Origin: Saccharomycodes ludwigii | Taxonomy: Eukaryota > Ascomycota > Saccharomycetes > Saccharomycodales > Saccharomycodaceae | Reading direction: 5' to 3' | Length of the DNA stretch: 64,000 nucleotides | Assembly: GCF_020623625.1 (NCBI RefSeq) | Contig: NC_060200.1 | Coordinates: 1,418,501 to 1,482,500 of the forward strand | Shown here: positions 1-64,000 of the stretch, piece by piece | Layout: each line of letters starts with the position of its first letter | How positions within the stretch are numbered: position 1 is the stretch's first letter | Notes under the pieces: model-generated | Seen by the model: only the letters and a program-made list of their open reading frames with translations | Told to the model about the DNA's origin: nothing | Database searches by the model: none | Program-made: the position numbers and the translations under genes

Positions 1-79
1 AAAATAAATCTATCATCGAATAGTTGCTTTAATTAAAAAAAAAAATGTTTCGTAAATATCTCCTAAGCTTTTAAATAAC

Positions 80-3034
80 CTAATGTAATGCATTGTGAAT
101 ACCAACGCCAATGCCACCACCTATTGAGGCCAAGATTCCTAAGACCTCCACCGATCCTATGCACAAACAAGTAGTTCTAAACCATTTAATATCAATATCC
201 CAGATATATCCCTTCAAAACACCCTTTCTAAAGTTATCAGTCATAATCATCTGCATAACTCTTTGATCACTTAATAAAAACGCAATCATAAAAAAAAAAG
301 GTGGGATCCAAAAGGATATAAATAGAATGGTTAAAATTCTTCGGATACTAAATGTGTAAAAAAACGGTGACTTTGAATAAGAACTTGCTGCCGTTAACGA
401 GTGAATAGAGTTGGAGTCTATATGTTGTTCATGATTCACGAATCCATGATCAAAGATGCCGTCCTCGTTGTTAAAATGATCCGGTGTACTAGTACGGAAA
501 TAATTATTGTTATCATTTGTATGGTTATCGTTGTTGTCCGAAAAGTTTCCTTGTTGTTGTAAAATTCCCTTATTCTCTGGGGTTATTGTTCGATATCTAT
601 AACTTGCCAGTATATTTAAAACTTCGTCATCCTCGTCGTCTGTGGAAAGAATAGTTTGATTATCTCCAATTGCTTCGTTATTATTTTCCAATTGTTGCCG
701 TTGTTGTAGGAAATAATATTGATTAAAGGTTTCGCTCCTGTTCAAATCTAATTGAGTATTGCTGTTATCATAAATGTTGTAATTCTCATTAGCAGTCATA
801 TAGCTTGACGATGTTGCCTCTTGTTGTGACGCATTGTGTCTTTTGGATAAATGAGTACTTGTACTGAATCTTTTTTCGCTAATTTTGTTGAAGTGGTCAA
901 TGTCGTCGTTTTGTAACAGGTCCAGAAGTGATTCGTTGGTAGAACCATTAAGAGAGTATTTATTTTTACTACAGTTTTCTGCTACATTATTTTCTGGTAA
1001 TGGTTCGTTAGTATAATGTGTTTTCTCGCTTCTAAAAGCATCTTTTTGTGCAATGGACAAATTTTTATTGTGTGAACCACAATCAAAATTGTTATTATCA
1101 TTAATATTTTCAGAAACTTTATCCTCATGTAATGTTTTAATTGGCCCAAAGTAACTTTTTTTTGAAGTGTTTTCAATATCATGAATTTCTGGCTTTTTTA
1201 GATCAAATTTTCTTAAGACTGGAATGCTAGGACTTTTAGGTTCTTGATGGAAATAGAGTCTTTGTGTAGAAGGTGACTGTGGAGTAACAAAAAGTGGGGG
1301 GATAATTTTGTTGTCCCGTAGAGTATTGTGTTTGCTATTTTTACCATAATTAACAGTGTTGTTATGGCTAGATACACCATGTATTAAATAATTTGATATT
1401 AATGAACGAGAGGCCGCCGGATTCGACTTTCTTGTTTTTTCCAACACTTGCACTTTTTTTAGAGTCTCGGAACTTTTATCACTAAAATGACTATTTTTAG
1501 AAGAATTTGTTGTAGATATAATGTCATGTAAGTTTACGTCATGTATATCTTGTACATTAACAAGAGGGGAGAGCCTATGTAAGTCAATGTTGTTTTTGGA
1601 TTGGGGGGAAGATATGAATTCTTTGGAAACTTTTGCGGAATTAGCCTCAATTTTAGTCAGCCTAACTGCATTGGCCATCTTAGGCAAAATATTAGTAGAG
1701 GCTTTGTTGGTAGTTGTGTTAATATCTGATCCCTGTTCTTGTATATCTTGTTGTCTTTTAATTGATGGAGCTTCCAATAAATTCGCGTTTGTGATGTATG
1801 TGTCAGCGTATAAATAAGAAGTATTTTCACCGATTGTCCTGTGATTATCCTCCAAGGCCATCCCAGTAGTAGTATTAGTAGCACTATTTGTGTTGGCAAA
1901 ATCCTCCTCCAGTATATCATCATTAATATTGTTCCTGTTATAACATAATAGTTTTTGTTCATTTTCCATGCTATTAATTTTTTCATTCAAAAAGTTGGCT
2001 TGTTCAACGGTAAAAGCCGTAGAATTAATTCTATCAGGTATTAAAGTGTCAGACGTCCTTATAGGCCGTTGGAACTCATTAAGAGGTGTAGCGTATCTTT
2101 CTGATTCACTAGTAGTACCATTATTGCTAGTATAAGTGGAAACACTATTTTTGGTTTTATGCTGGAAACTGCCCTCAGGATTCCTATTATTGTTGCTGGG
2201 TGGTTTGTGTTTTCTATTAGAGTCATCAAAAATAAAATTAACTTTGTGATCTTTTTCATTGTTACTATCTTTAGAATCTTTACTATCACCAAATAAGGCA
2301 GTTGTAGAAACAGTTTTTGTGCTATCTGCTTCACTGTTACTAGAAAGCATACCCGACCAGCTCAGTCTTGGCGCAAGGTAATGAGAATTTTGTTGCTTTT
2401 GTTGTAGCATAGTACTATTAACTTGTGGTATAGAACGTTTTGTGGAAACAGATCTAAAGTCATGAAGTTCGACACCACCAGTACTACCATCACTACTGCT
2501 AGTCCCAGAGTTGTTAGCAACAAATAGCCGTTGTGACCTTATTTTATTATTTTCTCTGCTATTGTGTGTTGTTATTGATTGCTTCGCGAATTCATCATCA
2601 CTACTGTTGTTATTCCCACTACTACTGCCGTTATTTCCATTATTACCATTACTATTGCCATTGTTAGTGGTTTCACTATAATAACTCGAAAATAAGAACT
2701 CAGAGGAAGTTTCCGATATATTTCTTAACAATAAAGATTCATTTATGTTAACTTGTAATTGGTTATTATTGCTATGACCACTGCTCCGCGATATTATGCT
2801 ATGTCTATTATTATTAGATGTTTCTTGGAAATACGACCTTCGTTGAAAAGTAGGACTAGCACCATGAAATGTAGAAACATCAGAGTCTTTTGAATCGGTA
2901 TAATTAGAAGTGGTATTGCTAATGTTGGTGTTGTTACTTATATTATTGTAATGACTACTTTTTGTGATAGAATCATTCATATGTCGGTAACCAGTGGTTT
3001 TTTGTGGTTCTTCTTCCCGTGATCGTTGGCTCAT
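80..3034 (-). CDS. BUD8: Bud8/Bud9-type bipolar bud-site landmark protein
   Basis: The predicted protein has 984 residues. About 890 are low-complexity and rich in Asn, Ser and Thr, and the conserved C-terminus carries two hydrophobic segments (about 899-921 and 955-979) joined by a short charged loop. In S. cerevisiae, Bud8 and Bud9 are plasma-membrane landmarks for distal and proximal bud sites; they have a long glycosylated outer domain and the same two C-terminal membrane segments. The call rests on that architecture and on order: YLR353W (BUD8) lies next to YLR352W and NIT3, and YGR041W (BUD9) next to KSS1, and all of these neighbours follow here. One gene probably represents the ancestor of both. 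It is much longer than Bud8 (about 600 aa), through Asn/Ser expansion. The first ATG is used; Met19 is an alternative start. The family call is fairly firm; which paralogue it matches cannot be stated. Confidence 0.7.
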   Translation of the reverse strand: MSQRSREEEPQKTTGYRHMNDSITKSSHYNNISNNTNISNTTSNYTDSKDSDVSTFHGASPTFQRRSYFQETSNNNRHSIISRSSGHSNNNQLQVNINESLLLRNISETSSEFLFSSYYSETTNNGNSNGNNGNNGSSSGNNNSSDDEFAKQSITTHNSRENNKIRSQRLFVANNSGTSSSDGSTGGVELHDFRSVSTKRSIPQVNSTMLQQKQQNSHYLAPRLSWSGMLSSNSEADSTKTVSTTALFGDSKDSKDSNNEKDHKVNFIFDDSNRKHKPPSNNNRNPEGSFQHKTKNSVSTYTSNNGTTSESERYATPLNEFQRPIRTSDTLIPDRINSTAFTVEQANFLNEKINSMENEQKLLCYNRNNINDDILEEDFANTNSATNTTTGMALEDNHRTIGENTSYLYADTYITNANLLEAPSIKRQQDIQEQGSDINTTTNKASTNILPKMANAVRLTKIEANSAKVSKEFISSPQSKNNIDLHRLSPLVNVQDIHDVNLHDIISTTNSSKNSHFSDKSSETLKKVQVLEKTRKSNPAASRSLISNYLIHGVSSHNNTVNYGKNSKHNTLRDNKIIPPLFVTPQSPSTQRLYFHQEPKSPSIPVLRKFDLKKPEIHDIENTSKKSYFGPIKTLHEDKVSENINDNNNFDCGSHNKNLSIAQKDAFRSEKTHYTNEPLPENNVAENCSKNKYSLNGSTNESLLDLLQNDDIDHFNKISEKRFSTSTHLSKRHNASQQEATSSSYMTANENYNIYDNSNTQLDLNRSETFNQYYFLQQRQQLENNNEAIGDNQTILSTDDEDDEVLNILASYRYRTITPENKGILQQQGNFSDNNDNHTNDNNNYFRTSTPDHFNNEDGIFDHGFVNHEQHIDSNSIHSLTAASSYSKSPFFYTFSIRRILTILFISFWIPPFFFMIAFLLSDQRVMQMIMTDNFRKGVLKGYIWDIDIKWFRTTCLCIGSVEVLGILASIGGGIGVGIHNALH

Positions 3035-3634
3035 ACTTCTTAGACAGCCTCAATTGGGCAAAGTGATGAATATATTTAAATAATTAACTGAAATAATAAT
3101 AATGGTGATAATGATAATAATAATAATAATAGAAAAAGAGAAAAAGTAAAAAGTGAAAAGAGTAATTAAATGTGTGGCTTGGAATTATGATAAACGAATG
3201 AAATAGGAAAAGGTATAGTAGATGTGATTAGCCGGACTCTAGAAATTATTATTTTTTATTTCCCCTGCTATTCCTCCTTTTCTCTGACAAATTAGTAAGT
3301 TTCTATTCAAATTTAGAATTCAACTCAAATAAAAAAAAAAAAAGGTATTTGTTTGACTAATTGAATAGTGATAAAGATTGTACTAAAGTATCATTGAGAC
3401 AAACAAGCCAAAATATTTATTTCACAAGTGTTTCTCAATCAAGCTTAAAAATATAATAATAACAGTAATATTTAGGGAATTTCTATATTATATACCTTGC
3501 AATGTTTAGTTAAAAAAAAAAAGATACGGTACGCGTGTTTACTTTTTTTTTTTTTTCTCTTTAAAAAAATCTCGATTTAAAAATTTCCCATTTTTCTTTT
3601 ATTAGATCACATTCATTTTAAATTATAATCACAG

Positions 3635-3667
<33 letters not shown>

Positions 3668-4187
3668 CAGTATTTACATTTCCTAATCTGGAAAATAATT
3701 AAAAAATAAAATACTCAGCATTATTACTATTGTTATACACTTTTATTTTTTTTTTTTTTTTTATATCAAAGTCGTAAATAGTCATATTTTATAACAAAAA
3801 ACAAAAAACAAAAAACAAAAAAAAAAAAAAAAAATTCATTCATCGTAAACGTGATTAGTTATAATTCATTTTTAAAAGTTAGATTCTAGGAGGTTAACAA
3901 TTTGAAAATATTGTTAGGATATATAAACAAATGACTTCTTCTTTTTCAAATATTGAAAAAATTGCTGGACTTTGAGACTTTTAAACTTTAAAGTGCATAT
4001 AAAACATTAACCAAAAAAAAAAAAGAAAAAAACTGTATTTATTATTTAATTTTAAACCCAGCCTTTTTCAAAATATTTACACGATACTAGAAAAAGCAAC
4101 AATATTTTTGTCCCAAAATAATAATAGCACGTGACTAAACATTGGAAGGAAAGAAAAAAAAAAATAAAAAAAAAAAAAAAAAAAAAT
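3035..4187. other. Intergenic: BUD8 promoter and F-box gene 3' flank
   Basis: No gene is seen. The stretch holds several A and T homopolymers, including an A-run at 3639-3665. An ACGCGT (MCB/MBF-type) site lies at 3531-3536, about 500 bp upstream of the BUD8 start. A CACGTGAC (Cbf1-type) site begins at 4128, close to the end of the F-box gene. Whether either site works is unknown. Confidence 0.5.
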
Positions 4188-5834
4188 TCATAGTCTTAAG
4201 CTATAATATCTGTACATACCTCTTTCCACCCAATCAAAAACATAATTTTCATCGTACATGCCATAGTCATCGATGCGGCTACTACTGGTTGGATGCTTTA
4301 TTATTGATGTTCCAATAACTACTTTGTATTGTGCAAATTTTAGAAAATCCGGTTGTCTAGTTATTTCTATGTTTTTATTGCCATGCAAGTCATAGGTATC
4401 AAACCTACCTGCTGTATCCAAATCATTTCTATTAAAAAAGTCATCCACTCTATATATCCAAAACCTTCTTCCAAATGAAGAATCCAAATAACATGTCCAT
4501 TGAATCATATTACTAGTGTCACCATTAGTGTGTGGTACCATTATGGAGTGATTATCGCTGAATGATTGTAGTTTAGACCATGTTTTAAATGATAATTCAA
4601 TACTCACTAGACTTTCACTACAGTTTAGTAGCTCGTATTTAGCATTAGTGAAAAAATACCATTCTTTAATGAACTTGCTATTATTCAAGTTAATAAACTT
4701 TAAATATTTCATTTTTGATATAAACTCTCGTAATAAAGAGGTGGGCGCTTCACAATCACTTATATGTAAACTAACTAAATTGGGAAAATTTTCAGATAAA
4801 ATGTTCAAATGTTTTTCTGTTACTGGTAATCCATTTAGATTTAAATATTTTAAAGTTTTATTGTGTCCGTTAATTATTAGTTTTTTTAATAATATGGTTA
4901 CATGAATAGAGGTCCATGTAGAGTATTGATTACCAACTTGTAGATTCAACCATTGGAGTTTATTATCAATATTGTTTCCAAACTTTGAAGCCGTCATAGT
5001 AGGATGATAAGTTATGAAATCTAGAATGCCATATGGGGTCAAATTAGAACACATACCAATGGAAAAATGAGTTAGATTATGCATGATAGGGAATATTTTT
5101 AAAATCCGATCGTCAATGCAAGTTCTTGATAAATCCAATTTCCGTAAACCTTTCATAGATTTTAGTAAAACTTGGTATATATCTTTTTTGGGCAAATCAG
5201 TACAATTATTTAATCCGAGCTTAGTTAGCTTTGAATAATTTCCATCAATCCCACTGTGTTGAACACTTTTAACAAAGTTATCACTAAATGTATCACCTGT
5301 ACATCCACAAAAATCCAGTGCCTCCATTTTATTGAGTAAATAAGAGATTATTTTATGATCCAAATCCATTTGAATGTGCTCATTAGCTAAAAACCCCTTG
5401 ATGTTAGGACAATTCTCCAAAAATTTCCATAAGGTTTTACTAGTCAAGTTTTTAATTTCTTTATTCATGTACTGTGATCTACCCAAGCCTATGCTAGTTA
5501 ACTCAGAGAAATCCACAATTTCAATCATATCGGAGTACATAATTTTGGTAATGTTGCCACTGTTTGCTAATGAGTCTTCTGATTTCAATTTTATTATTTT
5601 TTGTAAGAAATTGTTAAATCTTTTAGCTGTAGCAAAATTACAATATCTGCTGGATAATCTTAAACATGCTTGATAAAAATATTTATTTACTAAAAGATTG
5701 CTTTTCAAAAAGATTTCTAAATTGGAATCAAATTTCTCTGGGCTCGGTGGTTGGTCATTAGACATTAATTCTTCATATTGAATATTTAAGATTTTGTACC
5801 AGATTTCAATAGGGAAGGTGGATGTTGTTGTCAT
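4188..5834 (-). CDS. F-box/leucine-rich-repeat protein, probable LUG1 (YLR352W) orthologue
   Basis: The protein has 548 residues. The N-terminus (about 6-60) reads as an F-box with a short insertion, beginning FPIEIWYKIL. It is followed by about ten degenerate leucine-rich repeats (roughly 100-400) with segments such as LRKLDLS, LKYLNLNG and LVSLHIS, then a C-terminal region rich in aromatic residues. F-box/LRR proteins are substrate receptors of SCF ubiquitin ligases and bind Skp1 through the F-box. Position between BUD8/BUD9 and NIT3 matches YLR352W (LUG1), a poorly characterised F-box protein. The S. cerevisiae protein is longer (about 807 aa), so orthology rests mainly on order. The DAS1/YDR131C family is the main alternative. 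Substrate unknown. Confidence 0.7.
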   Translation of the reverse strand: MTTTSTFPIEIWYKILNIQYEELMSNDQPPSPEKFDSNLEIFLKSNLLVNKYFYQACLRLSSRYCNFATAKRFNNFLQKIIKLKSEDSLANSGNITKIMYSDMIEIVDFSELTSIGLGRSQYMNKEIKNLTSKTLWKFLENCPNIKGFLANEHIQMDLDHKIISYLLNKMEALDFCGCTGDTFSDNFVKSVQHSGIDGNYSKLTKLGLNNCTDLPKKDIYQVLLKSMKGLRKLDLSRTCIDDRILKIFPIMHNLTHFSIGMCSNLTPYGILDFITYHPTMTASKFGNNIDNKLQWLNLQVGNQYSTWTSIHVTILLKKLIINGHNKTLKYLNLNGLPVTEKHLNILSENFPNLVSLHISDCEAPTSLLREFISKMKYLKFINLNNSKFIKEWYFFTNAKYELLNCSESLVSIELSFKTWSKLQSFSDNHSIMVPHTNGDTSNMIQWTCYLDSSFGRRFWIYRVDDFFNRNDLDTAGRFDTYDLHGNKNIEITRQPDFLKFAQYKVVIGTSIIKHPTSSSRIDDYGMYDENYVFDWVERGMYRYYSLRL

Positions 5835-5979
5835 GTATGTTACCTATTTTATTTTTCTTTTCTCTTATCTCCTTTTTCTTGGGTTTCGAATTTAAATAAT
5901 AATTGATTATTGTAAATAATTTTATAAGCTTCATGCTACTATTAATATGATTCAGTGGTTATAAATAATGTGGAGGGGG

Positions 5980-6018
<39 letters not shown>

Positions 6019-6185
6019 TTGATAAATTTTGCCGCTTATTATCATCTACAATAAAAAAATAAATTACACCCGTACACCCGATATGAATTGTTTAAACAGT
6101 CCGCTCCATTATATGTATATATACCCGGAATAAAAATATCACCTTTCCTCTTTTATTTTTCAGGTTTGCAAGTCAATTTTACATT
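5835..6185. other. Intergenic: F-box gene promoter
   Basis: No gene is seen. The main feature is an A homopolymer of more than 30 bases ending near 6015. A TATA-like stretch at about 6114-6122 reads toward the small ORF at 6186, and a pyrimidine tract ending in CAG lies near 6163. Confidence 0.4.
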
Positions 6186-6266
6186 ATGCTTGAGCATACT
6201 AAGAGGTATGATCCTACGTTACAAAATTTAGATGAACCATACACGGTACAAAAGTACACTTCATAA
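6186..6266 (+). CDS. Possible very small protein gene (26 codons), unrecognised
   Basis: ATG at 6186 opens 26 codons and ends with TAA at 6264. The codons look chosen rather than random: the peptide begins MLEHTKRYDP and ends VQKYTS, in a region otherwise made of homopolymers. A TATA-like stretch lies about 70 bp upstream. The ORF is divergent from the F-box gene and convergent with KSS1, whose stop is 69 bp away. The open frame continues upstream without ATG to a pyrimidine-rich CAG at about 6163, so it might instead be the last exon of a spliced gene, but I see no clear branch site. I do not recognise the peptide. A chance ORF remains possible. Confidence 0.35.
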   Translation: MLEHTKRYDPTLQNLDEPYTVQKYTS

Positions 6267-6334
6267 AAAAAAAAGAAAAAGAAAAAGAAAAAGAAAAAGA
6301 AAAAGGGAAAAAAAAATATAGGGCCTACTATATT

Positions 6335-7492
6335 TCAATATAACGGCTTAACCACTTCATTATACAACAGTTTCTTCAATAATTCTAATAACTCTTCATT
6401 CTGTTCAGTCTCAGCACTCCAGCTGGAAAAGTTTATATCACTATCCATCTTCCAGAACTCATCATCAGTCACATTTATCGGAGGATAACCAGGTTCATCG
6501 TTTGGATCATGATACAACGATAAATAAGGATGCTCCAAAGCTTGCTCCGCAGAGATCCTTTTAAACGGATTGAAAGTTAATAGTTTATCTAATAAATCTA
6601 AAGCCATCGGGTCATGGTTAGGCAATAATTCACTCCAAGGTTTTTTAGGCATTTTTGGCAAACTCTTTATATATTCTTTAGCTCTCGACGACTTAATCGT
6701 GGCAAAATCATCCTCTGTTGGCGTACCCAAAGTTTCTAGGATCAACCACAACTGATGGTGGTAATCTCTGCCTGGAAATAAGGGTTTTCCACCATTTAAC
6801 ATCTCAGATAGTATACAGCCACACGACCACATGTCCATTGCTGTTGAATATTCTTGAAAGGACAACATAATTTCAGGGGCTCTATACCACCTAGTTGCCA
6901 CATATTCTGTCATAAACCCTACCAAACTTTCTTTAGTGTTTGTAGAGGACAACAAACACCGACTTAGACCAAAATCGCATATTTTCAAATCGCAATTTGA
7001 ATTTAATAAAATATTTGAAGGTTTTAGATCTCTATGAATAACTTGTGCACTATGAATTGCCTTTAATGCTCGAAGGATTTGATAAGTGAAATATTGCATG
7101 TGGTCATTAGTTAACTGAGTATTTATACGTGAACTGTGCATGATTTTATATAGATCGGTCTCCATTAGTTCTTGTACTAAATATACCTCGTTAAATTTTT
7201 CATAGTTCTTAGGTTTAACTATGTCCAGAATTGTTATTATGTTTTCATGATCATTAAATAATTTTAATAATTTTAATTCTCTCAACGTTCTTGTTAATAG
7301 TAACGGTTTACCCAATGGTAAAATTTTTTTGATCGCCACTTTTGTTTTGATCGTTTCGTTTGTTTTAGGTGATGTGTAATTATGAATCGCTGAACATACT
7401 AGACCATATGAACCCTCGCCTATTAATTCTTGTAATTCATAATATGGTGGAATGTTGAATGTAATTTTTCTAACTTTCTTATTCTTAGACAT
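6335..7492 (-). CDS. KSS1: Kss1-type MAP kinase
   Basis: The protein has 385 residues and a complete kinase fold: glycine loop GEGSYG (25-30), Lys55 in VAIKK, catalytic HRDLKPSN (153-160), DFG (173-175) and the MAPK activation motif TEY (195-197). The stretches around the HRD loop and the TEY segment closely match S. cerevisiae Kss1. Kss1 acts downstream of Ste7 in the filamentation and mating pathways and regulates Ste12 with Dig1/Dig2. S. cerevisiae Kss1 has 368 residues; the extra length includes an insertion at about 41-51 before the catalytic lysine. KSS1 (YGR040W) lies next to BUD9 in S. cerevisiae, matching the neighbourhood. A TGAAACA (Ste12-type) site lies at 7715-7721 upstream. Fus3 is the alternative, but sequence and order favour Kss1. 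Confidence 0.93.
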   Translation of the reverse strand: MSKNKKVRKITFNIPPYYELQELIGEGSYGLVCSAIHNYTSPKTNETIKTKVAIKKILPLGKPLLLTRTLRELKLLKLFNDHENIITILDIVKPKNYEKFNEVYLVQELMETDLYKIMHSSRINTQLTNDHMQYFTYQILRALKAIHSAQVIHRDLKPSNILLNSNCDLKICDFGLSRCLLSSTNTKESLVGFMTEYVATRWYRAPEIMLSFQEYSTAMDMWSCGCILSEMLNGGKPLFPGRDYHHQLWLILETLGTPTEDDFATIKSSRAKEYIKSLPKMPKKPWSELLPNHDPMALDLLDKLLTFNPFKRISAEQALEHPYLSLYHDPNDEPGYPPINVTDDEFWKMDSDINFSSWSAETEQNEELLELLKKLLYNEVVKPLY

Positions 7493-8159
7493 TGCTGGAT
7501 AATTTGTTATTACTTCTACTTCCTGGCTTTTTAAAGACTTGAAAACATCAAGAATTGACTAGTTTGGAATTATTATGAAGGATAGAATGATGAAAACTGA
7601 AAAGGATGCTTATATATATTTAAAATTTGATCTATAAAAAAAAAAAGGAAAGGGAAAAGGAAAAGGAAAAGAAAAAGAAAAAGAAAAAGAAAAAGAAAAA
7701 GTTAAAAAAAAATATGAAACAAACAAAAAAACGTAAAAAAGAAAAGTAAATTAAATTAAGCATTTTCAATCATGGTAGTAATATGATATTATGGGTGGTG
7801 CCCCTTCTCCTTCGTGCTTTTAAGGTAATATTTTTCTGCACACGTTTCTGAAAGCAAAATTGGAATGAAATGTAAGATTTAAAATAACAGTTCTAGCAAT
7901 CTTGAAACAAAACTTTGTTCCCTTTTTTAATCTTATATATTTATTTATTTATTTTCCTATTTATCAATTATTTTAAATGAAAGGGGATATAATATTTTTT
8001 TTTAAAGAAAAAATAAAAAAAAAAAAAAAAAAAAACTGATTGACTAACAGTTTGACTAAAAATCATAATCAACAAAAATACCTAGATCTACAAGTCTAAT
8101 AGTATAATATTGAAAATAGTAACCGTAATAACCAATACGTCCACCTGACAAAAATCAAA
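7493..8159. other. Divergent promoter region between KSS1 and NIT3
   Basis: No gene is seen. It holds GAAAAA/GGAAAA-type purine repeats (about 7637-7700), one TGAAACA pheromone-response-like site at 7715-7721, and a long A-run near 8015-8035 before the NIT3 start. Confidence 0.5.
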
Positions 8160-9065
8160 ATGAATGTTTTAAAAAATAAAGTAAGCGTCAGTTTAATTCA
8201 ATTAGCAGGTTCTACACCAGATAAATTACATAATCTAAAACATGCCCATGATTTGATTGCCAAATGTATGGAGAAGTATCCAAAGACTCAGGTTATTGTT
8301 CTTCCAGAATGTTATAATTCACCATATGCTGTAGATAAGTTTAGAGAATATAGCGAAGTTGTTGAAATCAAGGAAAGTTCACCAAGTGTTTACCAAATGT
8401 CAAATTGGGCCAAATATTTCAAAATTGTCTTGGTTGGTGGCTCCATTCCAGAACTTGACCCAAAAAGTAACAAAGTTTACAATACATGTATTGTCTTTGA
8501 TGCCAATGGCAAAATTTTGAATAAGCATAGGAAAGCACATTTGTTTGATATTGATATTCCAAATGGTATCACTTTTCAAGAAAGCGCCACTCTATCTGGA
8601 GGTACTCAAATTACAATTGTAGATACCGAACTACCAAAGCGTGATAGTACTGTTGGTCAAAAAGAGTTTAAATTTGGTGTTGGTATTTGTTATGATATGA
8701 GATTCCCAGAATTAGCTATGATTAGCAGTAGAAAAGGTTGCAGTTGTATGATTTATCCATCTGCTTTTAATACAGTTACTGGTCCCTTACATTGGCACTT
8801 GTTGGCACGTAGTAGAAGCATTGATAATGAAATTTATACTATTTTATGTTCACCAGCAAGAAGTAGTGACAAGTCTGTTTATCAAGCGTATGGTCATTCT
8901 TTGGTATGCTCTCCTATGGGTGAAATATTATGTGAAGCTAAAGAAGGTGAAGAAATCTTAAATTGTGAATTGGATCCTGAAGCTATTAATAAGGCTAGAG
9001 TGAGCATTCCTATTAATTTTCAAAGAAGATTTGATATGTATCCAGACGTTTCTACTAATAAGTAA
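8160..9065 (+). CDS. NIT3: Nit3 omega-amidase (nitrilase superfamily)
   Basis: The protein has 301 residues and the nitrilase triad: Glu50 in LPECYNSPY, Lys125 in HRKAHLFD and Cys177 in GICYDMRFPE. Downstream it keeps the family segment YPSAFNTVTGPLHW. Nit3 is an omega-amidase that hydrolyses 2-oxoglutaramate and 2-oxosuccinamate, cleaning up side products of glutamine and asparagine transamination in cytosol and mitochondria. Length is close to S. cerevisiae Nit3 (291 aa); the extra residues sit in a charged loop at about 155-169, just before the catalytic-cysteine strand. The gene is convergent with ORM, matching the YLR351C-YLR350W neighbourhood. The ATG at 8160 follows an A-rich leader, and no earlier in-frame ATG is needed. 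Confidence 0.95.
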   Translation: MNVLKNKVSVSLIQLAGSTPDKLHNLKHAHDLIAKCMEKYPKTQVIVLPECYNSPYAVDKFREYSEVVEIKESSPSVYQMSNWAKYFKIVLVGGSIPELDPKSNKVYNTCIVFDANGKILNKHRKAHLFDIDIPNGITFQESATLSGGTQITIVDTELPKRDSTVGQKEFKFGVGICYDMRFPELAMISSRKGCSCMIYPSAFNTVTGPLHWHLLARSRSIDNEIYTILCSPARSSDKSVYQAYGHSLVCSPMGEILCEAKEGEEILNCELDPEAINKARVSIPINFQRRFDMYPDVSTNK

Positions 9066-9372
9066 GTATATATGGATATATTACATAAAATAAAATAAAA
9101 TAAAGTATAAAAATATTATTATCATATAAACATTGTTAACATTATTTTAGCAATATATGTGTAATTATTATAATGCGGTAACAAATTTTTTTTTTTTTTT
9201 ATTTTTTTTTATTCAATAGTAATTTAAAATAGAAAATATTAAATATAATTCAATATTCAAATGATTGTAGTATATATAGTTATAGCATTAATATCCTTCT
9301 CTCTTTGTCCTTTTCTTTTTTTAGTTGAAAAAAAAAAGGCATAAAAAAAGGCATAAAAAGGAAATCTAAAAA
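9066..9372. other. Convergent 3' region between NIT3 and ORM
   Basis: No gene is seen. AT-rich 3' flanks carry T-runs at about 9187-9210 and A-rich stretches near the ORM stop. They presumably contain both polyadenylation sites. Confidence 0.4.
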
Positions 9373-10059
9373 TTAACTTATTTGTGCTGGAGATGTAATA
9401 AATGGAATAAAAATTCTTAATCTATGAGTCCATGGTAATTTGGGTACAACAGCAACAAAAGTTGTAATAAATAAATTTAATAAAAATAAATGTAAATCAT
9501 AGTGAGAGTAATGTGTACTAATTAAAAATAAGGCAATAGGAACAAATATTAAAAATTTTCTGGAAGGCGTATATTGAACACCATCATTTATTTGTTCCCA
9601 CATAGTTAAATTGTCAAAGCAGCCACCGTTAAAATCAAATGGAGTACCTTTGATTAGATGAAACATAATATATGAACCAACACAATAAGTAATATTAGTC
9701 AACGTCCAAGACCATTCGTTTGTAATACCAGGCATCAAATTGTAGAACACTTTTAAAAAAAATAGAATGAAAAAATGTACCATCCAAGCACCCCTTTGAT
9801 CAACCCACATTACATTCATATTTAGTGAACTATGTTGATCATTTTCATCCTCAAATGTTTCTTGTTCTACATGTGATATTATACTGCTGGATCTTCTTCT
9901 TCTATGATCTTTAACAGGTTCCATTGACGAACAATCGCTTGTATGTGAGGGAAACGGTCTTAAATTTGTATTAGTATTAGTAGTAGCATTGGTATTAGCA
10001 TTAGCATTGGCATTAGCATTAGCATTAGCATTATTATTGTGTATTGTGTTTGTCGACAT
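9373..10059 (-). CDS. ORM2: Orm1/Orm2 family regulator of serine palmitoyltransferase
   Basis: The protein has 228 residues. An N-terminal cytosolic tail holds an Ala-Asn/Asn-Thr dipeptide repeat (about 8-33), then a basic serine cluster RRRRSSSII that corresponds to the Ypk1-phosphorylated serines of yeast Orm proteins. From about residue 80 the conserved four-helix ORMDL membrane domain follows, with NVMWVDQRGAW and TPFDFNGGCFDNLTMWEQ. Orm proteins sit in the ER membrane and inhibit serine palmitoyltransferase, the first step of sphingolipid synthesis, until phosphorylated. NIT3 next door matches YLR351C-YLR350W (ORM2); ORM1 (YGR038W) lies near KSS1. One gene here stands for both. The dipeptide repeat is encoded by a hexanucleotide run and probably varies in length. 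Confidence 0.93.
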   Translation of the reverse strand: MSTNTIHNNNANANANANANANTNATTNTNTNLRPFPSHTSDCSSMEPVKDHRRRRSSSIISHVEQETFEDENDQHSSLNMNVMWVDQRGAWMVHFFILFFLKVFYNLMPGITNEWSWTLTNITYCVGSYIMFHLIKGTPFDFNGGCFDNLTMWEQINDGVQYTPSRKFLIFVPIALFLISTHYSHYDLHLFLLNLFITTFVAVVPKLPWTHRLRIFIPFITSPAQIS

Positions 10060-11633
10060 TTTTTCCTGAGGTTTGTTGATAATAATAGGTTTTTTTTTCT
10101 CTTTTTATTTTCTATAAAATGTGAAATGGTTTATACAGCTTTTTATTTTATCTGCACTAGATAGTAATAACCTTTACTTGTTGATATATGGGTTAATTGG
10201 TTGAATAAAAAAAAAAAATTTTTTTTTTCTCTCTTTTTTTATTATTATTATTATTAGTATTATTAATAAAAAGTAATTTGTAATATAGTATACTCAAAAA
10301 AGGTAAAAGGCTTCGTTTCTTCTTTTTCTTTTTCTTTTTCTTTTTCTTTTTCTTTTTCTTTTTCTTTTTCTTTTTTTTTTTAAAAAGTAAATGTGTATAT
10401 TTTTGTTTATTTTATTATCTCGTTTAATAACAGCAACGCTAATATTTAATTTATCCCAGGCACTAGATAAATTTTTTACTAAAGCAGATCAAACCAAATT
10501 AAATTGATTCAAGTTAAATCATATCAAACATTAAAAAACTGGAAAAAATTTGGAAAAAAAAAAAGAAAAAAAGAAGAGAAGAAAAAGATATTATGATTTA
10601 TATAAGCATTTTAAAAGAGGAGCTAAAGAAAAAAAAAAAAAAAAAAAAAAAAGCAAATACAATTAAGAACTGGTTATTATATTATTAGCAATTAAGTGCA
10701 ATCAAAAAAAAAAAAAAAAAAAAAAAAACAAAAATGGAAACAAAAGAATGAAAAAGAAAAAAAATGAAATCAACTCCCTAAAAAACTACCAAGTGTTATA
10801 TCCGGGTATGTTACAATCAATATTAAACAAATAAATAAATAAACCGGATGTCAGTTAATATCACTAATTAGAAAAGAAATAAAGATAAGTACTTTTACTA
10901 ATACCCCGTTAAGTTTTGATCTAGGTTTATATGTCTTAGTAATCGTTATGTAGAAAATACTTCTTTGATATTCCTTTATTCAAGTTAGTTTTCTTTTTTT
11001 CGCCACCAAGAAAAACTTCTACGACTGATTGTGTACTGCTAAAAATAAACATATAACAAAGAAGGTCTAGGTTTTTTGTTGTTTTCATTTCTTTTATTTC
11101 TTTTTTTTTTTTTTTTGAACCGGGGCGCAAATAATATTTTATTTCACGGTGACCCCTCCCAGCTCCCAAGTCAATTTTTTCTTTTTTTGATAATGTTGCT
11201 CATTGCTTTTTTGTCCCACAGAAGCCTTCGTACAAAAAGAACAATAACAATAATAACACGAATCACGCGTGGGCATAATTTTAGCCAATTTCAAACAGTT
11301 TTAAAAATAATTTTCCTACTTTTTTTTTTTTTAATTTTTTACAGATTGTATTATATAAAAGGAAGGAATCAGAAGAAAATAAAAAAGAAGGAAAAAAAAA
11401 ATATATATTTTCCTATCGCTTCCAGATTGTTTTTGCCTTTTTCTGATCTTCTTTGACAAGGTTTTATCTTTTTTTTTTTTCTATTGTCCCTTTTCTTTTC
11501 CACTCGTTCTTCTTTGATATGATTATCATTTTTTTCCTTATTAGATTCATACTTTCTTAAATATAAAAAAAAAGTCACACAGTAACACGTTCACACACGG
11601 GAGGAAGAAATATATCTAAGAGGTCTTGGAAAC
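10060..11633. other. Intergenic: ORM and HAC1 promoters and HAC1 leader
   Basis: No protein gene is supported; open frames here are products of A/T runs. A CTTTTT hexamer array runs from about 10318 to 10378, and long A-runs lie near 10628-10652 and 10704-10728. A GC-richer patch with ACGCGT near 11266 lies upstream of HAC1. The last 50 bases are the HAC1 leader, with the element at 11585-11610 that pairs with the intron. Confidence 0.45.
11585..11610 (+). promoter_or_regulatory. HAC1: HAC1 5' leader element complementary to the HAC1 intron
   Basis: Leader bases 11585-11593 (acacgttca) are complementary to intron bases 12528-12536 (tgaacgtgt). Leader bases 11599-11610 (gggaggaagaaa) are complementary to 12516-12527 (ttttttcctccc), with one G-U pair. 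The two intron segments are contiguous; the leader has a five-base bulge between them. In S. cerevisiae such leader-intron pairing blocks translation of unspliced HAC1 mRNA until Ire1 removes the intron. The complementarity is seen directly; the function is inferred from that case. Confidence 0.85.
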
Positions 11634-12858
11634 ATGTCTACTATTATCACCAGTGAAAATACAACCACTAAAACTTTTACACCCAACACTAATGTTGCCG
11701 CTGTAATCCCAGCCGACTTTAAATCTACTTTGCCACCAAGGAAAAGGGCTAAAACTAAAGAAGAAAAGGAGCAAAGACGTATTGAGAGAATCTTAAGAAA
11801 TAGAAAGGCTGCTCATAAGAGTAGAGAGCGTAAGAGACAACAGCTAACCTATTTAAGTGAAAAGTGTAATATATTGGAAAAGATTTTAGCTACTGTTGAT
11901 TTGTCCTTATTAAATGATGAGGCTTTAGGTTTATACCAAAATTATATGGAAAATTTATTACCCAAGGAAAAAGATTTATTTTTAGGTGGTGGTTGTTATA
12001 CAGCTACCACATCTGGTTATGGAATACATAGCACCATTAGTACACCTATTAGTAATATCTCTGAGTCGTTTGATGATGCTAACACTGTTAAAAGTGAAAA
12101 TCAGAAGGAAGCGATTATTGGGAATGAGGAAGATGTATACAACCTTACCCCAGAGAGTGAATTACTGCAGCCAGTTGACAGCATTGGTGATGTCTCCGGG
12201 ATTGAATTTAAACCTAATGTTGTCGAATTTGCGACATTGATTAGTAAACAATCTGGGCAGAAACAAGAAGGGATTAAAGAAGAGGAAATGGATGAGGGAA
12301 GACAACTCGAAATTTTGTTTTGTAATAATAATTACAATGTTAATGAAGATAAGCGCTATCCAGCAGAATTGATAGCGCGTGTTTCTTATATATTGTATTA
12401 TTGAAAATTTTAATTAAAAGAAAAAAGAAAATAAAAGGAAAACGTGGAGAGGTGGTGCTCTTAGTTGAGTTTTTTTAAAACTTCTTCTCCAGATGTTCTA
12501 TTAACGTGTGACAACTTTTTTCCTCCCTGAACGTGTATGGTATCTTTAGGACATTGAAAAAGGTTATCCAACTTACTTTGTTGAGTTTGATCCTTTTTTT
12601 TTTAAACGTTTTCTAATTGTTTTTTCTTTTTTTTTTTTTTTTCTTTTGAAAAAAGAAATTTTGCTTTACTTCATTTTCATTACAATGCCGTGACATATGC
12701 CTGCAGTGCAGATGTCAGACATTGATTTATTGGACCCCGCTACTTCCTCTTCTAATACTTCTTTATTACCCGAATCCGAACAGGAGATATCCCAGTTATT
12801 CAGCAAAAGGACTGATGACTCATCGGGCTTTGTGTTTGATGATTTTGTAAGGTTGTGA
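11634..12858 (+). CDS. HAC1: Hac1 bZIP transcription factor of the unfolded protein response (two exons, Ire1-spliced)
   Basis: Exon 1 (11634-12363) carries a basic region almost identical to S. cerevisiae Hac1 (LPPRKRAKTKEEKEQRRIER, then ILRNRKAAHKSRERKR, about 36-71), followed by a leucine zipper. Unspliced, the frame stops at 12404 and gives 256 residues, the last 13 intron-encoded. Cleavage after 12363 (CAG|CAGA) and 12703 (CTG|CAGT) joins exon 1 in frame to exon 2 (12704-12858), giving 294 residues with a new 50-residue acidic, serine-rich tail ending FDDFVRL. In S. cerevisiae, Ire1 cuts and the tRNA ligase joins HAC1 mRNA in the cytoplasm during ER stress, and the new tail makes a strong activator. 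The exon 2 tail here is much longer than the 18 residues in S. cerevisiae. AGX1 follows, as in YFL031W-YFL030W. Confidence 0.93.
12353..12378 (+). promoter_or_regulatory. HAC1: HAC1 5' splice-site hairpin (Ire1 cleavage site)
   Basis: Bases 12353-12360 (gcgctatc) pair perfectly with 12371-12378 (gatagcgc). The ten-base loop starts CAGCAGA, matching the Ire1 loop consensus CNG|CNGN, with the cut after G12363. The loop is longer than the seven bases of the classic structure. Confidence 0.85.
12364..12703 (+). other. HAC1: HAC1 non-spliceosomal intron (340 nt)
   Basis: It lies between the two Ire1-type loops and lacks GTATGT/TACTAAC/AG ends, as expected for an Ire1 substrate. It holds the 12516-12536 segment complementary to the 5' leader. 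The S. cerevisiae intron has 252 nt. The in-frame stop at 12402-12404 lies within it. Confidence 0.85.
12692..12719 (+). promoter_or_regulatory. HAC1: HAC1 3' splice-site hairpin (Ire1 cleavage site)
   Basis: The stem pairs gacat with atgtc, then, after one mismatch, tgc with gca. It closes a seven-base loop CTGCAGT (12701-12707) that fits CNG|CNGN exactly. Cleavage after G12703 gives an exon 2 start in frame with exon 1. Confidence 0.85.
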
Positions 12859-14305
12859 AAGATTTTTTTTGTGAAGGGATACTTTATTTTTATGTTTTCT
12901 GTTTGTTTATTTATTTGATTATTTTGTTTTTCATTTCGATTATTAGTTTTTTACTGTTTCATTTGGTATTAGATTTTTTTTCAATTCTGGAAATTATACA
13001 CGTATACAAAGTATGATTTTTTTTTCAAAAAAGAAATCAAAAAAAAAGAAAAAAAAGAAAAAGAAAGAAAGAGCGGAAAAAAAGAGCAGCTAGAGTTCTT
13101 TTTTAATGCAGTATGAAGTACAAAATAAATGACTGGGTTATTTCATTTTTGTATTAATTATATTCCCACCTCCAACCCAAACTATTTCTATTAAGTCTGA
13201 TATTGATGAAAATAACAACAATAATAATAAAGTAAATTCAATTGTGGCGCGTTTGAATAAGATGACACACTATTTTTTCTGCGACTGGTTTTTATCGTTA
13301 TTTTTTTTCACTGTTATTTTCACTAGTATCAAACTTAGCTATAGTGATAATATTATTTTACGTTTTACATTTGACGGTTGGAACCTGTGAGCGAAGGAAG
13401 TATAATAAGTCAGGAAAAAATTTTGATTTTCTGATTTTCTTTTTTTTTTTTTTTCTTTTTTTTTTTTAATTTGACGAGTATGTGGTTGTGTAATATCCTT
13501 TAATTCATTTAAGTTATTAATATTTCGTAAACTATCTTGAATTTTATATGATTCTTACTTTTCAATTGGTAAGTTCTTTTTAAGAATGCTACTACCAATA
13601 TGTGCTTATCGTTAATTATCTTCCATAAAGGCTAATTAAATAGAAAGAACAAAAACAAAAACAATAATTGTTTCTATTTGTTGCAGACAAGTGCAATTCA
13701 AAATAGGGAATTTATAGTGTACTAATATACTTTCGGTCAATTCCGAGGCTGGGACAAATCACTTGCATATCTTCCTTTTGTCCTGTTCCTCCTTTTGTCC
13801 TGACCTTCCTTTTTAGCGAAATGAAAAAAAAATACATGTATATATTATATAAGGTGCTATGTTAATAACAGCTGTTTATTATGTGAATTCAACTCTACTG
13901 TAATATCATCTTAAAATCCACGTTAAAATTCTTTTCATGACGTGTCTGTGGGTAGTTTTTGTTTAAAATTCTGGTTTTTAATATTATATATGTATATATC
14001 GGCAATGAATACAAATTTTTTTAAAAAAGTGACATTATAAGTAGTAAATGTCTTGTATAAAGAGAAAGAAGGTAAAATATTGAATAATTTTTGATTTATT
14101 TATTTAATTATTTAAGTAGTTCTCCCCTCCCCCTCTTCTTTTTATTCCTTCCTTAATCTCTTTGCTTTTACACGCTGTATATCAAGTTTCACATTCTTGA
14201 AGTGATTGCAAAACTGAGGATTAAGGATAAAAAATTAATACTCTAATTCACGTATTGTCACGTAAAAAAAAAAAAAAAACATCAATAACACCGAGACTAT
14301 CAAAA
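12859..14305. other. Intergenic: HAC1 3' flank and AGX1 promoter
   Basis: No gene is supported. It contains T- and A-rich runs, a twice-repeated ccttttgtcctg segment near 13770-13805, and a TGACGTGT motif near 13938-13946, about 360 bp upstream of AGX1, resembling a Hac1/CREB-type site. The function of the motif is unknown. Confidence 0.4.
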
Positions 14306-15475
14306 ATGACAGTAGCAACCGATAATGATGACTTACAGTCCACATTAATGATCCCAGGTCCAATCAGATTATCAACAGATGTTCAAAATGCATTGGGAAC
14401 ACCATCTATTTCCCATACTGGCACGCATTTTACCAAAACCTTTCAATCGGCGTTATTAAAATTGCAAAAATTATTTAACGTAGAGGAAAAGGAAGGATAT
14501 TTACCATTTGTTATTAGTAGTTCTGGTACAATGGGTTGGGATTTAGTAGGCAATAATTTGCTATCTAGTTCTGATACCGACTGTAACAACAATGCTTTAG
14601 TTTTGTCTACAGGTTTCTTTAGTGAATCTTTTTACCTTTGTTTACAATCGTACGCCAGCAATAAAAGCACTGTAGACAAAATAGTTGCCCCCTTAGGCAC
14701 CTCTGATTTTGATGAAGCAGAATTAATTGCAAAATTAAGCAGCAAGAAATATAGATTGGTTACTATTACCCATGTTGATACATCAACTGCTACATTAGTT
14801 GATTTGAATAAAGTTGTTAAAGTTATTAAAGACACAAGCCCATCGACTTTCATCGTAATCGATGGTGTTTGTTCTGTTGGTTGCGAGGAACTCGATTTAG
14901 GCAAACTAAAGGGGATTGATTTTGTTTTCACCGCATCCCAAAAGGCTATTGGTGTTGCTCCAGGCTTATGTTTAGGTATTATTTCCCCTAGAGTGGTTGA
15001 TTTCATATTGAATGAAAATAAGAATAATATTAGGGGTTATTATACTAATTTGACCAAGTGGTTGCCAGTTATGCAAAGCTTTATCAAGAATCAAGCAAAA
15101 TATTTTGCCACACCACCAGTTCAGTTAATTCACGCTCTAAATGTTTCATTAAGTGGAATTTTAAAGCAAGGTGTTACTAAAAGGGTTGAAGAGCATAAAT
15201 CAAAATCCGACTGGTTTAAGGACAAAATCGTCAATGACTTGAAATTGAAATTAGTTAGTCAACCTGGTTATGGTGCTCATGGTTTAACGGCAATCTATGT
15301 TAACAATCCAGCTGAACTTTTAAAAAAAATCGGAGCCGACGGAATTGTTCTTGCTGGTGGAATTCATAAAGATATTAAGGACCAATACATTAGAGTGGGT
15401 CATATGGGTGTTTCTATCGAAAATGGTGATTTAGAAAAAGTTTATGAAGCTTTAAAAAAAAACGTTATCCAGTAA
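14306..15475 (+). CDS. AGX1: Agx1 alanine:glyoxylate aminotransferase
   Basis: The protein has 389 residues from the ATG at 14306 (context caaaaATG). The frame is open further upstream but has no earlier ATG, and S. cerevisiae Agx1 has 385 residues, so this start is preferred. It is a class V PLP aminotransferase: the substrate-binding start MIPGPIRLS, the aspartate strand IDGVCSVGCEE (about 185-195) and the PLP lysine in TASQKAIG (Lys213) are present, followed by APPVQL-like TPPVQLI and the C-terminal HKDIKDQYIRVGHMG. It makes glycine and pyruvate from alanine and glyoxylate. HAC1-AGX1 adjacency equals YFL031W-YFL030W. The next gene, SHM2, interconverts glycine and serine, so two glycine-forming enzymes are neighbours, though ancestral order may explain this. 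Confidence 0.95.
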   Translation: MTVATDNDDLQSTLMIPGPIRLSTDVQNALGTPSISHTGTHFTKTFQSALLKLQKLFNVEEKEGYLPFVISSSGTMGWDLVGNNLLSSSDTDCNNNALVLSTGFFSESFYLCLQSYASNKSTVDKIVAPLGTSDFDEAELIAKLSSKKYRLVTITHVDTSTATLVDLNKVVKVIKDTSPSTFIVIDGVCSVGCEELDLGKLKGIDFVFTASQKAIGVAPGLCLGIISPRVVDFILNENKNNIRGYYTNLTKWLPVMQSFIKNQAKYFATPPVQLIHALNVSLSGILKQGVTKRVEEHKSKSDWFKDKIVNDLKLKLVSQPGYGAHGLTAIYVNNPAELLKKIGADGIVLAGGIHKDIKDQYIRVGHMGVSIENGDLEKVYEALKKNVIQ

Positions 15476-16469
15476 ACAAGGCAAGCAATGTATGCAGTAG
15501 TAAAAGTGTTTTAAAAGTTTCTTTTTTTTTTTTTTTTTTTTTTTTTTTCTTTTCCTGCCTTGGTATATAAATGGATTATATTCCCTTAGAATCATATTTA
15601 TAATATGCGGTTGCATTATGTTATTAATGAATCATCTTTGACATTTTCTCTCTTTCTTTTTTATTATATATCAAAAAGAAACCCCTTGCCGTCCTTTTAC
15701 AATTTGACTTCTTTTAATTTTTTTTTCGATATTTTTGATGCATGGGTGGTTCAGTAATATTATTAGCCAATAACTCTAGTAAGAAAAGGCGAAGAGAACA
15801 TGTAGAAACCTAAATAAAATTGGGCTTTATTTTTCTTTATTGACATTTTTTGTCGTGGTTAAAAGAAAAGTGTAGCATTTGTTACGATAATATAGAAATG
15901 ACGCGCGGAGGGTTAGAAGGGGGGAGAGGTTATTTTCCAGTTTCTTGTAGTTCGTATGGTGAGGATTATTAATAATTTTTTCACAGTGTTAGTAATAAAA
16001 GGTCCGTATCTTTTTCACGTGCGCATGGGACAGGAAAAGAATAGAAGAAAAAAAAAATATATATATGTATAAAAGAAGTTAAAAAGAAGTTAAAAAAAGT
16101 TAAAAAAAGTTGAAAAGAAGTTGAAAAGAAGTTGAAAAAAATTTGAAAAACATTTTTCCTTTAATTTTTTAGTAACCAAAATGATTAAATTTAATAATTA
16201 ATTTAAATTACTATTTTTTTTTTTATTTTTTATTTTTTATTTTACACCAAAGTTCATCATAATAATTTGTTTGTCCGCTGTTTGTTCATTTTTTGAAAAA
16301 GATGGGAACTATATAAGAAGGATTTATATCTTAATCATAGCGTGGTCGAGAATACTTTTTTCTTTTAAAAAAAAAAACTTTTTCACTTTTCTTTTTCCCT
16401 CTTCCTCTCTCCCTCTTATATTGTGCTCCGTTTATATTATTACTTTTTGTACAACTCTTAAATCTTAAC

Positions 16470-16509
<40 letters not shown>

Positions 16510-16529
16510 AAAGACAATATCAAATTACC
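15476..16529. other. Intergenic: AGX1 3' flank and SHM2 promoter
   Basis: No gene is supported. A T-run of about 29 bases lies near 15522-15549. A CACGTG E-box (Cbf1/Pho4 type) lies at 16016-16021. A tandem aaaagaagtt-like repeat runs from about 16077 to 16140, and a long A-run (about 16480-16506) sits just upstream of the SHM2 start. Confidence 0.45.
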
Positions 16530-17942
16530 ATGGTCCACTACGCTTTATCTCAAAAACACTTGAAAATGATGACAGCTCACTTGAGTGAAACTGATCCTCA
16601 AGTTGAAACTATCATCAAGGGTGAAATCGAAAGACAAAAACACTCAGTCAATTTAATTGCTTCTGAAAATTTCACCTCCACCTCAGTTTTGGATGCTTTA
16701 GGTACTCCAATGTGTAACAAATATTCTGAAGGTTACCCAGGTGCTAGATATTACGGTGGTAATGAATGGATTGACAAAATGGAGTCATTGTGTCAAGAAA
16801 GAGCTTTGGCTGCTTTTAGTGTTACTCCAGATAAATGGGGGGTTAATGTTCAAGCTTTATCTGGTTCTCCAGCTAACTTGGAAGTTTATCAAGCTTTGAT
16901 GAAACCACATGAACGTTTAATGGGTTTGAGTTTGGAATGTGGTGGTCATTTGAGTCATGGGTTTGAAACTGAAAAAAGAGCTATTTCTGCCACTGCTACT
17001 TATTTTACCTCTTTGCCATATAAATTGGATCCAAAAACTGACATTATTGACTATGACACTTTAGAAAAAAACGCCATTGCCTACAGACCAAAGATCATTG
17101 TTGCTGGTACTTCTGCTTATTGTCGTTTGATTGATTATAAAAGAATGAAAGAAATTGCTGTTAAAGCTGGTGCTTACTTAATGGTTGATATGGCACACAT
17201 TTCTGGTTTGGTTGCCGCTGGTGTTATTCCAAGTCCATTTGAATATGCTGATATTGTTACTACCACTACTCACAAGTCTCTAAGAGGTCCAAGAGGTGCT
17301 ATGATTTTCTTTAGAAGAGGTGTTAGAAGCGTCAATGCCAAGACTGGCCAAGAAATTTTATACGATTTGGAAAATCCAATTAACTTTTCTGTTTTCCCAG
17401 GTCATCAAGGTGGTCCACACAATCATACCATTAGTGCTTTATGTACTGCATTGAAGCAAGCTGCCACTCCTGAATTTAAGGAATATCAATTACAAGTGAT
17501 CAAGAACGCCAAAATTTTGGAGGAAGAATTTAAAAAGAGAGATTATAGATTGGTTTCTAATGGTACTGATTCTCATATGGTCTTGGTTTCATTAAGAGAA
17601 AAAAGTGTTGATGGTGCTAGGGTTGAATATGTCTGTGAAAAGATTAACATTGCTTTAAATAAGAATTCTATTCCAGGTGATAAAAGTGCGTTGGTTCCAG
17701 GTGGTGTTCGTATTGGTGCACCAGCCATGACTACCAGAGGTATGGGTGAAGAAGATTTTGCCAAGATTGTTGATTACATTGACAAAGTTGTTTTATTTGC
17801 CGTTGAAACTCAAAAGAGTTTGCCAAAGGGCCAAAACAGATTAAAGGATTTTAAGAGTAAAGTTGATGAAGGTTCTGAACTTTTGGACTCTTTGAAAAAG
17901 GAAATCAGTGCCTGGTCTGGTGAGTTCCCATTACCTGTGTAA
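16530..17942 (+). CDS. SHM2: Shm2 cytosolic serine hydroxymethyltransferase
   Basis: The protein has 470 residues, one more than S. cerevisiae Shm2. It lacks a mitochondrial presequence, which separates it from Shm1. Family segments are all present: LIASENFTS (42-50), YSEGYPGARYYGG (65-77), the PLP lysine in TTTTHKSLRGPRG (Lys249) and VFPGHQGGPHNH. The enzyme converts serine and tetrahydrofolate to glycine and methylene-tetrahydrofolate and supplies one-carbon units in the cytosol. Codon choice is strongly biased to GGT, GCT, TTG and AGA, as in highly expressed yeast genes. SHM2 is YLR058C in S. cerevisiae, in the region duplicated with the YFL block that holds AGX1 and HAC1, so adjacency to AGX1 supports an unduplicated ancestral order. 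Confidence 0.97.
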   Translation: MVHYALSQKHLKMMTAHLSETDPQVETIIKGEIERQKHSVNLIASENFTSTSVLDALGTPMCNKYSEGYPGARYYGGNEWIDKMESLCQERALAAFSVTPDKWGVNVQALSGSPANLEVYQALMKPHERLMGLSLECGGHLSHGFETEKRAISATATYFTSLPYKLDPKTDIIDYDTLEKNAIAYRPKIIVAGTSAYCRLIDYKRMKEIAVKAGAYLMVDMAHISGLVAAGVIPSPFEYADIVTTTTHKSLRGPRGAMIFFRRGVRSVNAKTGQEILYDLENPINFSVFPGHQGGPHNHTISALCTALKQAATPEFKEYQLQVIKNAKILEEEFKKRDYRLVSNGTDSHMVLVSLREKSVDGARVEYVCEKINIALNKNSIPGDKSALVPGGVRIGAPAMTTRGMGEEDFAKIVDYIDKVVLFAVETQKSLPKGQNRLKDFKSKVDEGSELLDSLKKEISAWSGEFPLPV

Positions 17943-18123
17943 ATTCCATGGTTTATATCATAGTAGGTATGTAGCAAATATGTGGGGATATAATAATATT
18001 ATATATATATATATATATTTAAGTAATATTTTTAATGTTTTTTTTAAAAATTAAAAAAAAAAGAATAATAAAAAGGTTAAAAAAAAAAAAGATAAAACTA
18101 TAAAAATTATATATATCGTCAAT

Positions 18124-18609
18124 TCATTGTTTTAGCAATTTTTCAATATCATTTTCTATAGATTCTGGTTTAGTAATAGAACCATATCTTTCAAAAACAT
18201 TACCCTTTTTGTCAATCAAAAATTTTTCAAAATTCCATTTAATTCTACTTAGACCTAATAACCCTTTCTTTTCATTTTTTAAATATTGATAAACTGGGTC
18301 AGTTTGATCACCATTAACCTCAATTTTTTTCATGATAGGAAAGGTGACACCATAATTTAGAGAGCAAAAACTGGAAATTTCATCAGAAGAACCTGGTTCT
18401 TGGTTACCAAATTGGTTACATGGAAAACCCAAGATAACTAAGCCTTGATCTTTATATTTTTGATATAGTGACTCTAAACCTTTGTACTGGGGAGTAAACC
18501 CACATTTAGAGGCCACATTAACAACTAGTACGACTTTACCTTTCAATTCAGAGAATGGATATTTGTTTCCTTTGTTATCAGTAGGGGCTAATTCGTAAAA
18601 TTTGGACAT
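18124..18609 (-). CDS. HYR1: Glutathione-peroxidase-like thiol peroxidase (Gpx3/Hyr1 or Gpx2 type)
   Basis: The protein has 161 residues. Cys36 in NVASKCGFTPQ, Cys64 in GFPCNQFG and Cys82 match the peroxidatic, conserved and resolving cysteines of yeast Gpx3. Gln70 and Trp125-Asn126 (KWNFEKF) complete the active-site set. Such enzymes use thioredoxin to reduce hydroperoxides; S. cerevisiae Gpx3/Hyr1 also senses peroxide and oxidises Yap1. Sequence is nearest Hyr1/Gpx2; which of the three yeast paralogues it matches cannot be settled from order, because the neighbours differ. It is convergent with SHM2, with 181 bp between stops including a TA repeat (18000-18018). No mitochondrial presequence is seen. 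Confidence 0.92.
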   Translation of the reverse strand: MSKFYELAPTDNKGNKYPFSELKGKVVLVVNVASKCGFTPQYKGLESLYQKYKDQGLVILGFPCNQFGNQEPGSSDEISSFCSLNYGVTFPIMKKIEVNGDQTDPVYQYLKNEKKGLLGLSRIKWNFEKFLIDKKGNVFERYGSITKPESIENDIEKLLKQ

Positions 18610-19218
18610 ATTTAATTGTTTGTTTTCAGTTTGTTTTTAGTTTGTTTCCAGTTAATTTGTTTTGTGTTTTTGCTTTTTTCAGTTTCGCTGTTATATATAT
18701 ATATATATATTTTTTTTTTTTCGTTCCCCTTTTATATTACTATACATATATATATATATATATATATATATGAATGTGTTTGAATTAATTACTAATAAAA
18801 TAAGGGTGACATTTTTTCAGCCACTACTTGTTATTACCAGCCCTTAAAAGAAAAATGTATATGTACATTGTCGGCTGGTAAGTAATCAATGAAAAACAAA
18901 AAAAAAAAAAATTAGTAATAGATAGTAAATAATAAATAAAATTGCTATAAAATCTAGAACGCCCTCTCACTAAATATTTTGCGTTAAATGTCTATCTGTC
19001 TCCCCTAGTCCTAAAGTCCGTGGTAGTGGAATACGCGGAAAGTCCTTTTTTCCTTTTTTTTTTTTTTTTTCTTTCTTTTATAATTAACAAACCAGAGGGT
19101 GTAATGTGCATTAATAGCATTCGGAGGGAAAAAAATAAAATAAAATAAAATACGCAAACTCAAAGTGGTTTTACACTAAGTTGAATTTAAAAAAAAGTAA
19201 AGAAAAAAAAAAAAAAAA
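18610..19218. other. Divergent promoter region between the peroxidase and the 171-aa gene
   Basis: No gene is supported. TA dinucleotide repeats lie near 18694-18710 and 18746-18771. A T-run precedes 19070, and a TAAAA repeat lies near 19135-19150. No Yap1 site (TTASTAA) stands out with confidence. Confidence 0.4.
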
Positions 19219-19734
19219 ATGGCATCCAATTCGGAAAAGAATCAAATTATTTCAGATAATAATAATAGTAATGAAATTATAAAGCACATCCAGTCAAATA
19301 TATTGGATACGTTACTCAAGAATGATAAACTGAACAGTGCTAATCTCAATTTTGAAATAAGAAGAATTAGTAGCAGCACTAATAATATTAAAACTTTCTA
19401 TAAGGAGGAATTAGAATGGATCAAAACTAATTTTACTTCAGGCACTATAATATATTATGCATATGGAGGTTCTTCTATACAACGATTATTAAGCTTTATA
19501 GAAAGATTTAAAACTGAAAGTAGTTTCCCCATGGACAAAAAGCTTTTGAAGCAGTATAACAAGGTAGAATATTATATCAAAGAAATACAACCAGTTAAAA
19601 ACAATGATCTAATCACTAAACAAAGACATATTGCCATTTTTTTTATAGCATTAGTATTTAATGATGAGGCTACAAACAAGGAATATGAGATGGCTTTGTT
19701 AAACAACGGGTTTAATGCCCAATTATTGAAGTGA
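19219..19734 (+). CDS. Hypothetical protein, 171 residues
   Basis: I do not recognise this protein. The ATG at 19219 follows a run of A's (aaaaATGgc), a favourable yeast context. The N-terminal 55 residues are Asn/Ser-rich. The rest is mixed charged and hydrophobic, with LEWIKTNFTSGTIIYYAYGG (about 70-89) and a hydrophobic HIAIFFIALVFND (about 139-151) that is more likely a core helix than a membrane span. There is no signal peptide. Length, start context and ordinary codon use make it a credible gene. It lies between the peroxidase and YPT1, where the compared S. cerevisiae regions hold REX2, FRS1, RPL22, TUB2 and RPO41; none of these resembles it. Confidence 0.65.
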   Translation: MASNSEKNQIISDNNNSNEIIKHIQSNILDTLLKNDKLNSANLNFEIRRISSSTNNIKTFYKEELEWIKTNFTSGTIIYYAYGGSSIQRLLSFIERFKTESSFPMDKKLLKQYNKVEYYIKEIQPVKNNDLITKQRHIAIFFIALVFNDEATNKEYEMALLNNGFNAQLLK

Positions 19735-20620
19735 TTGTAGTTTATTTTATCGCAACTCATACTTATATAAAATTTTAAGTCTAATGGTATTGATAAGGCA
19801 TATGATGGATTATTAGCAAGTAGGATACATTGTTTAAAGTTAACTGATTTTTTTTTTGGGTTGTGCAAGTGTGTGTATATTATAATGATAAAAGAAAGAG
19901 ACAACTGTATGTGAGTCTGTGTCTGTTTATTTTTTTGTTTTGTTTTTTTTTGTTTTGTTTTGTTTTTAAAGGAAATGTTTTTATACAATATTTTCTAAGG
20001 AGCAACTACTGTATTAAAGAGTATTGGTCAAATTTTGATTGTATCAAATAAAAATATATGTAAAATATTATATGATTTATCTCTTAAGTAAACATGCGCG
20101 CGCGCGCTCTCTTTCTCTCTCTATTTTGTTTCTTTCGCCCCTTTAAAAAAAAAAAATCAAATTTATCTTTCTTGTTCTTTTTCTTTTTTTGTACAACACA
20201 AATTTTACAATTAAATAATTATTAAATATATATACATAATTTTTGTTCTGTTTTTGATATCTTAAAAAAAAATTTTTTTTTTTTTTCCTTTTTCTTTCTT
20301 TTATCTAATAAAATTAGTAGCAAACTTATGCTATTTGGCGTATATCGTTTGAAATCTTTCTAATTCACAACTCTTTTATATTACAAAAGAAAAAAAAGGA
20401 AAAAAAATAAATAATCAGAAAAACGAAAGGAAAAAAAAAAAAAAAAAAAAAAAGAAAAAAAAAACTTACACTTTAAATATAAAAGTACTAGTTGAGAATT
20501 CTTCTTATTTTTATTTTTGTTTACTGCACTATAACTTAAGCTATTTTCCTTTAATCCAAAGTCAAAGTTAATACCAATATAGCAAATAAAAGGCTGTAAA
20601 AAGAAAAAAAAGAAAAGAAA
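19735..20620. other. Intergenic: YPT1 promoter
   Basis: No gene is supported. It holds a GC dinucleotide tract (20096-20107) followed by a CT-rich tract, several A and T runs, and a TATA-like stretch near 20226-20236. The antisense open frame here is built on T-rich sequence and looks spurious. Confidence 0.4.
20096..20107. repeat. (GC)6 alternating tract
   Basis: Six GC dinucleotides in a row, followed directly by a CT tract, about 515 bp upstream of the YPT1 start. Alternating GC can form left-handed Z-DNA and is rare in DNA this rich in A and T. Confidence 0.8.
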
Positions 20621-21262
20621 ATGAGCGGTGATTACGATTATTTATTTAAATTACTACTTATCGGTGATTCCGGTGTTGGTAAGTCATGTTTGTTATTAAG
20701 ATTTGCTGATGACACATACACACAAGATTATATCTCTACTATTGGTGTTGATTTTAAGATCAAAACTATTGAATTAGATGGCAAAACTATTAAATTACAA
20801 ATTTGGGATACTGCAGGCCAAGAACGTTTTAGGACCATCACATCTTCATATTATAGAGGTGCACACGGTATCATTATAGTTTACGATGTTACTGATCTAC
20901 AAAGTTTCCAAAATGTTAAAACTTGGTTACAAGAAATCGATAGATTTGGTAATACCGGTGTTTTGAAAGTGATTGTAGGGAATAAGAATGATTTGAAAGA
21001 CAAAAAAGTTGTTGATTTTGAAACGGCTAAAGAATTTGCTGATTCTCTAAATATCCCTATTCTAGAAACTAGTGCTTTGGAAAGTACAAATGTTGAAGAG
21101 GCCTTTTTCACGATGGCCAGAGAAATTAAAGAAAACGTTAGTAAGCAGCAACAAGATCAACAAAATCAAGGTCAAGGGGGTCAAGGTAACGAAAATGGTG
21201 AGGTTAACTTAAAAAATGGGAAATCTTTGACTGGATCGGGTGCTGCTGGAAATTGTTGTTAG
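20621..21262 (+). CDS. YPT1: Ypt1 Rab GTPase
   Basis: The protein has 213 residues and is highly similar to yeast Ypt1: P-loop GDSGVGKS (15-22), effector region [13 protein letters not shown], switch [13 protein letters not shown] (62-72), NKND (121-124), ETSAL and a terminal GNCC that is the double geranylgeranylation signal. Ypt1 directs ER-to-Golgi and early Golgi transport and acts in autophagy, activated by the TRAPP complexes. The hypervariable tail (about 180-209) is Gln/Gly/Asn-rich and a little longer than in S. cerevisiae (206 aa). YPT1 sits next to ACT1 in S. cerevisiae (YFL038C-YFL039C); here SND2 lies between them. Confidence 0.96.
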
Positions 21263-21344
21263 AGGGTGAAAATAAATGAGTAAATAAGAAGGAAAGAAAT
21301 CAAGGTTTGGATTATATATTGATATATATTATTGTTATTTACTG

Positions 21345-21455
21345 TTGTTATTATTTCATTATTATTACTATTACTATTATTATTACTATTACTATTACTA
21401 TTATTATTACTATTACTATTACTATTATTATTACTATTATTATTACTATTATTAT
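21345..21455. repeat. ATT/ACT trinucleotide repeat
   Basis: Imperfect run of ATT and ACT triplets in the 3' region between convergent YPT1 and SND2. It creates an Asn/Ser open frame on the reverse strand that is not a gene. Confidence 0.85.
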
Positions 21456-21492
21456 ACAAAATCAAATTACACATATCATATAAATTTTATTT

Positions 21493-22038
21493 TTAATGAG
21501 CAGGCTTAAATCTATTATTAGCTTTTCCAGCCCTTTTTTCCAATTTAATTTGTCTCTTGGATTTTGTTTGATTTGTATCTGGGGTAGTATCACCATTATT
21601 ACTAGGTACTATATTAGATTTTTTTGATGGCATATACTTTTGCTTCAATTGGAACAGCTTATAACCAACGTAACCTGAAACAATGACCATTAATAAAAGC
21701 CACAATTTATTGCTTTTAAAAATTAACAACCCAATATTTCCTAATATAGATAGGTATATGATATCGATCATATATTCTTGTAATCCATCACCGGTGCCTA
21801 AATCCAAAGAACCGGGGTGGATCAATTTATTACTCCTACCATTATTTTCGTATTGTGGTGTTGCTTGTTTGACCAAAACATATAAGGATAAAATAGGCAA
21901 TATATTAAAGATAAAGGTGGATATCAAATTATACCGTGCTAGTAACGTAGGTATGAAACCGATTGAATAGGCTAGCTTTAATGATTTTAGTATTTTAGTG
22001 TTGTTGGCTGCTTGCTTTTTGTCAGCTTTCCCGGCCAT
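21493..22038 (-). CDS. ENV10: Snd2/Env10 (TMEM208 family) ER membrane protein
   Basis: The protein has 181 residues. It starts MAGKADKKQAANN, has hydrophobic segments at about 22-58 and 96-126, the family-typical LQEYMIDIIYLSIL (about 86-99), and a basic, hydrophilic C-terminal tail rich in Lys and Arg. TMEM208/Snd2 proteins act in the SRP-independent (SND) route that targets proteins to the ER translocon. S. cerevisiae Env10/Snd2 is YLR065C, inside the region duplicated with the YFL block that holds YPT1 and ACT1. Finding it between those two genes is what an unduplicated ancestor would show, and it strengthens the family call. The identification combines motif memory and order. Confidence 0.8.
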   Translation of the reverse strand: MAGKADKKQAANNTKILKSLKLAYSIGFIPTLLARYNLISTFIFNILPILSLYVLVKQATPQYENNGRSNKLIHPGSLDLGTGDGLQEYMIDIIYLSILGNIGLLIFKSNKLWLLLMVIVSGYVGYKLFQLKQKYMPSKKSNIVPSNNGDTTPDTNQTKSKRQIKLEKRAGKANNRFKPAH

Positions 22039-23051
22039 TTTTTTTTTTTCTTTTGCTTGGCAGCAGTAAAGTTTGCAACAGGTAAGATGGTAGCAATTAG
22101 AAAAAGCAAGAATGAACAGTAGTTTTTTTATTCACCTATATAATTAATTTTGATTTATTTTCTAATTGATTTTTCTTTAGGAATATTAAAAAAAAAAAAA
22201 AGAGCGATTACCCTTCTTCTATAGCAACTTTACAAATTCCATGTAATTTTGGGTTATTCGGATTATTTGAGAAACGAGCTTTTATAACCTTGATTAAATT
22301 TTAAAGCATTTCCTACGCGAATGTCTATACTTTGTTTACACATGATCCTCTTAGGGTAAATGAACTTATCATTGCATACGGCAAGTTAGATTACTACAGG
22401 CATTTCTCAACGAATGGGAAATTGTGTTATTAAAAGAGGAAAAAACAAAAATTTGTTTATTTCTCTCTCCTTTTTTTTTTTGGACAGCTCAATTATTAAA
22501 TAGTTTGAACGTTTTCCACTATAGAATTATTTACTTTTATAAGAAGAAACAATAGTAATAATAATAATTTATTTATTTTCTTCTTTCTTTCTGCGGAATT
22601 CTTTTCGAGTATTCTCTCTCTCTTTCTTGCTTTCCTTTTGAGTGTTTTATGCGTTTGTTTATTAAATACACAACATTCTAAATCTCTTAGTGCTTTGATT
22701 GTGATTTATATTGCTTCTTTTCCTTTTGAATAAATAATTTTTAATTTGTTATTTGATTTACTTTTATTTTTATTTTGTTATAAATCAATTCCAATTTACT
22801 TAAAATTTTTTTTTTTTTTTTTTTTTTTCATAATCTTGTTTTTTTGCCTCTTTTTATTTCGTTTTTTTCTTTTCCTTGTTGTTGTTGTTGTTGTTGTTGT
22901 TGTTTTTCTTCCTTTTTTCCCAATCTCCTCTTTTTCCTTTTCAGAAAAAGTTATTTTAACTTTAATTCAACCAAAAAAGAAAGAACAACCAACAAACAAG
23001 TGTGTGTTTTTAATTAACAAAACTACAAATTAATACTAAGATATAATAAAA
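22039..23051. other. Intergenic: SND2 and ACT1 promoters
   Basis: No gene is supported. It contains a T-run of about 20 bases (22807-22828), a (GTT)7 repeat near 22879-22901, and pyrimidine-rich stretches typical of strongly expressed yeast genes just upstream of ACT1. Confidence 0.45.
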
Positions 23052-25283
23052 ATGGATTCTGGTATGTATACACATATAATATATTGCAATTAGATAAAAT
23101 CCCCCCCACCTTCCTTTCATTCTTTTTTTTGATCTTCATGGGTCAAATTATCTTTTTATTTTTTATGTATTTGACTTTATGATCTCTGGGTCGCTAATTT
23201 TCTCCTCCTCTAAGATGACCGAATAATTCATCTAAAGGAAGTAAGATAGTTTATTATCATGATTATTATTATCACTATTATCGTTATTTCGGTCAAGGTG
23301 GCGAATGTGATCACAAAAGCATGATTGTGTTTTAAGTGATTTCCCATGGAATTGATTTTTTTTCAGTATGAGGTGGAGAAAAGTTAAGAAATGCTATACA
23401 TTTTACAATTTAATTTTATTACCACTACGGTCACCTCCCCAGTTGGTAGGCATTAGATAAGATCAGAATATACTGGTAAAGGACATTGTAGTCGATCCTT
23501 CTTTACGTGTAAAACTTGCTTATGGCACGCTGTTATTTTGAGGCTCCTGTTCAGTTGTATTTACATTTTTCAGTTCACTGTAATAATCTATTAAAAAAAA
23601 AAAAAAAAGACCGGAAAATATCTTATTTTCAAAAAAAATTTTTTTTTTTTTTTTCAGGAGAGAGATACAGGGGGCTTTTTAGAAAATCATTTACAACTTA
23701 AACACAAGCAAAAGGGGGAGAGCAGGTGGAGCAAAGTAGAAAAATTGGTGGTGAATAAGAAAGAAAAAAACGGCGCGCGGGTAGCCAGCATATAACAAAT
23801 TTTAGTTAAAAAAAAGCGAGAGAAAAAAAAAGGAGAGCAAGATAACGGCACAGACAAGTTTTCACAACCATAATATCAAGCATAAAGTATTTCAAACGTA
23901 AATTACCATACACACATATAATCCCCGTTGTAACTGAAATACATCTAATAGTTTGTTATATTACAAAATAAATCACACCCATTACCAGGGCGTATTTTGT
24001 GTCACTTTATTAAATGAATAGTTTGAGATGATAGAAAAAGAGAGGAAAGGAGAGGAATGTTTAAGAAAAAAAAAATGTGAGTCAGCATATTTTACTAACA
24101 TTAAACAAATTGTATTCATATCATATGGTGATATTGTGAAGCAATCTGAAATTTTTTTACTACAGAAGTTGCTGCTTTAGTTATTGATAATGGTTCCGGT
24201 ATGTGTAAGGCCGGTTTTGCTGGTGATGATGCCCCACGTGCTGTTTTCCCATCTATTGTTGGTAGACCAAAGCACCAAGGTATTATGGTTGGTATGGGTC
24301 AAAAGGACTCTTATGTCGGTGATGAAGCCCAATCTAAGAGAGGTATTTTGACTTTGCGTTACCCAATTGAACATGGTATTGTCACTAACTGGGACGATAT
24401 GGAAAAGATCTGGCATCATACTTTTTACAATGAATTGCGTGTTGCTCCAGAAGAACATCCAGTTTTATTGACCGAAGCTCCTATGAACCCAAAGAGTAAC
24501 AGAGAAAAGATGACCCAAATTATGTTTGAAACATTCAATGTTCCAGCCTTTTACGTTTCCATTCAAGCTGTTTTGTCTTTGTACTCTTCTGGTAGAACTA
24601 CTGGTATTGTTTTGGATTCTGGTGATGGTGTCACTCACGTTGTTCCAATTTATGCTGGTTTCTCTTTACCACACGCTATTTTGAGAATTGATTTGGCTGG
24701 TAGAGATTTGACTGATTATTTGATGAAGATCTTGAGTGAACGTGGTTACTCTTTCTCCACTACTGCTGAAAGAGAAATTGTTCGTGATATCAAGGAGAAA
24801 TTATGTTATGTTGCTTTAGACTTTGAACAAGAAATGCAAACTGCTGCCCAATCGTCCTCTATCGAAAAATCCTACGAATTGCCAGATGGCCAAGTTATTA
24901 CTATCGGTAACGAAAGATTCAGAGCTCCAGAAGCTTTGTTCCACCCAAGTGTTTTAGGTTTAGAATCTGCTGGTATTGACCAAACCACTTTCAACTCTAT
25001 CATGAAGTGTGATGTTGATGTTCGTAAGGAATTATACGGTAACATTGTTATGTCCGGTGGTACTACTATGTTCCCAGGTATTGCTGAAAGAATGCAAAAG
25101 GAAATCACTGCTTTGGCTCCATCTTCTATGAAGGTTAAGATTATTGCTCCACCAGAAAGAAAATACTCTGTATGGATCGGTGGTTCTATTTTGGCTTCTT
25201 TGACTACTTTCCAACAAATGTGGATTTCTAAACAAGAGTACGATGAAAGTGGCCCATCCATCGTTCACCACAAATGTTTCTGA
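23052..25283 (+). CDS. ACT1: Actin (two exons)
   Basis: Exon 1 is 23052-23061 (ATG GAT TCT G); exon 2 is 24166-25283 and restores codon 4 as GAA. The 375-residue product ([18 protein letters not shown] at the start, HHKCF at the end) is almost identical to S. cerevisiae actin. It forms filaments for cables, patches and the cytokinetic ring, and the nucleotide-binding loops (DNGSG near 11-15, DSGDGVTH near 154-161) are intact. The intron falls at the same place, after the first base of codon 4, as in S. cerevisiae. Codon use is extremely biased. An exon 2-only model starting at the internal ATG in GSGMCK would be wrong. Confidence 0.98.
23062..24165 (+). other. ACT1: ACT1 spliceosomal intron (1104 nt)
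   Basis: Donor GTATGT at 23062, branch site TACTAAC at 24093-24099, acceptor TACAG at 24161-24165. It is far longer than the 308-nt S. cerevisiae ACT1 intron. Inside, gaccgaataa near 23217 can pair with ttatttcggtc near 23286, possibly bringing distant parts closer. No intron-encoded gene was recognised. Confidence 0.95.
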
Positions 25284-26732
25284 TTTCTTAAAGACATGTC
25301 TGTCTCTTACCTGTTGTCTGCCAAAAAAAAAATTTTTTTTCCCTCTTTGTTTTATTGATTAATAATATTTTTTTTTTTTTTTTTTTTAATAAGAAAAGAA
25401 GAAAAAAACAAACACTATTATTACATTTATATCTAAGTATATATTATTTTTAAATTTTTAAATTACTTTTTTTTCTAATTGGTTTTGGTCAGAAATGGTT
25501 AAGTTTAAAAGAGTTTTAAGCAATTCTCTTTTTATAATATTAAATTAAATTAAGTTTAGTGAATTTAAATCAACAGAATGTGGGTACTGATAGCCTTCAA
25601 ACTTTGTTAGAAAAAATCACAAGTTCACAAATGTTATTTATTGATTCAAAAAAAAAAGCCCTGGTAAAAAAAAAAAAAAAAATAATAAACAAAAAAAAAC
25701 ACTATTAAATTCAAAAATCAGTATTTAAAAATTTTTTTTTTTTTTTTTCTTCTTTTTGTTATTTTTATTTTAAAAACATCTTTGGCATAATTTTCGTAGT
25801 TTCTTTCCTTTCTTATTTTCAGTCAAGTTTTTGTTTCCCTCAATAAAAGGATATATAATATCCAATTCCAATGGTTCATAAAACTCTTAGAATTATGGAA
25901 TTATACACAACACATACTCAATATGCAACAGATTTAAATATTCTACAGGACCATATAAGCTTTTGGTTTATGATATGTCTTTTTCAATTTATCAGTTGAT
26001 AAAATCATATATTTATCAAAAGTTTTTTATTTTCTCTATTCATTTTCTTTTTTTTTCGAGGGAAAAGAAGTAAATTTTCAGAAAAAAAAGTAAATAATCT
26101 ATATATGTATGCAATGGATTGAACTATTATTATTATTAATGATGAGATTACCTTTTAATTAAGTTTTTACTAATTTAGGAAGTGCCGTGTGACTTCCTTG
26201 GCAGGTAGAATGATCATAGCTAAAAGGATACAATAAGATCTGAAAAATTACAAGATAATAGTAGTATTTGTAGATATACCTAGTTTTGCGGAGTGGTTAC
26301 CGATTTTAATTTTATTTTATTTTCTTTTCTTTTTTTTTTTTTTTGATCGTACTTGAAAAAATTTAAAAAAATGAAGGAGGAAATCTCAATTTTTTAAGGT
26401 ACATAGCTAACTCTTTCCGTTTAATTACTTACTGTCCGAAGGATTTACGGACATCAAAAATGTCTTATCGTTTCTTTTTATTATTATTGTCTTTTTTTTT
26501 TGTACTTGTACAAAACAAACAAACAAAAAAAAAAAATTCTTTTCATGTTACGTTACAAATAACTTACTCCAGTGATTTTCCGTTTGGAATAAAACTATTT
26601 AACTTGAAAAATAATAATGTAATATCATTTAACCGGCTTATAAACTTGAAATCTTCACTATCCCCCTGCCACTTGGACAGAACAGTGTACTATCTTTATA
26701 ATTAGTTTAAATTTATTCTACTATTTGAATAC
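25284..26732. other. Intergenic: ACT1 3' flank and SUA5 promoter
   Basis: No gene is firmly supported. It holds T-runs near 25369-25388, A-runs near 25666-25682, a short perfect inverted repeat (aggaagt/acttcct, 26177-26198) and a hairpin tgtccg/cggaca (26433-26453). An 81-codon ATG frame (26460-26705) ends 27 bp before SUA5; see the rejected list. Confidence 0.4.
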
Positions 26733-28058
26733 ATGTTTAGCGCTACGCTTTACAGAACAACCATCGCCAATATTCTAAAAACAAATACCATGTCATCATC
26801 AACAGTATCTTTTCAAACCAAAATATTAAAGGTAAATCCAGAGTCAATTATATTTCCACCAAATTCTCATATTACTGGCGAACTACCAACCATAACGGAT
26901 CCAGAAAGTGAAAAAAATTTGTGGGAAGCTATAAATATTTTGAAAACAACGGAGTATAATGTAGCTTTCCCCACAGAAACAGTTTATGGTTTAGCTGGCT
27001 CTGCTTTAAATGATAACTCTATTTTAAACATTTATAAAGCCAAAAATAGACCTAGTGACAATCCATTAATCACACATATCTCATCTTTGAACCAACTTAA
27101 TAGAGTAATTTTTAATGATAGCAATAGTGCCGGAGATAATGAATGGAGAAACATTCCTGAGATATATCATGAGCTAATCAGAAATCTATGGCCAGGCCCT
27201 TTAACTATTTTATTAAAAGTTCCCAAGAACAGTAACCTATCAAAATTAACAACGGCTAATCAACCGACTTTTGCAGTACGTTTACCCAACCATCCGGTTG
27301 CTAGAGCTTTAATTGCATTGGGAGACATACCACTTGCTGCACCAAGCGCTAACACTTCCACCAAACCATCACCAACGTTAGCACAGCATGTCTATCATGA
27401 TTTGTTAGGGAAGATCCCATTGATTTTGGATTCAGGTGCTTGTGATGTTGGTGTTGAAAGCACCGTTGTAGATGGATTGAGCATGCACAATGAAGATATT
27501 CCATTGTTATTAAGGCCTGGCGGGTTTAGTCTAGAAAATATTTGCAAAATGGGTGGCTTTAAAAATGGATGTAAAGTCGAATCCGTTTTAAAGAAAAATG
27601 ACAAGGGCGAAGAGATCGAAAAAGTTAGAACTCCAGGAATGAAATACAAGCATTATTCCCCCAATTGTAAAACTGTACTATTTGTACCATTTTCTCATAC
27701 AAAAGATGAGGACAAGGACTTGTCTGTATCAAACTTGGAACCAAAGATTAAGAATGCAATGTTACAACAATTAAATAGTGCTCCTGAGATTAAAAAAGTT
27801 GGTATTTTAACCAGTTTCAAATTTGATAAATTACCTATAAAAAATTGGTTCGCCGATAGTAATATAAAAATTGTTCAAGAAAGCTTGGGTCATGATGGCA
27901 AATCAGTTCAATCAAATTTATTTAGACTGTTAAGAAAATTAGATGAAGATGAAAATGTTGATATTTTGTTTGTAGAAGGTGTTGGGGAAGAAAACGAGGG
28001 ATTAGCTATTATGAACAGATTAAATAAAGCAGCAGCCGGTAACATTATAAACTTCTAA
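26733..28058 (+). CDS. SUA5: Sua5 threonylcarbamoyl-AMP synthase
   Basis: The protein has 441 residues: an N-terminal YrdC domain (about 50-265) with [39 protein letters not shown] and LAAPSANTS, a linker with the conserved [11 protein letters not shown], and a C-terminal Sua5 domain ending [14 protein letters not shown]. It makes threonylcarbamoyl-AMP, the precursor of t6A37 in ANN-decoding tRNAs. The first ATG adds a basic, hydroxylated stretch ([19 protein letters not shown]) like a mitochondrial presequence, and Met20 begins a second possible start. S. cerevisiae Sua5 serves both cytosol and mitochondria, so leaky scanning between the two ATGs is plausible. It is convergent with PMR1, as in YGL169W-YGL167C. 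Confidence 0.95.
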
Positions 28059-28289
28059 CATTGTCTTTTCTTTTTTAATGTAATATACCTATTCAAAATA
28101 GTAAAATCTTATAAACGTGATATATTTAAATCTAAATGAGTACCGAAAATAACAGAATTAAATGGAAAAAAAAGAAAAATAAATACAATACATGTTTTGT
28201 TAATAATATACTTTTATTTTATTTAAAAAAGAACATATCTTCCTTAAAATGAAATAAAAAATAAAAAAAAAAAAAAAAAAAAAAAAAAA

Positions 28290-31091
28290 CTAGACTTGAG
28301 AATAAACAAATGGTATATCTGTTGGGTTCCGAGATCTAAAAATGTATTTGCGAAGTTCATCTGCAATGAAAACAGTACTACTAATGCATAATAGGAAAAG
28401 TAAATCATACAAAGATAAACTTTCAGTCTTGAAAATAGATTGGAAAAATGGAACGTAAATTGCACATAATTGACCCAGTATAGATAATCCAACCGCAAAA
28501 TTAAACATCTTATTAGCAAAAACCCCAATTTTAAAGATCGATTTGGTGGAATGTCTACATGCTAATGCGTTAAACATGTCAAAAAACACAAAACAGGTAA
28601 ATGTCATCGTGGTATCCCTCGAAGTGACCTGTCCATCAGCATCTATTTCCCTAACAAATATAAACACAGTACCACAAATGATAAAAATTGCGCTTGTCAA
28701 CAATCTTTTTAAAACTGCACTGGTTAAAATCTTATCAGTACGTCTACGTGGAGGTTTCTTCATCACTTCATGGTCAACAGGCTCAACTCCTAAACTTTGA
28801 GCTGGCGGACCATCCATCAAAATATTAATCCATAAAATTTGCATAGCATTCAATGGGTTTGGTAAATTTAATGCGGTAGATAAAGCCACCAGCGATAAAG
28901 CAGCAACTGAAGTAGACAATTGAAAAGTTAAGAAATTTTGAATGTTGTTAAAGATTCCCTTCCCTTCTTCGATCGCAGTTAAGATGGTACTGAAATCATC
29001 ATCGGTTAAAACCATATCAGAGGCTTCCTTCGCAACATCAGTACCCAAATTCCCCATGGAAATACCAATATCGGCCAACTTCAATGCAGGAGCATCGTTG
29101 ACACCGTCGCCTGTCATAGCAACAACATCGCCTCTTTTCTGTAATGCTCGAACAATGTTTAGCTTATGTTGAGGTGTAGCCCTGGCAAAAATGTTAACGT
29201 GATCAATAACAGACGCCAATTCATCTTCATTCATCACGTCTAATTTATCCCCAGTAATACAGGAATCTGCCTCGTTAACCACAGGAATTCCTATTTGTCT
29301 GGCAATAGAAACAGCAGTACGGGGAGAATCACCAGTGATCATGATAATGTGAACTGAACCTTCCAATAATTTTTCCACAGCTTTATGCACATTGGGCCTT
29401 GGTGGATCCTTCATTCCCATTAAACCAATAAATACCAAATTACCCAAATCTTTTTCATCTATAATAGTTTTCTTGGTAGTATTGTCCATTTTTGCAAAGG
29501 CTAAAACACGCAATCCCTCACCAGCCATGCTCTCAGCACAATCTTCAATCATTTTGCTCAACGAGTTGTTCAATTTTTCTGTCTTCCCCTCCTTGGTCAA
29601 ATAATGTGTTGCCTTTTGAAGTATTTTTTCATAAGCACCCTTGATGTAAAATGTCTCTTTATTATTGGAAGTGATCCCAGTAGCCATAATTTTTCTCTGT
29701 GAAGTAAATGGAAGCTCGGTCGATCTAGTAATCCCAGTTCTACAATCGACTAAGTCAAATTCACCCAATACTTCTAACAAAGCAACATCGGTTGGATTAC
29801 CTAAAAATTTAAATTGTTCCTGAGAAAAAATAGCATTATTACAAATATTTCCTGTGGTTAACAACTCTCTTGTATCATCGTTTAAATAATTTTTTAGTGT
29901 TTTCTTGTTGCAAGTTTCAATATTTAAAATGTTTTGTTTATTTTGCATACTGCCAAGACTCCATATTTTAGAAACGGTCATATGATTTTGGGTTAAAGTA
30001 CCGGTTTTATCTGAACAAATGACATTAACTGAACCTAGTGTTTCCACGCTCGGTAATCTCCTAACAATTGCCTTTCTATTTGCCATTCTCAATACACCCA
30101 AGGCCAACGTAACAGTAACTATGATTGGCAACCCTTCTGGAATTGCTGCTACAGCCAAAGAAACTGATATTTGAAACATGTCTAGCCAAGATCTGCCTTG
30201 GAATATACCAAGTAAACAAATTAAACCAATCAAAACAAAACTAATCAGTGATAAATCTTTGCCCAATTTATCCATAGCTTGTTGTAGCGGTGTCTTGGGT
30301 TTTTCAATTGAACTCATCATATCGAAAACAGCTCCAAACGCCGTATCCTTACCGGTGCCAACCACAATACCCTTTCCATGACCTTCTCTAACTAATGTAC
30401 CCATATAAGCAATGCAAGATCTTTGGCTAACATTTGGGGCACCATTATCTGGTAATATAACTGGATCAACGTTTTTGCTTACCGGTTCATTTTCACCGGT
30501 TAAATTGCTTTCATCAATTGTTAGACCAACTGCCTCTACAATTCTAAGATCAGCGGGGATTCTATCTCCAACTTTAAAGCGGACCAAGTCACCAGGAACT
30601 AAGGTTGATGCTAAAATACCATTGCTTTCGATACCACATCTGATTAAATGACATTCTGCGGGAACTAAGTGATTTAAAGCCTCCAAAGATTTTTCAGATC
30701 TATATTCTTGTACGAAACCAACGGTGACTACAATAACTATAGCTAAGGTAATACTGATTGCATCATCGATATTTCCCATAATAAAACTAATAAGTGCAGA
30801 GCCAATTAATAATAATATTAATGGATCTTGGGTAAAAGTGGTGATGAATTGCCATATTAATGATTCACTGTCTTCGTCTTGGGCACAATTATTCGACCCA
30901 TACTTTGCACGTCTTTCATTTACTATATGCAAAGATGGTAAACCTTTGTTCGTGTCTGTTTGGAAGGCAGCAAGTGTTTCTTCTACCGTGCAGCCACAAT
31001 ACTCTAAAGAAGGGTTGGGTTTCGATAGAGCCGCCTCTTTTTCTAGCGAAACATGGTTCTCCGACGTAGGTGAAAATGGGTTTTCAGACAT
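28290..31091 (-). CDS. PMR1: Pmr1 Golgi Ca2+/Mn2+ P-type ATPase
   Basis: The protein has 933 residues (S. cerevisiae 950). P2A ATPase marks are in order: dephosphorylation motif TGE (198-200), PEGLP in M4 (318-322), phosphorylated Asp361 in SDKTGTLTQNH, hinge TGDGVNDAPALK, and ten predicted membrane segments. Pmr1 pumps Ca2+ and Mn2+ into the Golgi, supporting glycosylation and secretory sorting. The C-terminal end is short and has no long regulatory tail, as expected for secretory-pathway pumps. The convergent SUA5 neighbour confirms identity by order (YGL169W-YGL167C). An A/T run of about 30 bases lies in the 231-bp gap between the two stops. Confidence 0.97.
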   Translation of the reverse strand: MSENPFSPTSENHVSLEKEAALSKPNPSLEYCGCTVEETLAAFQTDTNKGLPSLHIVNERRAKYGSNNCAQDEDSESLIWQFITTFTQDPLILLLIGSALISFIMGNIDDAISITLAIVIVVTVGFVQEYRSEKSLEALNHLVPAECHLIRCGIESNGILASTLVPGDLVRFKVGDRIPADLRIVEAVGLTIDESNLTGENEPVSKNVDPVILPDNGAPNVSQRSCIAYMGTLVREGHGKGIVVGTGKDTAFGAVFDMMSSIEKPKTPLQQAMDKLGKDLSLISFVLIGLICLLGIFQGRSWLDMFQISVSLAVAAIPEGLPIIVTVTLALGVLRMANRKAIVRRLPSVETLGSVNVICSDKTGTLTQNHMTVSKIWSLGSMQNKQNILNIETCNKKTLKNYLNDDTRELLTTGNICNNAIFSQEQFKFLGNPTDVALLEVLGEFDLVDCRTGITRSTELPFTSQRKIMATGITSNNKETFYIKGAYEKILQKATHYLTKEGKTEKLNNSLSKMIEDCAESMAGEGLRVLAFAKMDNTTKKTIIDEKDLGNLVFIGLMGMKDPPRPNVHKAVEKLLEGSVHIIMITGDSPRTAVSIARQIGIPVVNEADSCITGDKLDVMNEDELASVIDHVNIFARATPQHKLNIVRALQKRGDVVAMTGDGVNDAPALKLADIGISMGNLGTDVAKEASDMVLTDDDFSTILTAIEEGKGIFNNIQNFLTFQLSTSVAALSLVALSTALNLPNPLNAMQILWINILMDGPPAQSLGVEPVDHEVMKKPPRRRTDKILTSAVLKRLLTSAIFIICGTVFIFVREIDADGQVTSRDTTMTFTCFVFFDMFNALACRHSTKSIFKIGVFANKMFNFAVGLSILGQLCAIYVPFFQSIFKTESLSLYDLLFLLCISSTVFIADELRKYIFRSRNPTDIPFVYSQV

Positions 31092-31353
31092 TACTATATC
31101 TTTAAACTATTAAATTTTGATATGTCGCTAATAAAAGGCTTTTAGTTTTTCACTTGTTTGTTAGAAAATCTACTAGGAAGGGGATTTATCAGAGAGGAAA
31201 AATTGCAATAGGAAAAGGTATGAAAGAAAAAAAAAAAGAAAAAAAAAAAATTATTGTTTGTAAGTAATTTAAAGAGAGAAAAAAGAAAAAAAAAAAATTT
31301 ACCAGCACGTAAAAAAAATGGAATGAAACAAAAACAAAAACAAAAAAAAAAAG

Positions 31354-31388
<35 letters not shown>

Positions 31389-31628
31389 AAAAGCGGTCAA
31401 TGCCTTACTTTTTTTTGTTCGTCCGTTGCAATTTCTTCCACGTTTTTTTTTTTATTTTTTGAATTTCATATATTGTTAGAAACGGGGGGAAATAAATACT
31501 TTAATAAAGCAAAATTACATGGCAGTGCTTTTAATATACATCTAATACATACATATATAAATTAATTTTCTTTGAGATCATTCTTCTCTTTTTATGTTAT
31601 ATTATTCCTTTTTCTGTCTTCCCACCAA
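31092..31628. other. Intergenic: PMR1 promoter and RPA135 3' flank
   Basis: No gene is supported. It is dominated by A-rich tracts (31205-31400), including a nearly pure A stretch at about 31356-31386. An open frame through the A-tract encodes mostly lysine and is spurious. Confidence 0.45.
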
Positions 31629-34600
31629 TCATTTAGGTTCGACATTATAATGTAAGCTGATACCCATAGCAGCTAATTCAGAATCCAAATATTTTAAAAC
31701 AAATGGTATAGCAATAGTGGTAGTATTACCACCACCCACAAATTTGTTACCTTGTCCATCTTCCCATATATTAGAATCTTCAATAAATACACCACTGTTT
31801 CCATCTGATGAAGTTTTAGATATTATCTTCTTAACCTCATCAAATTTGATAGCACAACGACGACAACGAACAGTGGCCATCGAACCTATCCTTGGGACAC
31901 TAGATTGTGTAGTCAATATGGAACCACAATCCCTACAAAGACTGGTTTGGGTGTAATCAGAACAGTTCAATAAACGATCTTGCAATAAAAATGCAGTACC
32001 GTGGCCGATTAGAGCATCTCTTTCCATTTCACCTACACGAATACCACCATGTCTCTTCCTACCTTTTACTGGTTGCATTGTTAAGCTATTAACCGGACCT
32101 GTTGAACGAACTTGATATTTATCGTTAACCATATGACGTAATCTTTGGTAATAAACAACACCAACATAAATATCAGCCCTTAATTCCTCACCAGTAGCAC
32201 CAGAGTACAACGGTTCATTACCATGATAGTTATAACCAGCCTCTAACAATTGTTCACCAAAGTAATCGGCTGGAGTGTCTTCTTCACTAAATTTCCATGG
32301 AGTGGCGTCATGGGCGATACCATGCAATGCACCGGATTTACCCGCCAAAGATTCAACAAACATACCAATAGTCATACGGGATGGGAAAGCATGAGGATTG
32401 ATAATAATATCTGGCTGAATACCGCTTTCACTAAATGGCATATCCACCGTTGGCCATTTTCTGGAACAAATACCCTTTTGACCGTGTCTTGAAGAAAATT
32501 TATCACCAATTTGTGGTTTTCTTTTAATACGGTACTTGATAGTTACTGTTTGTAGCTCTTGAAATTTGTTCGATTCGTCTCCAATCAAATTTACTTCTTC
32601 AATGTATCCAGGTTCACTGTTATGATAAGTCTTAATCTTGGTCTTGTTCAAAGTATCGTCAAAGTAGGCACAAATTGGATCGCCTTCTTCAACATAAGTG
32701 CCAACATAAGGTAAGCCATCATCATCTAATTTTTCCAACCATTCTTTAGGCCATTCATCGTCACCAAAACCAAAATGTTGGGTTATTGGATCATTACGGC
32801 TTCTGCTAGAGCTTAAATCTATTTTTTCAGTCTTGTACATAGTACCATACGCAAACCCTCTGTCATCAGCAGATTTATTTAATATCATTGCATCATCCAT
32901 ATCATAACAGGTGTAAGAAATAACTGCGACAACCGCATTAGTACCATTTGGGAAATTATCCATACCATAATCATCATACAAATTGGCCTTAACAATTGGT
33001 GTTTGACCAGATTGTAATCTATAAAGTTTGTTGTCGGAACGATGACACAATGCAACACCTGGTGTACCCATAGTTTGTTTACCCATCTGGCATTGATACA
33101 TATTTCTTGGAGATTGATTGAAATCTGAAAATGGTGTTAAATTGGCCAAGATAGACAAAATGTTAGTTGGAGTATATTCGACATGGGTGTGTACATTACT
33201 GGCAATTTCCTGTGCGGTAACAGCAACATTCATATAAACTTGTTCAAACGGACCAAGAATGTCTTCCTTATCCAATGGTAAGTAACGGACTGGACGCATC
33301 ATTCTTGCATGACCACCGAAAATAAACAAACCAGGGTACTGGCCACCAGTGGAGGGTGGAACATAACCGATTTCTAAATCTAGTGGTAAACCGGCAGTCT
33401 TGCCTTCAACTTTCCAAAATCTTAAAGTATCTGCTACAATCTTAGCGTCTTCATGGCTACTCCAACCAACAATTTTCCCATCGATTTGGACACAAGACAT
33501 GGATGGACCAGCACCAACAACCTGAGAAGCTGGTGTGACACCTAAAGAATACAAAAGTTCAGGAATTTTGGAAACATCGGATTGGGTGGTAGAAATTCTA
33601 CATTTATGAGCCAAATGATTCAACAACCCACATGGAGAACCATCTGGTGTATGGACAGGACATAAGAACCCCCATGACTCCGGTAATAGCTTTCTGACAG
33701 TGGTGGTTTTCAATTGGGCGAAAAAAGATCCTCTATGAACCATTCTGAAATGGGCCAAAAAACGATAAAAATTAATTTTTTCTGCAACAACGGTGTAACC
33801 AGAAACTTGCTGCAAGTCCAAACCTGATTGAGAAACTAAATTACCTGTGGACAAGAAATATTGCAGCTTCGAACCAATGTTTTCGTTGACCCTCATAAAA
33901 ACACGGGTCATATATTTACGACTCTTGAAATTAACGGCAATGCCACGGTTAACATCAGCTTGTATTTGTAATTTAATGTTGTTCAAGTATTCTTCCATTT
34001 TTTCTTTCAAAATCATACCATATAAAAATCCACCTAACAAAACCTCTTGATGTTGTGTGGCATCGGGATTATCTGGACAACACTCACCAGCAACCAATGA
34101 GTACAACTTTCTGACCATGAATAATAATAAGCGGGATTTATCACAATTATCTTCACCCAAATGAACCAAAACAATACGTCTCAAAACTTCTTCCCCGACT
34201 GCAAAATCAGTCATATTTGGAGGAGCCTGAAAAACAACACGGAATTTGTCACCCAAGTATTGTAATACTTGTTTGCGATTATACAATTGTGGATATTTTT
34301 TTTTAAAACCACGTAATAATAATTCTAAACGATCCGTCAAAAAAGAATTTTCAACATCTGGACCAACAATACCATCAAAAATTTGTTTATCAGACGTTTC
34401 GCACAAAGCCTTTAAAATAATAACCACTGGAATTAAATACTCATTTTTCCTCCAGGAAAATCTGAAAGTTACCTGGCCATCATTTAAGTAATGCAAAACA
34501 TTTGTTTGAGAGGTTTGGTCTGGTCTAGCACATCTAATTTGGACACCATAAGAAGTGTAGGAGGCACCTCTATTAACAAAGGAGGGTCTAATAATGGCCA

Positions 34601-35228
34601 TGGGATGGTTTCTTCTTTGAACAATTAACATTCTGATCAACTTCTCAATACCGTTGATAATAAAATAGCCACCAAATTCATCAGACTCTTCCTTGTGTCT
34701 AACTAATTCTTCTGGAGATAATTTATGTAAATGACACCTATTACTCTGCAGCATAATTGGAACACCACCGCAGTCCCTTACTTCAGTGAAAAGCTCTTCC
34801 CCATCATTGACATTCCAGGATAATTTCAACATTAGTTTACCTTTATAAGTGCTTAATCTTTGTCTGGATTCGGTTGGGAAAATCTTTCTTTCAATGGCGT
34901 TAGACACACCATCATTGGACATTGGCTTGGATAAAGAGACCTGTTCAATTTTAATGGACAACTTATTGCCTAAGTAATCTGGATTAGCATCAGATTTGGA
35001 TCCATCAAAGATGATTTTTTCTCCAATATCTCTAACACCCAAATTCAACAAACCACCATCTGGACCTTCAGTTAATGCGTTAAAGGAGCCAATATGCGGT
35101 TCAATAGCTTCTGCTAGTAATGGGAATGCTGATTTATCTTTGGGTGGTTTACGAAACCGTTCTTCCCTTTCCAAAGTACGGAAATCAGCTGTTCTGTTTG
35201 GTTTGATAGGTAATAGAACTGAACTCAT
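31629..35228 (-). CDS. RPA135: RNA polymerase I second-largest subunit (A135)
   Basis: The protein has 1199 residues (S. cerevisiae 1203) and is collinear with Rpa135 from TADFRTLEREERF near the N-terminus to the terminal YNVEPK. Landmarks include QRRNHPMAIIRPSF in the lobe region, WGFLCPVHTPDGSPCG, YDMDDAMILNKSA, the hybrid-binding GDKFSSRHGQKG and the C-terminal zinc site CRDCG...CRRC. The Pol I-type N-terminus separates it from Rpb2 and Ret1. A135 forms half of the Pol I active centre that transcribes 35S rRNA. It is tandem with PMR1 on the same strand; in S. cerevisiae RPA135 is YPR010C and is not linked to PMR1, so a block boundary lies here. Confidence 0.97.
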   Translation of the reverse strand: MSSVLLPIKPNRTADFRTLEREERFRKPPKDKSAFPLLAEAIEPHIGSFNALTEGPDGGLLNLGVRDIGEKIIFDGSKSDANPDYLGNKLSIKIEQVSLSKPMSNDGVSNAIERKIFPTESRQRLSTYKGKLMLKLSWNVNDGEELFTEVRDCGGVPIMLQSNRCHLHKLSPEELVRHKEESDEFGGYFIINGIEKLIRMLIVQRRNHPMAIIRPSFVNRGASYTSYGVQIRCARPDQTSQTNVLHYLNDGQVTFRFSWRKNEYLIPVVIILKALCETSDKQIFDGIVGPDVENSFLTDRLELLLRGFKKKYPQLYNRKQVLQYLGDKFRVVFQAPPNMTDFAVGEEVLRRIVLVHLGEDNCDKSRLLLFMVRKLYSLVAGECCPDNPDATQHQEVLLGGFLYGMILKEKMEEYLNNIKLQIQADVNRGIAVNFKSRKYMTRVFMRVNENIGSKLQYFLSTGNLVSQSGLDLQQVSGYTVVAEKINFYRFLAHFRMVHRGSFFAQLKTTTVRKLLPESWGFLCPVHTPDGSPCGLLNHLAHKCRISTTQSDVSKIPELLYSLGVTPASQVVGAGPSMSCVQIDGKIVGWSSHEDAKIVADTLRFWKVEGKTAGLPLDLEIGYVPPSTGGQYPGLFIFGGHARMMRPVRYLPLDKEDILGPFEQVYMNVAVTAQEIASNVHTHVEYTPTNILSILANLTPFSDFNQSPRNMYQCQMGKQTMGTPGVALCHRSDNKLYRLQSGQTPIVKANLYDDYGMDNFPNGTNAVVAVISYTCYDMDDAMILNKSADDRGFAYGTMYKTEKIDLSSSRSRNDPITQHFGFGDDEWPKEWLEKLDDDGLPYVGTYVEEGDPICAYFDDTLNKTKIKTYHNSEPGYIEEVNLIGDESNKFQELQTVTIKYRIKRKPQIGDKFSSRHGQKGICSRKWPTVDMPFSESGIQPDIIINPHAFPSRMTIGMFVESLAGKSGALHGIAHDATPWKFSEEDTPADYFGEQLLEAGYNYHGNEPLYSGATGEELRADIYVGVVYYQRLRHMVNDKYQVRSTGPVNSLTMQPVKGRKRHGGIRVGEMERDALIGHGTAFLLQDRLLNCSDYTQTSLCRDCGSILTTQSSVPRIGSMATVRCRRCAIKFDEVKKIISKTSSDGNSGVFIEDSNIWEDGQGNKFVGGGNTTTIAIPFVLKYLDSELAAMGISLHYNVEPK

Positions 35229-35416
35229 TTATATTTTCCTTTTAAATATATATGTATATATATATAGTGTTTGTTTTATTATGCTTGGTTTTTTTTTTAT
35301 ATGTATAATTCTCGGGGATTTTAGTTAGAGGATTAAGCTTGGGGACTTGAGATGAATTAGCAAAGTAAGTAACAATTAATCGACTTTGAAAATAATAATG
35401 TTCAACTTGGCAGGTT

Positions 35417-35455
<39 letters not shown>

Positions 35456-35815
35456 ATTATTATTATTGTTTTTATTTCTTTGGATTTAAAATGGTAAAAT
35501 TATTAAGTGAATTAGGATTAAAAAAATTTTTTACGCAAATAAAAAAAAAAAGAAACGATTGACCATTTGGTCTGTGCTTGTTTCTGAACCGTTTTTTTTT
35601 TCATATTTAAAACTTTTCTTTTTATGCTTTTTTTTTTTATTTTTTTTCTGTTTCTGTAAAACCAAAAAACTTTGTTTTCGTACTGAATGATATTAAAATA
35701 AAAAAAAAGCTAAATACTGACATACTTTTACAGAATTGTTTATCTTTTTTTAATTTTTTTTTTTTTTTTACTATTTTCACTATACATAAATATAAGAAAA
35801 TATTACATTAATTAA
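35229..35815. other. RPA135 promoter region
   Basis: No gene is seen. A T-run of about 30 bases lies at 35420-35450. An A7T6 stretch near 35520-35534 resembles the RRPE element of ribosome-biogenesis promoters (AAAAATTTT core). I found no clear PAC box. Confidence 0.45.
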
Positions 35816-35968
35816 TTATTTATATTTAAACTCGTCCTTACACAAATCAAAAGTCTTGTGGATATCAGTAACAAAAACATCAACTTCTTTAGAAAAAACT
35901 AAAAGTAACTTGGTGCAGGTTGTAGGAAGAAAAATAATTAAACAAAAGAAAATTTTGTAATGTACTGC
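35816..35968 (-). other. Coding-like stretch without a start codon (50 codons)
   Basis: On the reverse strand a frame is open from 35968 to a TAA at 35816-35818 and contains no ATG. The second half uses RNY-type, common yeast codons and encodes KEVDVFVTDIHKTFDLCKDE followed by FKYK. The base composition is less extreme than the flanks. It could be the last exon of a spliced small gene (acceptor-like ttaagCAG at about 35965) or a gene remnant. Forward frames are also partly open, so the evidence is limited. I do not recognise it. Confidence 0.35.
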
Positions 35969-36444
35969 TTAAAAGATATAATTTAACTTCTAATATTAAT
36001 ATTGAAAACATATATATGTAAATGAAAGTCATTAGACATAGATTTAAAAGTAGTTATGATAATACTAATGGTATTTCTCTTTCCTTACCATTCTGAGATA
36101 TTATTATGAAAATGTTTCAATATATACCATAGTAATGAAAAGTCAATCGAATAATTCGAAGTAAAATAAATAAGCGTCTTTCCTTTATGTGTGCTGTATC
36201 TATATACTTGAAGATATCCTTTTCTGTTGTGGGTTATTTTATCCTTAACAAAACCTGCTATGAAGTAGAATACTGTTCTGTAAAGTTCGCACAGAATGAA
36301 GAAAAAATCACAGATTAGGAAAGTTCAAAAACATGGAACGCTCCTAATGAGGAAATTCCTTAAGTACGAGACTTTCCTAACAAACAATAATCAAACGTTA
36401 GAAAAAAAAAATACTGCAAATTAAAAATGGAAAAAAAAGGATGG

Positions 36445-37110
36445 AAATAAATCATTTATAAAGAGATCATTTATTTCAGAAGTTACAGTTTATATAAATA
36501 GTAAAGATATTAAATAAGTCTACTACTACTGCCTTACCATATAAGTTTTAACTGATACAACAAATTACGTTATGTCGCAAAGAGGATATACTGTTAGGGA
36601 TGGTTAGCAAACTTATTTAATATCTTTACTACTTATATCAAGAAAGATGTAATAGTTTGTTGCTTATTTCTTTTATATACTTTTAACGAATAACTTATAT
36701 ATTAACAACTAATTTCATAATTAATTTCTCTAGATAAATCATCCCTGTATATATGATTTATTTTTGTCTTTTCTGATTCTATTCTTGTTTGCAGGGTGCC
36801 TCTATTTGGAATATTCTCTGACAAAGAAAAAAACAGGGACTTCCTGATTTATTTTTATTTATACATTTTGTACATATTGCTATAAATACAAGTCTAATTG
36901 GTAACAAAACTATCGTAAGCGTAACTCAGGATTAGTCGTAATAATTACGGGTTCGGATTATGGTAATTAATTTCTTGTTCTATTTCGGTCTTTACATATA
37001 ATAATAATATATAATAAAGATTTATTTAAAACTATAACTTAAATACTTTTGATGAATAACTTGATAATAAATCATCTCTTTATATATGATTTATTTTCAC
37101 ATTTATATTT
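36445..37110. mobile_element. Old LTR-like repeat fragments upstream of tRNA-Lys
   Basis: A 31-base motif occurs three times: inverted at 36445-36477, forward at 36733-36765 and forward at 37066-37098, 28-29 of 31 bases alike, with a TATA-like core. A second segment, about 30 bases, occurs inverted at 36490-36519 and forward at 36611-36640. Repeated non-coding units upstream of a tRNA gene fit solo LTRs of Ty-type retrotransposons, which prefer such sites, with copies in opposite orientation next to or inside each other. No coding part, primer-binding site or intact ends were seen, so the element looks broken and old. The family cannot be assigned. Confidence 0.4.
36490..36640. repeat. Inverted repeat with 30-bp arms
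   Basis: The left arm 36490-36519 and the right arm 36611-36640 are inverted complements at 28 of 30 positions, including a perfect 20-bp core (36500-36519 with 36611-36630). The spacer is 91 bp. They probably belong to two LTR-like copies in opposite orientation rather than to a DNA transposon. Confidence 0.85.
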
Positions 37111-37188
37111 GACGTTCATATTAATCTTTTCCAACATTTCGTTGTTGTTCCTTAGGCGGCATCTTGGTTACGGTGTTTTCCTGTAAAA

Positions 37189-37311
37189 GTGATTTCCATT
37201 ACGGAGACTTCCTATTAAGGTAATTTCCATTGCGGAGACTTCCTATTAAGGTAATTTCCATTACGGAGACTTCCTATTAAGGTAATTTCCATTACGGAGA
37301 TTTCCTGTATG
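37189..37311. repeat. 31-bp tandem repeat, about four copies
   Basis: The unit is gtaatttccattacggaga followed by cttcctattaag. Full copies lie at 37220-37250 and 37251-37281, with slightly diverged copies at 37191-37219 and 37282-37311. There are no spacers, so it is not CRISPR-like. It ends 56 bp upstream of tRNA-Lys. Confidence 0.9.
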
Positions 37312-37366
37312 TTGGTTGTAATATATGTTTACTTGGTTTCATATTACGACAAAAACAAGAATTGGA

Positions 37367-37439
37367 GCCTTGTTGGCGCAATCGGTAGCGCGTGTGACTC
37401 TTAATCACAAGGTTACGGGTTCGATCCCCGTATAGGGCT
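37367..37439 (+). tRNA. tK(CUU): tRNA-Lys (anticodon CTT)
   Basis: Seventy-three bases fold as a cloverleaf. The acceptor arm GCCTTGT pairs with ATAGGGC (two wobble pairs), the D arm contains GGCGCAATCGGTAGCGC, the anticodon stem TGTGA/TCACA holds loop CTCTTAA with anticodon CTT at 37400-37402, and the T arm reads ACGGGTTCGATCCCCGT. The sequence is close to S. cerevisiae tRNA-Lys(CTT). Internal A and B boxes are present, CCA is not encoded, there is no intron, and T-runs within 20 bases downstream would end Pol III transcription. Confidence 0.98.
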
Positions 37440-37442
37440 AAT

Positions 37443-37460
37443 TCTTTTTTTCTTTTTCTT
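37443..37460 (+). terminator. Pol III terminator of tRNA-Lys
   Basis: T-runs starting a few bases after the tRNA end, the usual RNA polymerase III stop signal. Confidence 0.8.
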
Positions 37461-39056
37461 AGAAAAGTTTACGAAACAATTATTACTTATTGGTTTTTTT
37501 TTTTTTTATTTATATTAATAGATAAATGCAAAGCAGTATTTTTAATTCTTTAGTTATTCTATTTTTTTTGATTTTACCACCTCACAAAGTTGATTTTCTT
37601 TTTTGGTAACTCCATATTTCAAAAATAAAATAAAATAAAATAAAATAAAATAAAATACTAGAAATATATACAGATATATAACTTTAACTCCAATGTACTA
37701 TAATATTAAATCCAGATTTAATTATAATCCAATATTTTTAATACTAGATTCTTGGCGCTATTCCTGTTTTTGGTAATTGTTGTATTAATTAATGACGGAG
37801 TAACTATTAATAATAATATTTTTTTGAAACAAATAAAAAAGCACACGTAGTATTATGTACTTTTTCAGTTAAATTTTATTTTACGTAATTGTATTTTTTT
37901 TTTATATTACAGGCTGCAAATTATCAAATAATTTGAAACTTGGATAATAATTTGGAAAAAAAAAAAAAAAAAAAAAAAAGGGGTGTGGAGAGGAAAGTGG
38001 AGATATATCGTCACATGTATTCTGAGCAAATAAGAGGCAATGTTATATATTTGACTGAGTTTATTAGTTTGATTGAAAATAAGGCAATGAATACATAACT
38101 AATAATAACAAAAATAAACAGGTTGTTGTCTGAAAATATCCTTAAAATATTTAACGTTAATGTCTAAAAATTAACTAGTATTTTTTTATGTTTGTAAAAG
38201 AGTTTGTTTAAAATAAGAAACAAATTCGTTTCTTTTTTGCGCCTCGTTAATTTTTTTTTCTTTTTTGTGTATTTTTAAAAAAAAAAAAAAACCTCTTCAT
38301 CTTTTCCGATAATTCACCAAAATAATACATATATTTAACAAATTGTATATTTAGAAACGTGCGCATATAAATAAATGATTTTTTATTTTTTCGTGTTTCA
38401 GATGCGTGGTATTAAAATAATAATAATGTCACAAATAATTACATTCTTCGAAAATAAATAAATAAAAATAAAAATAAAAATAGAATATTGAAAGTTTTTT
38501 TTTTTTTTAAAACGTGGAAATACTAACCACAACTTTCATAGGAATGTAGATATTTATATATCTCTATATATAAAGAAGAAAAATCTTGTTCAAAAAGGAA
38601 AAAAAAAAGCAAATTTCAAAATTTTTACCTAGTGATTATATTCTCTTTTCATTCTGGCTAAATGGTTAGACCTTGACTTACGAAACGTCTGCTATTTTCG
38701 CATCTTTATATGTTTTAATTTTTTTTTTCTCACCACTTATTAATTTGAATTTAGGCAATATTTAAATTCTTCTTTTCTTATCAACTAATAGCAAAATAAG
38801 AAAATACAGATTGTTAGATAGCCTTACAAAAAAAAAAAAAAGGTTAACTACGGCAAGACACTCATTTATCATTTTATAACTTTTATCTTTGGTTTTTAAC
38901 TATAGTCATTCATTAATTACAATATTTAAACTTATTTGTTTCTACCGTTTACTTTTTTTTTCTATTACGTTCAAATTTAACTAACCTTCGCTAATTGCCA
39001 CCTAATCTTTTAAAGTTATATATATTGTTCTACTTTATTGCAATCATTTTCCAATC
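37461..39056. other. Intergenic: tRNA-Lys to GH17 gene
   Basis: No gene is supported in about 1.6 kb. It contains a TAAAA pentamer repeat (37621-37656), an A-run of about 22 bases near 37958-37979, and a short inverted repeat aagaaac/gtttctt near 38215-38234. Confidence 0.45.
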
Positions 39057-40382
39057 ATGTATTTATCGAAGTTTTTATTATTGTCATCCAGTATGGCTTT
39101 GCTATTGTCAGATGTTGCTGCTGCTGACGAAATCAATGCTGCCCATCATCATGACTATAAAAGAGAAGAAAAAGTAGTTTATGTTACCAATTATGTTACT
39201 GCCCAAGTTGTTGTTTCTGGTGATATCACTACCACTATTCTGCCAAATCAAAACACTGTTTCTACTGATAATGATGTGGTCGATATAAATTCCGCTAGTA
39301 ACACTGCTGATAGTACTACTACAGCTATTGTTGCTGCTACTACTACCTTATCCACTGCGTCCTCTACTTATGTCACCTCTAATATAGCCTCAACTACTCC
39401 TAGTGTTGCTTCAACTACTCCTATTACCTCTTCTACTACTTCTCCTGCCACTTATACTAGTTCCAGTTCCAGTTCCAGTTCCAGTTCTAGTTCTAGTTCC
39501 AGTTCCAGTTCCAGTTCCAGTTCCAGTTCCAGTTCCAGTTCCAGTTCCAGTTCCAGTTCTAGTTCTAGTTCTAGTTCCAGTTCTAGTACATCTTCTGCAA
39601 GTTCTGGCTCCGCTCCCAACTATGGTACCTATGGTATAACTTACTCACCATATACTAATTCTGGTGGTTGTAAATCTACCTCTGATATTATTTCTGATAT
39701 AAACGACTTAACTAGTTACAGTGTTATCAGAATATACAGTAATGATTGTAGTGTTTTGGAAACTATATTAAGTGCTAATACCGATCACAAGGTCATGGTT
39801 GGTATATACTACATTGATCAGATTGCTAGTGCTGTTTCCTCAATTGAATCAGCCTGTAATGGCGATTATTCACGTATTCACAGTATTACTGTTGGCAATG
39901 AATTGGTTAATAGTGGTGAGGAATCTGCTAGCAGTGTTGCTGGTATTGTTAGCAGTGCTAAATCTCAGCTAAAAGCCATTGGATATACGGGATTGGTCAC
40001 TGAAGTTGATACCCTGGTTGCTGTTCAAAATAATTCAGATGAGTTATGTGACGTAGGCGATTTTATTGCTGTTAATTCCCACGCTTATTGGGATGGTAAT
40101 GTTGAAGCATCCAATTGTGGTCCTTGGTTGAAGGAACAAGTTGACAGAATTAGCTCATTATGTAATAATGGCAAAACAATTTTGGTTACCGAAACTGGTT
40201 GGCCAACACAAGGCTCAGACTACATCAATTGCGTACCTAGTGTTGCAAATCAAGCTGCATGTTTGGCATCTATTACTGAAACTTTGGGAGACCAAGTTTT
40301 CCTGTTTACTATGCACAATGATTTATGGAAGTCACCGGGCACTTACGGGGTTGAGCAATATTGGGGGATCTTTGATAGTTGA
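39057..40382 (+). CDS. SCW4: Scw4/Scw10-type cell-wall glucanase-like mannoprotein (GH17)
   Basis: The protein has 441 residues. A signal peptide (about 1-23) is followed by a Kex2 site at Lys35-Arg36, then VVYVTNYVTAQVVV as in yeast Scw proteins, a Ser/Thr-rich stalk and a GH17 domain from about 190 to the end. The two GH17 glutamates are seen in SITVGNELVN (acid/base) and TETGWP (nucleophile). Scw4 and Scw10 are soluble wall proteins thought to remodel beta-1,3-glucan. There is no GPI signal, as in that family. The stalk has a polyserine tract (about 135-177) encoded by a TCCAGT hexamer array. The first ATG is used; an overlapping frame starting at 38995 is a shadow. Which of SCW4/SCW10 (or SCW11) it matches cannot be fixed. 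Confidence 0.9.
   Translation: MYLSKFLLLSSSMALLLSDVAAADEINAAHHHDYKREEKVVYVTNYVTAQVVVSGDITTTILPNQNTVSTDNDVVDINSASNTADSTTTAIVAATTTLSTASSTYVTSNIASTTPSVASTTPITSSTTSPATYTSSSSSSSSSSSSSSSSSSSSSSSSSSSSSSSSSSSSSSSSSSSTSSASSGSAPNYGTYGITYSPYTNSGGCKSTSDIISDINDLTSYSVIRIYSNDCSVLETILSANTDHKVMVGIYYIDQIASAVSSIESACNGDYSRIHSITVGNELVNSGEESASSVAGIVSSAKSQLKAIGYTGLVTEVDTLVAVQNNSDELCDVGDFIAVNSHAYWDGNVEASNCGPWLKEQVDRISSLCNNGKTILVTETGWPTQGSDYINCVPSVANQAACLASITETLGDQVFLFTMHNDLWKSPGTYGVEQYWGIFDS
39463..39588 (+). repeat. TCCAGT hexamer array encoding polyserine
   Basis: Near-perfect repeats of agttcc/agttct inside the GH17 gene stalk. It keeps all three forward frames open, which explains the spurious Val/Pro-rich frame there. 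Copy number probably varies between strains. Confidence 0.9.
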
Positions 40383-41921
40383 TAAACTCGAAACACACCT
40401 CGTTTATGGTTATTATTATAATATATATATGTGTGTGTGTTTTTTTTTATAACTCTATTTTATTATAAGATACTAAAACGGGGGAATTAATGATATTACT
40501 TTTATAGTAACGGATTTAATATAGGTTTATATTTTTCTTTTTGTTTATAAATTATATATATTTAATTATATAATTGAGCTTTTGTTTTAGAAGGAACCTT
40601 TTAGTCCTATTTTATTGTTATTTATATTTTGTTGCTTTACTTTATATTTACTAGCATAAAAGTAAAAGAATTTAAATCATAAATATCTGTGTATTATCGT
40701 TTACCATATTGCTTAGATATAAATTTGAAAAATATGAGATAAATGTGAATAGTGTTATTGTTACATAGAGTGATAAAGTAAAAATATAGCACTACATCTT
40801 CGTTTCTATTATACAGGCAAACTGGGATGTAATGAAAACCTTATTTTCTGGAAGGAAAACTATTATGCAAAGAATAAAATCTAAAGTACTACAAAGTATT
40901 ATTAGCTTGGTGCTTAGGAGGGGGAGAGAGGCTTTTTTTTTTTTTTTTTTTCACAAAATGAATAAATCTATTAGGAAATATATTTGTATCGTATAGAATG
41001 CAATTTCGGTACAAATTATGTTCGGATATGGTAATTGGATAAGCGCTTTACCCTTGAATATTAATATAACTTGATATTATAATAGAAAATTACCGATATT
41101 TGATCCGGGTAATGTTAAAAGAAAGTAAGTTGGTTTTAAAAGTAAAGTTTAGAGAGGGGGGGGGAGTATATATCACTTTACACGTTAATGTACACATCAC
41201 TTATTTGTATGTATTTATTTTATTTTTTAGATAGAAATAACCAACAATAATAATAAACAAGTTGCTAAATTGGATAAAACGCGAAAAAAACCGTTGGCAG
41301 CTGTAATTGTTGTGCGGATCTAATTGAGTGACTAACATAAGCGAGATCTAAATATAGCACTTATCAAACTTTTGGAACTAATAATAGAAACATTTTGAAA
41401 GGAAAATATTTAATTTTCTTTGGTATGTTTCAAAGTTGGAAAAAAAAAAAATATTCAGCGGGAGATCTAACAACATAATAATAAATGCAACTACAAAGAA
41501 AAAAAAAGAAAAAAAAAAAAAGAACAAGTTGACAAATTTTAAAAATAAAAATAAGAGTCGAAAGCTTCGGCGTGTATTTTACATATAGTTTGAAACGACA
41601 CATAATATATTGCAAGATTGAAAACTAATAAATATATTACGGTCAAAAAAAAAAAAAAAAAAAAAGTGGATAAGAACCGAAAATCTTACTTTTTTTCAAT
41701 TCTGCATTCAATCTTTTATTTCACCAAATAAAGAGATTAATTTGACCTTTTTTTTTTTTTTTTTTTTTCATTCCCTCCTCCCTTTTCTCTTCGCCGTTCC
41801 AATCACTATATTTATTTATTTTATCATAGATTTACTATATATACATTCGCTAATATCTAGAGGGAATAGATTAACCAAAAAATAGCAATAAAAGTAAAAA
41901 TCAGATCTAACTGAAAAGAGT
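40383..41921. other. Intergenic: GH17 3' flank and MID2 promoter
   Basis: No gene is supported. A Reb1-type site CGGGTAA lies at 41106-41112. A G-run of about nine bases followed by TATATA lies near 41156-41172. Long T-runs lie at about 40933-40951 and 41750-41768. Confidence 0.45.
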
Positions 41922-43820
41922 ATGATTATTAATACACGTTTTATTGCCATTCAATTATATATAATACTACTATGTATATGTTCAATCACAACAGCACAGA
42001 GTAATAATAATAATCATAATATTAATCGGACAAATAAAAATCAAAAAGATGTCTTAAATAATGCAAATAATTCTACTGAATCATCTGTGCAACAAATTTC
42101 ATCCACTAGTAGTACTAGTGTTCCAACTAGTACTAGTGTTCCAAGTACTACTAACGTTCTAAGTAGCACTAGTGTTCCAAGTAGCACTAGTGTTTTAAGT
42201 AGTACTAATGTTCCAAGTAGCACCAATGTTCCAAGTAGCACCAATGTTCCAAGTAGCACCAATGTTCCAAGTAGCACCAATGTTCCGAGTAGCACCAATG
42301 TTCCAAGTAGCACCAATGTTCCAAGTAGTACTACCAGCATCACAAACGCCCTGCTTTATTCATCTTCTAATATATTGGATACAGATTCGAGTGTTGCACA
42401 ATCATTAATATCATCAACTTTTTCTGATACTGAAACCGCTTTATTACTTTCAAGCACTAGTTACACTACTACCTCTGATTCTACAAGCAGTAGTTTAGAA
42501 AGTAGTTTGTTTCCTAGTTCTAGTAATCAAGAGTTTTCTGATTCTTTTCGTAGTAGCACCGCTTTCTCATACATCAGCAGTATTAGTACACAAACTTTGT
42601 CATCTAGCAGTAGTAGTAATACTTTCAGTTCCGACACTAGTAGTATTTCCATTAATGAATTTAGTAGTACTAGCAGTAGCAGTAGTAGTAGTAGTAGTAG
42701 CAGTCCAGTCAGTAGTTCACAATTAGTTACTTCATCATCTTCCTTCAGTTCAAGTCCCTCCTATTCTGCTAGGTCTAGTTCCAATAGTTATACCAGTTCT
42801 TCTATTAGTGCTAGTAGGAGTAGTTTAGTTGTGCAAAAAACTAGTGTTGTCAGTAATGATAGTAGCTCTAGTGGTACTTCAAGCAGTAGTAGCTCTAGTA
42901 GTAGTTCCACTAGTAGTACTTCAAGTAGTAGCAGTTCCACTAGTAGCACTTCAAGTAGTAGTAGCTCCAGGAGTAGTTCCACTAGTAGTACGTCAAGCAT
43001 TATTAGCTCTAGTAGTAGTTCCACCGGTAGTACTTCAAGCAGTAGTAGCTCTAGTAGTAGTTCCACCAGTAGTACTTCAAGCAGTAGTAGCTCTAGTAGT
43101 AGTTCCACCAGTAGTACTTCCAGCAGCAGTATTTCTACTAGTAGTGTTTCCTCTAGTAGTTTTAGTGGTTCCACTTCACAAAGTTTACTCACATCTTTTA
43201 CGTCAAATATGTCAAAAAGAAAGTCCACAAGTTTAATGACAATCACATCAGTGGTTAGTGGCAGAACTGTAGTTTCAGATGTTTATACAACAATTACATA
43301 CATACCTTCTGGTTCTTCAACCAGTAATAAGTCATCCGGCCATAGTTTGAGCGAGAAGGATAAGAGAATTGTTATAGGATGTGTTGTCGGGATTGGTGTT
43401 CCTTTTATAGCAGGTATTTTATTTGTTCTATACTATTTCTTTATTAGATCGAAAAAGACCGATTTTATTGATAGTGACGGTAAGATTGTTACCGCTGTCA
43501 GTGCTAACAAATTAACCAAATGGTTGTACTCCTTAGTTGGTAAAGATGTTAACGATAAATATGACAACAGCGATACTCCGCCAGGAATGGATGAGATAGA
43601 GCTAGCTAATCATCATGAATTAAGTATTGATGATGAAAGTATTGAAGATGATGCCGGGAATAAAAATAAAGGAAATAATAGAGATTCAATGATAAGAGCA
43701 TTTCATAATAGTGTACGTGATAATTCCAATCAATCATCTACACCCAGCCGCGATTTAATGCTGGACGAAGAGAAATATTATGATGAAGCTGGTAATGAAA
43801 TTAACGCAAGAAATTACTGA
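41922..43820 (+). CDS. MID2: Mid2/Mtl1-type cell-wall integrity sensor
   Basis: The protein has 632 residues. A signal peptide (about 1-25, ending TTAQS) is followed by a long Ser/Thr-rich outer region, one membrane span (about 484-508, IVIGCVVGIGVP) and a 124-residue cytosolic tail starting KKTDFIDSDGKIVTA, which is diagnostic of Mid2/Mtl1. The acidic tail ends EINARNY. Mid2 senses wall stress and mating stress and signals through Rom2-Rho1 to Pkc1 and the Slt2 MAP kinase. The outer region has about 12 SSTNVP-like hexapeptides (18-bp DNA repeats, 42108-42330) and serine-only stretches. MID2 (YLR332W) and MTL1 (YGR023W) are duplicates; here one gene sits near THG1, RPS25 and NUP2, as expected. 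It is larger than Mid2 (376 aa), mainly through the serine region. Confidence 0.93.
   Translation: MIINTRFIAIQLYIILLCICSITTAQSNNNNHNINRTNKNQKDVLNNANNSTESSVQQISSTSSTSVPTSTSVPSTTNVLSSTSVPSSTSVLSSTNVPSSTNVPSSTNVPSSTNVPSSTNVPSSTNVPSSTNVPSSTTSITNALLYSSSNILDTDSSVAQSLISSTFSDTETALLLSSTSYTTTSDSTSSSLESSLFPSSSNQEFSDSFRSSTAFSYISSISTQTLSSSSSSNTFSSDTSSISINEFSSTSSSSSSSSSSSPVSSSQLVTSSSSFSSSPSYSARSSSNSYTSSSISASRSSLVVQKTSVVSNDSSSSGTSSSSSSSSSSTSSTSSSSSSTSSTSSSSSSRSSSTSSTSSIISSSSSSTGSTSSSSSSSSSSTSSTSSSSSSSSSSTSSTSSSSISTSSVSSSSFSGSTSQSLLTSFTSNMSKRKSTSLMTITSVVSGRTVVSDVYTTITYIPSGSSTSNKSSGHSLSEKDKRIVIGCVVGIGVPFIAGILFVLYYFFIRSKKTDFIDSDGKIVTAVSANKLTKWLYSLVGKDVNDKYDNSDTPPGMDEIELANHHELSIDDESIEDDAGNKNKGNNRDSMIRAFHNSVRDNSNQSSTPSRDLMLDEEKYYDEAGNEINARNY
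42108..42330 (+). repeat. 18-bp tandem repeat in the MID2 outer domain
   Basis: About 12 units of agtagcaccaatgttcca-like sequence encoding SSTNVP. The last seven units are nearly identical, and the earlier ones are diverged (SSTSVP, SSTSVL). The period is a multiple of three, so other frames also stay open. Confidence 0.9.
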
Positions 43821-44649
43821 TTAATCCCGGTTTTTGTTTTTTCTTTCTTCTTTTTTTTTTTTTTTATTGATATTTTCTTTTTTAGCTCCTTTTTAGCATG
43901 ATTGAAACTTGCATTTTTTTTGATACATTTTTATTCCACATTTCTGCACTAAGTTTTCATTGATTTTATAACTGATACCGATTTTTTCATTAATGATGCC
44001 TCCCTATATTTATACATTTAACATATGTATACAATTTTTTTTTTTTTTTCTTTTCTTTTCTTTTCCATGGCCGACCCCATATATATATAAATATATTCAT
44101 ATATAGATAGTAATTAATGAACGAAGATATATCCTTAATATTCTTTCGTGACTGGCTTATTTTTAAGTTATTTAACATGGTTATTTCCCACATACAAAAG
44201 ATTCTAGTACTGAACACCAGAATGATTTGTTGATAATCTGTCTTATTCTGCAAAACCCTAAATATGGCTCAGCCCTATCTACTCTATATTAAACTCGCCA
44301 AATTCACCCCTCAAAATATAAAGAAAAAACTAATAAAATATATTAAAACTATTATATAGATAAGGAATGCTGAAAATTACGTACTAATTAAACTATTTTG
44401 ATCTTCTAAAACTAAACAATAAGCAAAACAAAACAAAAAAAATTAAATAAAAGGAGTGGAATTAAAATGCTAGAAGTATTATGATTAATGAAATTCTCTC
44501 CGAATGAAAAAATGAACGACTTTGCAAAGTTCAATAAAAAGGAATTATATTAAGCGATGCCAAAAAAAAAAAACAAAAAAAATAAAAAAATCAAATCAAA
44601 ATAAAAAGATTTTTGAATCCAAATATCAAATTGTCCTCAGAAAAAAAAA
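43821..44649. other. Convergent 3' region between MID2 and the PIR gene
   Basis: No gene is supported. It has T-rich runs (43850-43865, 44036-44060), a TATATATA stretch near 44080 and A-rich sequence before the PIR stop. Confidence 0.4.
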
Positions 44650-46329
44650 CTAGCAGTCAATCAAATCAATAACTTCCAAGTAAACTGGTTTACATTGACC
44701 ACCAACGTATTCATCATACAAGTTGTAGAAACCACCAGATAAACATTGATAGAAAACATCTTCATCACCAATGGCTAAATTACCTTCTGGAGTAATAGAC
44801 CAACCATCGGCGTAAATAGCACCTGCTTGTGGTGGGCCATCAAATTGAAATTGTCTGTTAGCAACAATGGAACCAATTCTGTCTTTAGAATCTTTTAAGA
44901 CACCATCAGTCAAGGTCATAGATAGAGTTCCGTTGGATTTGCAAGAAACAGCATCAACTGGATCGCTTGCACTAGAAGAGGCAGTAGAAGTAGTAGAACT
45001 AGCGGATTCTGTGGCTGAGGTAGCAGCAGAAGTGGATTCTGTAACAGACAAAGTAGAAGAGCTGGTTGGAGCTAATGTAGTAGTAGTTCTAGTGGAGGCT
45101 TGGATTTGGCCATCACCGATTTGGGAAACGGCTTGAGCAGTGGTCTTTGTGGCAGCAGCGGTACTGGTTGTAGCTTGGATTTGACCATCACCAATTTGAG
45201 AAACGGCTTGAGCAGTGGTCTTTGTGGCAGCAGCAGTACTGGTTGTAGCTTGGATTTGACCATCACCGATTTGGGAAACGGCTTGAGCAGTGGTCTTTGT
45301 GGCAGCAGCAGTACTAGTTGTAGCTTGGATTTGACCATCACCAATTTGAGAAACGGCTTGAGCAGTGGTCTTTGTGGCAGCAGCAGTACTAGTTGTAGCT
45401 TGGATTTGACCATCACCAATTTGAGAAACGGCTTGAGCAGTGGTCTTTGTGGCAGCAGCAGTACTGGTTGTAGCTTGGATTTGACCATCACCGATTTGGG
45501 AAACGGCTTGAGCAGTGGTCTTTGTGGCAGCAGCGGTACTGGTTGTAGCTTGGATTTGACCATCACCAATTTGAGAAACGGCTTGAGCAGTGGTCTTTGT
45601 GGCAGCAGCGGTACTGGTTGTAGCTTGGATTTGACCATCACCAATTTGAGAAACGGCTTGAGCAGTAGTCTTTGCAGCAGCAGCGGTACTAGTTGTAGCT
45701 TGGATTTGACCATCACCAATTTGAGAAACGGCTTGAGCAGTAGTCTTTGCAGCAGCAGCGGTACTAGTTGTAGCTTGGATTTGACCATCACCGATTTGGG
45801 AAACGGCTTGAGCAGTGGTCTTTGTGGCAGCAGCGGTACTGGTTGTAGCTTGGATTTGACCATCACCAATTTGAGAAACGGCTTGAGCAGTGGTCTTTGT
45901 GGCAGCAGCGGTACTGGTTGTAGCTTGGATTTGACCATCACCAATTTGAGAAACGGCTTGAGCAGTAGTCTTTGCAGCAGCAGCGGTACTAGTTGTAGCT
46001 TGGATTTGACCATCACCGATTTGGGAAACGGCTTGAGCAGTAGTCTTTGCAGCAGCAGCGGTACTAGTTGTAGCTTGAATTTGACCATCACCGATTTGAG
46101 AAACAGCTTGAACATCTCTCTTTGCAACAGAAGCTGTAGAAGTTGCTAAGGAAGCATAGGAACCAGTAGTAATAGGGATGACAGCAATACCAAAGGTAGA
46201 AGCATAATTGGATATGGCACCACTATAAGTAGCAGTTGGAGTCAAAGTGGACCAATTGTCGCCTGGTACGTAAGCAGCTGCAGAAAGGGTAGCCAAGGAG
46301 GCAGTAATAACGGATTTTTTGTATTGCAT
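44650..46329 (-). CDS. HSP150: PIR-family cell-wall protein (Hsp150/Pir type) with 14 repeat cores
   Basis: The protein has 559 residues. A signal peptide (about 1-19) is followed by a short propeptide ending at the Kex2 site Lys70-Arg71. Fourteen [13 protein letters not shown] cores begin at residue 74 and repeat every 25 residues up to about 411. A Ser/Thr linker follows, then the C-terminal domain [11 protein letters not shown]...IDLIDC with cysteine spacing C-65-C-16-C-12-C. PIR proteins are linked to beta-1,3-glucan through the first glutamine of each repeat, releasable by mild alkali. The S. cerevisiae spacing is 66-16-12; one proline is missing here in GPPQAG. Hsp150 has about 11 repeats, Pir1 and Pir3 fewer, Cis3 one. 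The exact paralogue cannot be told. It follows a MID2-type sensor whose pathway controls PIR genes in S. cerevisiae. Confidence 0.95.
45097..46110 (-). repeat. 75-bp tandem repeat array of the PIR gene
   Basis: Thirteen full 75-bp units plus a final core. From the N-terminal side the unit types are A A T T A A T T T T T T T (Ala or Thr before KTTA). Silent differences show that four-unit blocks at 45490-45789 and 45790-46089 are close copies, so growth involved blocks of about 300 bp. Because 75 is a multiple of three, antisense frames stay open for about 350 codons. Confidence 0.93.
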
Positions 46330-47803
46330 TATATATTTCGTTGGTTTTTGTTTGTATTGCTTGTTTTCTTGATTTAAAAACTATGCTTTGATTTACTATT
46401 TATGTATTAGTAATAAACAATTATTGTTTGTTGATGGATTTATTGTATTTTTTATAAGTAATAATTAGATTTAATATAAAATACAATTGGGATTAAAAGA
46501 TCTAAATTTATGAATTCAATTAAATATCAATCTCTTTATATACTTGTTGGTATCTCGTTTTTATTTCCATTTTATCTTCAATTAAATGAAAAAAGAAGGG
46601 GGAGTGGGAAAAAAGAGAAGAAGGAGCAATAAGAGAAATATAGCTGAAAATAATTTTCTATTAATTTGAAAGCATTGTGATCTCTTCCTGTGCTAGAGAT
46701 TTGAATTCTATTGTATAAAGAATATAGGTATAAACATTGCAAAACTCTTGTATTGCCCCCCTTTCTACTTGAAAGAAAAAAAGAAAAAATTAATAGTAGT
46801 AATTACCAGCAAATAAAATATTTCTAATTTTAGTTTATTATTTTTAATAATCCATTAATGGTAATAATAATAAAAGTAATATATTAAAATTGGGTAATAC
46901 AGTAAAGTTAAGTAATAATATTATTATTATTATTACAGAAATATTAAAAAAGGCTTATAATACCATGGAGATAATATTTTAAATTTAAAGCATTTTTCCA
47001 ATACTCGGCTATAATAACTAAAATTAAAAACATTAATAGCATTTCCAAATTTGGAAGCTTAATTAATTTAAAGGTTTGTTCACAATAAAGCATTTGTATA
47101 ATTTCCGATTCAATTGAACATCAGAAAATAATGTAGACAAATCAATTTTATACTTGATGGGGAGGAGGATATTTTTAGAAGTGATTTAAAGTAAAAATTA
47201 AATGAAAAATACTTTATATTAATATTACTATGTATTTCTTCGTAGAAAAATAAAAATAAACAAGAGTATAAACCAATTTATTTATTTATTTATTTATTTA
47301 TTTATTTTTTTTTTTTTTTTTTTATTAACGAAACTAATAATTAAATTAATAACAGCGGCAATTTTATGATGATTGCTTGCTTCAATTTTATTAAGAAAAA
47401 AGCAGTTAACTAAGTAGATTTGCAGAACAACCAAAATCTTTTATTTTTATTCTGTATTTCCTTTTTTATTTCGGTAACACATAAAATTGATTTTTTAGTT
47501 TGTAGATAAACATCTTATTAAAGATACCACTATTAGTAAACATAAACATAATAAAACATTGATCTCTTGTTTTCCTTTTTCAATGGTTGTAGCTACATTA
47601 AAGCATCATTATAAACTTAAACTAATGTTTTTTTTTCAATATCCAGTTTTCTAATTTTAAATCAAAAATGTTAATTTGCCACCATGTAATTTTTATTTGT
47701 TTCAAAGAAAAATAAAAAAAGAAAAAAAATTAGAATTAAAACATACACACTCACACACATATATACAAATATAGTAATAGTAATAGTAATAATACTATAT
47801 GTA
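46330..47803. other. Divergent promoter region between the PIR gene and the 493-aa gene
   Basis: No gene is supported. It holds a (TTTA)8 repeat followed by a T-run (47276-47324). An AT-rich ctatttatg near 46395 differs by one base from the Rlm1 consensus. Weak AT-rich palindromes are present, but nothing that reads as a gene. Confidence 0.4.
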
Positions 47804-48940
47804 ATGGAAAATACAAATATTGTATATTCATCAAAATACGATGATGACCAATTAATTACATATACTTTGATCAACGAGAAATATTGTATTGGGGTAAACA
47901 ATAAAAACAAATTACTTGTAATAAATTTGAAAACTAACAAGACAATGGTACTATCCAATACTTTTGAAAACAATATTGGTAATAACAAACAAATATTACT
48001 TTTAAAACATATTGTTTTAAATAAGAATAACAATACTGAATTATGCAATAAAATGACAACTATTAACAATCAAGCTAATGATGAAAAGATTATTTTATTA
48101 TTTTGGTGTAATGGTACAAAATTACAATGGTGTGATTTTGATAAAGTGTTGGAAACATCTAACAAAAATATCTCTATTCCGAGGAAAAGAAAACAAAATA
48201 GTAAGTATTTTAATTCTTCCTCATTTTCCTCTATTGGAACTTGGAATTTAACTAATTCACGAGATATAATCACAGATTTTGATCTGAAATTGATATCGGA
48301 TGATGCTAAGGACAAAATTAATGGGGATATTGTAAGGTTAAGTTATGTCACTAAATATGGAGATGTTAATGTTATAGATATTTATAGAAAATCTCCGATG
48401 TATAAAATAAGAAAATTAGAAACCAACCTAACAAACCGCAAACCTGTTCAATCATTCGATATGAATACAGATACGTCATTTTTCTTTGCACCCAAATTTA
48501 TTTCTCGGTTAAAACAAATTGGCGATGATACTTTCCAATGCGTGAAATTCATTAATGATAAACTTATGTTTGCAAGCTGTTTTGATAATAAAATTTATGT
48601 TTTTAAAGTAATAGATCACAATAACAAGATGGAAGGTGCGGATAAGAATAAAAACAAAAATTTAGCCGCTTTGAAACTAATTATGAAATATAATGGAATA
48701 AATGATCACTTACATAAAGAATATATGGCTACCAACTTCGATTTAGATGAGTTAGTCCTAACAAATTTTGATATTTCATTAAATGAAGAAGAACAAGAAT
48801 CAAACAATGAAGATTCTGGATTGTTATGTGTAAATGTTAATAACTACGGGTGTCTACTATTTTCATTCAACTATGATAAAGGTAAAGATGAAATGGCTTT
48901 CAATGTAATACAACGATTTAAAAGGGTATCACATTTAGCC

Positions 48941-49028
<88 letters not shown>

Positions 49029-49285
49029 GTAATATAGAATATTCCGAAAAAATTAACCCGTGTATTATTAAAAAGGATAATAAAATTACAATATATAGTG
49101 GAAGTAGCAATGGGATATTATACATATGGAATAACAACGGTTTTTATGTTGAAAATGTTAACGTACAAGAACAAGGGGAAAAGAGTGCTGGTAACACAGT
49201 AATACATTCACTAATTAAAAATAACAATAAAGTTTATTTTCTAGCTGATTTCGATACGCTATTTAGTTTTCCTACTCATTTTTAA
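47804..49285 (+). CDS. Hypothetical Asn-rich protein, possible beta-propeller
   Basis: I do not recognise this 493-residue protein. It alternates short hydrophobic strands with turns (LLVINLKT, KLMFASCFDNKIYVFKV, GSSNGILYIWNNNG), suggesting a WD40-like propeller, but without clear WD dipeptides. A polyasparagine run of about 29 residues (about 380-408) comes from an AAT repeat. A basic RKRKQ stretch near 127 could be a nuclear signal. Nothing comparable lies between MTL1 and THG1 in S. cerevisiae. The stop codon is four bases from the THG1 stop, so the two convergent transcripts must overlap. Codon use is ordinary for a weakly expressed AT-rich gene. A fast-evolving orthologue of a known WD protein is likely. 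Confidence 0.75.
48941..49027 (+). repeat. (AAT)29 microsatellite encoding polyasparagine
   Basis: A nearly perfect AAT run within the 493-aa gene. The reverse strand stays open as polyleucine and is not a gene. Confidence 0.95.
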
Positions 49286-49289
49286 TTGA

Positions 49290-50000
49290 TTATGCACCAA
49301 ATAGGTTATCTATATTTTTAATAACATCAATAAACATGATTTCACCCTTGTTATTTATTAAACTACCCTTTTTGAACATTTCCAACTCATCATTATAATT
49401 CACGTTGCAACATTTAAACAATATTTCGTTTTTGTCACTACTCAAAGTACATGATAATTTTGATTCAGCCTCCTTAGGTGTCATCCCACAATTTTGAATT
49501 AATTTCCAAAATGCTGTGTTGTATAGATTGTTTATATGTGTGTCAACATACCTCCAACATAAGTAATCTTTAACTGTTTTCAAAGTAGGATAGCAAACAC
49601 ATCTACAGTCAAAACTAGGCAAGTGTTTATAATTTAGTGGTTTGTCGTGGAAGTAGTTATTCCATAATACGACGTATTGCGACGTAAAATTTGATACAAA
49701 TAAGGTGGCTATTTTATCATTTCTTCTATTATATAATTGAGTATCCGGGCGAAGTATAAAAGAATACTCATCACTTTCACCATATGCCAAAATACATTCT
49801 GATTTGTATTTTAATAAAACATTCTTGGCACATGCATTCATTAAATTTAGGGCTCTTATATCATTGGGTTTTTCAAAGTCATAATATTTAGTAAAATCAT
49901 GGAAGTTTTTGCCATCTATTCTAACCACAATGTATGTTTCTGGCAATAATTTGGTATGTGTTTCAAATTCTTTAACATATTCAAATCTAGATTTAGCCAT
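49290..50000 (-). CDS. THG1: Thg1 tRNA-His guanylyltransferase
   Basis: The protein has 236 residues (S. cerevisiae 237). The polymerase-palm metal ligands are present: Asp29 in VVRIDGKNFHDF and Asp77-Glu78 in AYGESDEYSF. Further family blocks are FDCRCVCYPT and the C-terminal KCCNVNYNDE. Thg1 adds the essential G at position -1 of tRNA-His by 3'-to-5' addition, marking it for histidyl-tRNA synthetase. THG1 is YGR024C, next to MTL1 (YGR023W), matching the MID2/MTL1 gene upstream. Its stop lies four bases from that of the preceding convergent gene, an unusually tight arrangement. Confidence 0.96.
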   Translation of the reverse strand: MAKSRFEYVKEFETHTKLLPETYIVVRIDGKNFHDFTKYYDFEKPNDIRALNLMNACAKNVLLKYKSECILAYGESDEYSFILRPDTQLYNRRNDKIATLFVSNFTSQYVVLWNNYFHDKPLNYKHLPSFDCRCVCYPTLKTVKDYLCWRYVDTHINNLYNTAFWKLIQNCGMTPKEAESKLSCTLSSDKNEILFKCCNVNYNDELEMFKKGSLINNKGEIMFIDVIKNIDNLFGA

Positions 50001-50825
50001 TGTGTGTTTCTATATTGTTTTTTCTTTTTTTTTCTGTTGAATATAATTCAATAACTTATTAACTAAAATCTTTCAACGCGTGCCAGTAGATTATGCTATA
50101 TTGGATACGGTCGATTATCAATGAGCATAAATTTTAACAAGTAAAGAAAGGAAAAGAAAATAACGGTGAAATATCAATTTATCCTAACGAGCGTTTTTTT
50201 TTTTTTTTTTAGCCTTTTTTTTTTTAGCCTTTTTTTTAAATGTCTTTTTATCCGAAAACTCGATGAAAGATTATTCGGAAAATAGGCTCAAAAATACAGC
50301 ATTATTTATTACAATAATAAAAAAAATATTATCTTCTGCGGTTATTTATAAGAAACAGAAATTATTGGCCAATTTATAAAATACAAATGAATTCTAACAA
50401 TGCGAAAAAAATAACAAGAAAATCACTCCCCGACTCCTTTCATTTTTTGTTGCTTTTTTTTTTTTTTTTTCCTTTTTGTTTTTTTTGTTGGTAAACAACA
50501 AAACATTTTATTTATTTTTTTATTTCAATTTTAAAAAAATATTTTCCCTATTTTATGCAAAATTCAATTTCGTTCAGAAAAAAAAAAAAGAAAAAAAATA
50601 AGATAAAACAAAACATAGTAAAGTAAACGTTAGCACACAGCTTCTGCTTCTGCTTCTCGGTTTCTCTCCGTTATTATTTAACTTGGGTTTCGATTAATTT
50701 ACTTTTTTATCATTGTTGTTATTTGACCCTTTTCATTTTTCATTTTATTGTCTTTTATCCATTTTGTTTTCGTTGTTTGTTATTTATATTATTATTCAAT
50801 ATATATATATATATATACATAAAAA
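50001..50825. other. Divergent promoter region between THG1 and the membrane-protein gene
   Basis: No gene is supported. It includes T-runs near 50197-50235 and 50455-50470, an inverted pair tccgaa/ttcgga around 50251-50280, and a TATA repeat near 50799-50815 just before the next start. Confidence 0.4.
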
Positions 50826-52460
50826 ATGACTGAATACAATAATAATTCAAATTTCAAACAATCCATTGATAACCATACTTCTTCAGCAAGTGTTGACAAT
50901 TTTATTACAAGTAGTACTGTCCTTTCAAATCAACAAGAAAACGAAGAAAGCGATATGAGAAAATCAGTGGATTCTGTTCGTCACCGTAGTAACTCAAATG
51001 CTAATAAAAATAAAACTACTGGCAAAAGTCATCCTTATGCTAAACTGCCAGTTAGATCAACTGTCGTTGATGACGACCATATAATCTGGAAAACTAAACG
51101 TTCTAATCATGAAGAAGATGAAACTACCAAGAAGATTAAACATTTAAGTTCATCTTCACTTAAACGTAACCCATCTACTGCTTCAAATAGCAGTACAAAA
51201 AGAAAATCAATGCTACCATCGATTGATTTCTCCGATAATGCCAATACTTCTTTAGGAAATTTGAAAAGCCAACAGCCTTTGCACAATGGCCCAACTCCAA
51301 TCAGTAAGCCTGTACCTTCTGCTACATCTACCGCTGCTACCTCCACCGCTAAACCTGCTACATCTACTGCTGCTACCCCTGCTGCCAAACCTATTACCTC
51401 CACTGCTGCTACCTCCACAGCTAAACCTGCTACATCCACGGCTGCTACCCCTGCTGCTGAACCTGCCGGTGGTGCTGTGCCAAACACTAACTCTCTTTCC
51501 AATAAAAACAAACAACAAAATAATGAAACCGTTCTGCCATCTTCAACTAATTCTGAAAGTAACACTACTACAACAGCAAAAGAAGAGAAGAAAAATGAAA
51601 AACTGGCTTTCTTTGATGAACCTGCAGCACACGGCAAACATAAAGAAATTAGAAAGATCGATAATACATTTGCTAAAACCCTACATAAAAAATACAAATT
51701 GTGGGAACTTGGCCACATTGTTATGTTAACATTTGGCTGCTTGTATTCAGTTTTCTATTTCTATCATAGTGCGACATTTTACCGTTACCGTAGTTGGAAA
51801 ACTTTATTTTTGTTGACTAAAAAACAAATTCGTTCCGATAATGGTTACGGGTGGTTAAATTGGAAATTTTGGATCATAACTTTATTGTTTAAACATATTC
51901 TGTTCAACCCATATGTTTGGTATCATATTGCTTGTTTAGGCTCTTTGTTGGCCCATTATATTAGTTTAGATCAGGCCACTAAATCAAGTTTTTTTTATTT
52001 AAGTTATTATGACTTAATAACTATGGACAACTTTCAAAATATGTGTGTTTTGTTGCTATGGTTTTTCACTAGACCAAGTTTTTATAAGATTTTACCAAAC
52101 ATGATGTTAAGCTACTTCCACCTATTCGAAGCCAAGAAACCGAAGTTAAGTAAAGTAGGTGATACATTATTGAAGAGTTTTGCCTACACCGACTACTTTA
52201 TTATGTTTATCCTTATTCTAGAAACCATTTTATTTAAAGGTACTGCTGGGTTTGTCTTGACCATTTATTTTATGATTTTTTGGTTGAAACTAAACTTCAC
52301 TGGCTATACTCAATATGCTACTCTAAGTTTATTGGCAAAATTTGATCATAAAGTACCACCAAAGTATCAAGACCAATGGAAAAATATTAAAAAATTCTTT
52401 CTACTAAAGTTGGATGAAAAGTACAAACAGAGAGAATTATACATGAAAAAGACACGTTAA
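50826..52460 (+). CDS. Multipass membrane protein, Pom33/TMEM33-like or YGR026W orthologue
   Basis: The protein has 544 residues. The first 285 are hydrophilic and low-complexity, with an Ala/Thr/Pro repeat (STAKPATSTAATPAA, about 160-215). After that come about six hydrophobic segments, including HIVMLTFGCLYSVFYFY, LLFKHILFNPYVWYHI, NMCVLLLWFFTRPSF and FIMFILILETILF, and a basic C-terminal tail. The pattern of a tryptophan/proline-rich LLWFFTRPSF followed by a soluble amphipathic stretch recalls the Pom33/Per33/TMEM33 family of ER and nuclear-pore membrane proteins. Position between THG1 and RPS25 matches YGR026W, a 278-residue uncharacterised membrane protein. The two ideas are not exclusive. 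Function is not known from this sequence. Confidence 0.65.
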   Translation: MTEYNNNSNFKQSIDNHTSSASVDNFITSSTVLSNQQENEESDMRKSVDSVRHRSNSNANKNKTTGKSHPYAKLPVRSTVVDDDHIIWKTKRSNHEEDETTKKIKHLSSSSLKRNPSTASNSSTKRKSMLPSIDFSDNANTSLGNLKSQQPLHNGPTPISKPVPSATSTAATSTAKPATSTAATPAAKPITSTAATSTAKPATSTAATPAAEPAGGAVPNTNSLSNKNKQQNNETVLPSSTNSESNTTTTAKEEKKNEKLAFFDEPAAHGKHKEIRKIDNTFAKTLHKKYKLWELGHIVMLTFGCLYSVFYFYHSATFYRYRSWKTLFLLTKKQIRSDNGYGWLNWKFWIITLLFKHILFNPYVWYHIACLGSLLAHYISLDQATKSSFFYLSYYDLITMDNFQNMCVLLLWFFTRPSFYKILPNMMLSYFHLFEAKKPKLSKVGDTLLKSFAYTDYFIMFILILETILFKGTAGFVLTIYFMIFWLKLNFTGYTQYATLSLLAKFDHKVPPKYQDQWKNIKKFFLLKLDEKYKQRELYMKKTR

Positions 52461-53535
52461 AAAAAAAAAGGAAAAAGAGTAGAACCTATTTTATATTCTA
52501 TCTTATATAAAAAAGCAAATTGTAATAAGATACCGACCTAAAAGTCATACTCACAGTCTCTTTTTTTATTAGATACCTGTTTTTTTGCTACATACTAGCG
52601 TTACAAAGATTATCTGTCCAGAAAATTAGGACAGATGAAATAGTATATTTGTCGTTTACAAGAATATGTACATATATAAAGGTAATCATTTTCGCCATTT
52701 ATTCTATTTTTTATTTCAGATATTGAGCTTTGGTAATAAAAGTTTTCTTCCTGTAAAATTTGGTTCAGAAGCAGAACTGAATGTAAAAAAGTTTTTCATC
52801 ATCTGAATAAATATTGAAATGACTTTTTTTTTATTAAAAAAAAAAACCCCTTATAACAGAAAAAAAAAGTATCAAGAATATATTGCTGTAAAGATAGTAA
52901 TGTATAAAAATAGTAATAATAATAATAAACAAAATCAGATGGTGATGCATGTATTTAATCCATTGACACATGTTTTATTCAAACCATCGTCGGATTGTAA
53001 AGACTACTTGTGGAAGTCATTCATCATTTGTAAGCAAAAAAAAAAAAAAAAAAATCCCACATTCAATTTTTGAAACATCACAATAGGGCAACTATTCTTT
53101 ACGACATGGCCTCATGCCGAAATATACATTTCTTTAATGTAATATCCATCCAATGAAAATAGAAGAGCTTCTTCAACACTTTCACTTACTATTTTTTTTT
53201 CTCTTTTCGATTCTCGATGTTACCTTTACCATTAAAGAAACATAACATACTTATATATATATATTGATCATAAACGAAGAATTCCTAATTCAAAAATATG
53301 TCCTGCATGTACTTCCTCAGAATATATAAATATTTGTGGTTATAATCATATTAATAATAGTAATAAGAAGTATGTTTCCTATAATGAAAAAAAAAAAAAA
53401 AAAAAACAAATTAACATGCGAATCAAATCGAGAAAAAACAAATTGACAAATGGAACGAAACATATGGTTTTATATCATTTTATAATTAAAATAAAATAAA
53501 ACCAGTGATCATATATATACGTATATATTCTCACC
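52461..53535. other. Intergenic: 3' flank of the membrane-protein gene
   Basis: No gene is firmly supported. A perfect hairpin atctgtcc/ggacagat (52612-52636) lies 150 bp after the stop. An ATG frame at 52819-53073 is split by A-runs and looks weak. AT-rich DNA makes up the rest. Confidence 0.4.
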
Positions 53536-53697
53536 TTAGAAGTTTCTTTCCAAGATCTCCGCCTCATATTGTCTGTGGTGATTTCCTTGTTTGTTATCCT
53601 TTTTGTTCATATACTGATGCAAAGACAACTTATTTCTACGATGAAATCTGTATTTGAGCCACAAGTATGAAAACAGTCTTATAATGTTTAAGCATCT
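53536..53697 (-). other. Coding-like stretch without a usable start (53 codons)
   Basis: A reverse-strand frame is open from 53697 to a TAA at 53536-53538. The translation includes LFSYLWLKYRFHRRNKLSLH and ends HHRQYEAEILERNF, a basic then acidic, protein-like pattern with common codons and higher GC than its flanks. Its only ATG leaves 24 residues. It may be the 3' exon of a spliced gene or the end of a decayed gene; other short coding-like tails follow on the same strand up to 54.2 kb. I could not find a matching donor and branch site. Unrecognised. Confidence 0.35.
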
Positions 53698-54436
53698 TTA
53701 CAATAAACAAACAACTTAATATGATACTCCCATTCCTAAGAGACAGCAAGACAAGATGAATATCATTGTAAGGACTAGCTAATTTATATACTATTAAAAT
53801 ACTTTTTTTTTTAAATTTTTTTTTTTTTTTTTTTCAATGAATTTTTAAAAAAAATTTTCTCAATTTTTTTTTTCGCTTAAAATTTCAGCCATTTTTTTTT
53901 ATCGTGTTCTTGTTATTTTAGGGCATTTTTTTTATAATTATGATTCATTGTCAATAAAATTGATGAATTGAATCAAGTCAGAAATCTAATTCCTTCATTA
54001 TTGAGTAATCTTTTACGTTCCCCACCCCCTTCCTTGTTATTTCCCCTTATTTTTATGATTTAATTCTGTATAGCTACTATTAAACACGGAAAATAGGCCA
54101 CAAACAACCCAAATAACTTGTCTTACGAGGATATAAGAAAGGTCATTAATATACGGACCATTTGAATTTCCAAGGAAGCTGACCAGAAAATGGTTGTTAC
54201 TTGATATAAAATTATTATTATCATTGTAATTCTTTTTTACTAAAAAGCTGTAAACACTATATATTTCTTTAAAAGTAACTTTACAACTGTAGCATCGAAG
54301 AGGTAGGTAATTTGAAGAAAAATACTAACAGAATGCTGTTGCATACGAAATGCCGAGTACTTTCCCCATTTATTCATTACCATGTTTAAATAACTCAACA
54401 ATCTGCTTCTAAGTGTTAATTTTATTTGCCTTTATA
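53698..54436. other. Intergenic, with possible gene remnants
   Basis: T- and A-runs (53804-53835) occur, and short reverse-strand frames near 53975-54060 and 54148-54190 look coding-like without starts. A TACTAAC on the forward strand near 54324 has no matching donor at a plausible distance. No gene model can be defended. Confidence 0.3.
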
Positions 54437-54922
54437 CTAGATATATTTAATACAATCAAGTGGGCTTTTAAAACCTGTTACGATTCCAAAAAGATGCGGC
54501 TGATCTATCAAGTTTTGATCAATTATAAACCAAAAAATTGGGTAGATGCTTAATAGCAATGAACCTAACAAACACAATGTGTTTGACTTCTTTGCCATAG
54601 GTTCATCGTTGCTGCGCAAGTGCTCTGTACTATGCTTAGATATAAACAATAAGGTAGCATGATAATAAATATAAACGATCAAGGAAAAAAAAATAGCTGT
54701 TCTGACATTTAAAATTTTACATGCATTCGAACGAGAAAGTTTAAGTAGGTTGGTTTTTTTACAAATTTTTTTTTTTCTTTTTTCTATTTTTTTAATATAT
54801 CTTTTGATCGAGATACTTAAACTATTAGGATCTAAATCTAAAGACTCTTTGTTAAAAAAGAAGTTCGAAGTTATTAACTTATATATGATGAAGGCGTATA
54901 AAGAACAAAAACAAGAAGACAT
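54437..54922 (-). CDS. Hypothetical small membrane protein, 161 residues
   Basis: An ATG frame with three hydrophobic segments: LYAFIIYKLI (about 8-17), AIFFSLIVYIYYHATLLFI (about 77-95) and LCLLGSLLLSIYPIFWFII (about 118-136). A very basic KRYIKKIEKRKKKICKK lies between the first two. The layout of one N-terminal span, a basic stretch and two later spans vaguely recalls Get1/WRB, but no motif supports that. The shorter opposite frame at 54750-54971 is less likely. The frame is long for chance in DNA this AT-rich, yet neighbouring sequence looks degenerate, so a decaying gene is possible. Confidence 0.4.
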   Translation of the reverse strand: MSSCFCSLYAFIIYKLITSNFFFNKESLDLDPNSLSISIKRYIKKIEKRKKKICKKTNLLKLSRSNACKILNVRTAIFFSLIVYIYYHATLLFISKHSTEHLRSNDEPMAKKSNTLCLLGSLLLSIYPIFWFIIDQNLIDQPHLFGIVTGFKSPLDCIKYI

Positions 54923-55406
54923 CCAATATTTTAAGCAACTTAATAAAAAAACAAAACATTGTTTTATTTAATATCACTTGCACAATTCGTATTCTTTTAG
55001 TTGTGGTAATTCGTTCGTGAATATGGAAAAACTTTCCTTCCCTGCTTTTCGATGTTTCTTTTTCATTTTACTTTTTTATTTTGTATTGTTGCAATATAAG
55101 AATGGGAAATAAAAAGGACCACCCCATCTCACATTTTAGTCGAGAGATAAATAATGTCAAATATCATCAATGTAACAATATATAAACGCTAAAAATGTGA
55201 GTATCAAACTAAGAGACAAAGCTTATGCTTTAGAAAAGGGGGAAAAAAAAAAAAAAAAAAACAAACAAAATATAATAATTAAGTTGTTATAGCTTTAAAC
55301 GAAAAAAATTTAATATATATCAAAGTTATAATTTTATCATCTCAAAAGATAATAAAAAATTCCTTGTCTCCATTAATTCTTACTAATTTTAAAAACCTTA
55401 AATTAT
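54923..55406. other. Intergenic: upstream of the hypothetical gene, RPS25 3' flank
   Basis: No gene is seen. It holds an A-run of about 20 bases near 55243-55261 and AT-rich RPS25 3' sequence. Confidence 0.4.
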
Positions 55407-55733
55407 TTATTCAGCAGCAGTAGCTCTGGTGTAAATAAATTGAGTGGAGTGCTTGGAAACTGGCTTGATAATACCTTCTTCTTCCAAATGTTTTAAAGCG
55501 ACTCTAGCTAAAGAACCACCAAGCTTTAACCTGTCAACCAAAACAGAAACGGAAACATATCTGTAAGTTGGAACTTCCTTCAAAATTCTTTCGTACTTTT
55601 CTTCATCCAAAACGACAGCGTGTTGAGCCTTGTCCTTGTGGGACTTCTTGGACCACTTCTTCTTGGATTTTTTACCACCGGCCATAGCGGCAGCGGCCTT
55701 TTGGGCTTTAGATAATTGTTGCTTTGGAGGCAT
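55407..55733 (-). CDS. RPS25: 40S ribosomal protein eS25
   Basis: The protein has 108 residues, the same length as S. cerevisiae Rps25: basic N-terminus [36 protein letters not shown], the winged-helix segment [20 protein letters not shown] and the terminal IYTRATAAE. eS25 sits in the 40S head near the E site and is needed for IRES-driven initiation. Codon use is strongly biased, as for ribosomal proteins. The position matches YGR027C/YLR333C, the duplicated RPS25A/RPS25B. The ATG at 55733 begins the known N-terminus; an upstream in-frame ATG is not needed. Signals upstream suggest a 5'UTR intron. Confidence 0.97.
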
Positions 55734-55745
55734 GTTTTATTGTTC

Positions 55746-56377
55746 CTGTTTAAAATCAAAAAAAAACTTATTTTTCGGCAATAAAGCAAAAAAAAAATAT
55801 GAATAACATGTTAGTAAATGGAAATTACTTTCTTGGATATATAAAATCATAGACAATAAACTTAAATTTTAAGTATTCAAACTTTTTAAAAGGAAAAATG
55901 ATATTCATAAAAGATGCGATGAGTTAACAATATCAAAGATTCAAAAGACAAAACAGGTATCTTCCATCATTAACAATGTCAAATTGAACTTTATTCACAT
56001 TTATCTACAGGAAACTTGTTGTCCAATAGTAATCTTTCTTCAACACACATCATACTTCTACAAAAACATTGAACTCATAATTAGAGCTACACCCGATAAT
56101 ATTTAATGATCAAATATATTTTTTTTGCCAAACAAAAATGACCCTAATAAGAGTTAAAAAAAAAGAGGAACATAAATTTGTACAAATAAACATTATGCTC
56201 AGATTATTTCAACAACCCTACTAAAATTTAAAACATAGAGATAATTAGTTACTATCCCATCAATCAAATTCTTTTGTTTTGTTTCCTTTTGCTTGTTTCT
56301 CTATCATCTTTCCAAAAAAGTCCTTATCTATGAGATATGCTGAGTTCATTAATAACTTGAATGTAGGGGGTACATAC
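55746..56377 (-). other. RPS25: Probable 5'UTR intron of RPS25 (632 nt)
   Basis: On the RPS25 strand a donor GTATGT lies at 56377-56372, a perfect branch site TACTAAC at 55816-55810 and an acceptor aaaCAG ending at 55746, 12 bases before the ATG. All three consensus elements are exact or nearly so, and the branch-to-acceptor distance (about 60) is normal. Many yeast ribosomal genes have introns near the start; S. cerevisiae RPS25 genes, as I recall, do not. A closer donor candidate is GTATGA near 56050. Confidence 0.6.
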
Positions 56378-57014
56378 TAACTACCAAATATTTTCTGGGG
56401 TGTGTGTAAAAGGAATGTATTTTAATAAAAGGAAGATAAAATGACACCTAAATGCTATATTAAGTAATTAACATAATTAAAAATAAAAGAAAAAACTGTA
56501 AGTTAAGAGAAATTAACAAGAATAGAAGACCACCAATTATAGATAATTAACTGAACAGAAAAAACCAAAAAAAACATAAAAGAAAAACGTAAAAAAAAAA
56601 AATAAAAAAAAATAAAAAAAAATATAGTAGAATATGTTTACAGATTGTTCTACTAGCAAGATTTTAGTATCAGGATACAAATTTATTATAATCAAAAAAT
56701 AAAAAACGCCAATAAATTACTTTAACATTTAAAATGAAAAACATTTCCGTAATTTCTTCTAAAATTAAAAGGCACAGATATTAGCCAGAGTTGCATTGAG
56801 TAAAAGGATAGTTTATGAAAGTGATCAAGGGAAAAAAAAAAAAGGTTGGCGGCGAAGCTGGGAGCAAAAAAAAGAAAAAAAATAATAATAAAATATCTTT
56901 AAAATTTAATCAAAAATAAAAAAGGTACGGATGATATTAATACTGTCTTAAAATAATTTAATAAAAAAAAAATATTTTCCTAATGTGCCCTAAGAGTATG
57001 ATTTTTTTTGGGTA

Positions 57015-57045
<31 letters not shown>

Positions 57046-57187
57046 ACTGGAAATATACATTTTTTTGCAGAAAAAAAAAATAATTTGTTTTGTTTAACAG
57101 TCAACGTACAGTTCATTAATTACCAAAGAAAAAAAAAAAATAAAAAACAACAACAACCACTACCACCATACCACTACACATATCCCA
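56378..57187. other. Divergent promoter region between RPS25 and NUP2
   Basis: No gene is seen. On the RPS25 strand ACACACACCCC near 56398-56408 resembles a Rap1 site, in line with ribosomal promoters. An ACCCTAA (Tbf1-type) motif lies at 56141-56147, inside the proposed intron. A T-run of about 26 bases (57019-57045) lies upstream of NUP2. Confidence 0.45.
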
Positions 57188-59749
57188 ATGTCTAAAAGAA
57201 TAGCAGGTCATCAGTTAGACCATTTAAATGCAGATCACTCATCTGATGAAGAAATAAACATTCCTCAAAGTACCAGAGCTTCCGAAGAGGTTTTAAGAAA
57301 AAGAAAAATTGCTCAACCAAGGAACAAGCTTTTGTCCTTTGAAACTCTAAGAAAGAAGAGTATTAACAATGATAATAAAACTGATATTCCCGCAAAAATT
57401 AAGGCATTAAACATCCAGTTTCAGAGTAACATCAACCAGAGTATGCAATCTAGCCAATTGTTTGATTTCAGTACTACATGTGAAAAATATTTGGCTTATA
57501 TCAAAACAATTAATAAAAATCAGGGAAAAAACTTTATTTTACCATCCCAATATAAAACTGACGCAAAAATTGAAGAGAAACCAGACAATAATACATATTT
57601 GGCTTTGAATTCAACAATGCATACTTCAACAGTTCCAAGTTTACCAAGTACCGATGATATTGAAAAATCTACTAGATTTCAAACTGACAACAGCAGTAGT
57701 TCTATTAAGGATCCTGTCGATTTAAAAGAAACAAAGAAGTCAAGTAACCTGTTTACCTTTACACCAAATGGAAACACTTTTAATACTTTTCCAAAAAACG
57801 ACACTTCTACCAATACCGACAGTAAACCATTTGGTAAAATCCAGAATACCGTTACAAATAATTCCATTATTAACAGTGACGATTCTAATAAGCTTGTTGA
57901 AAAGCCAACATTTTCCTTTGGTGTACCAAACAATGTAGTCAACAATAGTAGTACTGGTAATAAGTTGGATGCTTCTGCTAATAAACCGGCAGTTGGATCT
58001 ACTTCTTTCAACGCCAAACCAGCTTTTTCCTTCCAAACGACTGATGTTAAAAAAGCGGGAGACAGTAGTACTTCTACAAAACCAGCTTTCACTTTTTCTG
58101 CTTCCTTTAACAATACAAAGCCTGTATTTTCATTTACTACACATTCAACAAAAGATGCTGAGAAAACCGAAACTAAAAATGCAAAGGGTCAATTGGAACC
58201 GTCGGCTTTTGGAAGTTCTCTTGCCTCCAACATTAACCGGAATGAACCTTTTACTTTTAAACCAAAAGCCAACACTGATGTTGCAATTTTAGAAAAAGAT
58301 GATGAAAAAAAGGCCGAAAAAAAGGCTGAAAAAGATACTGAAAAAACGGAAACTATTGAACCACCAAAATTCTTTAGTTCTGATAAACCTGTTACCAGCT
58401 TTTTCAAATTAGATAGTGACAAATTTCCCACTAATAATGACAATACTTCCGACTCGACAGCGGCTTCTTTTACCTTTGCTGGTAAATCACCAACAGATAT
58501 CTTTAAAAAATCTGAAAATAAAGATAGCACCGCCCAACATGTTGCTTCCAATTTGGATCAAGGATCTAAGGAAAAATCGAGAGAATTGATTCCTACTTCA
58601 ACAAATCAGTTTACATCATCTTTGAATAAAAATAATACTCAACCTTCATCTTCACCTTTCAATTTCGGTGGTCAAGATAGTGCCATCACAACTACGATTA
58701 ATAAACCTGTTTTTGACATAGTTTCCAAATCTGATGTGCCTAGTTCGAATAATAATTCGGATTCAAAATCTTCTTCCGAAATTGTGACTGATTCACAGTT
58801 GCCCCACGAATCATCATCCAGTGTAACTAAAAGCACCCCGCAAACTTTGCCTTTAATAAGCTCATCTAAGTCCACCGACGATAAAACTGGTACCCTTGAT
58901 AACAATTCCACTGTTTCAGCTCCAACAAAGCATGAGTTTAAACCACCTGTGTTTGGTAATAATAGTTCTAAATCGTTGGAAGATAATAAAACAAAGATCA
59001 ATTTTTCTTTTGACAAAAAGAACAATAATACTACGACAGCTGAACATCCCAAATTGACTTTTAATTTTAATGCGAATGCCACTTCTTCCAAGGCACCAAC
59101 ATTTTCATTTACGACAACAAATAAATCCAGCGATGAGGCTAATAAAAAGACAGAGCCAGCTAAACCACCGCAAGATTTTTCCTTCAATCTACCTTTTAAC
59201 CAAAGTAACAATGGGTTTGGTAACACCACTGTGACTCCTGATACCAAGGATATCAATGGTGCTACCAAAAGCACAGATGAAACAAAACAACAGAAAGATT
59301 CGGTTGGTGAACAAAATAAGGAAACCATTCCAAGTGAAAATGAACAGACAGATGCCGTTACAAAAATGGTGGATGCAACAAACAGTGAGGCAAACGAAAA
59401 TGTACTTTTTGAAAAACGTGCTAAATTAATGCTTTATGATCCAAGCAATGAAGAAAAAGGACCGTACATAACAAAAGGTGTGGGTGATTTCAAAATTTTG
59501 CAGGATAAAAAAAATAAAAACAGAACAAGGTTATTATTAAGGTCAGATGGAATGGGACATGTGTTATTGAACACATATGTGGTTAAGACATTTAACTATG
59601 AACCATTGTCTAATGAACAAGAAAATGTTATAAAGATCCCAGTTATTGATGCCGAAACGAAAAAAGTTTCAACTTATGTGTTAAGGGTCAAACAAAAATC
59701 CGATGGTAGGCAATTATGTAAAGTAATTGCTGATTCTAAAACTTACTAA
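57188..59749 (+). CDS. NUP2: Nup2 nucleoporin with Ran-binding domain
   Basis: The protein has 853 residues (S. cerevisiae 720). The N-terminal importin-alpha-binding region has the Nup2 pattern MSKRIAGHQLDHL...RKRKIAQPRNK (1-48). A long disordered middle follows, rich in KPAFSF-type motifs, and a C-terminal Ran-binding domain starts near 735 (LFEKRAKLMLYDP, GVGDFKIL, RLLLRSDGMGHVLLN). Nup2 is a mobile nuclear-basket nucleoporin that helps release cargo from importin alpha. The middle has few true FG motifs: most FxF units are followed by residues other than Gly. SGD1 follows convergently, as in YLR335W-YLR336C, which settles identity. Confidence 0.94.
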   Translation: MSKRIAGHQLDHLNADHSSDEEINIPQSTRASEEVLRKRKIAQPRNKLLSFETLRKKSINNDNKTDIPAKIKALNIQFQSNINQSMQSSQLFDFSTTCEKYLAYIKTINKNQGKNFILPSQYKTDAKIEEKPDNNTYLALNSTMHTSTVPSLPSTDDIEKSTRFQTDNSSSSIKDPVDLKETKKSSNLFTFTPNGNTFNTFPKNDTSTNTDSKPFGKIQNTVTNNSIINSDDSNKLVEKPTFSFGVPNNVVNNSSTGNKLDASANKPAVGSTSFNAKPAFSFQTTDVKKAGDSSTSTKPAFTFSASFNNTKPVFSFTTHSTKDAEKTETKNAKGQLEPSAFGSSLASNINRNEPFTFKPKANTDVAILEKDDEKKAEKKAEKDTEKTETIEPPKFFSSDKPVTSFFKLDSDKFPTNNDNTSDSTAASFTFAGKSPTDIFKKSENKDSTAQHVASNLDQGSKEKSRELIPTSTNQFTSSLNKNNTQPSSSPFNFGGQDSAITTTINKPVFDIVSKSDVPSSNNNSDSKSSSEIVTDSQLPHESSSSVTKSTPQTLPLISSSKSTDDKTGTLDNNSTVSAPTKHEFKPPVFGNNSSKSLEDNKTKINFSFDKKNNNTTTAEHPKLTFNFNANATSSKAPTFSFTTTNKSSDEANKKTEPAKPPQDFSFNLPFNQSNNGFGNTTVTPDTKDINGATKSTDETKQQKDSVGEQNKETIPSENEQTDAVTKMVDATNSEANENVLFEKRAKLMLYDPSNEEKGPYITKGVGDFKILQDKKNKNRTRLLLRSDGMGHVLLNTYVVKTFNYEPLSNEQENVIKIPVIDAETKKVSTYVLRVKQKSDGRQLCKVIADSKTY

Positions 59750-59776
59750 GTTTTTTTTTCAATTTTTTTTTTCAAT

Positions 59777-59810
<34 letters not shown>

Positions 59811-60003
59811 GTTTTCTAATGTATTTATTATATATTTTATAAAACATGTCAATTAATTACGAGCTAAAAGTCGGTAACATCTTATTATTCAAAAATAATA
59901 TGTAAAAGTGTAAGGATTAATAAATACCGGTGGCATATTACTTATCTCTTAGTGTTGGTAATTTTCAAACCAATTACTCCTATACGTTATACGCATATCT
60001 AAT
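59750..60003. other. Convergent 3' region between NUP2 and SGD1
   Basis: Short gap dominated by T-runs (59752-59810) that probably serve 3' end formation. Nothing else is seen. Confidence 0.4.
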
Positions 60004-62988
60004 TTAATAATCCGTCTGTTCTAATTTTTTACTTATCGTATTCAATGCAGTTTTATAGGCCCAATTAAACCTTTCTTCCACCCTTTTATAATTCTTTTTA
60101 CTTTTAAATTCAATTAAAAACTGCAGAGGTTTGAATTTTTTTGAAAGAAACCATTGCAACCCTTTTAAAACCACTGAAATGTTCTCTGATTTGATATTTG
60201 AAATAAAACATCTGACCAAATCACTGTCATCATATTCATATACTTTTTTATGGTTGACAATAACTTTTTTTTCCGCATTCTTTCCCAAAGTTAAAAATAA
60301 TTGATAGAGAACGAGTTCAAAGAAAACCATACCGTCTGCATTTAATCCTCCCAATAGTGTTACGTGTTTAAAGATGTCTATCTTTAAAATACCTGAACCT
60401 AATAAAAATCCATAGAATCTCGCCTGTGCTGATATTCTTTTCAAACTGGTGGTTTCGTCATTACTATAAATTCCGTGGTCATCCTCATCCTCATCATCTG
60501 AAAGGGCACCTTTGTCATTTTCAAACTTTTTAACAATGTTCCAAAATTGAAATTGTAAGCCTTTTAAGATGTTATGATTGTACTCACACAGTTTTTTAGC
60601 CAATAAACTATAATAGGGGTTATAACCATTTCCATCCACAGTCAAACAATGAATTAGCACCTTAGGAATTTCCAAAGATTGCTTATTTTTCAAATTTAGC
60701 TTTTCTATCTTCGTAAAAGCGTCCATAAAATCCTGAGCACCCATGATACTAACAAATATAGACTTTCTGACTTCTGTGTTCATTCTTTGTTCCTTAGCTA
60801 AAGAACCTAGGTCGGGAATTTCATCCAAAAAGTTGTCACCTATATTCATATCGACAATATCATAAGCATTATCAGCAGTATCATTATTTTCAAAGGCTGA
60901 GCTAGCATTGCCCTTCCAAGAAGCACCAACTAACCACCATTTACCCTTTTTATCCACATTTTCAATGTCACTTAAAGAAACCTGTAGAGGATCTGTTGTA
61001 CTAGTCAATTTCAAGGAACCCACTAAAAGTTTTTTCAAATTCACATAGCTTGGTGCCAAAAGAGATGTCTTCAATCTGTTATTTTTTAAATCGGAAACTG
61101 TTTCTAATAAAAATTTCATTTTAGAAGTTTGTTCTAATCCCTTTACGTTCCCCATTAATGTGATAATGATTTCTTTTAATGTCGCGGGGTCACCACTCCT
61201 TACCATTGGACCACACACAGAAATTATTCTTAGCAATAACTCAGTGGCGAATTGAGTGGGTTTTGCAATCAATAACTGCATAATATTGTAAACTAAATTA
61301 GAAGAAATTATGCCAAAATCATAACAATAGGATATCAAAGTTAGTATATTACTACAGCACTTGGAAAAGGTTTGTCCCTCCTCAGATTTGTCCACATTAT
61401 CTGATTTGAAATGTTTTAAAAAATCTTCTACTATGGACTGAATGAAGGAAGCACCCATCTCAATACCTTGTAGCTTCCACAAAGCAAAGGCAACACCTGC
61501 ATAATTAAGAACAAATTTATCTAATAATTTATTTGGAGTGGATATTGTTTCTATAACTTGATGAGTAAAGGAATCATTTAAAATTTGGTGTGGATTTGAA
61601 TTATACATTTCATTGATAGAAGAAATGATAATAATAATATTGGATTCCGAAAGTTTATTCAAAGAGGACTTAATTTGTTTTCTTAGTTTTTCATCAACCG
61701 TACTCTCCAAATGTACCTTCTTACGTAGGGAAGGTGGTATATAAGTATTTTCTTGATAATCATCCTCGTCGTTATCATTTGATTGGGCAGTGCCAGGAGC
61801 AACGTATGGGTTTTCCTTCTTTTTATTTTTTTCTCTTTCGTAGTCACTACCTCCTAGATCGCTGCCTTCAAGTTCTTTTAACTGTTCCCATTCTTCAGAA
61901 TCTAAGTCACCTTCATCAAATTCGTCAAAATCACCTGAACTCAATTCATCATCAGAAGAAAATGGGGGGTCCAAGTTTTCTTCAGAACTATAATCGCTTT
62001 TTGTTTCCTCTGCACCACTAGATTCAGCTGTAGTAGTATTTTTATTAGTTAATTCGAATTCACCATAATCATCATCACTTGCGCCATAATTTTCAAAGAA
62101 ATCTAAACCTTCCAACAAACCACCAATGGCATCGTAATCATCGCGGGCATGTATTTTTTTTTTATTTTTTTTCAAGCCCAACTTTTTCGCATAATATTTC
62201 ATATCTATTTCATCTCTTTCAATTTGTGCACGTTCTTGGGGTGTCAATATATGTAGTTCCTTTTCTTCCGTAGCGTTCTTCACTCCCTTTCCATTTTTCT
62301 TATGAATTTCCGGGCTTTTGTTTATGCCATTCTTCTTTTTTTCTTTTAATTTCTTTAAAAGTTCCATAGTTTCAGCTGCTGTTAAATCTTGGATTTGATC
62401 AGTATCAGAATCAAATTCTCCTTCTGATGTGTATTCATTCTCCTCCTTCCGGCTTATAGTGCTCCCAACACTGCCAGAATTCTTCTTCTTTTTCAATTCA
62501 ATCAATCTGCGCATGGTTTCCTCAGCGCTCAATGTCTCATCGAGAGAATTATCTTTTCCGTCCGCTTCAAAATCTTTTAATTGTTCCCATTCCTCGGAAG
62601 ATAAATCACTTTTGCTAAAGTCCTCAAAGCCCAAGCTGTCATCCGATGAAATTGGTGAATCAGTAGATATTTTTTCAGATGTTTTAATTGAGTTTTTATA
62701 ATTGATGTGATCACTTTTCTTTTTTGGAAATTTGTTTTTACCTCTTGCATTTTCAAGACCTGAGGTATGGTCGTGTTTACTCTTTTTGTTGTCTTCGCCA
62801 GCTAATCCTCGAATGGTAGCTTTCCTCTTTTTTTCTGATCTTTGTTGTTTTCTTCTTTCTTTCCTACTCAAAGTTTGTGACCTGCCCCTCTTTTTTGATT
62901 TTTGATTCTGAAACCTTGGATCATCCAGGGTATTTTTCTTCAATTCATCTAAAATAGATCCAGGCAAACGTATAGAATGTGATTTCAT
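60004..62988 (-). CDS. SGD1: Sgd1 (NOM1-type) MIF4G/MA3 nucleolar protein
   Basis: The protein has 994 residues (S. cerevisiae 899). The first 400 are charged, with several acidic serine blocks (DSEEWEQLKDFE-like) and basic stretches (RKERRKQQRSEKKRK near 42-56). A MIF4G domain follows (about 430-640, starting LRKQIKSSLNKLSESNI) and an MA3 domain (about 735-860, starting EVRKSIFVSIMGAQDFMDAF). Sgd1/NOM1 proteins act in 18S rRNA maturation with the DEAD-box protein Fal1. The acidic repeat SSEEWEQLK/SEEWEQLKELEG occurs twice, suggesting an internal duplication. Adjacency to NUP2 equals YLR335W-YLR336C. Confidence 0.93.
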   Translation of the reverse strand: MKSHSIRLPGSILDELKKNTLDDPRFQNQKSKKRGRSQTLSRKERRKQQRSEKKRKATIRGLAGEDNKKSKHDHTSGLENARGKNKFPKKKSDHINYKNSIKTSEKISTDSPISSDDSLGFEDFSKSDLSSEEWEQLKDFEADGKDNSLDETLSAEETMRRLIELKKKKNSGSVGSTISRKEENEYTSEGEFDSDTDQIQDLTAAETMELLKKLKEKKKNGINKSPEIHKKNGKGVKNATEEKELHILTPQERAQIERDEIDMKYYAKKLGLKKNKKKIHARDDYDAIGGLLEGLDFFENYGASDDDYGEFELTNKNTTTAESSGAEETKSDYSSEENLDPPFSSDDELSSGDFDEFDEGDLDSEEWEQLKELEGSDLGGSDYEREKNKKKENPYVAPGTAQSNDNDEDDYQENTYIPPSLRKKVHLESTVDEKLRKQIKSSLNKLSESNIIIIISSINEMYNSNPHQILNDSFTHQVIETISTPNKLLDKFVLNYAGVAFALWKLQGIEMGASFIQSIVEDFLKHFKSDNVDKSEEGQTFSKCCSNILTLISYCYDFGIISSNLVYNIMQLLIAKPTQFATELLLRIISVCGPMVRSGDPATLKEIIITLMGNVKGLEQTSKMKFLLETVSDLKNNRLKTSLLAPSYVNLKKLLVGSLKLTSTTDPLQVSLSDIENVDKKGKWWLVGASWKGNASSAFENNDTADNAYDIVDMNIGDNFLDEIPDLGSLAKEQRMNTEVRKSIFVSIMGAQDFMDAFTKIEKLNLKNKQSLEIPKVLIHCLTVDGNGYNPYYSLLAKKLCEYNHNILKGLQFQFWNIVKKFENDKGALSDDEDEDDHGIYSNDETTSLKRISAQARFYGFLLGSGILKIDIFKHVTLLGGLNADGMVFFELVLYQLFLTLGKNAEKKVIVNHKKVYEYDDSDLVRCFISNIKSENISVVLKGLQWFLSKKFKPLQFLIEFKSKKNYKRVEERFNWAYKTALNTISKKLEQTDY

Positions 62989-63045
62989 TACAGACAGGAT
63001 TGTATGTATTGTTATATAACTGGCTTTTAATATATGTATACTACT

Positions 63046-63088
<43 letters not shown>

Positions 63089-63486
63089 TTATTATTATTT
63101 CAAATTATGTATATATGTATAAAGTGGAATACATCTAATTAAAGATGTACAGTCAACCAAAAAGAAATACATTAATTTTTTTTAGAAATAATTTATCAGA
63201 CCAAAAAAAAAAGAAAAAAAAAGAAAAGAAAAGAAAAGAAAAGTAAATATCATTTATAGCCCGAACTCAGCGTTTATCGTAGTGCTCGGATAAATCCAAT
63301 TTTAAAATTTTCCTTTGGCAAGATTAAATCCTTCAACAACATGCATTTTTGCCATGCAGCATAAAGTTGTGATTTTTCACCACTATTGTTTTGCTTGGCT
63401 GGGAGTCGTTTATCACATTAAAACAGCACCAAGTCTATCAGTACATATAGCTAAAGCTTTTTCCTTATATATTTATATATTACGCC
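62989..63486. other. Divergent promoter region between SGD1 and MSP1
   Basis: No gene is seen. A T-run of about 38 bases occupies 63049-63087, and AAAAG repeats lie near 63203-63243. A GC-richer patch (63258-63300) precedes MSP1. Confidence 0.45.
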
Positions 63487-64000
63487 ATGGCTAAAGTGGT
63501 GTTTGATTTGAAATTTTTTACCGACTTGTCAATTATCGTTGGGACAGGCGTTTCTTGCTATTACCTTCTTTCCCATATAATGGATGGCAATGATCCACAA
63601 AGAGCAAGGTTAACAAAAGAAGCAAAGGAAAAACAAAATGAAAACTGGCAAAAATTATGTAGATTGAACCCCAGACTCGTGGGCACTAACTTAACTAAAT
63701 ACGAGCGCTTTGTTTTAGAGAACGTCATTACTCCATTCGATATGAATGTCAAATTTACAGATATCGGTGGCCTAGACAACATTGTTGAGGAATTAGTGGA
63801 GAGTGTTATTTATCCATTAACCACACCGGAGATTTTTGAATCCAGTTCATTATTAGAAGCCCCTAGTGGTGTTTTGTTATATGGTCCTCCGGGTTGTGGT
63901 AAAACTATGATTGCCAAGGCATTAGCCAAAGAAAGCGGTGCTAATTTTATCAGTATAAGAATGTCTTCTATTATGGACAAGTGGTATGGTGAATCCAATA
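63487..64000 (+). CDS. MSP1: Msp1 AAA-ATPase (5' part, runs off the window)
   Basis: The first 171 codons are present; the gene continues beyond 64000. An N-terminal membrane anchor (about 13-30) is followed by a linker and the start of the AAA domain: [38 protein letters not shown] (Walker A, about 136-143) and [19 protein letters not shown]. Msp1 extracts mislocalised tail-anchored and stalled import proteins from the mitochondrial outer membrane and peroxisomes. The last visible part is nearly identical to S. cerevisiae Msp1. MSP1 is YGR028W, next to RPS25A (YGR027C), whereas NUP2 and SGD1 are on the YLR side, so both duplicated regions meet here. The opposite-strand frames here are shadows. 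Confidence 0.96.

Follow-up and report, generated by a model that had tools for sequence, protein, structure and literature searches.

A predicted leader–intron pairing in the HAC1 gene of Saccharomycodes ludwigii and its relation to the HAC1 attenuators of other yeasts

Does the HAC1 mRNA of Saccharomycodes ludwigii carry a translational switch made by its own leader and intron, and, if so, is it the switch that is known from other yeasts? In Saccharomyces cerevisiae, a duplex between the HAC1 5'UTR and intron was reportedly described by Ruegsegger in 2001. An earlier note on the window analysed here, a 64-kb stretch of the S. ludwigii genome, read a comparable complementarity as a leader–intron attenuator. 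This is also the best reading that we can offer of the pairing. We consider it probable that the gene is a HAC1 with a leader–intron block to translation initiation that Ire1 splicing lifts. Several of the papers used for comparison (PMC8881652, PMC5114014, PMC6116095, PMC10608004, PMC8002603 and PMC8567612) were available as partial text, and what we take from them refers to those parts.

The gene, its intron and the splicing machinery

The gene at 11634-12858 is HAC1, as the earlier note had said, and the paired segments do lie 5' of its AUG and inside its intron. The unspliced open reading frame (11634-12404) encodes a bZIP protein, with a PF00170 match of 28.6 bits that narrowly exceeds the cut-off of 27.6. 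A HAC1 paralogue was not found in the genome, where the exon-1 protein matched only its own gene. Splice sites of the Ire1 type follow the consensus CNG/CNG, the slash marking the cut. Among five trial junctions, two keep exon 2 open for ~50 codons and three reach a stop within 8. The junction 12363/12704 was chosen because both of its cuts come after the G of CNG/CNG: the predicted sites are CAG/CAG at 12363 and CUG/CAG at 12703, and the joined frame runs to the stop after DDFVRL (Table 1). The predicted 5' splice-site hairpin is strong (z -3.98, matched by 0 of 200 shuffles) and has a centroid loop of 10 nt. The 3' hairpin is no stronger than its shuffles (z -0.23, 70/200) and has a 7-nt loop in the centroid. 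For Ire1-type introns, a loop of seven bases is described at the 5' as well as the 3' site (PMC2905327).

The machinery expected to act on such an intron is encoded in the genome, with one RNase-domain match for IRE1 (PF06479, 154.7 bits) and one tRNA-ligase match for TRL1 (PF09511, 281.7 bits). The predicted Ire1 carries a basic linker box, PKRKRKRGKRGGKR, that resembles the box by which Ire1 of other fungi docks mRNA (PMC4279078). In the unspliced protein the intron encodes the tail AELIARVSYILYY. The most conserved positions of intron-encoded tails are A-V-I-T (PMC8002603), and the tail here matches the first residue only of this start, which is that of the S. cerevisiae type of Duh1 tail degron.

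An Rfam scan of 10500-13500 gave three matches, all under the gathering score and none relevant. An Aminotran_5 domain lies near HAC1, at 14306; AGX1 next to HAC1 is presumably the S. cerevisiae gene order. The window has a G+C content of 30.6%, and the assembly, whose contig 1 carries the window, comprises 12,500,424 bases in 8 contigs (3.08, 2.35, 1.85, 1.68, 1.42, 1.31 and 0.79 Mb, and 26 kb). S. ludwigii, a wine-spoilage yeast of the order Saccharomycodales, is reported to have a 12.5 Mb genome on seven chromosomes, with 29.6% G+C in the analysed part (available text of PMC8567612).

Table 1. Features of the S. ludwigii HAC1 locus (positions in the 64-kb window)
Feature	Position	Strand	Remarks
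TATA-box-like sequence	11352..11361	+	sequence match
Candidate transcription start zone	11566..11580	+	T-to-A composition switch, A-run then pyrimidine-A
Helix 1, leader arm	11585..11593	+	9 bp; -49 to -41 from AUG
Leader-side bulge	11594..11598	+	5 nt, separating helix 1 and helix 2
Helix 2, leader arm	11599..11610	+	12 bp with one G-U, purine-only; -35 to -24 from AUG
HAC1 exon 1 (bZIP)	11634..12363	+	unspliced ORF continues to stop 12402-12404
5' splice-site hairpin	12353..12378	+	8-bp stem, 10-nt loop, predicted cut after G12363
HAC1 non-spliceosomal intron, predicted	12364..12703	+	340 nt; by junction choice
Helix 2, intron arm	12516..12527	+	
Helix 1, intron arm	12528..12536	+	abutting helix 2 intron arm
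3' splice-site hairpin	12691..12717	+	predicted cut after G12703; centroid 7-nt loop CUG/CAGU
HAC1 exon 2, coding including stop	12704..12858	+	tail end GFVFDDFVRL; predicted junction

The leader–intron duplex and its standing against chance

Direct reading and recomputation give two helices between leader and intron. Helix 1 joins ACACGUUCA of the leader to UGAACGUGU of the intron by 9 Watson-Crick pairs, and helix 2 joins GGGAGGAAGAAA to UUUUUUCCUCCC by 11 Watson-Crick pairs and one G-U. The duplex thus has 21 pairs, 20 Watson-Crick and one G-U, with an RNAduplex energy of -28.4 kcal/mol; the coordinates, pair counts and five-base bulge given in the earlier note proved exact. The helices are collinear and their intron-side arms contiguous, together occupying intron nt 153-173 of 340. 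While the helix 1 leader arm is not homopurine, that of helix 2 consists of purines at 12/12 positions, six of them G, with its pyrimidine partner on the intron side. The 9 + 12 pairs exceed the 11 bp given as sufficient for a block in S. cerevisiae (available text of PMC8881652). A blind listing of inverted repeats over 11534-12703 recovered both helices (21 pairs), and the remaining leader–intron pairs in it are matches of A-runs with T-runs.

The arms of helix 2 form a low-complexity purine/pyrimidine tract. An extended duplex of 47 pairs, spanning leader positions 11571-11630, was rejected because 95/400 sequences in which the core was fixed and the flanks were shuffled do equally well.

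How surprising is this complementarity? When the 64 kb were scanned on both strands (12,792 windows of 40 nt), each arm found its best partner in the other arm, its own antisense excluded, with energies of -29.1 versus -25.7 at the next place for one arm and -29.2 versus -21.1 at the next independent place for the other. Elsewhere in the genome, neither arm's partner was equalled in any of 35,856 windows of 40 nt taken from 19 other 10-kb pieces, windows containing N having been dropped (best values -25.5 and -22.4). Scans with fixed arms overstate significance, since the arms were picked for their pairing. A fairer null sets the entire 100-nt leader against the entire 340-nt intron, with the energy of a compact duplex (native value -40.55) as the statistic.

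By this measure, the native value was matched in 11/1500 dinucleotide shuffles and in 3/1500 when the intron alone was shuffled. Genomic backgrounds matched it in 0/470 combinations of the HAC1 leader with intergenic sequence, 0/87 of other leaders with the HAC1 intron, 1/85 of other leaders with their own 3' flank, and 9/3000 random pairs (these random-pair sets retain some matches to about -150, probably leaders against their own antisense). With homopolymer runs of 7 or more masked, the same four sets gave 0/470, 0/87, 0/85 and 6/4000. The chained RNAduplex energy was matched by 17/2000 shuffles and by 0/470, 0/87, 0/85 and 8/2000 in the genomic sets; it is a weak statistic because low-complexity tracts chain, and the compact-duplex energy was therefore used instead. 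Helix length alone, scored after masking homopolymers and with G-U pairs allowed, reached 21 in 1/472 pairings of the HAC1 leader with intergenic sequence, 1/88 of other leaders with the HAC1 intron, 76/8000 random leader/intergenic pairs and 24/3000 shuffles; the first two backgrounds are slightly larger here than the 470 and 87 given above, probably because an IRE1 stretch had been added. The whole-leader by whole-intron and helix-length nulls place the pairing beyond chance at roughly p = 0.002-0.01, a value that is not astronomically small and that applies to a single question, specified beforehand, about a gene in which such pairing is expected.

Folding, transcript start and the proposed switch

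Global folding of the unspliced mRNA prefers other structures. In transcripts to 13110, RNAfold placed 0/21 of the pairs in the minimum for starts at 11566, 11534, 11484, 11434 and 11350, and for a start at 11577 the mean probability of the core pairs was 0.0. Forcing the 21 pairs cost 4.6, 6.0, 6.6 and 13.0 kcal/mol for starts at 11566, 11534, 11484 and 11434, respectively, and 4.8 kcal/mol for 11577. The fold of the whole unspliced mRNA, which the earlier note had suggested as a check, thus went against the pairing by 4.6-13.0 kcal/mol. The cost was 10.1-23.1 kcal/mol in transcripts to 12860. When the transcript was cut off at the end of the intron, the minimum contained the core with starts at 11577, 11566 and 11534 only (mean pair probability 0.90, about 0.69 and about 0.25, respectively) and lacked it with starts at 11484, 11434 and 11350.

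In competition with the duplex, the intron arm can fold locally into a hairpin within 12513-12565 (-11.6, z -1.19, 27/200 shuffles); in the transcript from 11434, the leader arm has a rival partner as well, at 11530-11539. When the same core was set in 12 shuffled bodies of 11566-12860, the gap was 0 in 7/12 and ≤3.0 in 11/12, with a maximum of 10.8. The native gap, 11.7, exceeds them all, so none of the shuffled bodies tried competes with the duplex as strongly as the native mRNA does. There is nothing unusual about the local opening costs (4.8 and 4.4 kcal/mol), and the duplex minus opening amounts to about -19 kcal/mol. This is weaker than the IntaRNA value of -25.15 for S. cerevisiae and also than those of its leaky mutants (-21.3 and -22.6), as given in the partial text available, although programs and settings differ. 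In our judgement, global folding of 1.5 kb is a poor guide to leader–intron contacts.

Where would the transcript start? Yeast TATA-to-start spacing is generally 40-120 nt, and the initiator preference used to place the candidate start zone is an A-run followed by pyrimidine-A. Averaged over 56 other genes, a T-rich composition gives way to an A-rich one at about -60; in HAC1 the change falls at about -80 to -60. This switch suggests a leader of ~55-80 nt with a near-cap duplex. The predicted arrangement is like that of S. cerevisiae, in which the leader is 68 nt and the duplex is about 30 nt from the cap (available text of PMC8881652). According to the same text, 24 extra bases ahead of the S. 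cerevisiae duplex relieve the block, so the start position matters here. Besides the TATA-like sequence in Table 1, another match lies at 11562, and a 13-codon uORF at 11519 would fall within the leader if the start were upstream.

The switch that we propose would work as follows. As long as the message retains its 340-nt Ire1 intron, 12516-12536 would pair with leader positions -49 to -24, and the near-cap duplex would bar the pre-initiation complex from the AUG. Under ER stress, Ire1 would cleave at 12363 and 12703 and the ligase Trl1 would join the exons; the intron arm would be lost, the leader would open, and Hac1 with the exon-2 tail could then be made. What the sequence shows is the complementarity, the predicted gene structure and splice sites, and the presence of IRE1 and TRL1 genes. 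From the agreement in position with S. cerevisiae and Kluyveromyces lactis we infer the same mechanism, that is, a duplex that forms in cells, represses initiation and is relieved through splicing. The earlier note spoke of stalled translation in S. cerevisiae, which needs correction: in that yeast the duplex blocks initiation, with no ribosomes stalled along the ORF, the stalled-ribosome model having been countered with data (PMC5114014, PMC8881652, both in their available parts).

Other explanations have to be weighed against this one. The pairing might be chance complementarity between a purine tract in an A-rich leader and a pyrimidine tract in a T-rich intron, with HAC1 silenced by other means. 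Shuffles and random leader/intergenic pairs do now and then reach the native helix length, shuffles also reach its compact and chained energies, and RNAfold passes over the pairing in the full mRNA, where it forms less readily than in shuffled bodies. However, ACACGUUCA of helix 1 is not homopurine, the two helices are collinear and adjoin on the intron, within 64 kb each arm is the other's best partner, neither is equalled in the genomic windows scanned, and the position agrees with the two published cases of S. cerevisiae and K. lactis in their available descriptions; we regard coincidence as unlikely. Slightly less weight goes to a start elsewhere that would leave the leader arm outside the mRNA, or too distant from the cap to block. 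By the usual spacing, the TATA-like sequence at 11352 would put the start near 11390-11470, with the uORF in the leader, and that at 11562 would put it at about 11602-11682, in or past the leader arm; the relief by 24 extra bases in S. cerevisiae shows what added leader can do. Against such starts stand the resemblance of the HAC1 T-to-A switch to the -60 switch of the 56 other genes and the 68-nt leader of S. cerevisiae.

The pairing could also be real and act mainly on how the unspliced mRNA is spliced, localised or stabilised, for instance by keeping it free to dock on Ire1, while repression would come mostly from other elements or the intron-encoded tail. Targeting to Ire1 through the 3'UTR functions in S. 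cerevisiae provided that the mRNA is repressed (PMC4279078), and in the same yeast a degradation tail serves as a back-up to the pairing (available text of PMC5114014). Of the A-V-I-T positions, however, the S. ludwigii tail, AELIARVSYILYY, shares the first alone, and we think such a division of roles improbable.

Relation to the HAC1 pairings of other yeasts

Hansenula (Ogataea) polymorpha is a methylotrophic yeast outside the Saccharomycodaceae. According to the available text of the review PMC10608004, its 177-nt HAC1 intron probably hybridises to the 5'UTR, as proposed here for S. ludwigii. In K. lactis, a pairing is predicted between leader -52 to -28 and intron +909 to +936, within an intron of 297 nt (available text of PMC6116095, which also cites an earlier study as tying attenuation to long introns). 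The leader position is nearly the same as in S. ludwigii, and the intron segment computes to nt 104-131 of 297; the intron is shorter than the 340 nt found here, and the likeness is one of position.

In S. cerevisiae, the pairing joins leader -38 to -20 to intron nt 103-121 of 252, the latter computed from coordinates in the available part of PMC8881652. That part names 12 of the 19 leader-arm bases, namely AACC at -38 to -35 and positions -33, -32, -30, -29, -27, -23, -22 and -20, which are 9 C and 3 A. The duplex sequence can be changed there provided that pairing is kept (available text of PMC5114014). S. ludwigii resembles this system in pairing a leader segment shortly 5' of the AUG with mid-intron, and in its splice logic and machinery genes. 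It differs in the leader arm (-49 to -24, with 21 pairs and a 5-nt bulge, versus -38 to -20) and in intron length (340 versus 252 nt). The letters do not match, the named S. cerevisiae bases being C or A whereas the leader arm of helix 2 is all purine.

The proposal that the pairing was kept outside S. cerevisiae consequently stands for architecture and position, but not for letters (9 C and 3 A versus 12/12 purines). A pairing outside S. cerevisiae is indeed found here, although it is not the first, since the available accounts of K. lactis (PMC6116095) and H. polymorpha (PMC10608004) precede it.

Was the switch inherited? That it is old, as the earlier note suggested, is plausible. A layout that is shared and a sequence that is not would fit either descent with rewriting, by drift under complementarity, or independent origin. 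Our joint reading is tentative and, in our estimate, somewhat less likely than not: the attenuator may predate the split between Saccharomycodaceae and Saccharomycetaceae, its letters rewritten under selection for position and complementarity, or it may have arisen twice in the same two places. Under rewriting, the purine-rich strand would have swapped sides, being in the leader here and in the intron in S. cerevisiae.

The exon-1 protein, scanned once against a genome-contig and once against a viral-contig collection, matched no relatives from which covariation could be read. A HAC1 survey of 32 species names Saccharomycetaceae and other families, and not Saccharomycodaceae, in its available text, from which 'Saccharomycodes' and 'Hanseniaspora' are also absent (PMC8002603). 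HAC1 does not occur in the main text of the S. ludwigii genome paper (PMC7903802), and the open literature searched held no paper titled on S. ludwigii HAC1. Within that literature, the leader–intron pairing of S. ludwigii HAC1 seems to be undescribed, its kind being already known. The locus adds a family, the Saccharomycodaceae, for which the literature searched yielded no description of HAC1 control. It suggests that an attenuator can retain its layout without recognisable shared sequence. If this is true, simple sequence alignment would be unsuited to tracing such an attenuator, and Saccharomycodes and Hanseniaspora would be good material for distinguishing drift under pure complementarity from reinvention of the switch.

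Predicted structures at the 5' splice site and within the HAC1 intron

The fold predicted at the 5' splice site carries a 10-nt loop, whereas seven-base loops are reported for HAC1 of S. cerevisiae and P. pastoris (PMC2905327). Within the intron, an A-rich and a T-rich arm, each ~45-50 nt inward from its intron end, could pair and bring the splice sites together, but their complementarity may be due to chance because the arms are of low complexity. The intron also contains a predicted local hairpin in which GGAGAGG pairs with CUUCUCC (-16.8 kcal/mol; z -2.15 relative to shuffled sequence, equalled in 6 of 200 shuffles).

Features of HAC1 and IRE1 (coordinates are window positions)
Feature	Location	Strand	Description
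Upstream ORF	11519-11560		13 codons
5' splice-site hairpin, HAC1	12353-12378	+	perfect 8-bp stem, 10-nt loop CAGCAGAAUU (predicted fold)
Intron-encoded tail of unspliced Hac1	12364-12404	+	AELIARVSYILYY
Intron arm pair	12409-12442 / 12621-12654		34 nt, 82% complementary
Intron hairpin	12445-12491		
Ire1 gene	L024 (separate stretch of the same genome)	minus	~1,329 codons from first ATG

Unspliced Hac1 tail and Ire1 linker

The Saccharomyces Hac1 tail degron begins A-V-I-T (PMC8002603). The Saccharomycodes ludwigii tail bears no likeness to this start, and thus a post-translational second lock on its Hac1 may be absent or different. The Ire1 linker has a basic box, PKRKRKRGKRGGKR, similar to the mRNA-docking box in other fungi (PMC4279078), a likeness that predicts a targeting element in the HAC1 3'UTR.

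Upstream ORF

The upstream ORF would lie within the HAC1 leader if transcription starts soon downstream of the TATA-like site at 11352; a second TATA-like match occurs at 11562.
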